From the NCBI RefSeq assembly GCF_004339675.1, contig NZ_SLVM01000031.1, forward strand, positions 1 to 37,814: DNA of 37,814 bases. Direction: 5' to 3'. Source of the stretch: Rhodovulum steppense (GTDB taxonomy: Bacteria; Pseudomonadota; Alphaproteobacteria; Rhodobacterales; Rhodobacteraceae). The notes under the pieces are model-generated. The model was not told where the DNA came from. It did not search any database and worked only from the letters and a program-made list of their open reading frames with translations. The position numbers were made by a program, and so were the translations under genes. Shown here piece after piece: positions 1 to 37,814 of this stretch (within the stretch, counting starts at the first letter, position 1; every line of letters begins with the position of its first letter).

Positions 1-57
1 GCCGAACTGCGCCACCTTGAACCACCCGAGACCATCGGTATGGTCGCCTGACCCGTT

Positions 58-100
58 GAACAAAACGCCCTCCGGCAAACCCGGGGAGATTCAGGGCGTT
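58..100 (-). terminator. Probable rho-independent terminator of the mod operon
   Basis: Read on the minus strand, arms AACGCCCT (93-100) and AGGGCGTT (64-71) can pair. An inner CCGG/CCGG pairing (72-75 with 81-84) surrounds a 5-base loop. The right arm runs directly into a T-rich tract (TTTTGTT), as in an intrinsic terminator. It lies about 120 bases after the modC stop, so it probably ends the modEABC transcript. The loop side contains an unpaired bulge, so folding is imperfect. Confidence 0.5.
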
Positions 101-222
101 CCGAATTGCAGCACTCTTGCCAGCGTCGGCAACCGGAACGCCTGGCCGCCCGCGCCGATCAGCTCGCCCGCCGAGCCGACCTCGGCGCCGATTCTGGAGG
201 TAATGTGGGGCGGATGGGGCAG

Positions 223-1347
223 TCATTGCGCGGGCTTTGCCGTGCCGGGCGCCCCGTCTTGTATCCCATCGCGTGCACGGGTGACGTGGTCGCGGGCCAC
301 TGACATGGATTTGAGGATCGCATGAACGGTGTCGCCCGGGTGCAGCGACAGCTGATCGGCGGCGCGGCGGGTGATGCGGGCAAGGATTTCGTTCTGGCCC
401 ACAGCGACATGAACCACCACCCCCGGTCCGGTTCCCGCCACGATCCGCGCGACCGTCCCTGCCAGGATGTTCTGCGCTGACAGGCCTTCTGGCCGGGCGC
501 GCGACAGGATCACCTCATGCGCCATGATCCGCACCCGCACCCGCGTTCCCGGCTCCGCCTCGACGGTGGGCAGGAACAAGGGTCCGGTCGCGGCGTCGAG
601 ACGGCTCAGCCCGTCGGCCAGATGCTCGGCCACCGTCGCGGGCAGCATCGCCGCCACTTCGCGCAGCCCCATGGCGCGCAACGCGTCCGGATCGGCCATC
701 ACCTCGGCGGTGGTGCCGACCCGGATGACCTGCCCCTTCTCGATCACCAGCATGCGGTCGGCCAGCAATTGCGCCTCGTTCACGTCATGCGTGACCAGCA
801 CCACCGGCATGGCGAGATGCGCCCTGAGCGCGATGATCTCGCCATAAAGCTTTTCGCGCGTGGCGCGGTCCACCGCCGAGAACGGCTCGTCGAGGAGCAG
901 GGCCTGCGGGCGCCGGGCCAGCGCGCGGGCGACGGCGACACGCTGCTGCTGTCCGCCCGAAAGCTGCGCAGGCTTGCGGTCGCCCAGGCCGTGCAGGTTC
1001 ACCAGGTCGAGCATCTGCGCGGCCTCGGTCGGGTCGGGCGCGGCCATTGCCGCCATCACGTTCTGCGCCGCCGTCATATGCGGGAAAAGCGCGTAGTTCT
1101 GGAACACGACGCCGACGCGCCGACGGTGGCCGGGCAGGTTCACACCCGCCGCCGTGTCGAGCCAGACCCGCCCGTTCACCGTCACCCGTGCCGTTTCGGG
1201 TCGCCACAGCCCGGCAATTGTGCGCAGAAGCGTCGTCTTGCCCGAGCCGGAATGGCCGACCAGCGCCAATAGCTCGCCCGACTCCACCCGAAACGCCGCG
1301 TCCAGCGGGATTGGCGCTGCCGCTTGCGCCACGACCTTCAGCGCCAT
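223..1347 (-). CDS. modC: Molybdate ABC transporter ATP-binding protein ModC
   Basis: Cytoplasmic ATPase that powers molybdate uptake with ModA and ModB. The 374-residue protein has Walker A GHSGSGKTT (about 31-39), a Q-loop at Q83, the ABC signature LSGGQQQR (129-136), Walker B LLLDEP (150-155) and the switch histidine near H187. The C-terminal part (about 289-351) looks like a single molybdate-binding MOP/TOBE domain, typical of ModC. Length is normal for the family. Its ATG overlaps the modB stop by one base (TGATG), so the two are probably translationally coupled. It is the last gene of the modEABC run, and a terminator-like hairpin follows. The ATPase domain is certain; molybdate as substrate rests on the MOP domain and the modA, modB and modE neighbours. 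Confidence 0.95.
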   Translation of the reverse strand: MALKVVAQAAAPIPLDAAFRVESGELLALVGHSGSGKTTLLRTIAGLWRPETARVTVNGRVWLDTAAGVNLPGHRRRVGVVFQNYALFPHMTAAQNVMAAMAAPDPTEAAQMLDLVNLHGLGDRKPAQLSGGQQQRVAVARALARRPQALLLDEPFSAVDRATREKLYGEIIALRAHLAMPVVLVTHDVNEAQLLADRMLVIEKGQVIRVGTTAEVMADPDALRAMGLREVAAMLPATVAEHLADGLSRLDAATGPLFLPTVEAEPGTRVRVRIMAHEVILSRARPEGLSAQNILAGTVARIVAGTGPGVVVHVAVGQNEILARITRRAADQLSLHPGDTVHAILKSMSVARDHVTRARDGIQDGAPGTAKPAQ

Positions 1348-2015
1348 CAGGACAACCTCCGCCCGACGCGGGCCGACAACCAGAATGTCAGTGCGATGGT
1401 GAAGAGCGAGATCGCCACCAGCACCGCCGACATGATCGCGGCCCCCCGGTCATCGAAGCTCTGGACCCGGTCATAGATGGATATGGCGATGGTCTTGGTC
1501 TCGCCGGGGATCGAGCCGCCGACCATCAGCACGATGCCGAATTCGCCCAGCGTATGGGCGAAGGTCAGCACCATGGCTGTCATCAACCCCGGCCAGGCCA
1601 GTGGCAGTTCCACCTTCCACAGGGACCGCAAGGGCGACATGCCGCAACAGGCCGCTGCCTCGCGCACCTCCACGGGTATCGCCTCGAACCCGCGCTGTGT
1701 GGGCTGGATCGCGAAGGGCAGGTTGAAGATGATCGAGGCGACCACCAGCCCCTCGAAACTGAATACGAGCTGGTTGCCGAAAAGGCTCTGCCACAGCTCG
1801 CCCACAGGCGAATTGCGGCCGAAGGCCACCAGCAGGTAGAACCCGAATACCGTGGGGGGCAGCACCAGAGGCAGCATCACGAGGGCCTCGATCAGGCCCT
1901 TGGCGCGGAACTGGCGATAAGCCAGAAACCGCCCCATGATCACCGCGACCGGCAAGAGGAAGATCACCGTCCATCCGGCCAGCCGTAGAGACAGCCAGAG
2001 CGCCTCCCAGTCCAT
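1347..2015 (-). CDS. modB: Molybdate ABC transporter permease ModB
   Basis: Inner-membrane permease of the molybdate importer. The 222-residue protein carries several hydrophobic segments; the first is near residues 10-30 after the start MDWEALWLSLRLAGW. It has the cytoplasmic EAA loop of binding-protein-dependent permeases, with the core EAAACCGMSPLRSLWKVELP followed by GLMTAMVLTFAHTLGEFG, the usual ModB wording. It starts four bases after the modA stop and its stop overlaps the modC start. Length is standard for ModB. Tungstate transport cannot be excluded from sequence, but the ModE-type regulator upstream favours molybdate. Confidence 0.94.
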   Translation of the reverse strand: MDWEALWLSLRLAGWTVIFLLPVAVIMGRFLAYRQFRAKGLIEALVMLPLVLPPTVFGFYLLVAFGRNSPVGELWQSLFGNQLVFSFEGLVVASIIFNLPFAIQPTQRGFEAIPVEVREAAACCGMSPLRSLWKVELPLAWPGLMTAMVLTFAHTLGEFGIVLMVGGSIPGETKTIAISIYDRVQSFDDRGAAIMSAVLVAISLFTIALTFWLSARVGRRLS

Positions 2016-2019
2016 GCGC

Positions 2020-2811
2020 TTACCCGCCCGGCGGCAGGACGAAGCCGTAACGCGCCATGATCTCGCGCGCCGCCGGTTGCTTCATGTAGGCATAGAAGGC
2101 CCGCGCCACCTCGTCGGCATGATTGAGCAGCGCCATGCGCTGGCGAAGCGGCTCGTGCCAATCCTCGGGGATCAGTGCATAGGTGCCGCGCGGCGCGACC
2201 TCGGGGGCAAGGGCCAGGGAATAGGCGATGATACCGCCCTCGGCATTTCCCGACAGCGCGAACTGCGCGGCTTGACTGACGTTTTCGCCCAGCACCAGAA
2301 CGGATTGCAGATCATCCCAGATCCCTTTGGTGATCAGCGCCTCGCGCGCGCGCATCCCATAGGGCGCGTGATCGGGATTGGCGATTGCAAAGCGCGTGAT
2401 CCGGCCCGCCGCCAGCATTTCGGCAAGGGAGTTCAACTCCGGGTCCGGCGTCAGTGCGGCGCCGTTCGGCGCCACGATGACCACCCGCCCGACGGCATAA
2501 AGATCGCCCTCGTCTGGTGTAAACCCGTCGGCGTGAAGTTCCGAAATGAACTTCTCATCGGCGGCCATGAAGATCTGAAACGGCGCGCCCTCGCGGATCT
2601 GGCGCGCGAAGTTGCCGGTGGACCCGAAGGACAGCCGCACCGCCATGCCTGTGTCCTCCCGGAACGCCTCGGCAATCTCGGCCAAGGCGAATTGCAGGTC
2701 GGAGGCCGCAGCGACGACCGGCGCGTCGTCCTGCGCGGAAACCGATCCGGCAGCAAATCCGAACGCTGCGGCCGCCGCAAGCAGCGTTCGGCGAACGATG
2801 GAAACAGGCAT
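2020..2811 (-). CDS. modA: Molybdate-binding periplasmic protein ModA
   Basis: Periplasmic oxyanion receptor that delivers molybdate to ModBC. The start is placed at MPVSIVRRTLL, which opens a good Sec signal peptide (positive n-region, alanine-rich core, cleavage near SVSA-QDD). The frame remains open 20 codons upstream but that extension is not protein-like. The mature part has the expected type II binding-protein features: VAAASDLQFAL at the N-terminus, a FGSTGNFARQIREGAP segment with the anion-contacting serine region, and FAIANPDHAPYG in the middle. The 263-residue length fits the family. It follows modE by 63 bases on the same strand. I did not find a convincing two-armed ModE box in that gap. 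Confidence 0.94.
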   Translation of the reverse strand: MPVSIVRRTLLAAAAAFGFAAGSVSAQDDAPVVAAASDLQFALAEIAEAFREDTGMAVRLSFGSTGNFARQIREGAPFQIFMAADEKFISELHADGFTPDEGDLYAVGRVVIVAPNGAALTPDPELNSLAEMLAAGRITRFAIANPDHAPYGMRAREALITKGIWDDLQSVLVLGENVSQAAQFALSGNAEGGIIAYSLALAPEVAPRGTYALIPEDWHEPLRQRMALLNHADEVARAFYAYMKQPAAREIMARYGFVLPPGG

Positions 2812-2874
2812 GGTGCATCTCGTTTGATATGGTTCAAGAAACATGTCGCAGAGCGGCTGCCCGACAGGCAAGCG

Positions 2875-3246
2875 TTATTTTTCTTCGGGAACATCCCGAA
2901 GCATGGCCTGGAGCGTATCGAGACGCGCGGCCCCCGCCTCGGCCGCATCACACTCGAAGCCCCGATAGAGGTCGAGCACCTTCCGGCCTGCCTCGGTCAG
3001 CACGGCCCCGCCTCCACCCGGTCCGCCACGGGTGCTGTCGACGAGCGGCTCGCGGAACATGGCGTTCAAGATTCCAATCAACTGCCAGGCGCGCTTGTAA
3101 CTCATGCCCATTTCGCGCCCGGCAGCGGCGAGGGAACCGCAGCGGTCGACCCGTTCCAGCAATTCGGCCTTGCCGGGTCCGATCATTTCCCCGTCGTCGA
3201 ATACAATGCGGATGCGCAGGCGCGGGCGTTTTGTATTCTCATCCAT
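2875..3246 (-). CDS. modE: ModE-type molybdenum-responsive regulator, DNA-binding domain only
   Basis: Winged helix-turn-helix protein of the ModE N-terminal type (LysR-like fold). The diagnostic stretch is LRIRIVFDDGEMIGPGKAEL, then GSLAAAGREMGMSYKRAWQL (recognition helix) and a glycine-rich wing (RGGPGGGGAVLT). At 123 residues it lacks the two C-terminal MOP domains of E. coli ModE, so it probably does not bind molybdate through them. The start is uncertain. MDENTKRP (3246) is chosen because the domain begins just after it. An in-frame ATG at 3270 and a TTG at 3282, which has a good GGGAGGA upstream, are alternatives. It is the first gene of the mod run and likely controls it. Such short proteins are common in alphaproteobacteria. 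Confidence 0.85.
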   Translation of the reverse strand: MDENTKRPRLRIRIVFDDGEMIGPGKAELLERVDRCGSLAAAGREMGMSYKRAWQLIGILNAMFREPLVDSTRGGPGGGGAVLTEAGRKVLDLYRGFECDAAEAGAARLDTLQAMLRDVPEEK

Positions 3247-3447
3247 ATCCGCACTATCGTGGACCGCCATGGCGGGATGCAAGGGCAATCCTCCCGAGTA
3301 TCCTGATGTGGTACGAGGTCTTTCGCGGGTGAATCGCTCTCCATCCTCCAGACAGGTAACCGAAATGACTTGTGCTGGTCTCAAACTCAACTCGCGTGTC
3401 CAAACCCTGTTTTGCGCGGCCAGCACAGGGCGGTGAAGAGTGGAGTT

Positions 3448-5268
3448 CTATTCCACTGTCACCGATTTCGCGAGGTTTCGGGGTTGGTCGACATCGGTCC
3501 CCTTGGCGACGGCGGTGTGGTAAGCCAGCATCTGGGCGGGCAGGGCATAGAGGATTGGCGCGAACAGTTCGGGCACTTCGGGCATCGCGAGGCATTGCCA
3601 GACCCCTTCGCCTGCTTCGGCCGCGCCGCGCGCGTCGGTCACCAGCAGCACCTTGCCGCCACGGGCCATCACCTCCTGCATGTTCGACACGGTTTTGTCG
3701 AACAGCCGGTCATGGGGGGCCAGCACGATCACCGGAACGGTGTTGTCCACCAGAGCGATAGGGCCGTGTTTCAGTTCGCCTGACGCGTAACCTTCGGCGT
3801 GTATATAGCTGATTTCCTTTAGTTTCAGCGCGCCCTCAAGGGCCAGGGGATACATCGCGCCGCGACCCAGAAACAGCACGTCGGTCGCCTCGGAAAGCAG
3901 CCGGGCAATCGCCTCGGTGCGGGGTTCGGTGGCCAGGGCGGCGTTCAGCCGACCGGGCATCGAGCGCAGATCCTCGATATGGCGGGCAAGGGTCGGCGCA
4001 TCCAGCGTGCCGCGCTGGCGCGCCGCCTCGAGCGCAACCAGCGCCAGCACGGCCAACTGGCAGGTGAAGCCCTTGGTCGAAGCCACCGAGATCTCGGCGC
4101 CTGCAAGGATCGGCAGCGCCAGATCGCTTTCCCGCGCGATCGAGCTTTCGGGGACGTTGACCACCGACACGATCCGCTGCGCCTTGTCCGCGCAATAGCG
4201 CAGCGCGGCCAGCGTGTCGGCGGTTTCGCCTGACTGGCTGACGAAGACGGCCAGCGTGCCCTCGGGGATCGGCGGTTCGCGATAGCGGAATTCCGACGCG
4301 ATATCGACATCGACGGGCAGCCCCGCCAGTTGTTCGATCCAGTATTTCGCCGTCATGCAGGCCAGATAGGCGGTGCCGCAGGCGACCATGGTCAGGCGGC
4401 TGACGCGGGTGAAGTCGATGCCGCCGCCGGGCAGGACGATCTCGCCGCTTTCGCTGATGTAATGGCGCAGCGCGTCGCCCATCACGCTGGGCTGTTCGGC
4501 GATTTCCTTGGCCATGAAATGCTTGTAGCCGCCCTTTTCCACGCGGGTCGCGTCGATCTCTATGGTGCGGATCTCGCGGTTCACGGGGCGGCCCTGATCG
4601 TCGAAGAACTGGGCGCCCGCGCGGGTGACGATGGCGCGGTCGCCTTCCTCCAGGTAGGTGATCCGGTGCGTCAGGGGGGCCAGCGCGATCGCGTCCGAGC
4701 CCACGAACATCTCGCCCTCGCCATGGCCCACGGCCAGCGGGCTGCCCTTGCGGGCGGCGATCATCAGATCGTCCTCGCCCTCGAACAGGAACAAGAGCGC
4801 GAACGCGCCTTCCAGCCGTTCAAGCGTGCGTTCGGCCGCCTCGCGCGGGGCAAGCCCCTGATCGAGGAAGACCTGCGCCAGATGCGCGACCGTCTCGGTG
4901 TCGGTATCGCTTTCGAAGCCCGCGCCCTGCGCCACCAGTTCATCGCGCAGCGCACGGAAATTCTCGATGATGCCGTTATGGACAACCGCGACCCTGCGCG
5001 CGCGGTGGGGATGGGCGTTGGCGATGCTGGGCGCGCCATGGGTGGCCCAGCGGGTGTGCCCGATGCCGGACTTGCCCGCCAGCGGATCATGCACCAGCAG
5101 GTCCGACAGGTTGACAAGCTTGCCCACTGCGCGGCGGCGGTCCAGCCTGCCTGCATTGACCGTGGCAATGCCCGCGCTGTCATAGCCGCGATATTCCAGA
5201 CGCTTCAGCGCCTCGACCAGAATGGGGGCGACTTCGTGATCGCCCAGAACGCCGACAATTCCGCACAT
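3448..5268 (-). CDS. glmS: Glutamine--fructose-6-phosphate aminotransferase GlmS
   Basis: Makes glucosamine-6-phosphate from fructose-6-phosphate and glutamine, the committed step to UDP-GlcNAc, in the cytoplasm. The start is fixed at MCGIVGVLG, since the processed N-terminal cysteine is the glutaminase nucleophile; the longer open frame upstream is ignored. Residues 1 to about 220 form the class II glutamine amidotransferase domain (RLEYRGYDSAG, GHTRWATHG, HNGIIENF). Two SIS sugar-isomerase domains follow, with FVSQSGETADTLAALR and ASTKGFTCQ, and the protein ends in the conserved DVDQPRNLAKSVTVE. The 606-residue length is standard. It lies four bases after glmU, forming a glmU-glmS operon. 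Confidence 0.97.
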   Translation of the reverse strand: MCGIVGVLGDHEVAPILVEALKRLEYRGYDSAGIATVNAGRLDRRRAVGKLVNLSDLLVHDPLAGKSGIGHTRWATHGAPSIANAHPHRARRVAVVHNGIIENFRALRDELVAQGAGFESDTDTETVAHLAQVFLDQGLAPREAAERTLERLEGAFALLFLFEGEDDLMIAARKGSPLAVGHGEGEMFVGSDAIALAPLTHRITYLEEGDRAIVTRAGAQFFDDQGRPVNREIRTIEIDATRVEKGGYKHFMAKEIAEQPSVMGDALRHYISESGEIVLPGGGIDFTRVSRLTMVACGTAYLACMTAKYWIEQLAGLPVDVDIASEFRYREPPIPEGTLAVFVSQSGETADTLAALRYCADKAQRIVSVVNVPESSIARESDLALPILAGAEISVASTKGFTCQLAVLALVALEAARQRGTLDAPTLARHIEDLRSMPGRLNAALATEPRTEAIARLLSEATDVLFLGRGAMYPLALEGALKLKEISYIHAEGYASGELKHGPIALVDNTVPVIVLAPHDRLFDKTVSNMQEVMARGGKVLLVTDARGAAEAGEGVWQCLAMPEVPELFAPILYALPAQMLAYHTAVAKGTDVDQPRNLAKSVTVE

Positions 5269-5272
5269 GAGT

Positions 5273-6622
5273 TCAATTCCCTTTGCGTCGTGCCTTTTCG
5301 GCCCGCAATCTGTCGAGCAGTTTCGCCGCCAGTCCCGGCTTGTTGTCCTGCCGCGCGCGGCCCAGCGCCAATGCCCCATCCGGCACGTTCGAGGTGATGA
5401 CCGATCCGCTGGCGGTCATCGCGCCTTCGCCGATGCGGACCGGGGCCACCAGCATCGTGTCCGAGCCGATGAAGGCGCGCGCGCCGATCTCGGTATGGTG
5501 CTTGAAGACGCCATCGTAATTGCAGGTGACGGTGCCCGCGCCGATATTGGCCTCTGCGCCGACGGTTGCATCGCCGATATAGCTGAGGTGGTTGATCTTG
5601 GCGCCCTCGGCCACCAGCGCGTTCTTGACCTCGACGAAATTGCCCACACGCACGTCTTCGGACAGTTCCGCGCCCGGGCGCAGGCGGGCAAAGGGGCCGA
5701 CGACCGCGCCGCGGCTGACATGGGCGCCTTCGAGATGGCTGAACGCGCGGATATGGGCGCCGGATTCGACGGTGACGCCGGGGCCGAAGATCACGTTGGG
5801 CTCGATCAGGGCATCGCGGCCGATCACGGTGTCATGGGCGAAGAACACGGTTTCCGGCGCGATCAGCGTGACGCCGTTTTCCAGCGCCTCGGCGCGGGCG
5901 CGGGACTGGAACGCCGCCTCGGCGCGGGCCAGATCGGCGCGGGAATTGACGCCCAGCGTCTCGGCCTCGTCACAGACCACGACGCCCGCCGAAAGGCCCC
6001 GCGCGCGCGCCAGTCCGACGATATCGGTCAGGTAGTATTCGCCCGCGGCATTGTCGTTGCCGACCGCGTCGATCAACTGGAACAACAGCGCGCAATTGGC
6101 TGCAATTACACCGGAATTGCACAGCCCTATGGCCTGTTCCTCCGGGGTTGCGTCCTTGAATTCCACGATCCGGTCCAGCGCGCCGCCCGCCATCACCAGC
6201 CGGCCGTAACCGCCCGGATCGGCCGGTTCGAAGCCCAGCACGACCACCGCATGGCGCGCGCGCGCCTCGGCCATCGCCGCAAGCGTTTCGGGCCGGATGA
6301 AGGGGGTGTCGCCGTAAAGCACGATGGCATCGCCCGTGAACCCGTCCAGCGCCGCCCGCGCCTGCGCCACCGCATGCGCGGTGCCCAGTTGTTCCTGCTG
6401 CACGACGACCGTCACATCGGGGTCGATCTCGTGCACCGCTTCCCGCACCGCGTCGGCGCCATGGCCCGCGACGATCACCGTGTGGTCGGGGGCAAGCGCG
6501 GCACCGGCGGCCATGGCATGCGTGATCAGCGGCGCGCCCGCCACCTCGTGCAGCACCTTGGGGCGGTCGGACTGCATCCGCGTGCCCTGGCCCGCGGCCA
6601 GGATGATCAGGGCTGTCGGCAT
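5273..6622 (-). CDS. glmU: Bifunctional N-acetylglucosamine-1-phosphate uridyltransferase / GlcN-1-P acetyltransferase GlmU
   Basis: Acetylates GlcN-1-P and couples it to UTP, giving UDP-GlcNAc for peptidoglycan and lipid A. The start MPTALIILAAGQGTRM puts the nucleotidyltransferase motif (LAAGQGTRM, then RPKVLHEVAG) at the N-terminus as in all GlmU; the frame stays open 20 codons upstream but this is not conserved-looking. Residues about 1-230 are the pyrophosphorylase domain (QLGTAHAV, YGDTPF). The rest is a left-handed beta-helix of hexapeptide repeats with HLSYIGDA and NIGAGTVTCNYDG. Length of 449 residues is normal. It is the promoter-proximal gene of glmU-glmS, and its upstream leader contains an inverted repeat that could fold in the mRNA. 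Confidence 0.97.
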   Translation of the reverse strand: MPTALIILAAGQGTRMQSDRPKVLHEVAGAPLITHAMAAGAALAPDHTVIVAGHGADAVREAVHEIDPDVTVVVQQEQLGTAHAVAQARAALDGFTGDAIVLYGDTPFIRPETLAAMAEARARHAVVVLGFEPADPGGYGRLVMAGGALDRIVEFKDATPEEQAIGLCNSGVIAANCALLFQLIDAVGNDNAAGEYYLTDIVGLARARGLSAGVVVCDEAETLGVNSRADLARAEAAFQSRARAEALENGVTLIAPETVFFAHDTVIGRDALIEPNVIFGPGVTVESGAHIRAFSHLEGAHVSRGAVVGPFARLRPGAELSEDVRVGNFVEVKNALVAEGAKINHLSYIGDATVGAEANIGAGTVTCNYDGVFKHHTEIGARAFIGSDTMLVAPVRIGEGAMTASGSVITSNVPDGALALGRARQDNKPGLAAKLLDRLRAEKARRKGN

Positions 6623-6644
6623 GGGGCCTGTGCTCTTTCCTTTT

Positions 6645-6684
6645 GGTTGCATCCCTTTTATCGCGGATGCGTGGGCGCGCAACC
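6645..6684 (-). promoter_or_regulatory. Leader hairpin upstream of glmU
   Basis: In the minus-strand transcript, GGTTGC and GCATCC can pair with GGATGCAACC. This gives a 10-12 bp stem with an 8-base bulge on the 5' side and a 10-base loop. The hairpin ends immediately before the purine-rich tract AAAAGGAAAGAG, which could act as ribosome binding region about 10-20 bases before the glmU ATG. Whether it is regulatory or incidental is unknown. Confidence 0.35.
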
Positions 6685-6746
6685 GTCGCCCGGATCACTT
6701 GGCGTTTCGCTCTGTTTCAGGGCGCGCAACAGGCAGTGGGGGGCAT

Positions 6747-7424
6747 ATGCGCACGGTCATCTTCGATCTCGACGGAACGCTGGCCGATACCAGCCGCGAC
6801 CTGATCGACGCGGCGAATGCCTGTTTCGAGGATGTGGGGCTTGGCCTGCCGCTTGACCCCGTGCAGGACGCCACGACCGCCTTTCTGGGCGGGCGGGCGA
6901 TGCTGCGGCTGGCGTTCCAGCGGCTGGGCGTGGCCGCGCCCGAGGCAGAGGTCGAGGCGCAGTTTCCCGTCTTCCTGGCCCATTACGCGCAGAACCTGGA
7001 CCGGCATACCCGGATCTATCCCGGCGCGGTCGAGGCGGTCGAGCGGCTGCGCAGCGCGGGCTACCGCGTGGGCATCTGCACCAACAAGCCCGAGGCGCTG
7101 GCCGAGGATTTGCTGGCGCGGCTGGGGGTGCGGGGCCTGTTCGGCTCGCTGGTGGGCGCCGACACGCTGCCCGTGCGCAAGCCCGATCCCGCGCCCTATC
7201 GCGCCGCGGTCGAGCGGGCGGGCGGCGCGGTGCCGCGCTCGATCCTGATCGGCGACAGCGCGACCGACCGCAACACCGCGCGCGCGGCCGGCGTGCCCTG
7301 CGTGCTGGTCACCTTCGGCCCGGCCGCGGCCGAGATGCCCGCGCTGGAGCCCGAGGCGTTGATGGCCGATTACGCCGAACTGTTCGACCTGGCCGGGCGG
7401 CTGATCCCGCAGGCGGTGCCATGA
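6747..7424 (+). CDS. gph: Phosphoglycolate phosphatase, HAD family
   Basis: Dephosphorylates 2-phosphoglycolate, clearing a product of DNA repair and, in autotrophs, of Rubisco oxygenation. The start MRTVIFDLDGTLADT sets the HAD motif I aspartates at D7 and D9. A cap domain follows (about 15-80), then motif II in GICTNKP, motif III lysine in PVRKPDPAPY, and motif IV GDSATDRNTARAAG. The 225-residue length and the LVTFGP ending segment match Gph. The frame is open further upstream, but that part is antisense to glmU. It is divergent from glmU with a 124-base gap, and its stop overlaps the next gene's start (ATGA). Substrate specificity within HAD enzymes is inferred from overall resemblance. 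Confidence 0.88.
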   Translation: MRTVIFDLDGTLADTSRDLIDAANACFEDVGLGLPLDPVQDATTAFLGGRAMLRLAFQRLGVAAPEAEVEAQFPVFLAHYAQNLDRHTRIYPGAVEAVERLRSAGYRVGICTNKPEALAEDLLARLGVRGLFGSLVGADTLPVRKPDPAPYRAAVERAGGAVPRSILIGDSATDRNTARAAGVPCVLVTFGPAAAEMPALEPEALMADYAELFDLAGRLIPQAVP

Positions 7425-8608
7425 CCGACCGGTTCACAGGCAGCTTCACCCAGCAGGAGCCGATCCCCGACGAGGCGATCGCGGCGGCCGTTGCGGTGAT
7501 GCGGCATGGGCGGCTGCACCGCTACAACCTTGCCCCCGGCGAGGCGGGCGAGGTGACGGCGCTGGAACGGGACTTCGCGGCCTTTACCGGGGTGCGCTAT
7601 TGCCTTGCGGTCGCCTCGGGCGGCTATGCGCTGGCCTGCGCGCTCCGGGCGTTGCAGGTCGAACCGGGCGAGGCGGTGCTGACCAATGCCTTCACGCTGG
7701 CCCCGGTGCCGGGCGCGATTGCCAGCCTTGGCGCAAGGCCGGTCTTCGTCGAGACGACCGAGGCGCTGACCATCGACCTTGCCCATCTGGAACGGCGGAT
7801 CGAGGAAACCGACGCGCGGGTGCTGATGCTGTCCCACATGCGCGGCCATCTCTGCGACATGCCCGCGCTGATGGCGCTGTGTGACGGGGCAGGTGTCGCG
7901 GTGATCGAGGATTGCGCGCATACGATGGGGGCCGACTGGGCGGGCCTGCCATCCGGGCGGCATGGGGTTATCGGCTGCTATTCGACCCAGACCTACAAGC
8001 ACATCAATTCGGGCGAGGGCGGGCTGATCGTCACCGACGATGCGGAACTTGCCGCCCGCGCGGTGCTGTTGTCGGGCAGCTACATGCATTTCGACCGCCA
8101 CGGCGCCGCGCCCCCCGCCGAGGCGTTCGCGCGGCTTCTGGGCGAGGTGCCGAATGTCTCGGGCCGGATGGACAACCTGCGCGCCGCGATCCTGCGCCCG
8201 CAACTGGCCCGCCTGCCCGAACAGGTGGCGCGCTGGAACGGGCTTTACCGGGTGATCGAGGCGGGGCTGGCGGGCGTGCCGGGGCTTGCGCTGATCGCGC
8301 GGCCGCCAGAGGAGGGGTTCGTCGGCTCGTCCTTCCAGTTCCGCCTGCCGGACTGGCCTGCGCCCCGGATCGAGGCGTTCCTGGCCCGCTGTGCCGCCCG
8401 GGGGGTCGAGCTGAAATGGTTCGGGGCCGCGCGCCCGCAGGGCTTCACCTCGCGCTATGCCCATTGGACCTGGGCCGACCCGGACCCGCTGCCGAGGACC
8501 GACCGGGTGCTGGCGGGGCTGATCGACATGCGCCTGCCGCTGACCTTTTCGGAAGAAGACTGCGCCCTGATCGCCCGCATCATCCGCGCCGAGGCAGGTG
8601 CAATCTGA
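7421..8608 (+). CDS. DegT/DnrJ/EryC1/StrS-family PLP-dependent aminotransferase
   Basis: Fold type I PLP enzyme of the sugar-aminotransferase superfamily, 395 residues. Visible features are the substrate and cofactor loop VASGGYALACAL, the PLP-nitrogen aspartate in VIEDCAHTMGA (D164), and the Schiff-base lysine in TQTYKHINSGEGG (K193). A histidine after the lysine and the GEGG wording are typical of the family. It overlaps the phosphatase gene by four bases, so the pair is co-translated. Members act on nucleotide-linked keto-sugars or in related amino-transfer reactions. No sugar-nucleotide biosynthesis genes are nearby, so the substrate cannot be named, and the link to the phosphatase is unexplained. 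Confidence 0.85.
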   Translation: MTDRFTGSFTQQEPIPDEAIAAAVAVMRHGRLHRYNLAPGEAGEVTALERDFAAFTGVRYCLAVASGGYALACALRALQVEPGEAVLTNAFTLAPVPGAIASLGARPVFVETTEALTIDLAHLERRIEETDARVLMLSHMRGHLCDMPALMALCDGAGVAVIEDCAHTMGADWAGLPSGRHGVIGCYSTQTYKHINSGEGGLIVTDDAELAARAVLLSGSYMHFDRHGAAPPAEAFARLLGEVPNVSGRMDNLRAAILRPQLARLPEQVARWNGLYRVIEAGLAGVPGLALIARPPEEGFVGSSFQFRLPDWPAPRIEAFLARCAARGVELKWFGAARPQGFTSRYAHWTWADPDPLPRTDRVLAGLIDMRLPLTFSEEDCALIARIIRAEAGAI

Positions 8609-8653
8609 ACAGACCGCGAGGCCGGGGGCAGGGCACTGGACCTTGTGGCCCGC

Positions 8654-8671
8654 ATGCGGCATATGTCGCAT
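8654..8671. promoter_or_regulatory. Imperfect palindrome upstream of the NDUFA12 gene
   Basis: ATGCG-G-CATATG-T-CGCAT is an 18-base inverted repeat with one mismatched pair, centred on CATATG. It ends 20 bases before the start codon at 8692. The position would suit an operator or promoter-overlapping site, but no regulator is recognised for it. Confidence 0.25.
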
Positions 8672-8691
8672 AGCACCACGCGGAGGATCCC

Positions 8692-9075
8692 ATGGGCGTG
8701 ATCGACGACCTTCTGAAATACGTTACCTGGTGGAACGCCGAAACGCTCGGCACGCGCCTGTTCACTGCCCGCCACGGCCAGAAGGTCGGCGAGGACGCAC
8801 AGGGCAATGTCTTCTACCAGTCGAAGGACGGCACGCGGCGCTGGGTGATCTACAATGGCGAGGTCGAGGCCAGCCGCATTGCGCCGGACTGGCATGGCTG
8901 GCTGCACCACACCTATGCCGAGCCCCCGACCGAGAAGCCGCTGCCGCGCAAGAGCTGGGAAAAGCCCCATCAGGAAAACCTGACCGGCACGCCGCTGGCC
9001 TATGCCCCGCCGGGGTCGATCCGCAGGCCCGAGCCCGCCCCGCGGCGGGATTACGAGGCGTGGCAACCCGAATAG
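8692..9075 (+). CDS. NADH:ubiquinone oxidoreductase accessory subunit, NDUFA12 family
   Basis: Homologue of the mitochondrial complex I accessory subunit NDUFA12 (B17.2), found in alphaproteobacterial complex I. The 127-residue protein has the expected opening ([20 protein letters not shown]), the central block [19 protein letters not shown], and [19 protein letters not shown], followed by a proline-rich tail ending [10 protein letters not shown]. The start has a GGAGGA ribosome binding site just upstream. It is a peripheral subunit thought to help assembly or stability at the matrix-arm side. It lies outside any nuo operon here and four bases before mlaD, in a small operon. Confidence 0.93.
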
Positions 9076-9079
9076 CACC

Positions 9080-9541
9080 ATGGCCGAGAATACCACGACA
9101 GAGGTGATCACGGGCGGCGCAGTTCTGGCGCTGGCAGTGGGGTTCTTCCTGTACGCCAGCCAATCCACCGGCATCGGCGGCGCCGCGGGCAGCTATGAGC
9201 TGACGGCAAGCTTCCGTTCGGTCGAGGGGGTCAATGTCGGCACCGATGTCCGGCTGGCCGGCGTCAAGGTGGGCACGGTCACCGCGCTTGAGTTGAACCC
9301 CCAGACCTTTCGCGCCGATGCCCGCTTCACCATGAAGAAGGGGATCGAACTGCCCGATGACAGCGCGGTTCTGGTTTCGACCGAGGGGCTTCTGGGCGGC
9401 ACCTTTGTCGAGATCATCCCCGGCGGCTCGCCCTTCAACCTGTCGCCAGGCGACGAGATGCTGGACACCCAGGGCGCGGTCAGCCTGATCTCTCTGCTGA
9501 TGAAGGTCTTTACCGCAACCGCCGACGAGGCGGGCCGATGA
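9080..9541 (+). CDS. mlaD: Outer-membrane lipid asymmetry protein MlaD
   Basis: Inner-membrane-anchored, periplasmic MCE-domain protein that binds phospholipid for transport between membranes. The 153-residue protein has an N-terminal transmembrane anchor (about 10-27, GGAVLALAVGFFLYAS) and one MCE/MlaD domain (about 38-118) with VEGVNVGTDVRLAGVKVGTV, and VSTEGLLGGTFVEIIPGG. It ends in a helical tail (LISLLMKVFT). The ATG at 9080 is chosen because the anchor begins right after it; the frame is open upstream through the previous gene. No mlaE, mlaF or mlaC is adjacent, so the partners must be elsewhere. It is coupled to the DUF2155 gene by an ATGA overlap. Confidence 0.92.
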   Translation: MAENTTTEVITGGAVLALAVGFFLYASQSTGIGGAAGSYELTASFRSVEGVNVGTDVRLAGVKVGTVTALELNPQTFRADARFTMKKGIELPDDSAVLVSTEGLLGGTFVEIIPGGSPFNLSPGDEMLDTQGAVSLISLLMKVFTATADEAGR

Positions 9542-10086
9542 CTGGCCGACTGGCTCTTGTCTTCGTGCTGCTTGCCACGCCTCTGGCGGCGCAGCAGGAA
9601 CCCGTCTGGGATCCAGACAGTTGGACGACCGAGGGCTGGTCGGTCGGTCCCCTCGACGATCTGCCGCCGGGCGAGACGATGCTGAACGAGCAGTTGCAGG
9701 GCGAACCGCTGCCGACGATCGAGCAGGAAGACCCGCTTGTGATGCTGCCGGTCGCGCCGGACCCGCAGGCCGATCCGGCGATCCGGACCGAAACCGCACA
9801 GGCGGGCGCGGTTCTGCGCGGGCTTGACCGGGTGTCGGGCGAGGTGGTCGATCTGGAGCTTGCGCCGGGGCAGGGCGCGCGGGTGGGGCGGTTGCAGGTG
9901 ATGCTGCGCGAATGCCGCTATCCGGCGGACAACCCGGCCTCGGATGCCTTCGCGCTGATCGAGATTGCCGACGAGACGGGGGTTTCGCGGCTGTTCTCGG
10001 GCTGGATGCTGGCGTCAAGCCCGGCGCTGAACCCGCTGGACCATGCCCGCTACGATGTCTGGGTCCTGCGCTGCAAGAGCGCCTGA
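9538..10086 (+). CDS. DUF2155 domain-containing exported protein
   Basis: Exported protein of unknown function, 182 residues. A short Sec signal peptide ([20 protein letters not shown]) is followed by an acidic, proline-rich linker (about 20-90). The C-terminal DUF2155 domain (about 92-180) has [20 protein letters not shown], two cysteines at LRECRYP and VLRCKSA that may form a disulfide, and the [20 protein letters not shown] block diagnostic of the family. It overlaps mlaD by four bases and converges on aat, with the two coding regions sharing 37 bases at their 3' ends. Envelope localisation and linkage to lipid transport are inferences from the signal peptide and neighbour. Confidence 0.87.
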
Positions 10087-10694
10087 CCCGAGGCGGGCGT
10101 CCGGGGGGCGGTGAAATCCGCCTGCCGGGCCAGTGCCGCCCCAAGCTGCCACATATAGGCGTCGCGGCCGATCTCGATGGCGCCGAGGCTTTGCAGATGC
10201 GGCGTCAGGAACTGCGCGTCGAACAGCTGGAAGCCGCCCGCGCGCAGCCGGTCCACCAGATAGGCCAGCGCGATCTTTGACGCATCCGTGCGGCGCGAGA
10301 ACATGCTTTCGCCGAAGAAGGCCGCGCCCAGCGTCACGCCATAGACCCCGCCGACCAGCGTGTCGCCCTCCCAGACTTCCAGCGAATGGGCGTGCCCCAT
10401 CGCGTGCAGCTCGCGGTACAGCGCAAAGATCGTGCCGTTGATCCAGGTCTCGTCCCGCGCCGCGCAGCCCGCGACGACGCCTGCGAAATCGGTGTCGATG
10501 CGGATCGTGAAGGGATCGCGGCGGATATGCCGGGCGAGGCTCTTCGAGATGTGAAAGCCGTCGAGCGGAAAGATCCCGCGCCGCCGCGGCCGGACCCAGA
10601 AGACCTCTGGATCCTCGCGCGACTCCGCCATGGGAAAGATGCCCGCAGCATAGGCGTTCAGCAGAACCCGGGGCGTCAGTCTGTCGGCCGTCAT
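10050..10694 (-). CDS. aat: Leucyl/phenylalanyl-tRNA--protein transferase Aat
   Basis: Transfers Leu or Phe from tRNA to N-terminal Arg or Lys of proteins, marking them for ClpAP by the N-end rule. The 214-residue protein shows the family blocks [14 protein letters not shown] near the N-terminus, [70 protein letters not shown] and [18 protein letters not shown]. The start [11 protein letters not shown] is chosen; the frame stays open 51 codons upstream into the accC tail, which is not conserved. It lies 34 bases after accC and probably belongs to the accB-accC-aat operon. Its 3' end overlaps the convergent DUF2155 gene. Confidence 0.95.
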
Positions 10695-10728
10695 TCCCTC
10701 GATCCCGGCGGGCCGGAGCGCGGGTCCG

Positions 10729-12078
10729 TCAGAGATCCGGCCCGGCCTCCAGCCAGCGTTCCAGCCAGTGGATGTTGTAGTTGCCCTTCTGGATGTCAGG
10801 CTCCAGCAAAAGCGCGCGGAACAGCGGTGCCGTGGTGTCGATGCCATCCACGATCAACTCGCCCAACGCGCGGTCAAGCCGGGCCAGTGCCTCGCCCCGG
10901 TCCCGGCCATGCACGATCAGCTTGCCGATCAGGCTGTCGTAATAGGGCGGGATCGAATATCCGTCATAGAGCGCGGAATCCATCCTGACGCCCAGACCGC
11001 CGGGCGCGTGATAGGCGGTGATCCGGCCCGGGCAGGGGGCAAAGTTCGGCAACCGCTCGGCATTGATCCGCACCTCGACGGCGTGCCCGTTCAGAACCAG
11101 ATCGTCCTGGTCGAAGGACAGCGGCCGCCCCTCGGCCACGCGGATCTGCTCGCGCACGAGATCCACGCCAAAGATCGCCTCGGTCACGGGATGTTCCACC
11201 TGAAGGCGGGTGTTCATCTCGATGAAATAGAATTCGCCGTCTTCGTACAGGAACTCGATCGTGCCCGCGCCGCGATAGTTGATGCGCGCCACCGCGTCGG
11301 CACAGATCTTGCCGATCCGCGCCCGCGTCTCGGCGTCGATCGCGGGGCCGGGTGCCTCCTCCAGAACCTTCTGGTGGCGGCGCTGCAGCGAACAGTCACG
11401 TTCGCCCAGATGCACCGCGCGGCCCTGGCCGTCGCCGAAGACCTGGATCTCGATATGGCGCGGCTTTTGCAGGTATTTCTCGATATAGACCTCGTCATTG
11501 CCGAAGGCGGCCTTGGCCTCGGCCCGCGCGGTCTGGAAGGCGCGTTCCAGATCGTCGGCGGTCTTGGCCAGCTTCATGCCGCGCCCGCCACCGCCCGCGG
11601 TCGCCTTGACGATGACCGGATAGCCCATATCGCCCGCGAGTTTCCGGGCGGTCTCGACATCCGGCACCCCGCCTTCGGAACCGGGCACGCAGGGAACCCC
11701 CAGCGCCTTCATCGTTTCCTTGGCGGTGATCTTGTCGCCCATCATGCGGATATGTTCCGCCGAGGGGCCGATGAAGGTCAGGCCGTGATCCTCGACGATC
11801 TGCACGAAGCGGGCGTTTTCCGACAGGAAGCCGTAGCCGGGGTGGATCGCCTGTGCGCCGGTGATCTCGCAGGCCGAGATGATGGACGGGATCGACAGAT
11901 AGCTGTCGGGGCTGGGCGGCGGGCCGATGCAGACGCTTTCATCGGCCATGCGCACATGCATCGCGTCGGCATCGGCGGTCGAATGCACCGCGACCGAGCG
12001 GATGCCCATCTCGCGGCAGGCGCGGATCACGCGGAGCGCGATCTCGCCGCGGTTCGCGATCAGGATCTTGTCGAACAT
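10729..12078 (-). CDS. accC: Acetyl-CoA carboxylase biotin carboxylase subunit AccC
   Basis: ATP-dependent carboxylation of biotin on AccB, the first half-reaction of acetyl-CoA carboxylase in fatty acid synthesis. The 449-residue protein begins [20 protein letters not shown] and has the biotin carboxylase N-domain, an ATP-grasp domain with [21 protein letters not shown] and [19 protein letters not shown], and the catalytic loop [14 protein letters not shown]. The C-domain has [11 protein letters not shown] and [17 protein letters not shown]. Length is standard. It starts 12 bases after the accB stop. No unusual residue was seen. Confidence 0.98.
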
Positions 12079-12090
12079 GCGCCGCCCGCC

Positions 12091-12576
12091 CTATTCGAGG
12101 ATCATCAGCGGTGCGCCATATTCCACCGGGGCACCATCCTCGATCAGGATGCGCTTGACGGTGCCCGAGCGTGGCGCCGGGATGTGGTTCATCGTCTTCA
12201 TGGCCTCGATGATCAGAAGCGTCTGGCCCTCGGTCACCGTGTCGCCCACCTTGACGAACGAGTCAGACCCGGGCTCGGGTTGCAGATAGGCGGTGCCCAC
12301 CATCGGCGAGGTCACGGCGCCGGGATGCTGGGCGGGATCCTCGGCCGGTGCCGCGGCCGGCGCGGCGGCTTGCATCGCGGGCATGGCAAGGGGCGCGGGC
12401 GAGTGCATTACGGGGGCGGCCATCGGCGCGGGCAAGGACCGCGATACCCGCACGTCCAGCGAGTCGTCCTCGCCATATTCGCGCTTTACCTGAAGCTCGG
12501 TCAGGTCGTGTTCGCGCAGAAGTTCCGCCAGCGCCTGGATGAAGGCGACGTCCGCCTCGTGGGAAGTCTTGGTCAT
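12091..12576 (-). CDS. accB: Biotin carboxyl carrier protein AccB
   Basis: Carries biotin between the two acetyl-CoA carboxylase active sites. The 161-residue protein has an N-terminal dimer/AccC-interaction region ([20 protein letters not shown]), a flexible Ala/Pro/Met linker (about 48-85), and a biotinyl domain ending in the canonical EAMKTMN, with biotinylated K127. The start [12 protein letters not shown] is chosen over an open upstream extension of 29 codons. It is the first gene of accB-accC-aat and is divergent from preT across a 272-base region. Confidence 0.97.
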
Positions 12577-12778
12577 GCCTGTCCTCGATCGGTCGCGATC
12601 CGGTCCGCCGCGGGGCCGCCCGCTTCGTGAATTGGGCCGCTTATACGCGAGGGTCACCCCCATGGAAAGCGGGTGCGGCGGTTTTTGCCGATGGGGGCCT
12701 GCCGCCGACTCTGCTTATTCCTTGGGCAGCATCTTCGGCCGCTCCGGCAAACCCGCCGTCTCTGCCGCGCCCTCGGAA

Positions 12779-12794
12779 TTTACCGTTTGATAAA
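12779..12794. promoter_or_regulatory. Degenerate RutR-like site upstream of preT
   Basis: TTTACCGTTTGATAAA matches 10 of the 14 fixed positions of the E. coli RutR consensus TTGACCANNTGGTCAA and keeps the outer TT/AA and the spacing. It lies 54 bases before the preT start, in the divergent accB-preT region. It is weaker than the site upstream of the transaminase gene and may be chance; the pathway context is what makes it worth noting. Confidence 0.3.
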
Positions 12795-12848
12795 ATCCGT
12801 TGCTGTGGCAGGCTGCTCCGAAAAGGGAAGGCAGCAGGGAGGGCCGGA

Positions 12849-14189
12849 ATGGCCAATACGCCACTTACCCCCGGGGTCGTTTCCGGGCGCCTCGCGCCCG
12901 AAACCTACCGCGACAATTTCGCCGACAAGGCGCCGCCTTTGACGGCGCACGAGGCGCGGGTTGCCGCTGACCGCTGTTATTTCTGCCATGACGCGCCCTG
13001 TGTGACGGCCTGTCCCACCGCCATCGACATCCCGCTCTTCATTCGAGAGATCGCGACCGGGGCGCCCCGGGCGTCCGCGCGGACCATCTTCGAGCAGAAC
13101 ATCCTGGGCGGTATGTGCGCTCGCGTCTGCCCGACCGAGCAGCTTTGCGAAGAGGTCTGCGTGCGTGAGGTGGCAGAGGGCAAGCCGGTCGAGATCGGTC
13201 GGCTGCAGCGATTTGCCACGGATATTCTGATGGCCGAGGGCGCCCATCCCTTCACACGCGCCGAACCGACCGGCAAGCGGGTCGCGGTGGTGGGAGCGGG
13301 ACCCGCGGGGCTGGCCTGTGCGCATCGTCTGGCGATGAAGGGGCACGCGGTCGACCTGTTCGATGCGAAACCCAAGGCAGGCGGACTGAACGAATACGGC
13401 ATTGCCGCCTACAAGACGGTGAACGATTTCGCCCAGGCCGAGGTCGAATGGCTGCTGGGCATCGGCGGCATCGCGGTCCACAACGGCAAGGCGCTGGGGC
13501 GTGACCTGTCGCTGGACGGGCTGCGGTCGGAATACGATGCGATATTCCTGGCGATCGGGCTGGGCGGCGTGAACGCATTGCGCGCCGAGGGCGAGGAAAG
13601 ATCCCATGTCCGCGACGCGGTCGATTTCATAGCCGAACTGCGGCAGACCAAGGATCTGTCGGCTCTGCCCGTCGGGCGTCATGTGGTGGTCATCGGCGGC
13701 GGCATGACGGCGGTGGATGCGGCGGTGCAGTCGAAACTGCTGGGAGCAGAGAACGTCACCATGGTCTATCGCCGCGGTCGCGAGGCGATGAGCGCGTCCG
13801 AGGCCGAGCAGAACCTGGCCGCGTCCAAGGGTGTGCGCATCGTCACCGGCGCCGCTCCCCTGCGCCTTCTGGGCGAGGGGGCGGTCGAGGCGGTGGAATT
13901 CGCCTATACGAAGGAGACCGACGCCGGTCTGGAGCTGACCGGCGAGACCTTCCGACTGAAGGCCGACCAGGTGCTCAAGGCCATCGGCCAAAGCCTTGAA
14001 GGCGCGCCCGAGGGGCTGGCGCTGTCGGGCCGCAAGATCGCCGTGACGGGGCCGGGGCGCACCAGCCTGCCGGGCGTCTGGGTCGGCGGCGATTGTGCGG
14101 CGGGCGGCGACGACCTGACCGTGACGGCGGTGGCCGAGGGCCGCGACGCCGCCAAGGACATTCATGCGACCCTGATGGGGGAGGGCTGA
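12849..14189 (+). CDS. preT: Dihydropyrimidine dehydrogenase, NAD(P)-linked flavoprotein subunit PreT
   Basis: Small subunit of bacterial dihydropyrimidine dehydrogenase, which reduces uracil and thymine in the first step of reductive pyrimidine degradation. The 446-residue protein has an N-terminal Fe-S region with cysteines at 43, 46, 51, 55 and 90, 94, 100, 104. An FAD motif GAGPAG follows near 149-154 and an NAD(P) motif VVVIGGGMTAVDAA in the middle, then a C-terminal FAD segment (LPGVWVGGDCAAGG). The start MANTPLTPGVV has a GGGAGGG site upstream; the open frame before it is not coding-like. The stop is three bases before preA, so both subunits are made together. It resembles GltD-type reductases, but the preA neighbour fixes the role. 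Confidence 0.93.
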   Translation: MANTPLTPGVVSGRLAPETYRDNFADKAPPLTAHEARVAADRCYFCHDAPCVTACPTAIDIPLFIREIATGAPRASARTIFEQNILGGMCARVCPTEQLCEEVCVREVAEGKPVEIGRLQRFATDILMAEGAHPFTRAEPTGKRVAVVGAGPAGLACAHRLAMKGHAVDLFDAKPKAGGLNEYGIAAYKTVNDFAQAEVEWLLGIGGIAVHNGKALGRDLSLDGLRSEYDAIFLAIGLGGVNALRAEGEERSHVRDAVDFIAELRQTKDLSALPVGRHVVVIGGGMTAVDAAVQSKLLGAENVTMVYRRGREAMSASEAEQNLAASKGVRIVTGAAPLRLLGEGAVEAVEFAYTKETDAGLELTGETFRLKADQVLKAIGQSLEGAPEGLALSGRKIAVTGPGRTSLPGVWVGGDCAAGGDDLTVTAVAEGRDAAKDIHATLMGEG

Positions 14190-14192
14190 GCC

Positions 14193-15497
14193 ATGGCCGA
14201 TCTGAGAAACGATTTCGTGGGGATCAAGTCCCCGAACCCGTTCTGGCTGGCCTCGGCGCCGCCGACCGACAAGGAATACAACGTCGTGCGCGCGTTCGAG
14301 GCGGGCTGGGGCGGCGTTGTGTGGAAGACGCTGGGCGAGGACGGCCCGCCCGTGGTCAATGTCAACGGCCCCCGCTATGGCGCGATCTACGGGGCCGACC
14401 GGCGGCTTCTGGGGCTCAACAATATCGAACTGATCACCGACCGCCCGCTGGAGGTGAACCTGCGCGAGATCAAGACGGTCAAGCGCGACTGGCCCGACCG
14501 GGCGATGGTCGTCAGCCTGATGGTGCCCTGCGAGGAGGAGGCGTGGAAGCGCATCCTCGCGCGGGTCGAGGAGACGGGCGCGGACGGGGTGGAACTCAAT
14601 TTCGGTTGCCCCCACGGGATGAGCGAGCGCGGCATGGGCTCGGCCGTCGGGCAGGTGCCCGAATATGTCGAGATGGTCACCCGCTGGTGCAAGGCGAATA
14701 CGCGCATGCCGGTGATCGTGAAACTGACGCCCAACATCACCGATATCCGGCTGGCCTCCCGCGCGGCGCACAAGGGCGGCGCGGATGCGGTGTCGCTCAT
14801 CAACACGATCAACTCGATCACTTCGGTTGACCTCGACCTGATGTGTCCGGAACCCACCATCGACGGCAAGGGCACCCATGGCGGCTATTGCGGCCCGGCG
14901 GTGAAGCCCATCGCGCTGAACATGGTGGCCGAGATCGCCCGAGATCCGCAGACGCGGGGTCTGCCGATTTCCGGCATCGGCGGCGTGACGACATGGAAGG
15001 ATGCGGCCGAGTTCATGGCGCTGGGCGCGGGCAATGTGCAGGTCTGTACGGCGGTCATGACCTACGGCTTCCGCATCGTGCAGGAAATGATCGCGGGCAT
15101 GTCGGACTGGATGGACCGCAAGGGGTTCTCAACCCTGTCGGACTTTACCGGGATGGCCGTGCCGAACGTAACGGATTGGCAATATCTGAACCTTAACTAC
15201 ATCACCAAGGCGGTGATCGACCAGGAGGCCTGCATCAAGTGCGGACGGTGCTATGCGGCCTGCGAGGATACCAGCCATCAGGCGATCGGGATGACGCCCG
15301 AGAGGCGATTCGTGGTGAAGGACGAGGAATGCGTTGCCTGCAATCTGTGCGTCGATGTTTGTCCGGTCGAGGGCTGCATCACCATGCGCCGCCTGGCGCC
15401 GGGCGAGGTCGATCCGCGCACGGGAAAGACTGTTCCCGCGGACTACGGGAACTGGACGGCGCATCCCAACAATCCGGCTGTGCGCGCCGCAGAATAG
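14193..15497 (+). CDS. preA: Dihydropyrimidine dehydrogenase catalytic subunit PreA
   Basis: FMN-containing subunit that reduces uracil or thymine to the 5,6-dihydro form, receiving electrons from PreT. The 434-residue protein has an N-terminal dihydroorotate-dehydrogenase-like barrel (about 1-330) with IKSPNPFWLASAPPTD, GVELNFGCPHGMSERGMG, KLTPNITD and ISGIGGVTTWKDAAEFM. A C-terminal ferredoxin domain has two 4Fe-4S clusters, with cysteines at 347, 350, 353, 357 and 380, 383, 386, 390. This fused layout matches the E. coli PreA and mammalian DPYD domain order. It is co-transcribed with preT. Confidence 0.95.
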   Translation: MADLRNDFVGIKSPNPFWLASAPPTDKEYNVVRAFEAGWGGVVWKTLGEDGPPVVNVNGPRYGAIYGADRRLLGLNNIELITDRPLEVNLREIKTVKRDWPDRAMVVSLMVPCEEEAWKRILARVEETGADGVELNFGCPHGMSERGMGSAVGQVPEYVEMVTRWCKANTRMPVIVKLTPNITDIRLASRAAHKGGADAVSLINTINSITSVDLDLMCPEPTIDGKGTHGGYCGPAVKPIALNMVAEIARDPQTRGLPISGIGGVTTWKDAAEFMALGAGNVQVCTAVMTYGFRIVQEMIAGMSDWMDRKGFSTLSDFTGMAVPNVTDWQYLNLNYITKAVIDQEACIKCGRCYAACEDTSHQAIGMTPERRFVVKDEECVACNLCVDVCPVEGCITMRRLAPGEVDPRTGKTVPADYGNWTAHPNNPAVRAAE

Positions 15498-15525
15498 GCG
15501 CGCGCGCCTGCATTGGCCGTCCGGC

Positions 15526-15858
15526 TCAGAGCTCGATGTCGAGCTGGCGTTGCGCCGTCTCGGGCATCGGGGCGCCGCTGCGCCAGAAGGCCGATGCCTC
15601 GCTGAGGCGCCGCTCCGCCTCCAACTGGAGGGGCGTGGTGTCAAAGCTCGGCGGCGGACCGGCCGGCCGATCCGGATCGGGTGCGGGGAAGATGGCGCGG
15701 GGCGGCTGCTGGCCGCGCTCGCCGGTTTCGCTGCGGGTCTGCCCGGACGAGTTTCCGCCTCCCGCTGGCGCGACAGTGGTTGTCGCCGCAACGGCACTGA
15801 CGGCGGTAACACCGCTGTCCTGAAGGCCGACCGCCGGGATAGGGCCGATGATCTGCAT
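15526..15858 (-). CDS. Short Gly/Pro-rich protein of unknown function
   Basis: Unrecognised 110-residue protein. The start MQIIGPIPAVGLQDSG is preferred over an upstream in-frame ATG at 15978 because the intervening stretch is not protein-like and overlaps the rutR end. The middle (about 20-70) is low-complexity, rich in Ala, Thr, Gly and Pro. The C-terminal 40 residues are more ordered, with FDTTPLQLEAERRLSEASAF and a charged end DIEL. No signal peptide or membrane segment is visible. It is on the same strand as rutR but 116 bases downstream, so it may have its own promoter. It converges on preA. Similar small proteins seem usual in Rhodobacterales, but I cannot name a function. Confidence 0.55.
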   Translation of the reverse strand: MQIIGPIPAVGLQDSGVTAVSAVAATTTVAPAGGGNSSGQTRSETGERGQQPPRAIFPAPDPDRPAGPPPSFDTTPLQLEAERRLSEASAFWRSGAPMPETAQRQLDIEL

Positions 15859-15974
15859 TGGTCCCAAGCTCCTGCTCAGACCCCCACCACCTGAAACTAT
15901 GGGCAGAAATGTGCGCGCGCGAAAAGGGTTTGGCGAGGAAATTCGTATCCCATGGTTAACGGGCGCGGGTCTGT

Positions 15975-16589
15975 TCATGGGGTCAGCAGCCGGGTGAAGA
16001 GCGTGACCAGATGGCGTTCGGCCCCGTCGAACGGATCGCCGCGATCCGGTCCCAGCACGGCGCGGACCTGCACGTCGAAATCGGCATAATGCTGGGTCAG
16101 CGCCCAGATCGAGAAGATCAGGTGCCAGGGATCGACATCTGCAATTCGCCCTGCGGCGGACCAGCCCGCGATCACCGCCGCCTTTTCGTCCACCAGCGAT
16201 TTCAACTCGCCGTCCAGCGTCGGCCCGATCCGCGGCGCGCCTTGCAGGATCTCGTTGGCAAAGAGCCTGCTCTCGCGGGGAAAATCCCGGCTCATTGCCA
16301 GTTTGCGGCGGACATAGCCGAGGATCTCCTCGATGGGGTCGCCCGCGGGGTCGAGCGCGCGCAACGGGTCGAGCCAGGTTTCCAGAAGCCCGGCAAGAAG
16401 CGTCTCGTGGATCGCCTCCTTGGAAGGGAAATAATAGAGCAGGTTGGGTTTCGACAGCCCCGCCTCGGCCGCGATCTGGTCGAGTGTGGCGCCACGAAAG
16501 CCGTGCTGCGAGAACACCGCAAGGGCGGCCTCCAGGATTGCGCGGCGGTTGCGGCGCTGGATACGGGTGCGGGGGGGATCGGATGACAT
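15975..16589 (-). CDS. rutR: TetR-family pyrimidine-responsive regulator RutR
   Basis: Transcription factor of the RutR branch of the TetR family; in E. coli the protein binds uracil or thymine and then releases DNA. The 204-residue protein starts MSSDPPRTRIQRRNRRAILE, with the helix-turn-helix in FRGATLDQIAAEAGLSKPNL and YYFPSKEAIHETLL. Its C-terminal domain carries the RutR-type stretch RESRLFANEILQGAPRIG and a WALTQHYADFDVQV segment near the ligand pocket. It is divergent from the beta-alanine transaminase gene, with a 185-base gap that holds a strong RutR-like palindrome. The position amid pyrimidine catabolic genes supports the assignment. Confidence 0.9.
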   Translation of the reverse strand: MSSDPPRTRIQRRNRRAILEAALAVFSQHGFRGATLDQIAAEAGLSKPNLLYYFPSKEAIHETLLAGLLETWLDPLRALDPAGDPIEEILGYVRRKLAMSRDFPRESRLFANEILQGAPRIGPTLDGELKSLVDEKAAVIAGWSAAGRIADVDPWHLIFSIWALTQHYADFDVQVRAVLGPDRGDPFDGAERHLVTLFTRLLTP

Positions 16590-16712
16590 TGCGAAATGGA
16601 TCGGTGGAAATCTATTGGGTTTCATTTATCATGTCACCCGCCGGACCGATGGCGTACCCCGACGGACGCGGGCCGTTCGCTTGACTGCCCCGCGCCCTCT
16701 GCTAGCCTGATC

Positions 16713-16728
16713 CTGACCGTCCGGTCAA
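16713..16728. promoter_or_regulatory. RutR-type operator
   Basis: CTGACCGTCCGGTCAA contains the perfect inverted repeat TGACCG-TC-CGGTCA (16714-16727). It matches E. coli RutR consensus TTGACCANNTGGTCAA at 11 of 14 fixed positions with identical spacing. It sits 46 bases before the transaminase ATG and 123 bases from rutR, a position fitting repression of the transaminase promoter. The consensus is from known E. coli work; use of the site here is inferred. Confidence 0.65.
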
Positions 16729-16774
16729 ACGTTTTGCCCGCCCGATCCGGGTGGCCCGCCTCTTGGAGATCGTC

Positions 16775-18103
16775 ATGGCGCTCGACCGCAATCCCGGACC
16801 CAATGACCTGTCCGCCTTCTGGATGCCGTTCACCGCGAACCGTCAGTTCAAGAAGGCGCCGCGGATGTTCGTGGGCGCCGAGGGGATGTATTACAAGACT
16901 TCCGATGGGCGCGAGGTGCTGGACGGCACCGCCGGGCTGTGGTGCTGCAATGCGGGCCATTGTCGGCCGAAGATCACCGAGGCGATCCAGAAACAGGCCG
17001 CCGAACTGGATTATGCGCCCGCCTTCCAGATGGGGCACCCCAAGGCGTTCGAACTGGCCTCGGCGCTGCGCGACATGGCGCCCGAGGGGATGGAGCACGT
17101 CTTTTTCACTAACTCGGGCTCCGAGTCGGTCGAGACCGCGCTGAAGATCGCCATCGCCTATCACCGCGCGCGGGGCGAGGGCGCGCGGACCCGCCTGATC
17201 GGGCGCGAGCGGGGTTATCACGGCGTCAATTTCGGCGGAATCTCGGTGGGCGGCATCGTCAACAACCGCAAGATGTTCGGCACGCTTCTGGCCGGCGTCG
17301 ATCACCTGCCGCACACCCATCTGCCGGGACAGAATGCCTTTACCCGTGGCCAGCCCGAGCATGGCGCGTATCTCGCCGATGACCTCGAACGCATCGTTGC
17401 GCTGCACGGGGCAGAGACCATCGCCGCCGTGATCGTCGAGCCGATGGCGGGCTCGACCGGCGTGCTGATGCCGCCCAGGGGCTATCTGGAAAAGCTGCGC
17501 GAGATCTGCACGAAACACGGCATCCTGCTGATCTTCGACGAGGTCATCACCGGCTTCGGGCGGCTGGGCAGCGCCTTTGCCGCCGATCATTTCGGCGTGC
17601 AGCCCGACATGATGACCGTGGCCAAGGGCCTGACCAACGGGGTGATCCCGATGGGCGCGGTGCTGACGACCGGGGCGATCCACGACGCCTTCATGGCTGG
17701 CCCCGAGCATGTGATCGAACTGTTCCACGGCTATACCTATTCAGGCAACCCGATTGCCTCGGCCGCCGGGATCGCCACGCTTCAGACCTATCGCGAGGAG
17801 GGGCTGTTCGAGAATGCCGCTGCGCTGGCACCCTATTGGGAGGATGCGCTGCACAGCCTCAGGGGCCTGCCCCATGTGATCGACATCCGCAACATGGGCC
17901 TGATCGGCGCGGTCGAACTGGAACCCATCGCGGGCGAGCCGACAAAACGCGCCTTCACCGCTTTCCTGAACGCCTATGAGGCGGGGCTTCTGATCCGCAC
18001 AACCGGCGACATCATCGCACTGAGTCCGCCGCTGATGATCGACCGCTCACAGATCGACGAACTGTTCGGCAAGCTGTCCGCCGTGCTGAAGGCGCTGGAC
18101 TGA
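16775..18103 (+). CDS. Omega-amino acid (beta-alanine)--pyruvate transaminase
   Basis: Class III PLP aminotransferase that moves the amino group of beta-alanine, and probably 3-aminoisobutyrate, to pyruvate, giving malonate semialdehyde and alanine. The 442-residue protein starts MALDRNPGPNDLSAFWMPFT, wording typical of omega-APT enzymes. It has FFTNSGSESVETALKIA, the cofactor aspartate in LIFDEVITGFGRLG (D255) and the Schiff-base lysine in TVAKGLTNG (K284). An in-frame ATG eight codons upstream is less likely because TTGGAGA lies just before 16775. It would use the product of the carbamoyl-beta-alanine amidohydrolase encoded downstream, completing uracil degradation. A RutR-like operator is upstream. 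Confidence 0.9.
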   Translation: MALDRNPGPNDLSAFWMPFTANRQFKKAPRMFVGAEGMYYKTSDGREVLDGTAGLWCCNAGHCRPKITEAIQKQAAELDYAPAFQMGHPKAFELASALRDMAPEGMEHVFFTNSGSESVETALKIAIAYHRARGEGARTRLIGRERGYHGVNFGGISVGGIVNNRKMFGTLLAGVDHLPHTHLPGQNAFTRGQPEHGAYLADDLERIVALHGAETIAAVIVEPMAGSTGVLMPPRGYLEKLREICTKHGILLIFDEVITGFGRLGSAFAADHFGVQPDMMTVAKGLTNGVIPMGAVLTTGAIHDAFMAGPEHVIELFHGYTYSGNPIASAAGIATLQTYREEGLFENAAALAPYWEDALHSLRGLPHVIDIRNMGLIGAVELEPIAGEPTKRAFTAFLNAYEAGLLIRTTGDIIALSPPLMIDRSQIDELFGKLSAVLKALD

Positions 18104-18115
18104 TCCGGGCGCAAG

Positions 18116-18142
18116 CGCCCGCCCGGACTGGCCGGGCGGGCG
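18116..18142. terminator. GC hairpin between convergent genes
   Basis: An 11-bp perfect inverted repeat (18116-18126 with 18132-18142) encloses the 5-base loop ACTGG. It sits between the transaminase stop (18103) and the stop of the convergent coiled-coil protein gene (18151). There is no T tract on either side, so it may be a weak or bidirectional terminator. Confidence 0.45.
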
Positions 18143-18150
18143 GCTGACTG

Positions 18151-18711
18151 TCAGCTTCCGCAGGCGTAGCCGAGGCTTGCCCGGTTGCCCTCTACCCCGC
18201 CCAGCGTGACCGAGCAGGCCCCGTCGGCCTCGACGCTTTCGCCTACGGCCAGCGTGGTGGTGGCAAGCCCGTTGACCGCGATCCGCGCCGTGCCCGCCGC
18301 CGCGTCGACCCGCGACAGGAACACCCGCACCGCGCCATCGCCGAAGATTGCGGTCTCGCCCACACCGGCGTCCACCGCCGCCGCGGCCGTTACCGGGGCG
18401 GCTTCGGGTGCATCTGCGGGGGCAGGCGCCGCGGCGGTCTCGGCGACCGATCCCGAGACCTCTCCCAGCCCCTGAACGGTTTCGGCCAGTCGGCTGCCCA
18501 GCGTCGCGGTCTCGGCGATCACGGCGGCCTGGGCATCGGCGCGCTCGGTCACCTCGGCGAGCGAGCTTTCCAACTCGCCGATCCGGTCGTTCAGCGCCGC
18601 GACCCGGGACTCGATCTCGGCGTCCTCCGTGCCGGAGCGTTTCTGGGTCACCACGAAAGCAAAGGCCGCCGCGACAACCACCCCTCCGATCAGCAACGTG
18701 TTGTTGTTCAT
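18151..18711 (-). CDS. Membrane-anchored coiled-coil protein of unknown function
   Basis: Unrecognised 186-residue protein. It opens with a short polar stretch and one hydrophobic segment (about 5-22, TLLIGGVVVAAAFAFVV) with positive charges after it, so it could be a membrane anchor or an uncleaved signal. Residues about 28-90 are charged and heptad-like (IESRVAALNDRIGELESSL), suggesting a coiled coil. An Ala/Pro linker follows (about 92-118). The C-terminal part (about 118-186) looks beta-rich and has two cysteines (GACSV and YACGS) that could pair outside the cytoplasm. It lies between two pyrimidine-catabolic genes on the opposite strand. I see no evidence that it takes part in that pathway. 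Confidence 0.75.
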   Translation of the reverse strand: MNNNTLLIGGVVVAAAFAFVVTQKRSGTEDAEIESRVAALNDRIGELESSLAEVTERADAQAAVIAETATLGSRLAETVQGLGEVSGSVAETAAAPAPADAPEAAPVTAAAAVDAGVGETAIFGDGAVRVFLSRVDAAAGTARIAVNGLATTTLAVGESVEADGACSVTLGGVEGNRASLGYACGS

Positions 18712-18817
18712 CTGCGTTTTCCTCCCTTATCCTTTTCCCAAGACTGCCCGCCCCGGTTGTCATTGGTCCCGTTTTTGCCCGGGACGACGGCACTTTAACC
18801 GCTCACGGTGCCGAATC

Positions 18818-18832
18818 GCGAAAATTTTTCGC
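18818..18832. promoter_or_regulatory. Perfect AT-rich palindrome before the amidohydrolase gene
   Basis: GCGAAAA-T-TTTTCGC is a perfect 15-base inverted repeat in an otherwise GC-rich region. It lies in the 238-base divergent region between the coiled-coil protein gene and the amidohydrolase gene. It could be an operator or a bent promoter element; no regulator is assigned. Confidence 0.35.
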
Positions 18833-18949
18833 CCGCCGCCCCGCGCCGCTTGAACTCGGATCGGGGGGAGGCAAGAGTGATTGGCGACAACGCCCCGCAG
18901 AGGGCGTGGGCGGCATGACCGCAGGCAAACAGGTGAGGACGACGTGACC

Positions 18950-20200
18950 ATGACAGCCCCCGGAGAGAATCTGAAGATCAACGGCGAACGGCTGTGGGAC
19001 AGCCTGATGGAGATGGCGCAGATCGGCCCCGGCATCGCGGGCGGCAACAACCGCCAGACCCTGACCGATGCCGATGCCGAGGGCCGCGCGCTGTTCCAGC
19101 GCTGGTGTCAGGAGGCGGGCTGCACCCTGGGCGTGGACGAGATGGGCACGATGTTCGCCACCCGGCCCGGTGAGGATCCGGATGCGCTGCCGGTCTATGT
19201 GGGCTCGCATCTCGACACCCAACCGACGGGCGGCAAGTATGACGGGGTGCTGGGGGTGCTGGGGGGCCTTGAGATCATCCGCACGCTGAACGATCTGGGC
19301 ATCCGCACGAAGCACCCGATCGTCGTCACCAACTGGACCAACGAGGAGGGCACGCGCTTTGCCCCCGCCATGCTGGCCTCGGGCGTCTTCGCCGGCGTGC
19401 TCGAGCAGGACTGGGCCTATGACCGGCGCGATGCCAAGGGGCTGCGCTTCGGCGACGAGCTGGACCGGATCGGCTGGAAGGGCGACGAGCCCGTGGGTGC
19501 GCGCAAGATGCACGCCTTCTTCGAGTTGCACATCGAGCAGGGCCCGATCCTGGAGGCCGAGGGCAAGGAGATCGGCGTCGTCACCCACGGCCAGGGCCTG
19601 CGCTGGATCGAATGTACCGTGACCGGCAAGGGCCAGCACACCGGGTCCACGCCGATGTACCTGCGCCGGAACGCCGGCCGCGGCATGGCGCGGGTGATCG
19701 AGCTGGTCCACGAGATCGCCATCGCCCGCCAGCCGAACGCGGTGGGGGCGGTGGGGCATGTCGACGTCTACCCCAACAGCCGCAACATCATCCCCGAAAA
19801 GGTCGTCTTCACCGTCGATTTCCGCAGCCACATCCTGGACACGCTGGACGCGCTGGTGGCCGAGTTCCTCGCCCGCGCGCCGGGGGTCTGCGCCGATATC
19901 GGGGTCAAGTTCTCGTCCGAGCTTGTCGGCTTCTTCGACCCGCCCGCCTTCGACCCGGTGCTGGTGGGCCGCGTGCGCGACGCCGCCGAGCGGCTGGGCT
20001 ATTCCCACATGGACATCGTCTCGGGCGCGGGCCACGACGCCTGCTGGATCAACCGTGTGGCGCCCACGACCATGGTGATGTGCCCCTGCGTGGACGGGCT
20101 CAGCCACAACGAGGCCGAGGAGATTTCCCCCGAATGGGCCGAGAAGGGCGCGAACGTGCTGTTCCACGCGGTGGTGGAGACGGCGGAGATCGTGGGGTGA
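18950..20200 (+). CDS. N-carbamoyl-beta-alanine amidohydrolase (beta-ureidopropionase), M20 type
   Basis: Zn-dependent hydrolase of the hydantoinase/carbamoylase M20 branch, third enzyme of reductive pyrimidine degradation, releasing CO2, ammonia and a beta-amino acid. The 416-residue protein has metal ligands in YVGSHLDTQPTGGKYDGVLG (H87, D98) and NEEGTRFAPAM (E132, E133). It also has HIEQGPILEAEG, GKGQHTGSTPMYLRRNA and the substrate-site segment SGAGHDACW. The start MTAPGENLKINGERLW is chosen; a GTG two codons earlier is possible. Allantoate amidohydrolase and hydantoin carbamoylases share this fold, so the exact substrate rests on the neighbouring dihydropyrimidinase and dehydrogenase genes. 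Confidence 0.88.
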   Translation: MTAPGENLKINGERLWDSLMEMAQIGPGIAGGNNRQTLTDADAEGRALFQRWCQEAGCTLGVDEMGTMFATRPGEDPDALPVYVGSHLDTQPTGGKYDGVLGVLGGLEIIRTLNDLGIRTKHPIVVTNWTNEEGTRFAPAMLASGVFAGVLEQDWAYDRRDAKGLRFGDELDRIGWKGDEPVGARKMHAFFELHIEQGPILEAEGKEIGVVTHGQGLRWIECTVTGKGQHTGSTPMYLRRNAGRGMARVIELVHEIAIARQPNAVGAVGHVDVYPNSRNIIPEKVVFTVDFRSHILDTLDALVAEFLARAPGVCADIGVKFSSELVGFFDPPAFDPVLVGRVRDAAERLGYSHMDIVSGAGHDACWINRVAPTTMVMCPCVDGLSHNEAEEISPEWAEKGANVLFHAVVETAEIVG

Positions 20201-20220
20201 GGCCGGTTCCCGAAGACCCC

Positions 20221-20241
20221 GTCCCGGGCTTGACCCGGGAC
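20221..20241. repeat. Palindromic repeat element after the amidohydrolase gene
   Basis: Arms GTCCCGGG and CCCGGGAC are perfectly complementary around the loop CTTGA. This 8-bp stem has the look of the short interspersed palindromes common in alphaproteobacterial genomes. It begins 21 bases after the amidohydrolase stop and might also act as a transcription attenuator. Confidence 0.55.
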
Positions 20242-20260
20242 CTCTGCCCGCCGGCCAGAA

Positions 20261-20294
20261 GCGGCGAGGCCCCGGCGCGGAGGCCGGGGCGGGG
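20261..20294. repeat. Left copy of the palindrome pair flanking the GIY-YIG gene
   Basis: Begins GCGGCGAGGCCCCGGCGC and contains the hairpin arms GCCCCGGC (20269-20276) and GCCGGGGC (20283-20290) around a 6-base loop. The first 18 bases are identical to the copy 360 bases to the right (20621-20638), which lies just beyond the GIY-YIG gene. Confidence 0.7.
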
Positions 20295-20332
20295 TTTACA
20301 CTTGCTTAACCGGTTTTCGCGACCCTGCGCGA

Positions 20333-20614
20333 ATGGTGCATTGGGTCTACATCATGGCATCGCGCCCGGGCGGGGCGATCTATATCGGGCGCACGCACGA
20401 CTTGCGGCAGCGGGTCGAGGCGCATCGCGCCGGGCTCTCCGCGCATACGGCCAGATACAACATCCGAACCCTCGTCTGGTTCGAGGCCCATGCCGAGTTC
20501 GAACCCTCCTTGCGCCGGGAACGCCAACTGAAACGCTGGCGGCGCGCGTGGAAGGATCAGTTGATCACCGAGTCCAATCCGAACTGGAAGGATATGACCC
20601 ACGCGATCCCCTGA
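20333..20614 (+). CDS. Small GIY-YIG nuclease-family protein
   Basis: Single-domain GIY-YIG protein of 93 residues, of the short UPF0213-like type. The motif strands are VYIMASRPGGAIYIGRTHDL (residues 5-24), where VYI replaces GIY. A conserved arginine region (LRQRVEAH), a glutamate/arginine helix (EPSLRRERQLKRW) and an asparagine near the end (SNPNWKD) follow. These match the catalytic layout, so it may be an active nuclease, though the biological role of these short proteins is unclear. It interrupts the run of pyrimidine genes and is bracketed by near-identical palindromes on both sides. The ribosome binding site is weak. Confidence 0.85.
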   Translation: MVHWVYIMASRPGGAIYIGRTHDLRQRVEAHRAGLSAHTARYNIRTLVWFEAHAEFEPSLRRERQLKRWRRAWKDQLITESNPNWKDMTHAIP

Positions 20615-20620
20615 GTGCCG

Positions 20621-20653
20621 GCGGCGAGGCCCCGGCGCAAGGCCGGGGCGGGT
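20621..20653. repeat. Right copy of the palindrome pair flanking the GIY-YIG gene
   Basis: Begins GCGGCGAGGCCCCGGCGC, the same 18 bases as the left copy. It has arms GCCCCGGC (20629-20636) and GCCGGGGC (20642-20649) around a 5-base loop. It differs from the left copy mainly in the loop. It ends 20 bases before the dihydropyrimidinase start. Confidence 0.7.
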
Positions 20654-20672
20654 GGCAACAGGGAGAAAACGA

Positions 20673-22127
20673 ATGACCACAATCATCAAGAACGGCACCA
20701 TCGTTACCGCCGACCTGACCTACAAGGCCGATGTAGCCGTTGAGGGCGGCAGGATTCTCGAGATCGGGCCGGACCTGAAGGGCGATGAAACCCTCGACGC
20801 GACCGGCTGCTACGTCATGCCCGGCGGGATCGACCCGCATACGCATCTGGAGATGCCCTTCATGGGCACCTACTCGGCGGACGATTTCGAATCCGGCACC
20901 CGCGCGGCCCTTTCGGGCGGCACCACGATGGTGGTGGATTTCGCGCTGCCGAGCCCCGGGCAGGGGCTGCTCGACGCGCTTCAGATGTGGGACAACAAGT
21001 CGACGCGGGCGCATTGCGATTACTCGTTCCACATGGCGGTCACCTGGTGGTCGGAACAGGTCTTCAACGAGATGGAGGCCGTCGTCCGCCAGAAGGGCAT
21101 CACCACCTTCAAGCATTTCATGGCCTACAAGGGCGCCTTGATGGTGAACGACGACGAGATGTATGCCTCGTTCCGCCGCTGCGCCGAACTGGGGGCGATC
21201 CCGCTGGTCCATGCCGAGAATGGCGACGTGGTGGCCGAATTGCAGCGCCGCCTGCTGGACGAGGGCAACAACGGCCCCGAGGCGCATGCCTATTCGCGCC
21301 CCCCCGAGGTCGAGGGCGAGGCCACCAACCGCGCGATCATGATCGCCGACATGGCGGGCGTGCCGCTTTATGTCGTCCACGTCTCCTGCGAGGAGGCGCA
21401 TGAGGCGATAAGGCGCGCGCGGATGCTGGGCAAGCGGGTCTGGGGCGAACCCCTGATCCAGCACCTGACGCTGGACGACAGCGAATATGCCCATCCCGAC
21501 TGGGACCATGCCGCGCGGCGCGTGATGTCGCCCCCCTTCCGCAACAAGCGCCATCAGGACAGCCTGTGGGCGGGGCTGGCCTCGGGCTCGCTGTCGGTCG
21601 TGGCGACCGATCATTGCGCCTTTACCACCGCGCAGAAACGCTTTGGCGTGGGGGATTTCACCAGGATCCCGAACGGGACCGGCGGACTTGAGGATCGGTT
21701 GCCGATGCTCTGGACCCACGGGGTGGGCACCGGCCGGCTGACGCCGAACGAGTTCGTGGCCGTGACCTCGACCAATATCGCCAAGATCCTGAACTGCTAT
21801 CCGAAAAAGGGCGCGGTGCTGGTGGGGGCGGATGCCGATCTGGTGGTCTGGGATCCCGAGAAGGAAAAGACGATTTCTGCGGCGACCCAGCAATCTGCGA
21901 TAGATTACAACGTGTTCGAGGGCCACAAGGTCAAGGGCCTGCCGCGTTTCACGCTGACGCGGGGGCGCGTTGCGGTCCATGACGGCGAGTTCCGGGGCGA
22001 GGAAGGGCATGGGCAATTCGTGCGGCGCGAGCCGAACGGGGCGGTGAACCGGGCGCTGTCGTCCTGGAAGGAACTGACCGCGCCGCGCAGGGTGGAACGG
22101 ACGGGGATTCCGGCAAGCGGGGTCTGA
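20673..22127 (+). CDS. hydA: Dihydropyrimidinase
   Basis: Hydrolyses dihydrouracil or dihydrothymine to the N-carbamoyl-beta-amino acid, second enzyme of the reductive pathway; homologues are also used as hydantoinases. The 484-residue cyclic amidohydrolase has the metal motif GGIDPHTHLEMP (H56, H58) and the probable carbamylated lysine in FKHFMAYKGAL (K153). It also has further ligands in VHAENG and VVHVSCEEA, and the catalytic aspartate in VVATDHCAF. PNGTGGLEDRLPMLW lines the active site in the family. The ATG at 20673 follows AGGGAGAAAA; an earlier ATG at 20652 lies within the palindrome repeat. It is followed after 51 bases by an ABC importer operon. Confidence 0.94.
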   Translation: MTTIIKNGTIVTADLTYKADVAVEGGRILEIGPDLKGDETLDATGCYVMPGGIDPHTHLEMPFMGTYSADDFESGTRAALSGGTTMVVDFALPSPGQGLLDALQMWDNKSTRAHCDYSFHMAVTWWSEQVFNEMEAVVRQKGITTFKHFMAYKGALMVNDDEMYASFRRCAELGAIPLVHAENGDVVAELQRRLLDEGNNGPEAHAYSRPPEVEGEATNRAIMIADMAGVPLYVVHVSCEEAHEAIRRARMLGKRVWGEPLIQHLTLDDSEYAHPDWDHAARRVMSPPFRNKRHQDSLWAGLASGSLSVVATDHCAFTTAQKRFGVGDFTRIPNGTGGLEDRLPMLWTHGVGTGRLTPNEFVAVTSTNIAKILNCYPKKGAVLVGADADLVVWDPEKEKTISAATQQSAIDYNVFEGHKVKGLPRFTLTRGRVAVHDGEFRGEEGHGQFVRREPNGAVNRALSSWKELTAPRRVERTGIPASGV

Positions 22128-22178
22128 GGCAGGGGCAGGGTGGCGGGGCCTGTGGCCCGCCCGGGCAAGGGAACGATT

Positions 22179-22961
22179 GTGAAGTCTGCGGTCATCAAGG
22201 CGGATCACCTCGATCTGGTGTTCCAGACGAATGACGGGCCTGTTCAGGCACTTAGCGATGTATCGCTGAGCATTGAAAAGGGCGAGTTCGTCAGTTTCAT
22301 CGGGCCAAGCGGTTGTGGGAAAACGACTTTCCTGCGCTGTGTGGCGGCGTTGGAGCATCCGACGGGGGGCAGCCTGACGGTGAACGGGCTGACGCCGGAT
22401 GCCGCGCGGCAGGCGCGCAGCTATGGCTATGTGTTCCAGGCGGCGGGGTTGTATCCGTGGCGGACGATTGCGAAGAACATCAAGCTGCCGCTGGAGATCA
22501 TGGGGTTTCCCCGGGCCGAACAGGAGGAACGGGTCGCCCGCGTGCTGGAGCTGGTGGACCTGAAAGGGTTCGGCAACAAGTATCCCTGGCAGTTGTCGGG
22601 GGGGATGCAGCAGCGCGCCAGCATTGCCCGGGCGCTGGCGTTTGACGCCGATATTCTGCTTATGGATGAACCCTTTGGCGCGCTGGACGAGATCGTGCGC
22701 GACCACCTGAACGAGCAGCTTCTGGCGCTTTGGGCGCGGACGGGGAAGACCTGTCTGTTCGTGACGCACTCGATCCCCGAGGCGGTCTATCTGTCCACCA
22801 AGATCGTGGTGATGAGTCCCCGCCCGGGGCGGATCACGGATGTGATCGAGAGCCCGCTGCCGAAGGAACGGCCGCTGGATATCCGTGACACGGCCGCGTT
22901 TCTGGAAGTGGCGCACCGGGTCCGCGAAGGGTTGCGCGCAGGACATGCCTATGACGAGTGA
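22179..22961 (+). CDS. ABC transporter ATP-binding protein (nitrate/sulfonate/HMP-type importer)
   Basis: ATPase of an importer of the SsuB/TauB/ThiZ type. From the GTG at 22179 (preceded by AAGGGA five bases away) it has 260 residues; a GTG at 22140 would add 13. It has Walker A GPSGCGKTTF, a Q-loop in YVFQAAGLYPWRTI, the signature LSGGMQQRASIARAL, Walker B ILLMDEPFGALDE and the switch region FVTHSIPEAVYLS. It lies 51 bases after the dihydropyrimidinase gene and on the same strand as two permease genes and a binding-protein gene. Import of a pyrimidine or its breakdown product is inferred from this context only. Confidence 0.88.
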   Translation: MKSAVIKADHLDLVFQTNDGPVQALSDVSLSIEKGEFVSFIGPSGCGKTTFLRCVAALEHPTGGSLTVNGLTPDAARQARSYGYVFQAAGLYPWRTIAKNIKLPLEIMGFPRAEQEERVARVLELVDLKGFGNKYPWQLSGGMQQRASIARALAFDADILLMDEPFGALDEIVRDHLNEQLLALWARTGKTCLFVTHSIPEAVYLSTKIVVMSPRPGRITDVIESPLPKERPLDIRDTAAFLEVAHRVREGLRAGHAYDE

Positions 22962-22979
22962 GGCCGGAAAACGGAATAT

Positions 22980-23014
22980 GATTTCCATATGAATTCCATC
23001 GGATTTCCATATGA
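22980..23014. repeat. Direct repeat of GATTTCCATATGA
   Basis: GATTTCCATATGA occurs at 22980-22992 and again at 23002-23014, a 22-base period (two helical turns). Another ATTCCAT lies between the copies. The AT-rich block stands out from the GC-rich surroundings and lies in the 158-base gap between the ATPase gene and the next gene. The regular phasing suggests binding of a protein on one DNA face. Confidence 0.5.
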
Positions 23015-23125
23015 TTTCGGGCCATGCGCCCGGTGCATGGCGCGGGCGCCAGGGCGGCGTCGTCCCGCCGGGCAGGCCGGACATCGCCCGTCGCCTGCGC
23101 GCGGGCCAGGGGGCGGGGCATGATC

Positions 23126-23335
23126 ATGACAACCAGACGCTGGATCATTCTGGGGCTGGGCGCGCTGTGGCTGGCGGTGGTGCTGGCCTGGGTCTTCGAT
23201 CTGGGCGTCAGCACCTACCCGCTGCTGGGCTGGGTCGCCTTTCTGGTGACGGTGGCGCCGGCGGTTCTGGGGCTGCATCTGCTGGGCAAGCGGTTTGGCG
23301 CCACGCGCAGCCCGCGGAGGCCGCCGGATGCGTAG
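23126..23335 (+). CDS. Small two-helix membrane protein in the ABC importer operon
   Basis: Unrecognised 69-residue protein starting MTTRRWIILGLGALWLAVVL. Two hydrophobic segments (about 6-22 and 30-52) are separated by a short loop with DLGVSTYP, and the tail is basic (GKRFGATRSPRRPP). The start at 23126 has GGGCGGGG seven bases upstream; an in-frame ATG at 23120 is possible. Its end overlaps the first permease gene by eight bases, so it is likely translated with it. It could be an accessory subunit of the importer or a separate membrane protein. Similar small proteins are not part of the standard SsuABC or ThiXYZ set as I know it. Confidence 0.65.
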   Translation: MTTRRWIILGLGALWLAVVLAWVFDLGVSTYPLLGWVAFLVTVAPAVLGLHLLGKRFGATRSPRRPPDA

Positions 23336-24203
23336 CGTCCTGCCGATCCTGACGGTGGTGATGGCGATCCTGGCGCTGTGGTATGGCGCGGCGGTGATGC
23401 TGAACCGGCAATGGACGCTGGATCAGGCGGCCCGCGCCGGGCAGGACCTGACAATTGCCCAGATCGTCGCCGACACGATGGCGCAGGAGCGCCCCAAGCT
23501 GCCCGCGCCGCATCAGGTCGGGGCGGAGTTGTGGAACACCACCGGCGCCATGGTGCTGGAGGGCCGGGCCTTCACGCGGCGCAGCCTGATCTGGCATGGC
23601 TGGGTCACGCTGTCGGCGACGCTGGTGGGTTTCGGCATCGGGACCGGGCTGGGCATCCTGCTGGCCGTGGGCATCGTGCATAACCGCGCGATGGACATGA
23701 GCGTGATGCCCTGGGCGATCGCGTCCCAGACCATCCCGATCCTGGCCATCGCGCCGATGATCATCGTGGTGCTGAACTCGGTCGGCATCAGCGGGCTGCT
23801 GCCCAAGGCGATCATCTCGGCCTATCTGTCCTTCTTCCCCGTGGTGGTCGGCATGGTGGCGGGGCTGCGCAGTCCCGACCGGATGCAGCTTGACCTGTTG
23901 CGGACCTATTCGGCCAGCCCGTCGCAGGCGTTCTGGAAACTGCGCTGGCCGTCCTCGATGCCCTATCTGTTCACCTCGCTGAAGGTCGGGATGGCGGCGA
24001 GCCTGGTGGGCGCCATCGTGGGCGAGTTGCCCACCGGCGCGGTGCGGGGGCTTGGCGCGCGGTTGCTGGCGGGCAGCTATTACGGGCAGACGGTGCAGAT
24101 CTGGTCGGCGCTGTTTGCCGCCGCGATCCTGGCCGCGACGCTGGTGGGGATCATCGGGCTGATCCAGCGGATCACGCTGAAGCGGATGGGGATGGCGCGA
24201 TGA
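23328..24203 (+). CDS. ABC transporter permease, first subunit
   Basis: Inner-membrane permease of 291 residues. The start MRSVLPILTVVMAILALWYG opens a transmembrane segment and follows a GGAGG site. A periplasmic stretch (about 30-85) precedes a binding-protein-dependent permease domain with HGWVTLSATLVGFGIGTGLG, IASQTIPILAIAPMIIVVLN and the EAA-type loop DLLRTYSASPSQAFWKLRWP followed by PYLFTSLKVGMAASLVGAIV. It overlaps the preceding small gene by eight bases and the next permease gene by four (ATGA). Two distinct permease genes imply a heterodimeric channel. Confidence 0.88.
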   Translation: MRSVLPILTVVMAILALWYGAAVMLNRQWTLDQAARAGQDLTIAQIVADTMAQERPKLPAPHQVGAELWNTTGAMVLEGRAFTRRSLIWHGWVTLSATLVGFGIGTGLGILLAVGIVHNRAMDMSVMPWAIASQTIPILAIAPMIIVVLNSVGISGLLPKAIISAYLSFFPVVVGMVAGLRSPDRMQLDLLRTYSASPSQAFWKLRWPSSMPYLFTSLKVGMAASLVGAIVGELPTGAVRGLGARLLAGSYYGQTVQIWSALFAAAILAATLVGIIGLIQRITLKRMGMAR

Positions 24204-25048
24204 TCTGGCTGGGCGGGGTCGCGGCGTTCTGGGCGGCGGCGCTGGCGCTGAACGTGTGGCTGTCGAATTCGCCCTGGCGGCGGACATGGGCCGTGCGGCT
24301 GGCGGTGCCCGCGATCTTCGGCCTCACGATCCTTGTGGTGTGGGAGGGGCTGGTGCGCGGCCTCGGGGTGCCGAGCGTGATCCTGCCGCCGCCCACGGCC
24401 ATTGGGGCGCGGATCGCGTCCAGCACGTCGATCCTGTGGGTCGATTTCGTGCAGACCTTCGTCAAGGGGGCGCTGTCGGGCTATGTGATGGGCTGTTCGG
24501 CGGCGGTGCTGACCGCGATCCTGATCGACCGCTCGCCCTTCCTGAAACGGGGCCTGTTGCCGGTCGGCAATTTCATCGCGGCGCTGCCGATCATCGGCAC
24601 CGCGCCGATCCTGGTGATGTGGTTCGGCTTCGACTGGCAGTCCAAGGCGGCGGTGGTGGTCGCGATGGTGTTCTTTCCGGTGCTGGTGAACACCGTGCAG
24701 GGGCTGGCCGCCAGCGATCCGATGCAGCGCGACCTGATGCGGACCTGGTCGGCAAGCTATGGCCAGACGCTGCTGAAGCTGCGGCTTCCGGCGGCGATGC
24801 CGTTCATCTTCAACGGGCTGAAGATCGCGACCACGCTGGCGCTGATCGGGGCCATCGTGGCCGAGTTCTTCGGCAGCCCCATCAGGGGCATGGGATTTCG
24901 CATCTCGACCGAGGTGGGGCGGCTGGCGCTCGACATGGTCTGGGCGGAAATTGCCGTGGCGGCGCTGGCCGGTTCGGCATTCTACGGCCTCGTTGCACTG
25001 GCCGAACGGGCGGTGACCTTCTGGCACCCCTCGCAGCGGGGCGAATAA
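24200..25048 (+). CDS. ABC transporter permease, second subunit
   Basis: Second inner-membrane permease, 282 residues, coupled to the first by an ATGA overlap. It has an extra N-terminal transmembrane region (about 2-20) before the conserved permease core. That core has WEGLVRGLGVPSVILPPPTA, FVQTFVKGALSGYVMGCSAA, FIAALPIIGTAPILVMWFGF and the EAA-type loop DLMRTWSASYGQTLLKLRLP, then PFIFNGLKIATTLALIGAIV. It resembles the first permease throughout the core, consistent with ancient duplication of a SsuC/ThiX-type subunit. Substrate is not evident from the sequence. Confidence 0.88.
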   Translation: MIWLGGVAAFWAAALALNVWLSNSPWRRTWAVRLAVPAIFGLTILVVWEGLVRGLGVPSVILPPPTAIGARIASSTSILWVDFVQTFVKGALSGYVMGCSAAVLTAILIDRSPFLKRGLLPVGNFIAALPIIGTAPILVMWFGFDWQSKAAVVVAMVFFPVLVNTVQGLAASDPMQRDLMRTWSASYGQTLLKLRLPAAMPFIFNGLKIATTLALIGAIVAEFFGSPIRGMGFRISTEVGRLALDMVWAEIAVAALAGSAFYGLVALAERAVTFWHPSQRGE

Positions 25049-25070
25049 CAAAGGCAACACGGAGGTAAAT

Positions 25071-26057
25071 ATGAAACTGAGAATGACGACGGCGGCGCTG
25101 GCGCTTGTGCTGGGCGCGGGGGCGGCGCAGGCGGCGGACAAGCTGAACCTGCAACTGAAATGGGTCACGCAGGCCCAGTTCGCGGGCTATTACGTCGCGC
25201 TGGACCAGGGCTTCTACGAGGAAGAGGGGCTGGATGTCACGATCAAGCCCGGCGGCCCCGACATCGCGCCGGTTCAGGTGCTGATGGGGGGCGGGGCCGA
25301 TGTGATGGTGGACTGGATGCCCTCGGCACTGGCCGCGCGCGAGGCGGGGGCGCCCATCGTCAACATCGCCCAGCCGTTCAAGTCCTCGGGCATGATGCTG
25401 ACCTGCCTGAAGGAGACCGGCGTCACCGGCCCCGAGGATTTCCCCGGCCGGACGCTGGGGGTGTGGTTCTTCGGCAATGAATATCCGTTCCTGAGCTGGA
25501 TGAGCCAGCTTGGCATCCCGACCGACGGGTCGGCGGGGGGTGTGACGGTGCTGAAGCAGGGCTTCAACGTCGATCCGCTGTTGCAGAAGCAGGCCGATTG
25601 CATCTCGACCATGACCTATAACGAATACTGGCAGGTGATCGATGCCGGGATCTCGGCCGACGAGCTTGTGACCTTCAAGTATGAGGATCAGGGCGTCGCG
25701 ACGCTGGAGGACGGGCTTTATGTCCTCGAGTCCAAGCTGGCCGACGAGGCCGAGGCGGACAAGCTGGTGCGGTTCGTGCGGGCCTCGATGAAGGGGTGGA
25801 AATGGGCCGAGGAAAACCCCGACGCGGCGGCTATGATCGTTCTGGACAATGACGAGACCGGCGCCCAGACCGAGACCCACCAGAAGCGGATGATGGGCGA
25901 GGTCGCCAAGCTGACCGCCGGATCGAACGGGGCGCTGGACCCCGAGGATTACGCGCGCACGGTGGCCTCGCTGATGTCGGGCGGCTCGGATCCGGTCATC
26001 ACGAAGGAGCCCGAGGGCGCCTGGACCCACGCGATCACGGATGCGGCGCTGCAATGA
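25071..26057 (+). CDS. ABC transporter substrate-binding protein, NMT1/THI5-like
   Basis: Periplasmic receptor of the importer, 328 residues. A Sec signal peptide (MKLRMTTAALALVLGAGAAQ, cleavage near QAA-DKL) is followed by the NMT1-type domain: LKWVTQAQFAGYYVALDQGF, YEEEGLDVTIKPGGPDIAPV, and MVDWMPSALAAREAGAPIVN. Members of this family bind aromatic or heteroaromatic ligands such as hydroxymethylpyrimidine. This fits a pyrimidine-type substrate beside the catabolic genes, but riboflavin-like or other ligands are possible. A GGAGG site precedes the start, and a strong hairpin follows the stop. Confidence 0.88.
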   Translation: MKLRMTTAALALVLGAGAAQAADKLNLQLKWVTQAQFAGYYVALDQGFYEEEGLDVTIKPGGPDIAPVQVLMGGGADVMVDWMPSALAAREAGAPIVNIAQPFKSSGMMLTCLKETGVTGPEDFPGRTLGVWFFGNEYPFLSWMSQLGIPTDGSAGGVTVLKQGFNVDPLLQKQADCISTMTYNEYWQVIDAGISADELVTFKYEDQGVATLEDGLYVLESKLADEAEADKLVRFVRASMKGWKWAEENPDAAAMIVLDNDETGAQTETHQKRMMGEVAKLTAGSNGALDPEDYARTVASLMSGGSDPVITKEPEGAWTHAITDAALQ

Positions 26058-26065
26058 CGCGCCCC

Positions 26066-26094
26066 GGCCCGGTCCCCGCTGCGGGGGCCGGGCC
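26066..26094. terminator. Hairpin between the ABC importer operon and argE-like gene
   Basis: A 12-bp stem with one T-G wobble (26066-26077 with 26083-26094) encloses the loop GCTGC. It begins nine bases after the binding-protein stop codon and touches the stop of the convergent deacetylase gene. It is very GC-rich and has no T tract, so termination strength is uncertain. Confidence 0.5.
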
Positions 26095-27260
26095 TAGCGG
26101 GTCAGGACGGCGGCCAGATTGTCCAGCATGCTCAGGCATTGGGCCAACTGGTCGAGCGTGATGTATTCGTCGGGCTTGTGGGCCTGGGCGATGGACCCCG
26201 GCCCGCAGACGGCGGCCGCGCAGCCGATGGACTGGAACAGCCCCGCTTCGGTCGAGAAGGGCACGGTTTCGGCGCGGGCCTCGCCGGTCAGGTCCATCAG
26301 CAGGCGGCGGGCGGCGCTGTCTTCCATCGGTTCCAGCCCGGCGACCTCGCCCACCACGCGGGTCAGGATGGCGGCGGCGGGATCAACGGCGCGCATGCCG
26401 GGCAGCAGGACCTCGTCCACATGGCGGGCCATCTGGTCCTTGACGAACGCCATGTCCGCGGCCTGGACGGGGCGCATTTCCCAATCCACTTCGGCCCGGC
26501 CGGGGATCACGTTATGGGCATGTCCGCCCGCGATGCGGCCCAGGTTGATCGTGGTCCAGGGCGGGGTGAAGGGGCTGTTATGCGGGGCGCGCGCCTTCAG
26601 CGCCTGGGCCAGGTCCATCAGGCGGGCGACATAGCGCACCGCGGCCTCGGCGGCGTTCACGCCTGCGTCGGGGTTCGAGCCGTGGCCTTCCAGCCCGTGA
26701 AACTCCACCGAATATTCGCAGCAGCCCTTGTGCGCCTCGACGATGCGCATTTCGGTGGGCTCGCCGATGATCGCGACCTCGGGGCGGAGGCCGCGGGCGG
26801 CCAGTTCGGCCACCAGCGCCTGCCCGCCGAGGCAGCCCACCTCCTCGTCATGGGTGAAGGCGAAATGCAGCGGGCGTTTCAGATCCAGCGCCGCCCAGAC
26901 CGGCGCCATGGCCAGCGTCGCGGCGATGAAGCCCTTCATGTCGCAGGTGCCGCGGCCGTAAAGCCGCCCGTCGGCCTCGTGCAACCGGAACGGATCGGTG
27001 GACCAGTCCTGGTCGGTCACCGGCACCACGTCGGTATGGCCCGACAGCACGATCCCGCCGCCCGCCGCGCGCGGGCCGAGCGTGGCAAACAGGTTGGCCT
27101 TCTGCCCGGTCTCGTCATGGAACAGGTCCACATGCGCGCCCAGATCGCCCAGCATGGCGGCGATATGGACGATCATCGCGAGATTCGAGTCCGAGGATAC
27201 GGTGGGAAAGGCCACCAGATCGGCCAGGATCGCGCGGGTGCTGTCCAGCCGGTCGGTCAT
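26094..27260 (-). CDS. ArgE-like M20 deacetylase, possibly N-acetyl-diaminobutyrate deacetylase
   Basis: Zn-dependent M20 enzyme of the ArgE/acetylornithine deacetylase type, 388 residues. Metal-site motifs are VLSGHTDVVPV and YGRGTCDMKGF, the catalytic glutamate lies in FTHDEEVGCLGG, and further ligands in IGEPTEMRIVEAHKG and AQAHKPDEYI. The dimerisation domain contains GHGSNPDAGVNAAEAA. Its start overlaps the stop of the DoeA-type gene by four bases, so they are co-translated. In that setting it could deacetylate N-acetyl-L-2,4-diaminobutyrate made from ectoine, replacing the usual DoeB. An arginine-pathway role is the alternative; no arg genes are nearby. Confidence 0.82.
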   Translation of the reverse strand: MTDRLDSTRAILADLVAFPTVSSDSNLAMIVHIAAMLGDLGAHVDLFHDETGQKANLFATLGPRAAGGGIVLSGHTDVVPVTDQDWSTDPFRLHEADGRLYGRGTCDMKGFIAATLAMAPVWAALDLKRPLHFAFTHDEEVGCLGGQALVAELAARGLRPEVAIIGEPTEMRIVEAHKGCCEYSVEFHGLEGHGSNPDAGVNAAEAAVRYVARLMDLAQALKARAPHNSPFTPPWTTINLGRIAGGHAHNVIPGRAEVDWEMRPVQAADMAFVKDQMARHVDEVLLPGMRAVDPAAAILTRVVGEVAGLEPMEDSAARRLLMDLTGEARAETVPFSTEAGLFQSIGCAAAVCGPGSIAQAHKPDEYITLDQLAQCLSMLDNLAAVLTR

Positions 27261-28471
27261 GGCTTGACGTAGAGCTTGCGCGGGCGGTTGCAGAAGGTCT
27301 CGGCCGGGCCGTCCTCGCGGATCAGGATGGATTCGGTGATTTCCAGGCCCCAGTTCTCCATCCAGAGGCCGGGCATGAAATGGAAGGTCATGCCGGGTTC
27401 CAGAACGGTGTCATCCTCGGGGCGCAGGGAGATCGTGCGCTCGCCCCAGTCGGGCGGGTAGCTGAGGCCGATCGGATAGCCGCAGCGCGCGCCGCGGCGG
27501 ATGCCTGCCCGTTCAAGGGGGGCGGCCAGCGCATTGGCGATGTCGCAGGCCCGGTTCCCGGCCTTGGCGGCCCATAATCCGGCCTCGATCCCTTCGAGCA
27601 GGGCGGCCTCGGCGCGGCGCATGTAATCGGGCGGCTCGCCCAGGAAGATCGTCCGGCAGAACGGCGCGTGATAGCGCCGGTAGCAGCCCGAGATTTCGAA
27701 GAAGGTGGCCTCTCCTTCCGCGAAGGGCCGCCCGTCCCAGGTCAGGTGCGAGGCCGAGGCATCCGCGCCGGAGGGCAGGAGCGGCACGATGGCGGGGTAA
27801 TCGCCCCAGCCCTCGTCGGTGCCGGTGATCGCGTCGTGATAGAGATCGGCCACCAGCCGGTTCTTGGGCAGGCCGGGTTCGATCCGGTCCAGCACGCCGT
27901 CGATCATCTTTTCCGAGATCCGCGCGGCGCGGCGCATGAAATCCAGTTCCTCGTCGGATTTCACGGTGCGCTGCCAGTTCACCAGCGCCGTGGCGTCCAC
28001 CAGTTCGGCCTCGGGCAGCGCCGCGCGCAGGGTCAGGTAGGCCTTGGCGGAGAAATAGTAGTTCTCCATCTCGACGCCGATCCGCCTGGCGCCATAGCCC
28101 AGGTCGCGGATGATGTCCGCAAGCTGCTGCATCGGGTGGCGTTCGGTCGATTGAACGTAAGCGTCCGAATAATGGGTGATATGGGCGCCCGCCATCCAGA
28201 CCGTGCGCACCGCGGCATTGGCGTCCATCTGGCGTCCCCACCACATCGGGTCGGCATCGTGGAAGACCAGAACGCCCTGATGGACATAGAAGGACCAGCC
28301 GTCATAGCCCGTGAGCCAGGCCATGTTCGAGGGATCCTCGACGAACAGGATGTCGATGCCGCGCTCTTCCATCGCCCGGCGCACAAGGCCCAGACGGCGG
28401 TCATATTCGCCCAGGCTGAAGGGCGCGTGACCCTCGGTGGCGTAGCCGAACTGGACGATTTCCTCGGTCAT
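27257..28471 (-). CDS. doeA: DoeA-type ectoine hydrolase (M24 family)
   Basis: Pita-bread-fold M24 hydrolase of 404 residues. Its wording closely follows ectoine hydrolases (DoeA/EutD): SNMAWLTGYDGWSFYVHQGV, YVQSTERHPMQQLADI, IGVEMENYYFSAKAYLTLR, LVNWQRTVKSDEELDFMRRA, YPAIVPLLPSGADASASHLT and GYPIGLSYPPDWGERTISLR. DoeA opens the ectoine ring to N-acetyl-L-2,4-diaminobutyrate. It is the first gene of a two-gene operon with the M20 deacetylase and is divergent from a DoeD-type transaminase across 191 bases. A related creatinase or Xaa-Pro peptidase is the alternative, but gene order favours ectoine degradation. Confidence 0.82.
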   Translation of the reverse strand: MTEEIVQFGYATEGHAPFSLGEYDRRLGLVRRAMEERGIDILFVEDPSNMAWLTGYDGWSFYVHQGVLVFHDADPMWWGRQMDANAAVRTVWMAGAHITHYSDAYVQSTERHPMQQLADIIRDLGYGARRIGVEMENYYFSAKAYLTLRAALPEAELVDATALVNWQRTVKSDEELDFMRRAARISEKMIDGVLDRIEPGLPKNRLVADLYHDAITGTDEGWGDYPAIVPLLPSGADASASHLTWDGRPFAEGEATFFEISGCYRRYHAPFCRTIFLGEPPDYMRRAEAALLEGIEAGLWAAKAGNRACDIANALAAPLERAGIRRGARCGYPIGLSYPPDWGERTISLRPEDDTVLEPGMTFHFMPGLWMENWGLEITESILIREDGPAETFCNRPRKLYVKP

Positions 28472-28662
28472 GGGGGCGATGGCTCCTGTTCGCGGCGTGT
28501 CGGGCGATATCAGACCATGGCGCGGGGGGCGTCAATCTCTGTGGCGGGGGGCAGGGGTGGAGGCGGCGGGTCAAACCGGCTATGCCTGCGCCGAGCGATA
28601 TCCCCGGCGGGGCTATCCGAGGGGCGCGCGAGGCGCCGCAACCGGGCGAAAGGACAGGCGCG

Positions 28663-30033
28663 ATGCTGAGAAACGACCAGTTGGAACAGTGGGACCGCGA
28701 GAGCTTTTTCCACCCCTCGACGCATCTGGGCCAGTTCGCCCGCGGCGAGGCGCCGGAACGGATCATCCGCACCGGGCAGGGCTGTTTCATCGAGGATCGC
28801 GACGGCAACCGCTTTCTGGACGCCTTTGCCGGGCTTTATTGCGTGAATGTGGGCTATGGCCGGGCCGAGATCGCCGAGGCGATTGCCGAACAGGCGCGGG
28901 AACTGGCCTATTACCACGCCTATGTGGGCCATGGCACCGAGGCCAGCATCACGCTGGCGAAAATGGTGATGGACCGCGCGTCGGCGCATATGTCCAAGGT
29001 CTATTTCGGGCTGTCGGGGTCGGATGCGAACGAGACGAATGTCAAACTGGTCTGGCATTACAACAACCTGCTGGGACGGCCCGAAAAGAAGAAGATCATC
29101 AGCCGCTGGCGGGGCTATCACGGCTCGGGGCTGGTGACGGGGTCGATGACCGGGCTGAAGGTGTTCCATGACCGCTTCGACCTGCCGCTGGAGCGGATCC
29201 TGCATACCGAGCCCGCCTATTACTATCGCCGTCCCGATCCCGACATGAGCGAGGCCGATTTCGTTTCCTTCTGCGCGGCAGAGCTTGAGGCGCTGATCGC
29301 GCGCGAGGGGGCCGAGACCATCGCCGCCTTCATCGGCGAGCCGGTGATGGGGACGGGGGGCATCGTGCCGCCGCCCGCGGGCTATTGGGACGCGATCCAG
29401 CCGATCCTGGAGCGCCACGATATCCTGCTGATCGCCGACGAGGTGGTGACCGGCTTCGGGCGGCTGGGCAGCATGTTCGGGTCCGACCATTACGGGTTGC
29501 GGCCCGATCTGATCACGCTGGCCAAGGGGCTGACCTCGGCCTATGCGCCGCTGTCGGCCTCGATCGTGTCGCAGCGGATGTGGGACGTGCTGGCGCGCGG
29601 CACCGACGAGTTCGGGCCGATCGGCCATGGCTGGACCTATTCGGCGCATCCGATCGGGGCGGCGGCGGGGGTGGCCAACCTGAAGCTGGTGGACGCGCTG
29701 GGGCTGGTGCAGAACGCGGCCGAGCTGGGGGCGTATTTCCTGGCGGCGATGCGCACTGCGCTGGCCGATCACCCGCAGGTGGGCGAGGTGCGCGGCGAGG
29801 GGATGCTGTGCGCGGTGGAGCTGGTCGCGGACAAGGCGGCGCGGCGGTTCCACGATCCGGCGGGCAAGGTCGCGGGCGCGGTGGTGGCCGAGATGGCGCG
29901 CAACGGCGTGATCGCGCGGGCGATGCCGCAGGGCGATATCCTGGGCTTCGCCCCGCCCTTGTGCCTGACGCGGGACGAGGCCGACCAGGTGGTGGATGCG
30001 ACCCTGCGGGCGATCCGGGCCACGCTGGGCTAG
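28663..30033 (+). CDS. doeD: DoeD-type L-2,4-diaminobutyrate transaminase (class III)
   Basis: PLP aminotransferase of 456 residues. The start MLRNDQLEQWDRESFFHPST follows GAAAGGA. It has AFAGLYCVNVGYGRAEI, YYHAYVGHGTEASITLAKM, SGSDANETNVKLVWHYNNLL, the cofactor aspartate in IADEVVTGFGRLGS (D259) and the Schiff-base lysine in ITLAKGLTSAYAPLS (K288). It ends with VIARAMPQGDILGFAPPLCL. These match DoeD enzymes that convert L-2,4-diaminobutyrate to aspartate semialdehyde in ectoine catabolism. Divergence from doeA supports the role. Omega-amino acid or taurine transaminases share the fold and remain possible. Confidence 0.82.
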   Translation: MLRNDQLEQWDRESFFHPSTHLGQFARGEAPERIIRTGQGCFIEDRDGNRFLDAFAGLYCVNVGYGRAEIAEAIAEQARELAYYHAYVGHGTEASITLAKMVMDRASAHMSKVYFGLSGSDANETNVKLVWHYNNLLGRPEKKKIISRWRGYHGSGLVTGSMTGLKVFHDRFDLPLERILHTEPAYYYRRPDPDMSEADFVSFCAAELEALIAREGAETIAAFIGEPVMGTGGIVPPPAGYWDAIQPILERHDILLIADEVVTGFGRLGSMFGSDHYGLRPDLITLAKGLTSAYAPLSASIVSQRMWDVLARGTDEFGPIGHGWTYSAHPIGAAAGVANLKLVDALGLVQNAAELGAYFLAAMRTALADHPQVGEVRGEGMLCAVELVADKAARRFHDPAGKVAGAVVAEMARNGVIARAMPQGDILGFAPPLCLTRDEADQVVDATLRAIRATLG

Positions 30034-30277
30034 CGGCGGGCCTGCGCGGCGGCGGCGGCGGAGTTCCGCAGGGCAAGCCGGGACGCCGATTGCCAGCCTT
30101 GAATTCCGGCACGGAACGGGGTTTGAGTGGGGCCGAACAGGCGCGGGGCATGCCCGCCCGCGAGGCTCCGCAGGGGCCGGGAGATGAGGAAGCCGATGAG
30201 CCCGTCGAGCGATGCGCCTGGCCTGGCCATGCGTGCCGCGCGGCGGGTTGCGTTGCGTCCCTGCCAAGGTCGGACCG

Positions 30278-32029
30278 ATGAGCAAAGCCCAAGACCGCAA
30301 CGAATTCACGCTGGCCCGGGCCAGGAGCAGAAGCCTGTTCTGGGCGGTGGCGCTGTTCAGTTTCTTTGCCAACCTGTTGATGTTGACCGGTCCCCTGTTC
30401 ATGCTGCAGGTCTATGACCGGGTGCTGGGCTCGCGGTCCGAAGAGACGCTGGTGGCGCTGTTCCTGCTGGTGACGGCGCTGTATCTTTTCTACGGGTTGC
30501 TGGAATTCGCGCGCGGGCGGGTGACGGCTCGGATCGGGGCGCGGCTTCAGGCGGTGTTCGGGCGGCGTGTCTTCGGCGCGGCGATCGAGCGGGCGGCGCT
30601 GCGCAACGGGCAGGGGCCGGGGGGCGCGGCGTTGCAGGACCTTGATTCGGTGCGCGGCGTCTTTGGCTCGCCGGTGCTGCTGGCCTTTTTCGACCTGCCC
30701 TGGACGCCGGTCTTCCTGGCCGCGATCTTTTTGTTTCACCCGATGCTGGGTTGGCTGTCGCTGGCGGGGGCGGCGATCCTGGTCGTGGTGACGCTGGTCA
30801 ACCGGATGGTGACGCAGAAGGGGCTGGACGGGTCGAACCATATGGCCCATGCCGCGCAACGGCTGGCGCGGCAGGCCGAGGAGGGCGGCGCGCTGGTCTG
30901 GTCGCAGGGCATGGCGCCCGTCATGTCGGAACGCTGGGCGCGGTTGCAGGAAGAGGCGGGCGCGCGGGGGCTGAATGCCAATGATCGCACCGGCGGTTTC
31001 AGTTCGTTCTCGAAGGCGTTCCGCTTTTTCCTGCAATCGGCGATCCTGGCGCTGGGGGCCTGGCTGGTGCTGCGCGGCGAGTTGACGCCGGGCGCGATGA
31101 TTGCGGCCTCGATCATGTTCGGTCGCGCGCTGGCGCCGGTGGACCAGGTGCTGGGCCAATGGCCCGCGATCCAGCGCGCGCGGTCGGGCTGGCGCAGCCT
31201 GCGGGAGTTCCTGGCCGCGATGCCCGCGCGCCGCAAGCCGACCGACCTGCCCGATCCCGAGGCGCGGCTGTCGGTCAGCGGCGTGGCGCTGCGCAATTCG
31301 GCCCAGGGCGCGCCGCCGATCCTGTACGGCATCAGCTTCGAGGTGAATCCGGGCGAGGCGCTGGGCGTGATCGGCAAGAGCGGGGCGGGCAAGACCAGCC
31401 TGGCCCGGCTGATCCTGGGCCTGGTTCCGCCCAGCGCGGGCGAGGTGCGGCTGGACGGGGCCACGCTGGACCAGTTCGACCCCGAGCGGCTGGGCCGACT
31501 GATCGGCTGCCTGCCGCAGGAGGTGCGTTTTTTCGACGGCACGGTGGCCGAGAACATCGCGCATATGGCGCTGGAGCCGGATCCGGCCCGCGTTGTCGCG
31601 GCGGCGCAGCTTGCCCGCGTGCACGAGATCGTCCTGCGTCTGCCCAAGGGCTATGACACGCCGCTGGTCGAGGGCGACGGGCTGTTGTCGGGCGGCCAGC
31701 GCCAGCGGCTGGCGCTGGCGCGCGCGCTGTATCACGATCCCGTTCTGCTGGTTCTGGACGAGCCAAACTCGGCGCTGGATGCCGATGGGTCGGAGGCGCT
31801 GAACGTGGTCGTCTCGGACATGAAGAAGGCGGGGAAATCGGTGATCGTGATGACCCACAGGCCGTCGGCCATCGCGGTCTGCGACCGGATTCTGGTGATC
31901 GACAATGGCCAGCAGAAGGCGCTGGGGCCGCGCGACGAGATCGTGCGCTCGCTGATGCGCAATGCGGGCGATGTGCAGCGCAGTATCGGATCGGTGCGCG
32001 GCACGACGGTTCAGGGGGCGGGCGGATGA
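30278..32029 (+). CDS. Type I secretion system ABC transporter (permease/ATPase), PrtD type
   Basis: Inner-membrane exporter of 583 residues, permease and ATPase fused. The start MSKAQDRNEFTLARARSRSL is chosen over an in-frame ATG at 30212 because the family begins here. The membrane domain spans about residues 20-300 (FSFFANLLMLTGPLFMLQVY). The ATPase domain has Walker A GKSGAGKTS (366-374), Q-loop CLPQEVRFFDGTVAENI, signature LSGGQRQR (470-477) and Walker B LLVLDEP (490-496). It is coupled to the HlyD-type gene by an ATGA overlap. No substrate gene with glycine-rich RTX repeats, and no TolC-type gene, lies in the window. Confidence 0.93.
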   Translation: MSKAQDRNEFTLARARSRSLFWAVALFSFFANLLMLTGPLFMLQVYDRVLGSRSEETLVALFLLVTALYLFYGLLEFARGRVTARIGARLQAVFGRRVFGAAIERAALRNGQGPGGAALQDLDSVRGVFGSPVLLAFFDLPWTPVFLAAIFLFHPMLGWLSLAGAAILVVVTLVNRMVTQKGLDGSNHMAHAAQRLARQAEEGGALVWSQGMAPVMSERWARLQEEAGARGLNANDRTGGFSSFSKAFRFFLQSAILALGAWLVLRGELTPGAMIAASIMFGRALAPVDQVLGQWPAIQRARSGWRSLREFLAAMPARRKPTDLPDPEARLSVSGVALRNSAQGAPPILYGISFEVNPGEALGVIGKSGAGKTSLARLILGLVPPSAGEVRLDGATLDQFDPERLGRLIGCLPQEVRFFDGTVAENIAHMALEPDPARVVAAAQLARVHEIVLRLPKGYDTPLVEGDGLLSGGQRQRLALARALYHDPVLLVLDEPNSALDADGSEALNVVVSDMKKAGKSVIVMTHRPSAIAVCDRILVIDNGQQKALGPRDEIVRSLMRNAGDVQRSIGSVRGTTVQGAGG

Positions 32030-33384
32030 GCAGGGCGGATCGCAAGGCCGAGGCGCCGCCCGCGGGTTCTGCGGCTGCGCCCGGTGCGGCGGGCGGTCTG
32101 CCGGGCGCGCGCATGCCGCTGGCGGTGGGGATCGTGGCGATCGTGCTGCTGGTCGGCGGCCTGGGGGGCTGGTCGGTGGCGACCAGCATCGCGGGCGCGG
32201 TGGTCGCGACGGGCACGGTCAAGGTCGAGAGCGACCGGCAGGTGGTCCAGCATCCCGAGGGCGGCGTGGTCGGCGAGATCCTGGCCCGCGACGGCGATGC
32301 GGTCGCGGCGGGGGACGTGGTGCTGCGGCTGGATGGCACCTTCCTGCGGTCGGAACTGGCCATCGTCGAGCGGCAGCTTTTCGAGATCGAGGCCCGCAAG
32401 GCGCGGCTGGAGGCCGAGCGCGACGGGGTCGAGACGCTGGTGATCGGCGAGTTGTCGGGCTTCGAGCATCTCGATCCCGACTGGATGCGCGGCCAGATCG
32501 AGGGCCAGACAAGCCTGTTCGCCGCTCGCCGCGTGGCGCTGGCCCAGGAGCTGGAACAGCTCGACGAGCAGAGGAGCCAGATCGAGAACCAGATCGAGGG
32601 CACGTTGTCCCAGATCGCGGCGCTGGAAAAGCAGCTTGGCCTTGTGGAGCGCGAACTGACGGACAAGCAGACGCTTTTCGACCAGAACCTTGTGCCGGTG
32701 GGGCAGGTGCTGGCGCTGCAACGCGACGAGGCGGGGCTGGAGGGCGAGATCGGGCGGTTGATGTCCCAGGCCGCCGAAAGCCGCGCGCGGATCTCGGAAC
32801 TGGCGGTGCGGGCGCTGCGGCTGGTCGATACGCGCCGCGAGGAGGCGATCAGCCAGTTGCGCGACCTGCAATATGCCGAGATCGAACTGGCCGAGCGCCG
32901 CCTGAGCCTGGCCGAGCGGTTGTCGCGGCTGGAGGTGCGCAGCCCGGCCGATGGCGTGGTGTTCGGCTCCAGCATCTTCGCGGTGCGCGCGGTGGTGCAG
33001 GGCGGCGCGCCGATCATGTATGTCGTGCCGGGCGGTCAGGCCTTGCAGGTTTCGGCGCGGATCGAGCCGTCGGATATCGACCAGGTCTTTCCGGGCCAGC
33101 CGGTGTCGCTGCGGCTGACCTCCTATGACAGCCGGACGACGCCGGAACTGCCGGGCGAGGTGTTGCGGATCTCGGCCGACTCGCTGTTCGACGAGGCGAC
33201 GCGCATGACCTATTACGAGGCGGTGATCCTGCCCGATACCAGCGTGCTGGCGGACATGCCGAATGTGCAGCTGATGCCCGGCCTGCCGGTGGATGTGTTC
33301 CTGCGCACCCGGGACCGCAGCCCGCTGTCCTACCTGGTGCGGCCGCTGAAGATCTATTTCGACAGGGCGCTGCGCGAGGAATAG
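32026..33384 (+). CDS. Type I secretion periplasmic adaptor, HlyD/PrtE family
   Basis: Adaptor linking the ABC exporter to an outer-membrane TolC-type channel, 452 residues. After an Ala/Pro-rich N-terminal tail (1-25) comes one transmembrane segment (about 30-52), a lipoyl half-motif (GTVKVESDRQVVQHPEGGVV), and long coiled coils (about 100-290, LEQLDEQRSQIENQIEGTLS). The second lipoyl half is LEVRSPADGVVFGS, and a beta-barrel domain follows, ending SYLVRPLKIYFDRALREE. Gene order with the PrtD-type transporter is standard. A clear terminator follows 35 bases after the stop. Confidence 0.93.
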   Translation: MSRADRKAEAPPAGSAAAPGAAGGLPGARMPLAVGIVAIVLLVGGLGGWSVATSIAGAVVATGTVKVESDRQVVQHPEGGVVGEILARDGDAVAAGDVVLRLDGTFLRSELAIVERQLFEIEARKARLEAERDGVETLVIGELSGFEHLDPDWMRGQIEGQTSLFAARRVALAQELEQLDEQRSQIENQIEGTLSQIAALEKQLGLVERELTDKQTLFDQNLVPVGQVLALQRDEAGLEGEIGRLMSQAAESRARISELAVRALRLVDTRREEAISQLRDLQYAEIELAERRLSLAERLSRLEVRSPADGVVFGSSIFAVRAVVQGGAPIMYVVPGGQALQVSARIEPSDIDQVFPGQPVSLRLTSYDSRTTPELPGEVLRISADSLFDEATRMTYYEAVILPDTSVLADMPNVQLMPGLPVDVFLRTRDRSPLSYLVRPLKIYFDRALREE

Positions 33385-33419
33385 CGCGGCGGGCGGTCTG
33401 CGACGGGCGCGAACGGAAC

Positions 33420-33449
33420 GGGGCCGACCATGATGGCCGGCCCCTTTTT
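33420..33449 (+). terminator. Rho-independent terminator of the type I secretion operon
   Basis: GGGGCCGACCA and TGGCCGGCCCC pair with one mismatch around a 3-base loop (TGA), and TTTTT follows directly. This is the best intrinsic terminator in the window. It ends the plus-strand secretion operon and lies 20 bases before the end of the convergent peroxidase gene. Confidence 0.85.
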
Positions 33450-33469
33450 CATGCGCGTGCTGCGCCGCC

Positions 33470-34513
33470 TCAGTTCGGCATGACCTCGGTGGTCGGGCGC
33501 GGCGTTGCGGCGGTCTCGGCCGGGAGCACCGGCAGCGTGATCGACGGCACCTCGCCGGTCAGGCTGTGCAGGAAGGCGACGATCTTGTCGGCTTCCTCGT
33601 CGCTGACCTCTTCGCCGAGCTGCGCGGTGCCCATCACCTGCACGGCGACCTTGAGATCCCAGACATTGCCCGAGTGGAAATAGGGCGCGGTCACGCCGAC
33701 ATTGCGCAGCGGCGAGGCGCGGAAGACATATTCGTCGATCGCGGTCTCGGTCACGGCGAAGCGGCCCTTGTCGCCCTCGGGCAGGATGTCGGCGCCGGGC
33801 TTCTCGATCAGGCCGAACGGGTAATAGCCGTTGCCGCCGAGATTGACGCCGTTGTGGCAGGTCACGCAGCCCTTGTCGACGAAGAGGACCAGACCCTCTT
33901 TCTGGACGTCGGTCAGGGCCATCTCGTCGCCGTTCATGAAGGCGTCGAAGGGCGCGGGGGTGATCAGCGTGGCCTGGAACGCCTCGAGCGCACGGGCCAT
34001 GTTGTCGAAGCTGACGGCGTCCGTTTCCTCGGAGAAGGCGCTGGCGAACCAGTCGCGGTATTGCTGCATCGAGTTCAGCGTCGCGACGACGTTCTCGGGC
34101 GTGTTCGCCATCTCGACACCCGCCTGGATCGGCCCCTTGGCCTGTTCCTTGAGGTCTTCGGCGCGGCCGTCCCAGAACTGAGCGATGTTGAGAACCGCGT
34201 TGAACACGGTGGGCGAGTTGCGCGGCCCCTTCTGCCAGCCATGGCCGACCGAGGTGCTCATGTTGTCGTCGCCGCCGGTGGTCAGGTTATGGCAGGAATA
34301 GCAGGAAAACACCCCCGAGGCCGACAGGCGCGGGTCGAAGAACAGCGCCTTGCCCAGTTCGATCTTCTCGGGCGTGACGCGGTTGTCGGGCATCTGCGGA
34401 ATGGTCGAGGGCAGCGGCTCGAAATAGTCGAGCGCCATCTGCCGCAGGTCCGAGGCCGAGGCGGGCAGCGCCATCGCGGTGGTCAGGAGCGCGGTCGAGA
34501 GGAGACGTTTCAT
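33470..34513 (-). CDS. ccpA: Di-haem cytochrome c peroxidase
   Basis: Periplasmic enzyme that reduces hydrogen peroxide using electrons from cytochrome c or cupredoxins, 347 residues. A Sec signal peptide (MKRLLSTALLTTAMALPASA, cleavage near ASA-SDL) is followed by two haem c sites, CYSCH (71-75) and CVTCH (216-220). MauG/CcpA-type segments are LGKALFFDPRLSASG, GPRNSPTVFNAVLN, QFWDGRAEDLKEQAKGP and FRASPLRNVGVTAPYFHSG. The start at 34513 is chosen because an in-frame ATG nine codons earlier adds no signal-like sequence. The C-terminal 25 residues are proline-rich and variable. An FNR-type box lies 66-79 bases upstream. Confidence 0.93.
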   Translation of the reverse strand: MKRLLSTALLTTAMALPASASDLRQMALDYFEPLPSTIPQMPDNRVTPEKIELGKALFFDPRLSASGVFSCYSCHNLTTGGDDNMSTSVGHGWQKGPRNSPTVFNAVLNIAQFWDGRAEDLKEQAKGPIQAGVEMANTPENVVATLNSMQQYRDWFASAFSEETDAVSFDNMARALEAFQATLITPAPFDAFMNGDEMALTDVQKEGLVLFVDKGCVTCHNGVNLGGNGYYPFGLIEKPGADILPEGDKGRFAVTETAIDEYVFRASPLRNVGVTAPYFHSGNVWDLKVAVQVMGTAQLGEEVSDEEADKIVAFLHSLTGEVPSITLPVLPAETAATPRPTTEVMPN

Positions 34514-34578
34514 GGTCAGCACCGTTTTGCAAAGGTTCACGCGTTGTCCCGACCTTAGAATTCTTCCAAGGTCTGGCC

Positions 34579-34592
34579 TTGACCTGCATCAA
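34579..34592. promoter_or_regulatory. FNR/FnrL-type box upstream of the peroxidase gene
   Basis: TTGACCTGCATCAA (TTGATGCAGGTCAA on the gene strand) differs from the FNR consensus TTGATNNNNATCAA at one fixed position. It lies 66-79 bases upstream of the ccpA start, so oxygen-dependent control of the peroxidase is likely. Cytochrome c peroxidase genes are known FNR-family targets in several proteobacteria. Confidence 0.6.
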
Positions 34593-34721
34593 GTCCCGGT
34601 CCGATTTGCCGGGGCTTTCGGCGTCGCGTTGCATGCGATGGTAGACAAGATGGTTGATTTCCAAGGAAAACAGCCCGATTCCGGCAGGGCTGCGACCTTT
34701 CGACCCTGAACCGGCGGCCCG

Positions 34722-35315
34722 TCAGGCCGAGCGCAGCAGCACCTTGGTCGAGCCGATGGCCGCCGCGATCCGCTGGTAATGCACCATGCGTCGTGCGGAG
34801 CCTTCGGTCGAGCGCAGCAGCGCGGTCTCGGCCTCCTGCAGGATCGTCGCGGCCTGCGCAGCGAGGCGATCCAGGGCGTCGCGACGCACCGGCGTCAATG
34901 CCCGCGGCGAGATGGTGTCGGCCACCCGCACCCGGCCGCGCGGCAGCGCCGGATCGGCATTGGCCTCGGCGATGCGGCGCAGATCGCGGGCGGCGCGGGT
35001 GAGGATCTGCCCGGCGGCGCGGTAATCCCCGCCGGGCATGTCGCGGGCGACCCCTTCGAGCTGGGCGGCGAGACAGTCGATCGCATAGGCGCGCTGGGCG
35101 ATGCGGGCGCAGAAATCGCGCCCGGCCTCGATCCGGGCCACGATCCGGTCGGTGGTGGCGGCACTTGCCGTGGCCAGCGTCGGCCCGGGTGCGATGTCGG
35201 CCTGCGGCCGGGCGGGACCCGGGGCGGCGAACTGTCCCGGCGCGCTGTCGGGCGCAAGGGCAAGGGCGGCGGACAGCGCGCCGGGCAGCACGAGACGGGA
35301 AAGGCGGGCGATCAT
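34722..35315 (-). CDS. Secreted protein of unknown function, paralogue of the adjacent gene (copy 1)
   Basis: Unrecognised 197-residue protein. A probable signal peptide (about 1-27, RLVLPGALSAALALAPDSAP) is followed by a Pro/Ala-rich linker and a helical domain (about 55-197). It has two cysteines spaced C-x11-C (FCAR and IDCL), a MPGGDYRAA block, and a strongly conserved C-terminus (RRMVHYQRIAAAIGSTKVLL). It is clearly paralogous to the gene starting 37 bases upstream (35353-35985), sharing the cysteine spacing, the MP-GDY block and 30 of the last 32 residues. The last 100 bases of the two genes differ at only four positions. Export and a periplasmic place are inferred from the signal peptide. 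Confidence 0.75.
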   Translation of the reverse strand: MIARLSRLVLPGALSAALALAPDSAPGQFAAPGPARPQADIAPGPTLATASAATTDRIVARIEAGRDFCARIAQRAYAIDCLAAQLEGVARDMPGGDYRAAGQILTRAARDLRRIAEANADPALPRGRVRVADTISPRALTPVRRDALDRLAAQAATILQEAETALLRSTEGSARRMVHYQRIAAAIGSTKVLLRSA

Positions 35316-35352
35316 CGGGCAATCTCCTGATGGCGGGTGCGGTTGCGAGCGA

Positions 35353-35985
35353 TCATGCCGAGCGCAGCAGCACCTTGGTCGAGCCGACGGCTGCCGCGAT
35401 CCGCTGGTAATGCACCATGCGTCGTGCGGAGCCTTCGGCCGAGCGCAGCAGCCGCGTTTCAGCCTCTTCGAGGATCTGCGCGGCGGCGGCGTTCACCTCG
35501 GCGAGCGCGTCGCGGCGGACCGGGCTTATGGGCGGCGTGGTCTCGCCCGAGGGCTGGCGCAGCCGGATCTGCGGCCGGGTCCGGTCGCGATTGGCCGATG
35601 CCAGTGCGCCAAGGTCGCGGGCGGCCTGCTCGAGCACGGTCTTTGCCCGTTCATAATCCCCGCGCGGCATCTTGGCGGCGATGCGGCCCAGGGCCTGCGA
35701 CAGGCAGTCGACGGTGTATTCGGGATGCGGAACCCGGTTGCAGATGGCGCGCGCCTCGGCGAAGTCGCGGATGATGAGCTCGGTGACCTCGTCCGAGACG
35801 GTTCCGCGTGGCCGGTCCGACGGGGCGGGGTAGAATTCGGGCGTGACGCCGGTGCTGCCGTTTTCGCCATCGCCGCGCGAGGAGGGGGAGGGCTGCTGGC
35901 CGGAGGTCTGGGCGATGGCCGACAGGGGCGGGACCGCCAGGGCGAGCGCGAGGGCAAGGGGGATGGCAAGGGATCTGATGGCCAT
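35353..35985 (-). CDS. Secreted protein of unknown function, paralogue of the adjacent gene (copy 2)
   Basis: Unrecognised 210-residue protein, upstream partner of the tandem pair. The start MAIRSLAIPLALALALAVPP gives a good Sec signal peptide (cleavage near AIA-QTS); the frame is open 28 codons further but not coding-like. A low-complexity Ser/Gly segment (about 30-55) is followed by a helical domain with the same C-x11-C pair (ICNR and VDCL), a MPRGDYERA block and the conserved end RRMVHYQRIAAAVGSTKVLL. It is divergent from the caspase-like gene across 269 bases. Function is unknown; pairing of the cysteines would fit an exported location. Confidence 0.78.
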   Translation of the reverse strand: MAIRSLAIPLALALALAVPPLSAIAQTSGQQPSPSSRGDGENGSTGVTPEFYPAPSDRPRGTVSDEVTELIIRDFAEARAICNRVPHPEYTVDCLSQALGRIAAKMPRGDYERAKTVLEQAARDLGALASANRDRTRPQIRLRQPSGETTPPISPVRRDALAEVNAAAAQILEEAETRLLRSAEGSARRMVHYQRIAAAVGSTKVLLRSA

Positions 35986-36254
35986 GGGAACCTCCGGTGG
36001 GTCCGGCGGGGGAGGTATCCCTGCGCGCCATGCGGGCACCGACGGACCGGCGGGCCACCATGACGGCACCCGGCCAAGACCTGACCATGACGATCCGAGA
36101 AGACCGCACCCCCCAACCGTGCGACAGCATCGTAACCTTTCGGAATGCTAGCACATTCCGAGGGTCCGGCCAATCCGCGCCGTTGCCGGGCGCGGTTCTT
36201 CCGCGCGGCGAATCGGATAGGATGAGGCGGAACGGGTGGTTGCGGGGATGTTCC

Positions 36255-37718
36255 ATGCGCGTCGTTGTCCTGGCCCTTGTGATCGCGGCGGCGGCGGCCT
36301 GGCCCTTGCGGGCCGCCGAGCGCGTCGCGCTGGTGATCGGCGTGGCCGATTACGCGACGATCCCGCCGCTGAGAAACACCGTGAACGATGCCGCCGCGCT
36401 GGCAAGCACGCTGCGCGGGATCGGTTTCGAGGTCAGCACGATGCTGGACCCGAGCGCCGCGGATCTGCACGCGGCGCTGGACGATTTCGGCTTTGCCGCC
36501 GAGACCGCGGATCTGGCGCTGATCTATTTCGCCGGGCACGGGGTCGAGGTGCAGGGGCAGAATTTCCTGATCCCGGCGGATGCGGCGGTGCGCTCGAACC
36601 GGGATGTCCAGGGGCAGGCGGTTTCGCTGGACGATCTGCTGCACGCGGTCGACCGGGCGCGGCGGATGCGGATCGTGATCCTGGATTCCTGTCGCGACAA
36701 CCCGTTCGGCGACCTGATCGACACCAGCGCGCCGTTGGGCGGCGGCCGCGCGGGGCTGGCGCCGCCCTCGCCCGAGCGCGGCACGCTGGTCGCCTTTGCC
36801 GCGCGCGACGGGCAGGTGGCGCTGGATGGCGAGGGCGAGAACAGCCCCTTTGCGCTGGCGCTGATCGACCGGCTGGCGCAGCCGGGGCTGGAGATCTCGC
36901 TGATGTTCCGGCAGGTGCGTGACCGGGTGCTGGAGGCGACCGCCAACCGGCAGGAGCCGCATACCTATGGCGCGCTGTCGGGCGAGCCGTTCTACCTGGC
37001 CGGTCCGGGCGAGGCCGACGAGCGGGTGCGCGACGAGGATCGCCGCATCGCCTGGTCGAGCCTGCGCCCCGAGCAGGAATTGCAGCTTGCCGCGCTGGCC
37101 GCCGAAGGCGATACCCGCTCGATCCTGGGGCTGGCCTATATGCGGCTGAACCCTGCCGAGGACCGGTTCGACCCGGCCGAGGCCGTGCAATTGCTGACGC
37201 GGGCGGCCGAGGCGGGCTCGCCCGAGGCGCAGTTCGAGCTGGCCAAGCTTTACGAGACGGGGCTGGGGGTGGCGCAGGACGAGGCGCGCGCGCTGGCGCT
37301 GTACCGGCAGGCGGCGGAGCAGGAATTCGCGGACGCGCTGAACGACCTGGCCTTCATGCATTTCCAGGGCGGGCTGGGCCTGCCGCGCGATGCGAAACGC
37401 GCGCTGGGCTATTTCGAGCGCGCCGCCGCCCAGCGCCATCCGCAGGCGATGTTCAATTTTGCCGCGCTGATCGACGACGGGCTGGTCGAGGGCAAGGGGC
37501 CGGTCGAGGCGGCGGGCTATCTTTATGGCGCGCTGCGCTCGGGCAGCGCGGATGTGCTGGAGATCCTGACCGAGCGGCCGACCATGTTCAAGCCCGAGAC
37601 AAGGCGGGCCGTGCAGGCGCTGCTGCGCGAGCACGCGTTCTATGGCGGCGCGATCGACGGGGAGTTCGGGCCGGGCACGCAGCGGGGCCTGCGCGCGGCC
37701 TATGGCCTGGCCGAGTAG
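36255..37718 (+). CDS. Exported caspase-family protein with Sel1 repeats and a peptidoglycan-binding-like end
   Basis: Multi-domain exported protein of 487 residues. A signal peptide (about 1-20) precedes a caspase-like C14 domain (about 22-240) with the histidine in YFAGHGVEVQGQNFLIPAD (H95) and the cysteine in VILDSCRDNPFGD (C146), an intact His/Cys dyad. Sel1/TPR-type repeats follow at about 305-425 (AAEAGSPEAQFELAKLYETG and FERAAAQRHPQAMFNFAALI). The last 40 residues (YGGAIDGEFGPGTQRGL) resemble a peptidoglycan-binding domain 1. The start MRVVVLALVI is chosen; MRRNGWLRG at 36222 is possible. It is divergent from the paired secreted paralogues. Substrate and role are unknown. Confidence 0.88.
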   Translation: MRVVVLALVIAAAAAWPLRAAERVALVIGVADYATIPPLRNTVNDAAALASTLRGIGFEVSTMLDPSAADLHAALDDFGFAAETADLALIYFAGHGVEVQGQNFLIPADAAVRSNRDVQGQAVSLDDLLHAVDRARRMRIVILDSCRDNPFGDLIDTSAPLGGGRAGLAPPSPERGTLVAFAARDGQVALDGEGENSPFALALIDRLAQPGLEISLMFRQVRDRVLEATANRQEPHTYGALSGEPFYLAGPGEADERVRDEDRRIAWSSLRPEQELQLAALAAEGDTRSILGLAYMRLNPAEDRFDPAEAVQLLTRAAEAGSPEAQFELAKLYETGLGVAQDEARALALYRQAAEQEFADALNDLAFMHFQGGLGLPRDAKRALGYFERAAAQRHPQAMFNFAALIDDGLVEGKGPVEAAGYLYGALRSGSADVLEILTERPTMFKPETRRAVQALLREHAFYGGAIDGEFGPGTQRGLRAAYGLAE

Positions 37719-37726
37719 GCGGGTTT

Positions 37727-37771
37727 CGCCTTGCTGCGCAAGGCGACCCGGCGCAGGGGGGGCCGCCCCCC
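37727..37771. terminator. Two successive hairpins after the caspase-like gene
   Basis: CGCCTTG (37727-37733) pairs with CAAGGCG (37739-37745) around a 5-base loop. A second stem, GGGGGG (37756-37761) with CCCCCC (37766-37771), follows. They lie 9-53 bases after the stop codon. Without a T tract, termination is plausible but unproven. Confidence 0.4.
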
Positions 37772-37814
37772 GTGACGCGGTTCAGGTGGTTTGATGCCGG
37801 GGCGAAAAGATGGC

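Follow-up and report, generated by a model that had tools for sequence, protein, structure and literature searches.

A GIY-YIG nuclease gene and its flanking palindromes as a putative cognate mobile unit in Rhodovulum steppense and related genomes

The window, i.e. the whole stretch of 37,814 nucleotides from Rhodovulum steppense which was analyzed here, carries a small GIY-YIG nuclease gene surrounded by palindromes, and the nuclease and these palindromes appear to be one cognate unit in which the palindromes would be the recognition sites that the nuclease nicks or cuts (a reading to which we give a probability of roughly 70%). Comparison with related genomes supports that the gene and its palindromes move or get exchanged as one unit, and the pairing of palindromes tends to be specific to the individual gene even within one genome. 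The initial annotation had proposed that the GIY-YIG protein acts on its own flanking palindromes; this core proposal seems largely right, and from sequence comparison there is good reason to favour it. In the mechanism proposed here, a small stand-alone GIY-YIG endonuclease would recognise its own palindromes, most likely in the form of single-stranded hairpins that bear an end tag, and would nick or cut them. The cutting would start recombination through which the unit, as a block, is exchanged, moved to another place or retained; it may also let solitary palindromes build up in some genomes as REP-like repeats. Binding, cleavage, the preference for single strands and cutting as the driver of movement are what we infer within this mechanism.

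The nuclease gene and its product

The gene lies at 20333..20614 on the plus strand, between two host genes which are also on the plus strand, an amidohydrolase of the allantoate amidohydrolase or carbamoylase type (18881..20200; NF006769, 676 bits; the true start may be further in) and a dihydropyrimidinase (20673..22127; TIGR02033, 601 bits). It is intact, stands alone and encodes 93 amino acids with a PF01541 profile match (E 5.1e-14), and the GIY-YIG domain at residues 3-74 is the sole domain detected. The residues Y6, Y17, G19, R27, H31, E63 and K67 are kept in 78-81 of the 81 aligned sequences, the catalytic ones in 80 (Y6), 81 (Y17), 78 (R27) and 80 (E63), and no stop codon was found in the 81 nuclease sequences; the protein has both the PF01541 domain and the catalytic Y, Y, R and E of the GIY-YIG superfamily. 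An AlphaFold2 model of the protein reached a pLDDT of 96.8, and its nearest solved fold by Foldseek was 1zg2 (UPF0213 BH0048, E 6.6e-5), followed by Slx1 and UvrC below significance. By sequence the nearest solved structures were 1zg2 (8.6e-9) and 1ywl (1.2e-5), so that UPF0213 or YhbQ-like GIY-YIG proteins are nearest by sequence and, for 1zg2, by fold; both entries are without assigned function. A role in anti-phage defence was dropped, as the nuclease matched 0 families in PADLOC-DB.

Two minor observations concern the gene itself. A GTTAAC-like motif, perhaps the promoter of the nuclease, lies a few tens of bases 5′ of the nuclease start in many junction loci (20294-20332 in the window), and no sigma-70 consensus was found near it at the junction of the window. 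In another genome one open frame of 362 amino acids (G157:C203:681-1361; L054, L057) holds two weak GIY-YIG matches and is a possible tandem-domain relative.

Palindromes in the window and in its genome

The 18-nt segment GCGGCGAGGCCCCGGCGC is found at 20261-20278 and again at 20621-20638 with a spacing of 360, and both copies are followed by a common 13-mer, AGGCCGGGGCGGG, which starts at 20281 and 20640. This repeat, the hairpin opened by each copy and the 93-residue GIY-YIG gene which they surround had all been given in the initial annotation and were verified. In 2000 dinucleotide shuffles of 20201-20672 an 18-nt repeat was absent (largest repeat 17), and at least two other 18-mer repeats occur in the GC-rich window (17549/29449 and 34726/35357).

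Three palindromes were delimited at the junction. H1 (20217..20246, plus strand) has a C-GTC head and a CTC tail, with the stem at 20221-20228/20234-20241, and reads GTCCCGGG-CTTGA-CCCGGGAC at 20221-20241, CTTGA being the loop. H2 (20261..20293, minus strand; stem 20269-20276/20283-20290) contains the left 18-nt copy and is the inverted partner of H1, and H3 (20621..20652, minus strand; stem 20629-20636/20642-20649) contains the right copy and is a direct repeat of H2. Stem and loop measure 8 and 5 in both H1 and H3, and the loop of H2 is 6. H1 had been annotated as a third palindrome left of the left copy; it is present, but it is not a separate element, since H1 and H2 are one inverted (REPIN-like) pair and H3 is solitary. 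Folded as single-stranded DNA, H1 is far more stable than its shuffles (z -4.0, 0/200), and H2 and H3, because they are GC-rich, fold no better than theirs (z -1.2, 23/200 and z -0.6, 43/200).

The genome, in which the window is contig C31, measures 3.66 Mb and has two PF01541 matches, namely the gene at 20333..20614 and a frame of 688 amino acids on C13, taken for UvrC by its size. The pattern GAGGYCCCGG-N7-CCGGGRCG has four exact matches in this genome at two places, i.e. H1 (20220-20244) with H3 (20626-20650) and a pair at C1:35466-35533; H2 is missed because of its longer loop. Up to two mismatches added 7 further matches, compared to 3 for the control, and with so few extras and only two places the genome is therefore not REP-rich. 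The pair on C1 (L003) is the only other inverted palindrome pair of the H1/H2 type in the genome and includes the only second exact copy of H1 (C1:35512-35532 of G000), and no PF01541 gene was found on contig C1. A large REP population in the own genome was rejected as well from the 16-mer GGCGAGGCCCCGGCGC, whose exact matches are only the two sites of the window; when up to 3 mismatches are allowed it gives 770 matches, against 603 for the reversed control.

Distribution among relatives

The nuclease gene was found in 1 of 16 genomes of the genus, that of the window, and in the family (198 genomes, one per genus) a nuclease profile match was found in 20. Allowing at most 1 mismatch, 5 or more palindromes were counted in 15 of the 20 nuclease-bearing genomes and in 17 of the 178 others (Fisher p 4e-10, which ignores phylogeny), and 20 or more in 9 of 20 and 7 of 178 (p 1e-6, likewise ignoring phylogeny); the highest count among relatives was 389, also with at most 1 mismatch (G050). 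The nuclease profile matched in 0 of the 8 palindrome-richest nuclease-negative relatives searched, by which a strict dependence of the palindromes on the nuclease is ruled out. Some nuclease-bearing genomes poor in this palindrome (G025, G054) have the gene bracketed by other palindromes.

It had been asked initially whether GIY-YIG genes of this type are places where palindromes cluster, and both the enrichment of hairpins near the gene and the matched flanks across relatives support this. Named genomes were scanned for relatives, and the best 80 of the 227 obtained were analyzed with a hairpin criterion of a perfect stem of 8 or more and a loop of 3-9. In these 80 loci the hairpin density is 4.60 per kb up to a distance of 150 bp from the gene, falls to 0.92 between 150 and 300 bp and is 0.22-0.39 further out; beyond 1 kb the density is 0.38-0.39, about 12-fold below that of the 150-bp zone. 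Hairpins within 300 bp are present on both sides in 36 of the 80 loci (1.4% at random places) and on neither side in 26, many of which show longer or imperfect palindromes by eye. Irrespective of any hairpin criterion, the two 250-bp flanks have a common word of 12 or more bases in 65 of 79 loci; for other places in these loci the rate is 5.4%, and between different loci it is 13.4%. A word of 15 or more is common to the flanks in 47 of 79, compared with 0.3% and 5.8%, respectively; a strong flank match is missing in 14 of the 79. The same two host genes surround the nuclease in 31 of the 80 loci, and the other 49 are without a match to both, some of them being cut by contig ends.

Genomes with several copies are the most informative in this respect. 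The class-wide profile search gave matches in 208 of 387 genomes with up to 11 per genome (E up to 0.001, weak ones counted), and the paralog set was made of 78 genes from 30 of the 33 genomes having two or more places among the matches listed; G402, G404 and G483 were left out, as were two copies close to contig ends. A similarity of 40 or more between upstream and downstream flank was obtained for 59 of 78 genes with their own flanks, for 14 of 166 crosses between paralogs, for 28 of 800 pairs between genomes and for 5 of 390 places elsewhere in the same locus. When the flanks were permuted within genomes, the observed sum of own pairings was reached in 0 of 5000 permutations, and the own mean exceeded the cross mean in 30 of 30 genomes, with a small margin in some (G505: 18 and 22 vs 17 and 18); 19 of the 78 paralogs have no strong upstream/downstream match. 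In G317 the palindromes of 8 paralogs are different, and in 800 kb of one of its contigs the number of other copies is 0, apart from 3 for one palindrome and 1 for another flank hairpin. Own matching so far above the matching across paralogs, together with the nearly private palindromes of G317, excludes that the palindromes belong to a single REP family which is spread over the genome and lies close to genes of any kind. As a side observation, one locus (L049, G003) has a run of about 45 G on its left flank beside the palindromes of a second paralog of its genome, which is possibly an assembly or slippage tract.

Relocation and exchange of the units

In Bradyrhizobium the unit is found as a discrete segment with defined ends at different sites. 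When 1.4 kb on each side was compared, locus L188 had only 480-490 bp, running from palindrome to palindrome, in common with L191, L197 and L198, and the relocated unit has its ends at CTCGTGTCCCGG and CCGGGACACGAG. L191 and L197 have their right side in common, and their divergence begins at the left palindrome. At the junction of the window, the host genes of Mameliella alba (L130) and Mameliella sp. (L145) closely resemble each other, but the nucleases and palindromes are different, the nucleases being 80% and 57% identical to that of the window, respectively. On a host-protein tree of 40 junction loci (one of 41 had no host-protein match), type-II nucleases require 9 changes, at least 6 of them forced by starred branches. 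These repeated changes of nuclease type and the Mameliella swap indicate that whole units were exchanged repeatedly at one site.

The palindromes of the junction have a common core, GTCCCGG..CCGGGAC, and differ in their heads, which are C-N-C with type I nucleases and GCA or GCT with type II. Taking the majority of each locus and scoring unclear heads as not G, a G-type head is found in 9 of the 10 type-II loci and in 1 of the 24 type-I loci with a readable tag; both the nuclease types and the head classes were defined after inspection of the data, and five loci belong to neither type. The host tree gives six independent contrasts, and in these head and nuclease change together 5.2 times on average and never in opposite directions (sign test, median p about 0.06). 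For the C-type head, 3 changes are required on the nuclease tree, compared to 12.5 in shuffles. This correspondence of head and nuclease may reflect recognition, and physical linkage alone predicts the same pattern.

The mobile unit proposed in the initial annotation is supported with regard to relocation and exchange as a whole and to private pairing, but the clean empty site which a simple insertion between amidohydrolase and dihydropyrimidinase would leave was not found in the relatives surveyed. The junction was surveyed in 44 dihydropyrimidinase loci, two of which are the window itself: the gene is present in 9, the adjacent amidohydrolase is absent in 2 and the gene is absent in 33. In these 33 junctions, where the host genes are adjacent, no clean empty site was found; 15 have a spacer of 25-128 bp, many with another hairpin, and 18 are filled with 231-1256 bp of other sequence. 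In the closest congeners, whose amidohydrolase is 95.9-97.2% identical, the junction measures 99, 433 and 459 bp and its content is unrelated, compared to 472 in the window. Gene-free junctions which hold a short hairpin spacer or other sequence, all different among the congeners, thus point to replacement and not to simple insertion as the state of the junction. The junction (20201-20672, L062-L102) is in itself a spot of turnover, occupied in close congeners by small ORFs which differ from one to the next or by a short spacer with a hairpin. In many nuclease-free relatives (L090, L093, L094, L096-L098 and others) a spacer made of GGGGGGCCAGCCCCCCGGACCCCCCGGGGTATTT and then AAGAAGAAG is found upstream of the dihydropyrimidinase, which looks like another repeat or a terminator.

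Alternative explanations

The same observations were weighed under three other explanations. If the REP-like palindromes were recombination hot spots, homologous recombination would shuffle whatever genes lie between two copies, and the nuclease could be a mere passenger of this kind. Palindromes without a nuclease match in all 8 rich genomes searched, the fast turnover of the junction with other sequence too and recombination breakpoints falling in the palindromes agree with such hitch-hiking; it is unlikely nevertheless, because a private palindrome for each paralog of one genome would not be expected from passive shuffling, the palindromes of G317 are nearly without copies elsewhere in 800 kb, and matched flanks at random places of the same loci amount to only 1.3-5.4%. 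It is quite improbable that the unit is a classical insertion sequence which ends in hairpins by chance, with the nuclease as its transposase. The sharp-ended relocated unit, up to 11 copies per genome and ends which match better inverted in 74 of 123 strong matches would fit it, but the ends are direct in 47 of the 123, those of the window among them, the copies residing in one genome are 44-75% identical, i.e. not recent duplicates, and have different ends, and a clean empty site was not seen at the junction of the window.

An ordinary role of the palindromes in terminating transcription or stabilising mRNA, on either side of a gene acquired laterally, is very improbable, even though the gene run is operon-like with the palindromes at gene ends, and REPs are known in such roles, as the cited passages have it (PMC3733652). 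The palindromes have no T-run, and within 20150-20720 a single terminator-like site was detected, inside the gene but on the opposite strand, which is no more than what shuffles give; matched gene-specific palindromes on both sides and a tag which follows the nuclease would be left unexplained. A cognate unit of nuclease and palindromes is the reading that we retain.

Comparison with known systems

Site-specific single-stranded DNA nucleases of the GIY-YIG type, called Ssn, are reportedly described, with the NTS repeats of Neisseria, in a study of 2025 in Nat Commun. They are reportedly small stand-alone proteins with widespread homologs, each having its own target, and the target in Neisseria is reportedly a repeat of many copies. 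We presume that the unit of the window is probably of this kind; a target tied to the nuclease is found here as well, by association. The genome of the window differs from the Neisseria case by its tiny repeat population, with four exact pattern matches at two places. Beyond what the Ssn nucleases offer, the comparison brings a flanking pair of palindromes, a sharp-ended relocating unit, a swap of whole units and a match of tag and nuclease; what is added to the known kind is the private palindromes of each paralog, the sharp-ended units, the whole-unit swaps and the correspondence of head and nuclease.

RAYT/TnpAREP REPtrons likewise consist of a nuclease-type gene bracketed by its REPs, and the cited passages indicate that the end tag matters for recognition there (PMC8266576, PMC3733652). 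RAYTs are, according to the same passages, HUH tyrosine transposases with GTAG tags, whereas the protein of the window is a GIY-YIG nuclease; membership among the RAYT REPtrons was rejected, only a GIY-YIG domain and no HUH tyrosine transposase being present.

The REPs with a CGTC tag are described by Di Nocera 2013 as mostly alphaproteobacterial and not associated with transposase genes, and GIY-YIG is unmentioned in the consulted passages on them (PMC3733652). No published link of GIY-YIG genes with REPs or CGTC palindromes was found in the literature searched, which was mostly open-access and in part excerpts and leaves absence unproven. The GIY-YIG family is a candidate enzyme for the CGTC-type REPs. 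Tentatively, and with some doubt on our side, it could even be their missing mobiliser, acting in a transposition-like or homing-like manner without HUH or DDE, with nuclease and tagged hairpin co-diversifying as interchangeable units and solitary REPs being dispersed substrates. The CGTC REPs, which by the cited passages were apparently without a dedicated transposase in 2013 (PMC3733652), now have a concrete enzyme to test. The system has controls built in, i.e. paralogs which differ in their palindromes while sharing a cell, and two nuclease types, exchanged at one chromosomal site, whose tags differ; many natural enzyme-target pairs are on offer for the site-specific cutting of hairpin DNA.

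As far as the cited description goes (PMC3733652), the palindromes of the window have in common with the CGTC REPs a stem of 8, a loop of 5 (H1), inverted dimers and an alphaproteobacterial host group. A stem of 8-9 with a loop of 4-5 is found in H1 and H3 (8/5), and H2 has a loop of 6. An unpaired CGTC tag, a stem starting with AT and a CCA-like tail are not found in them: the GTC of the head is paired with GAC, the stem starts with GT and the tail is CTC and not CCA. Palindromes of paralogs such as L206 (CGTC-ATTCTCGC-GAAA-GCGAGAAT-CCA) fit the cited description of CGTC REPs in full.
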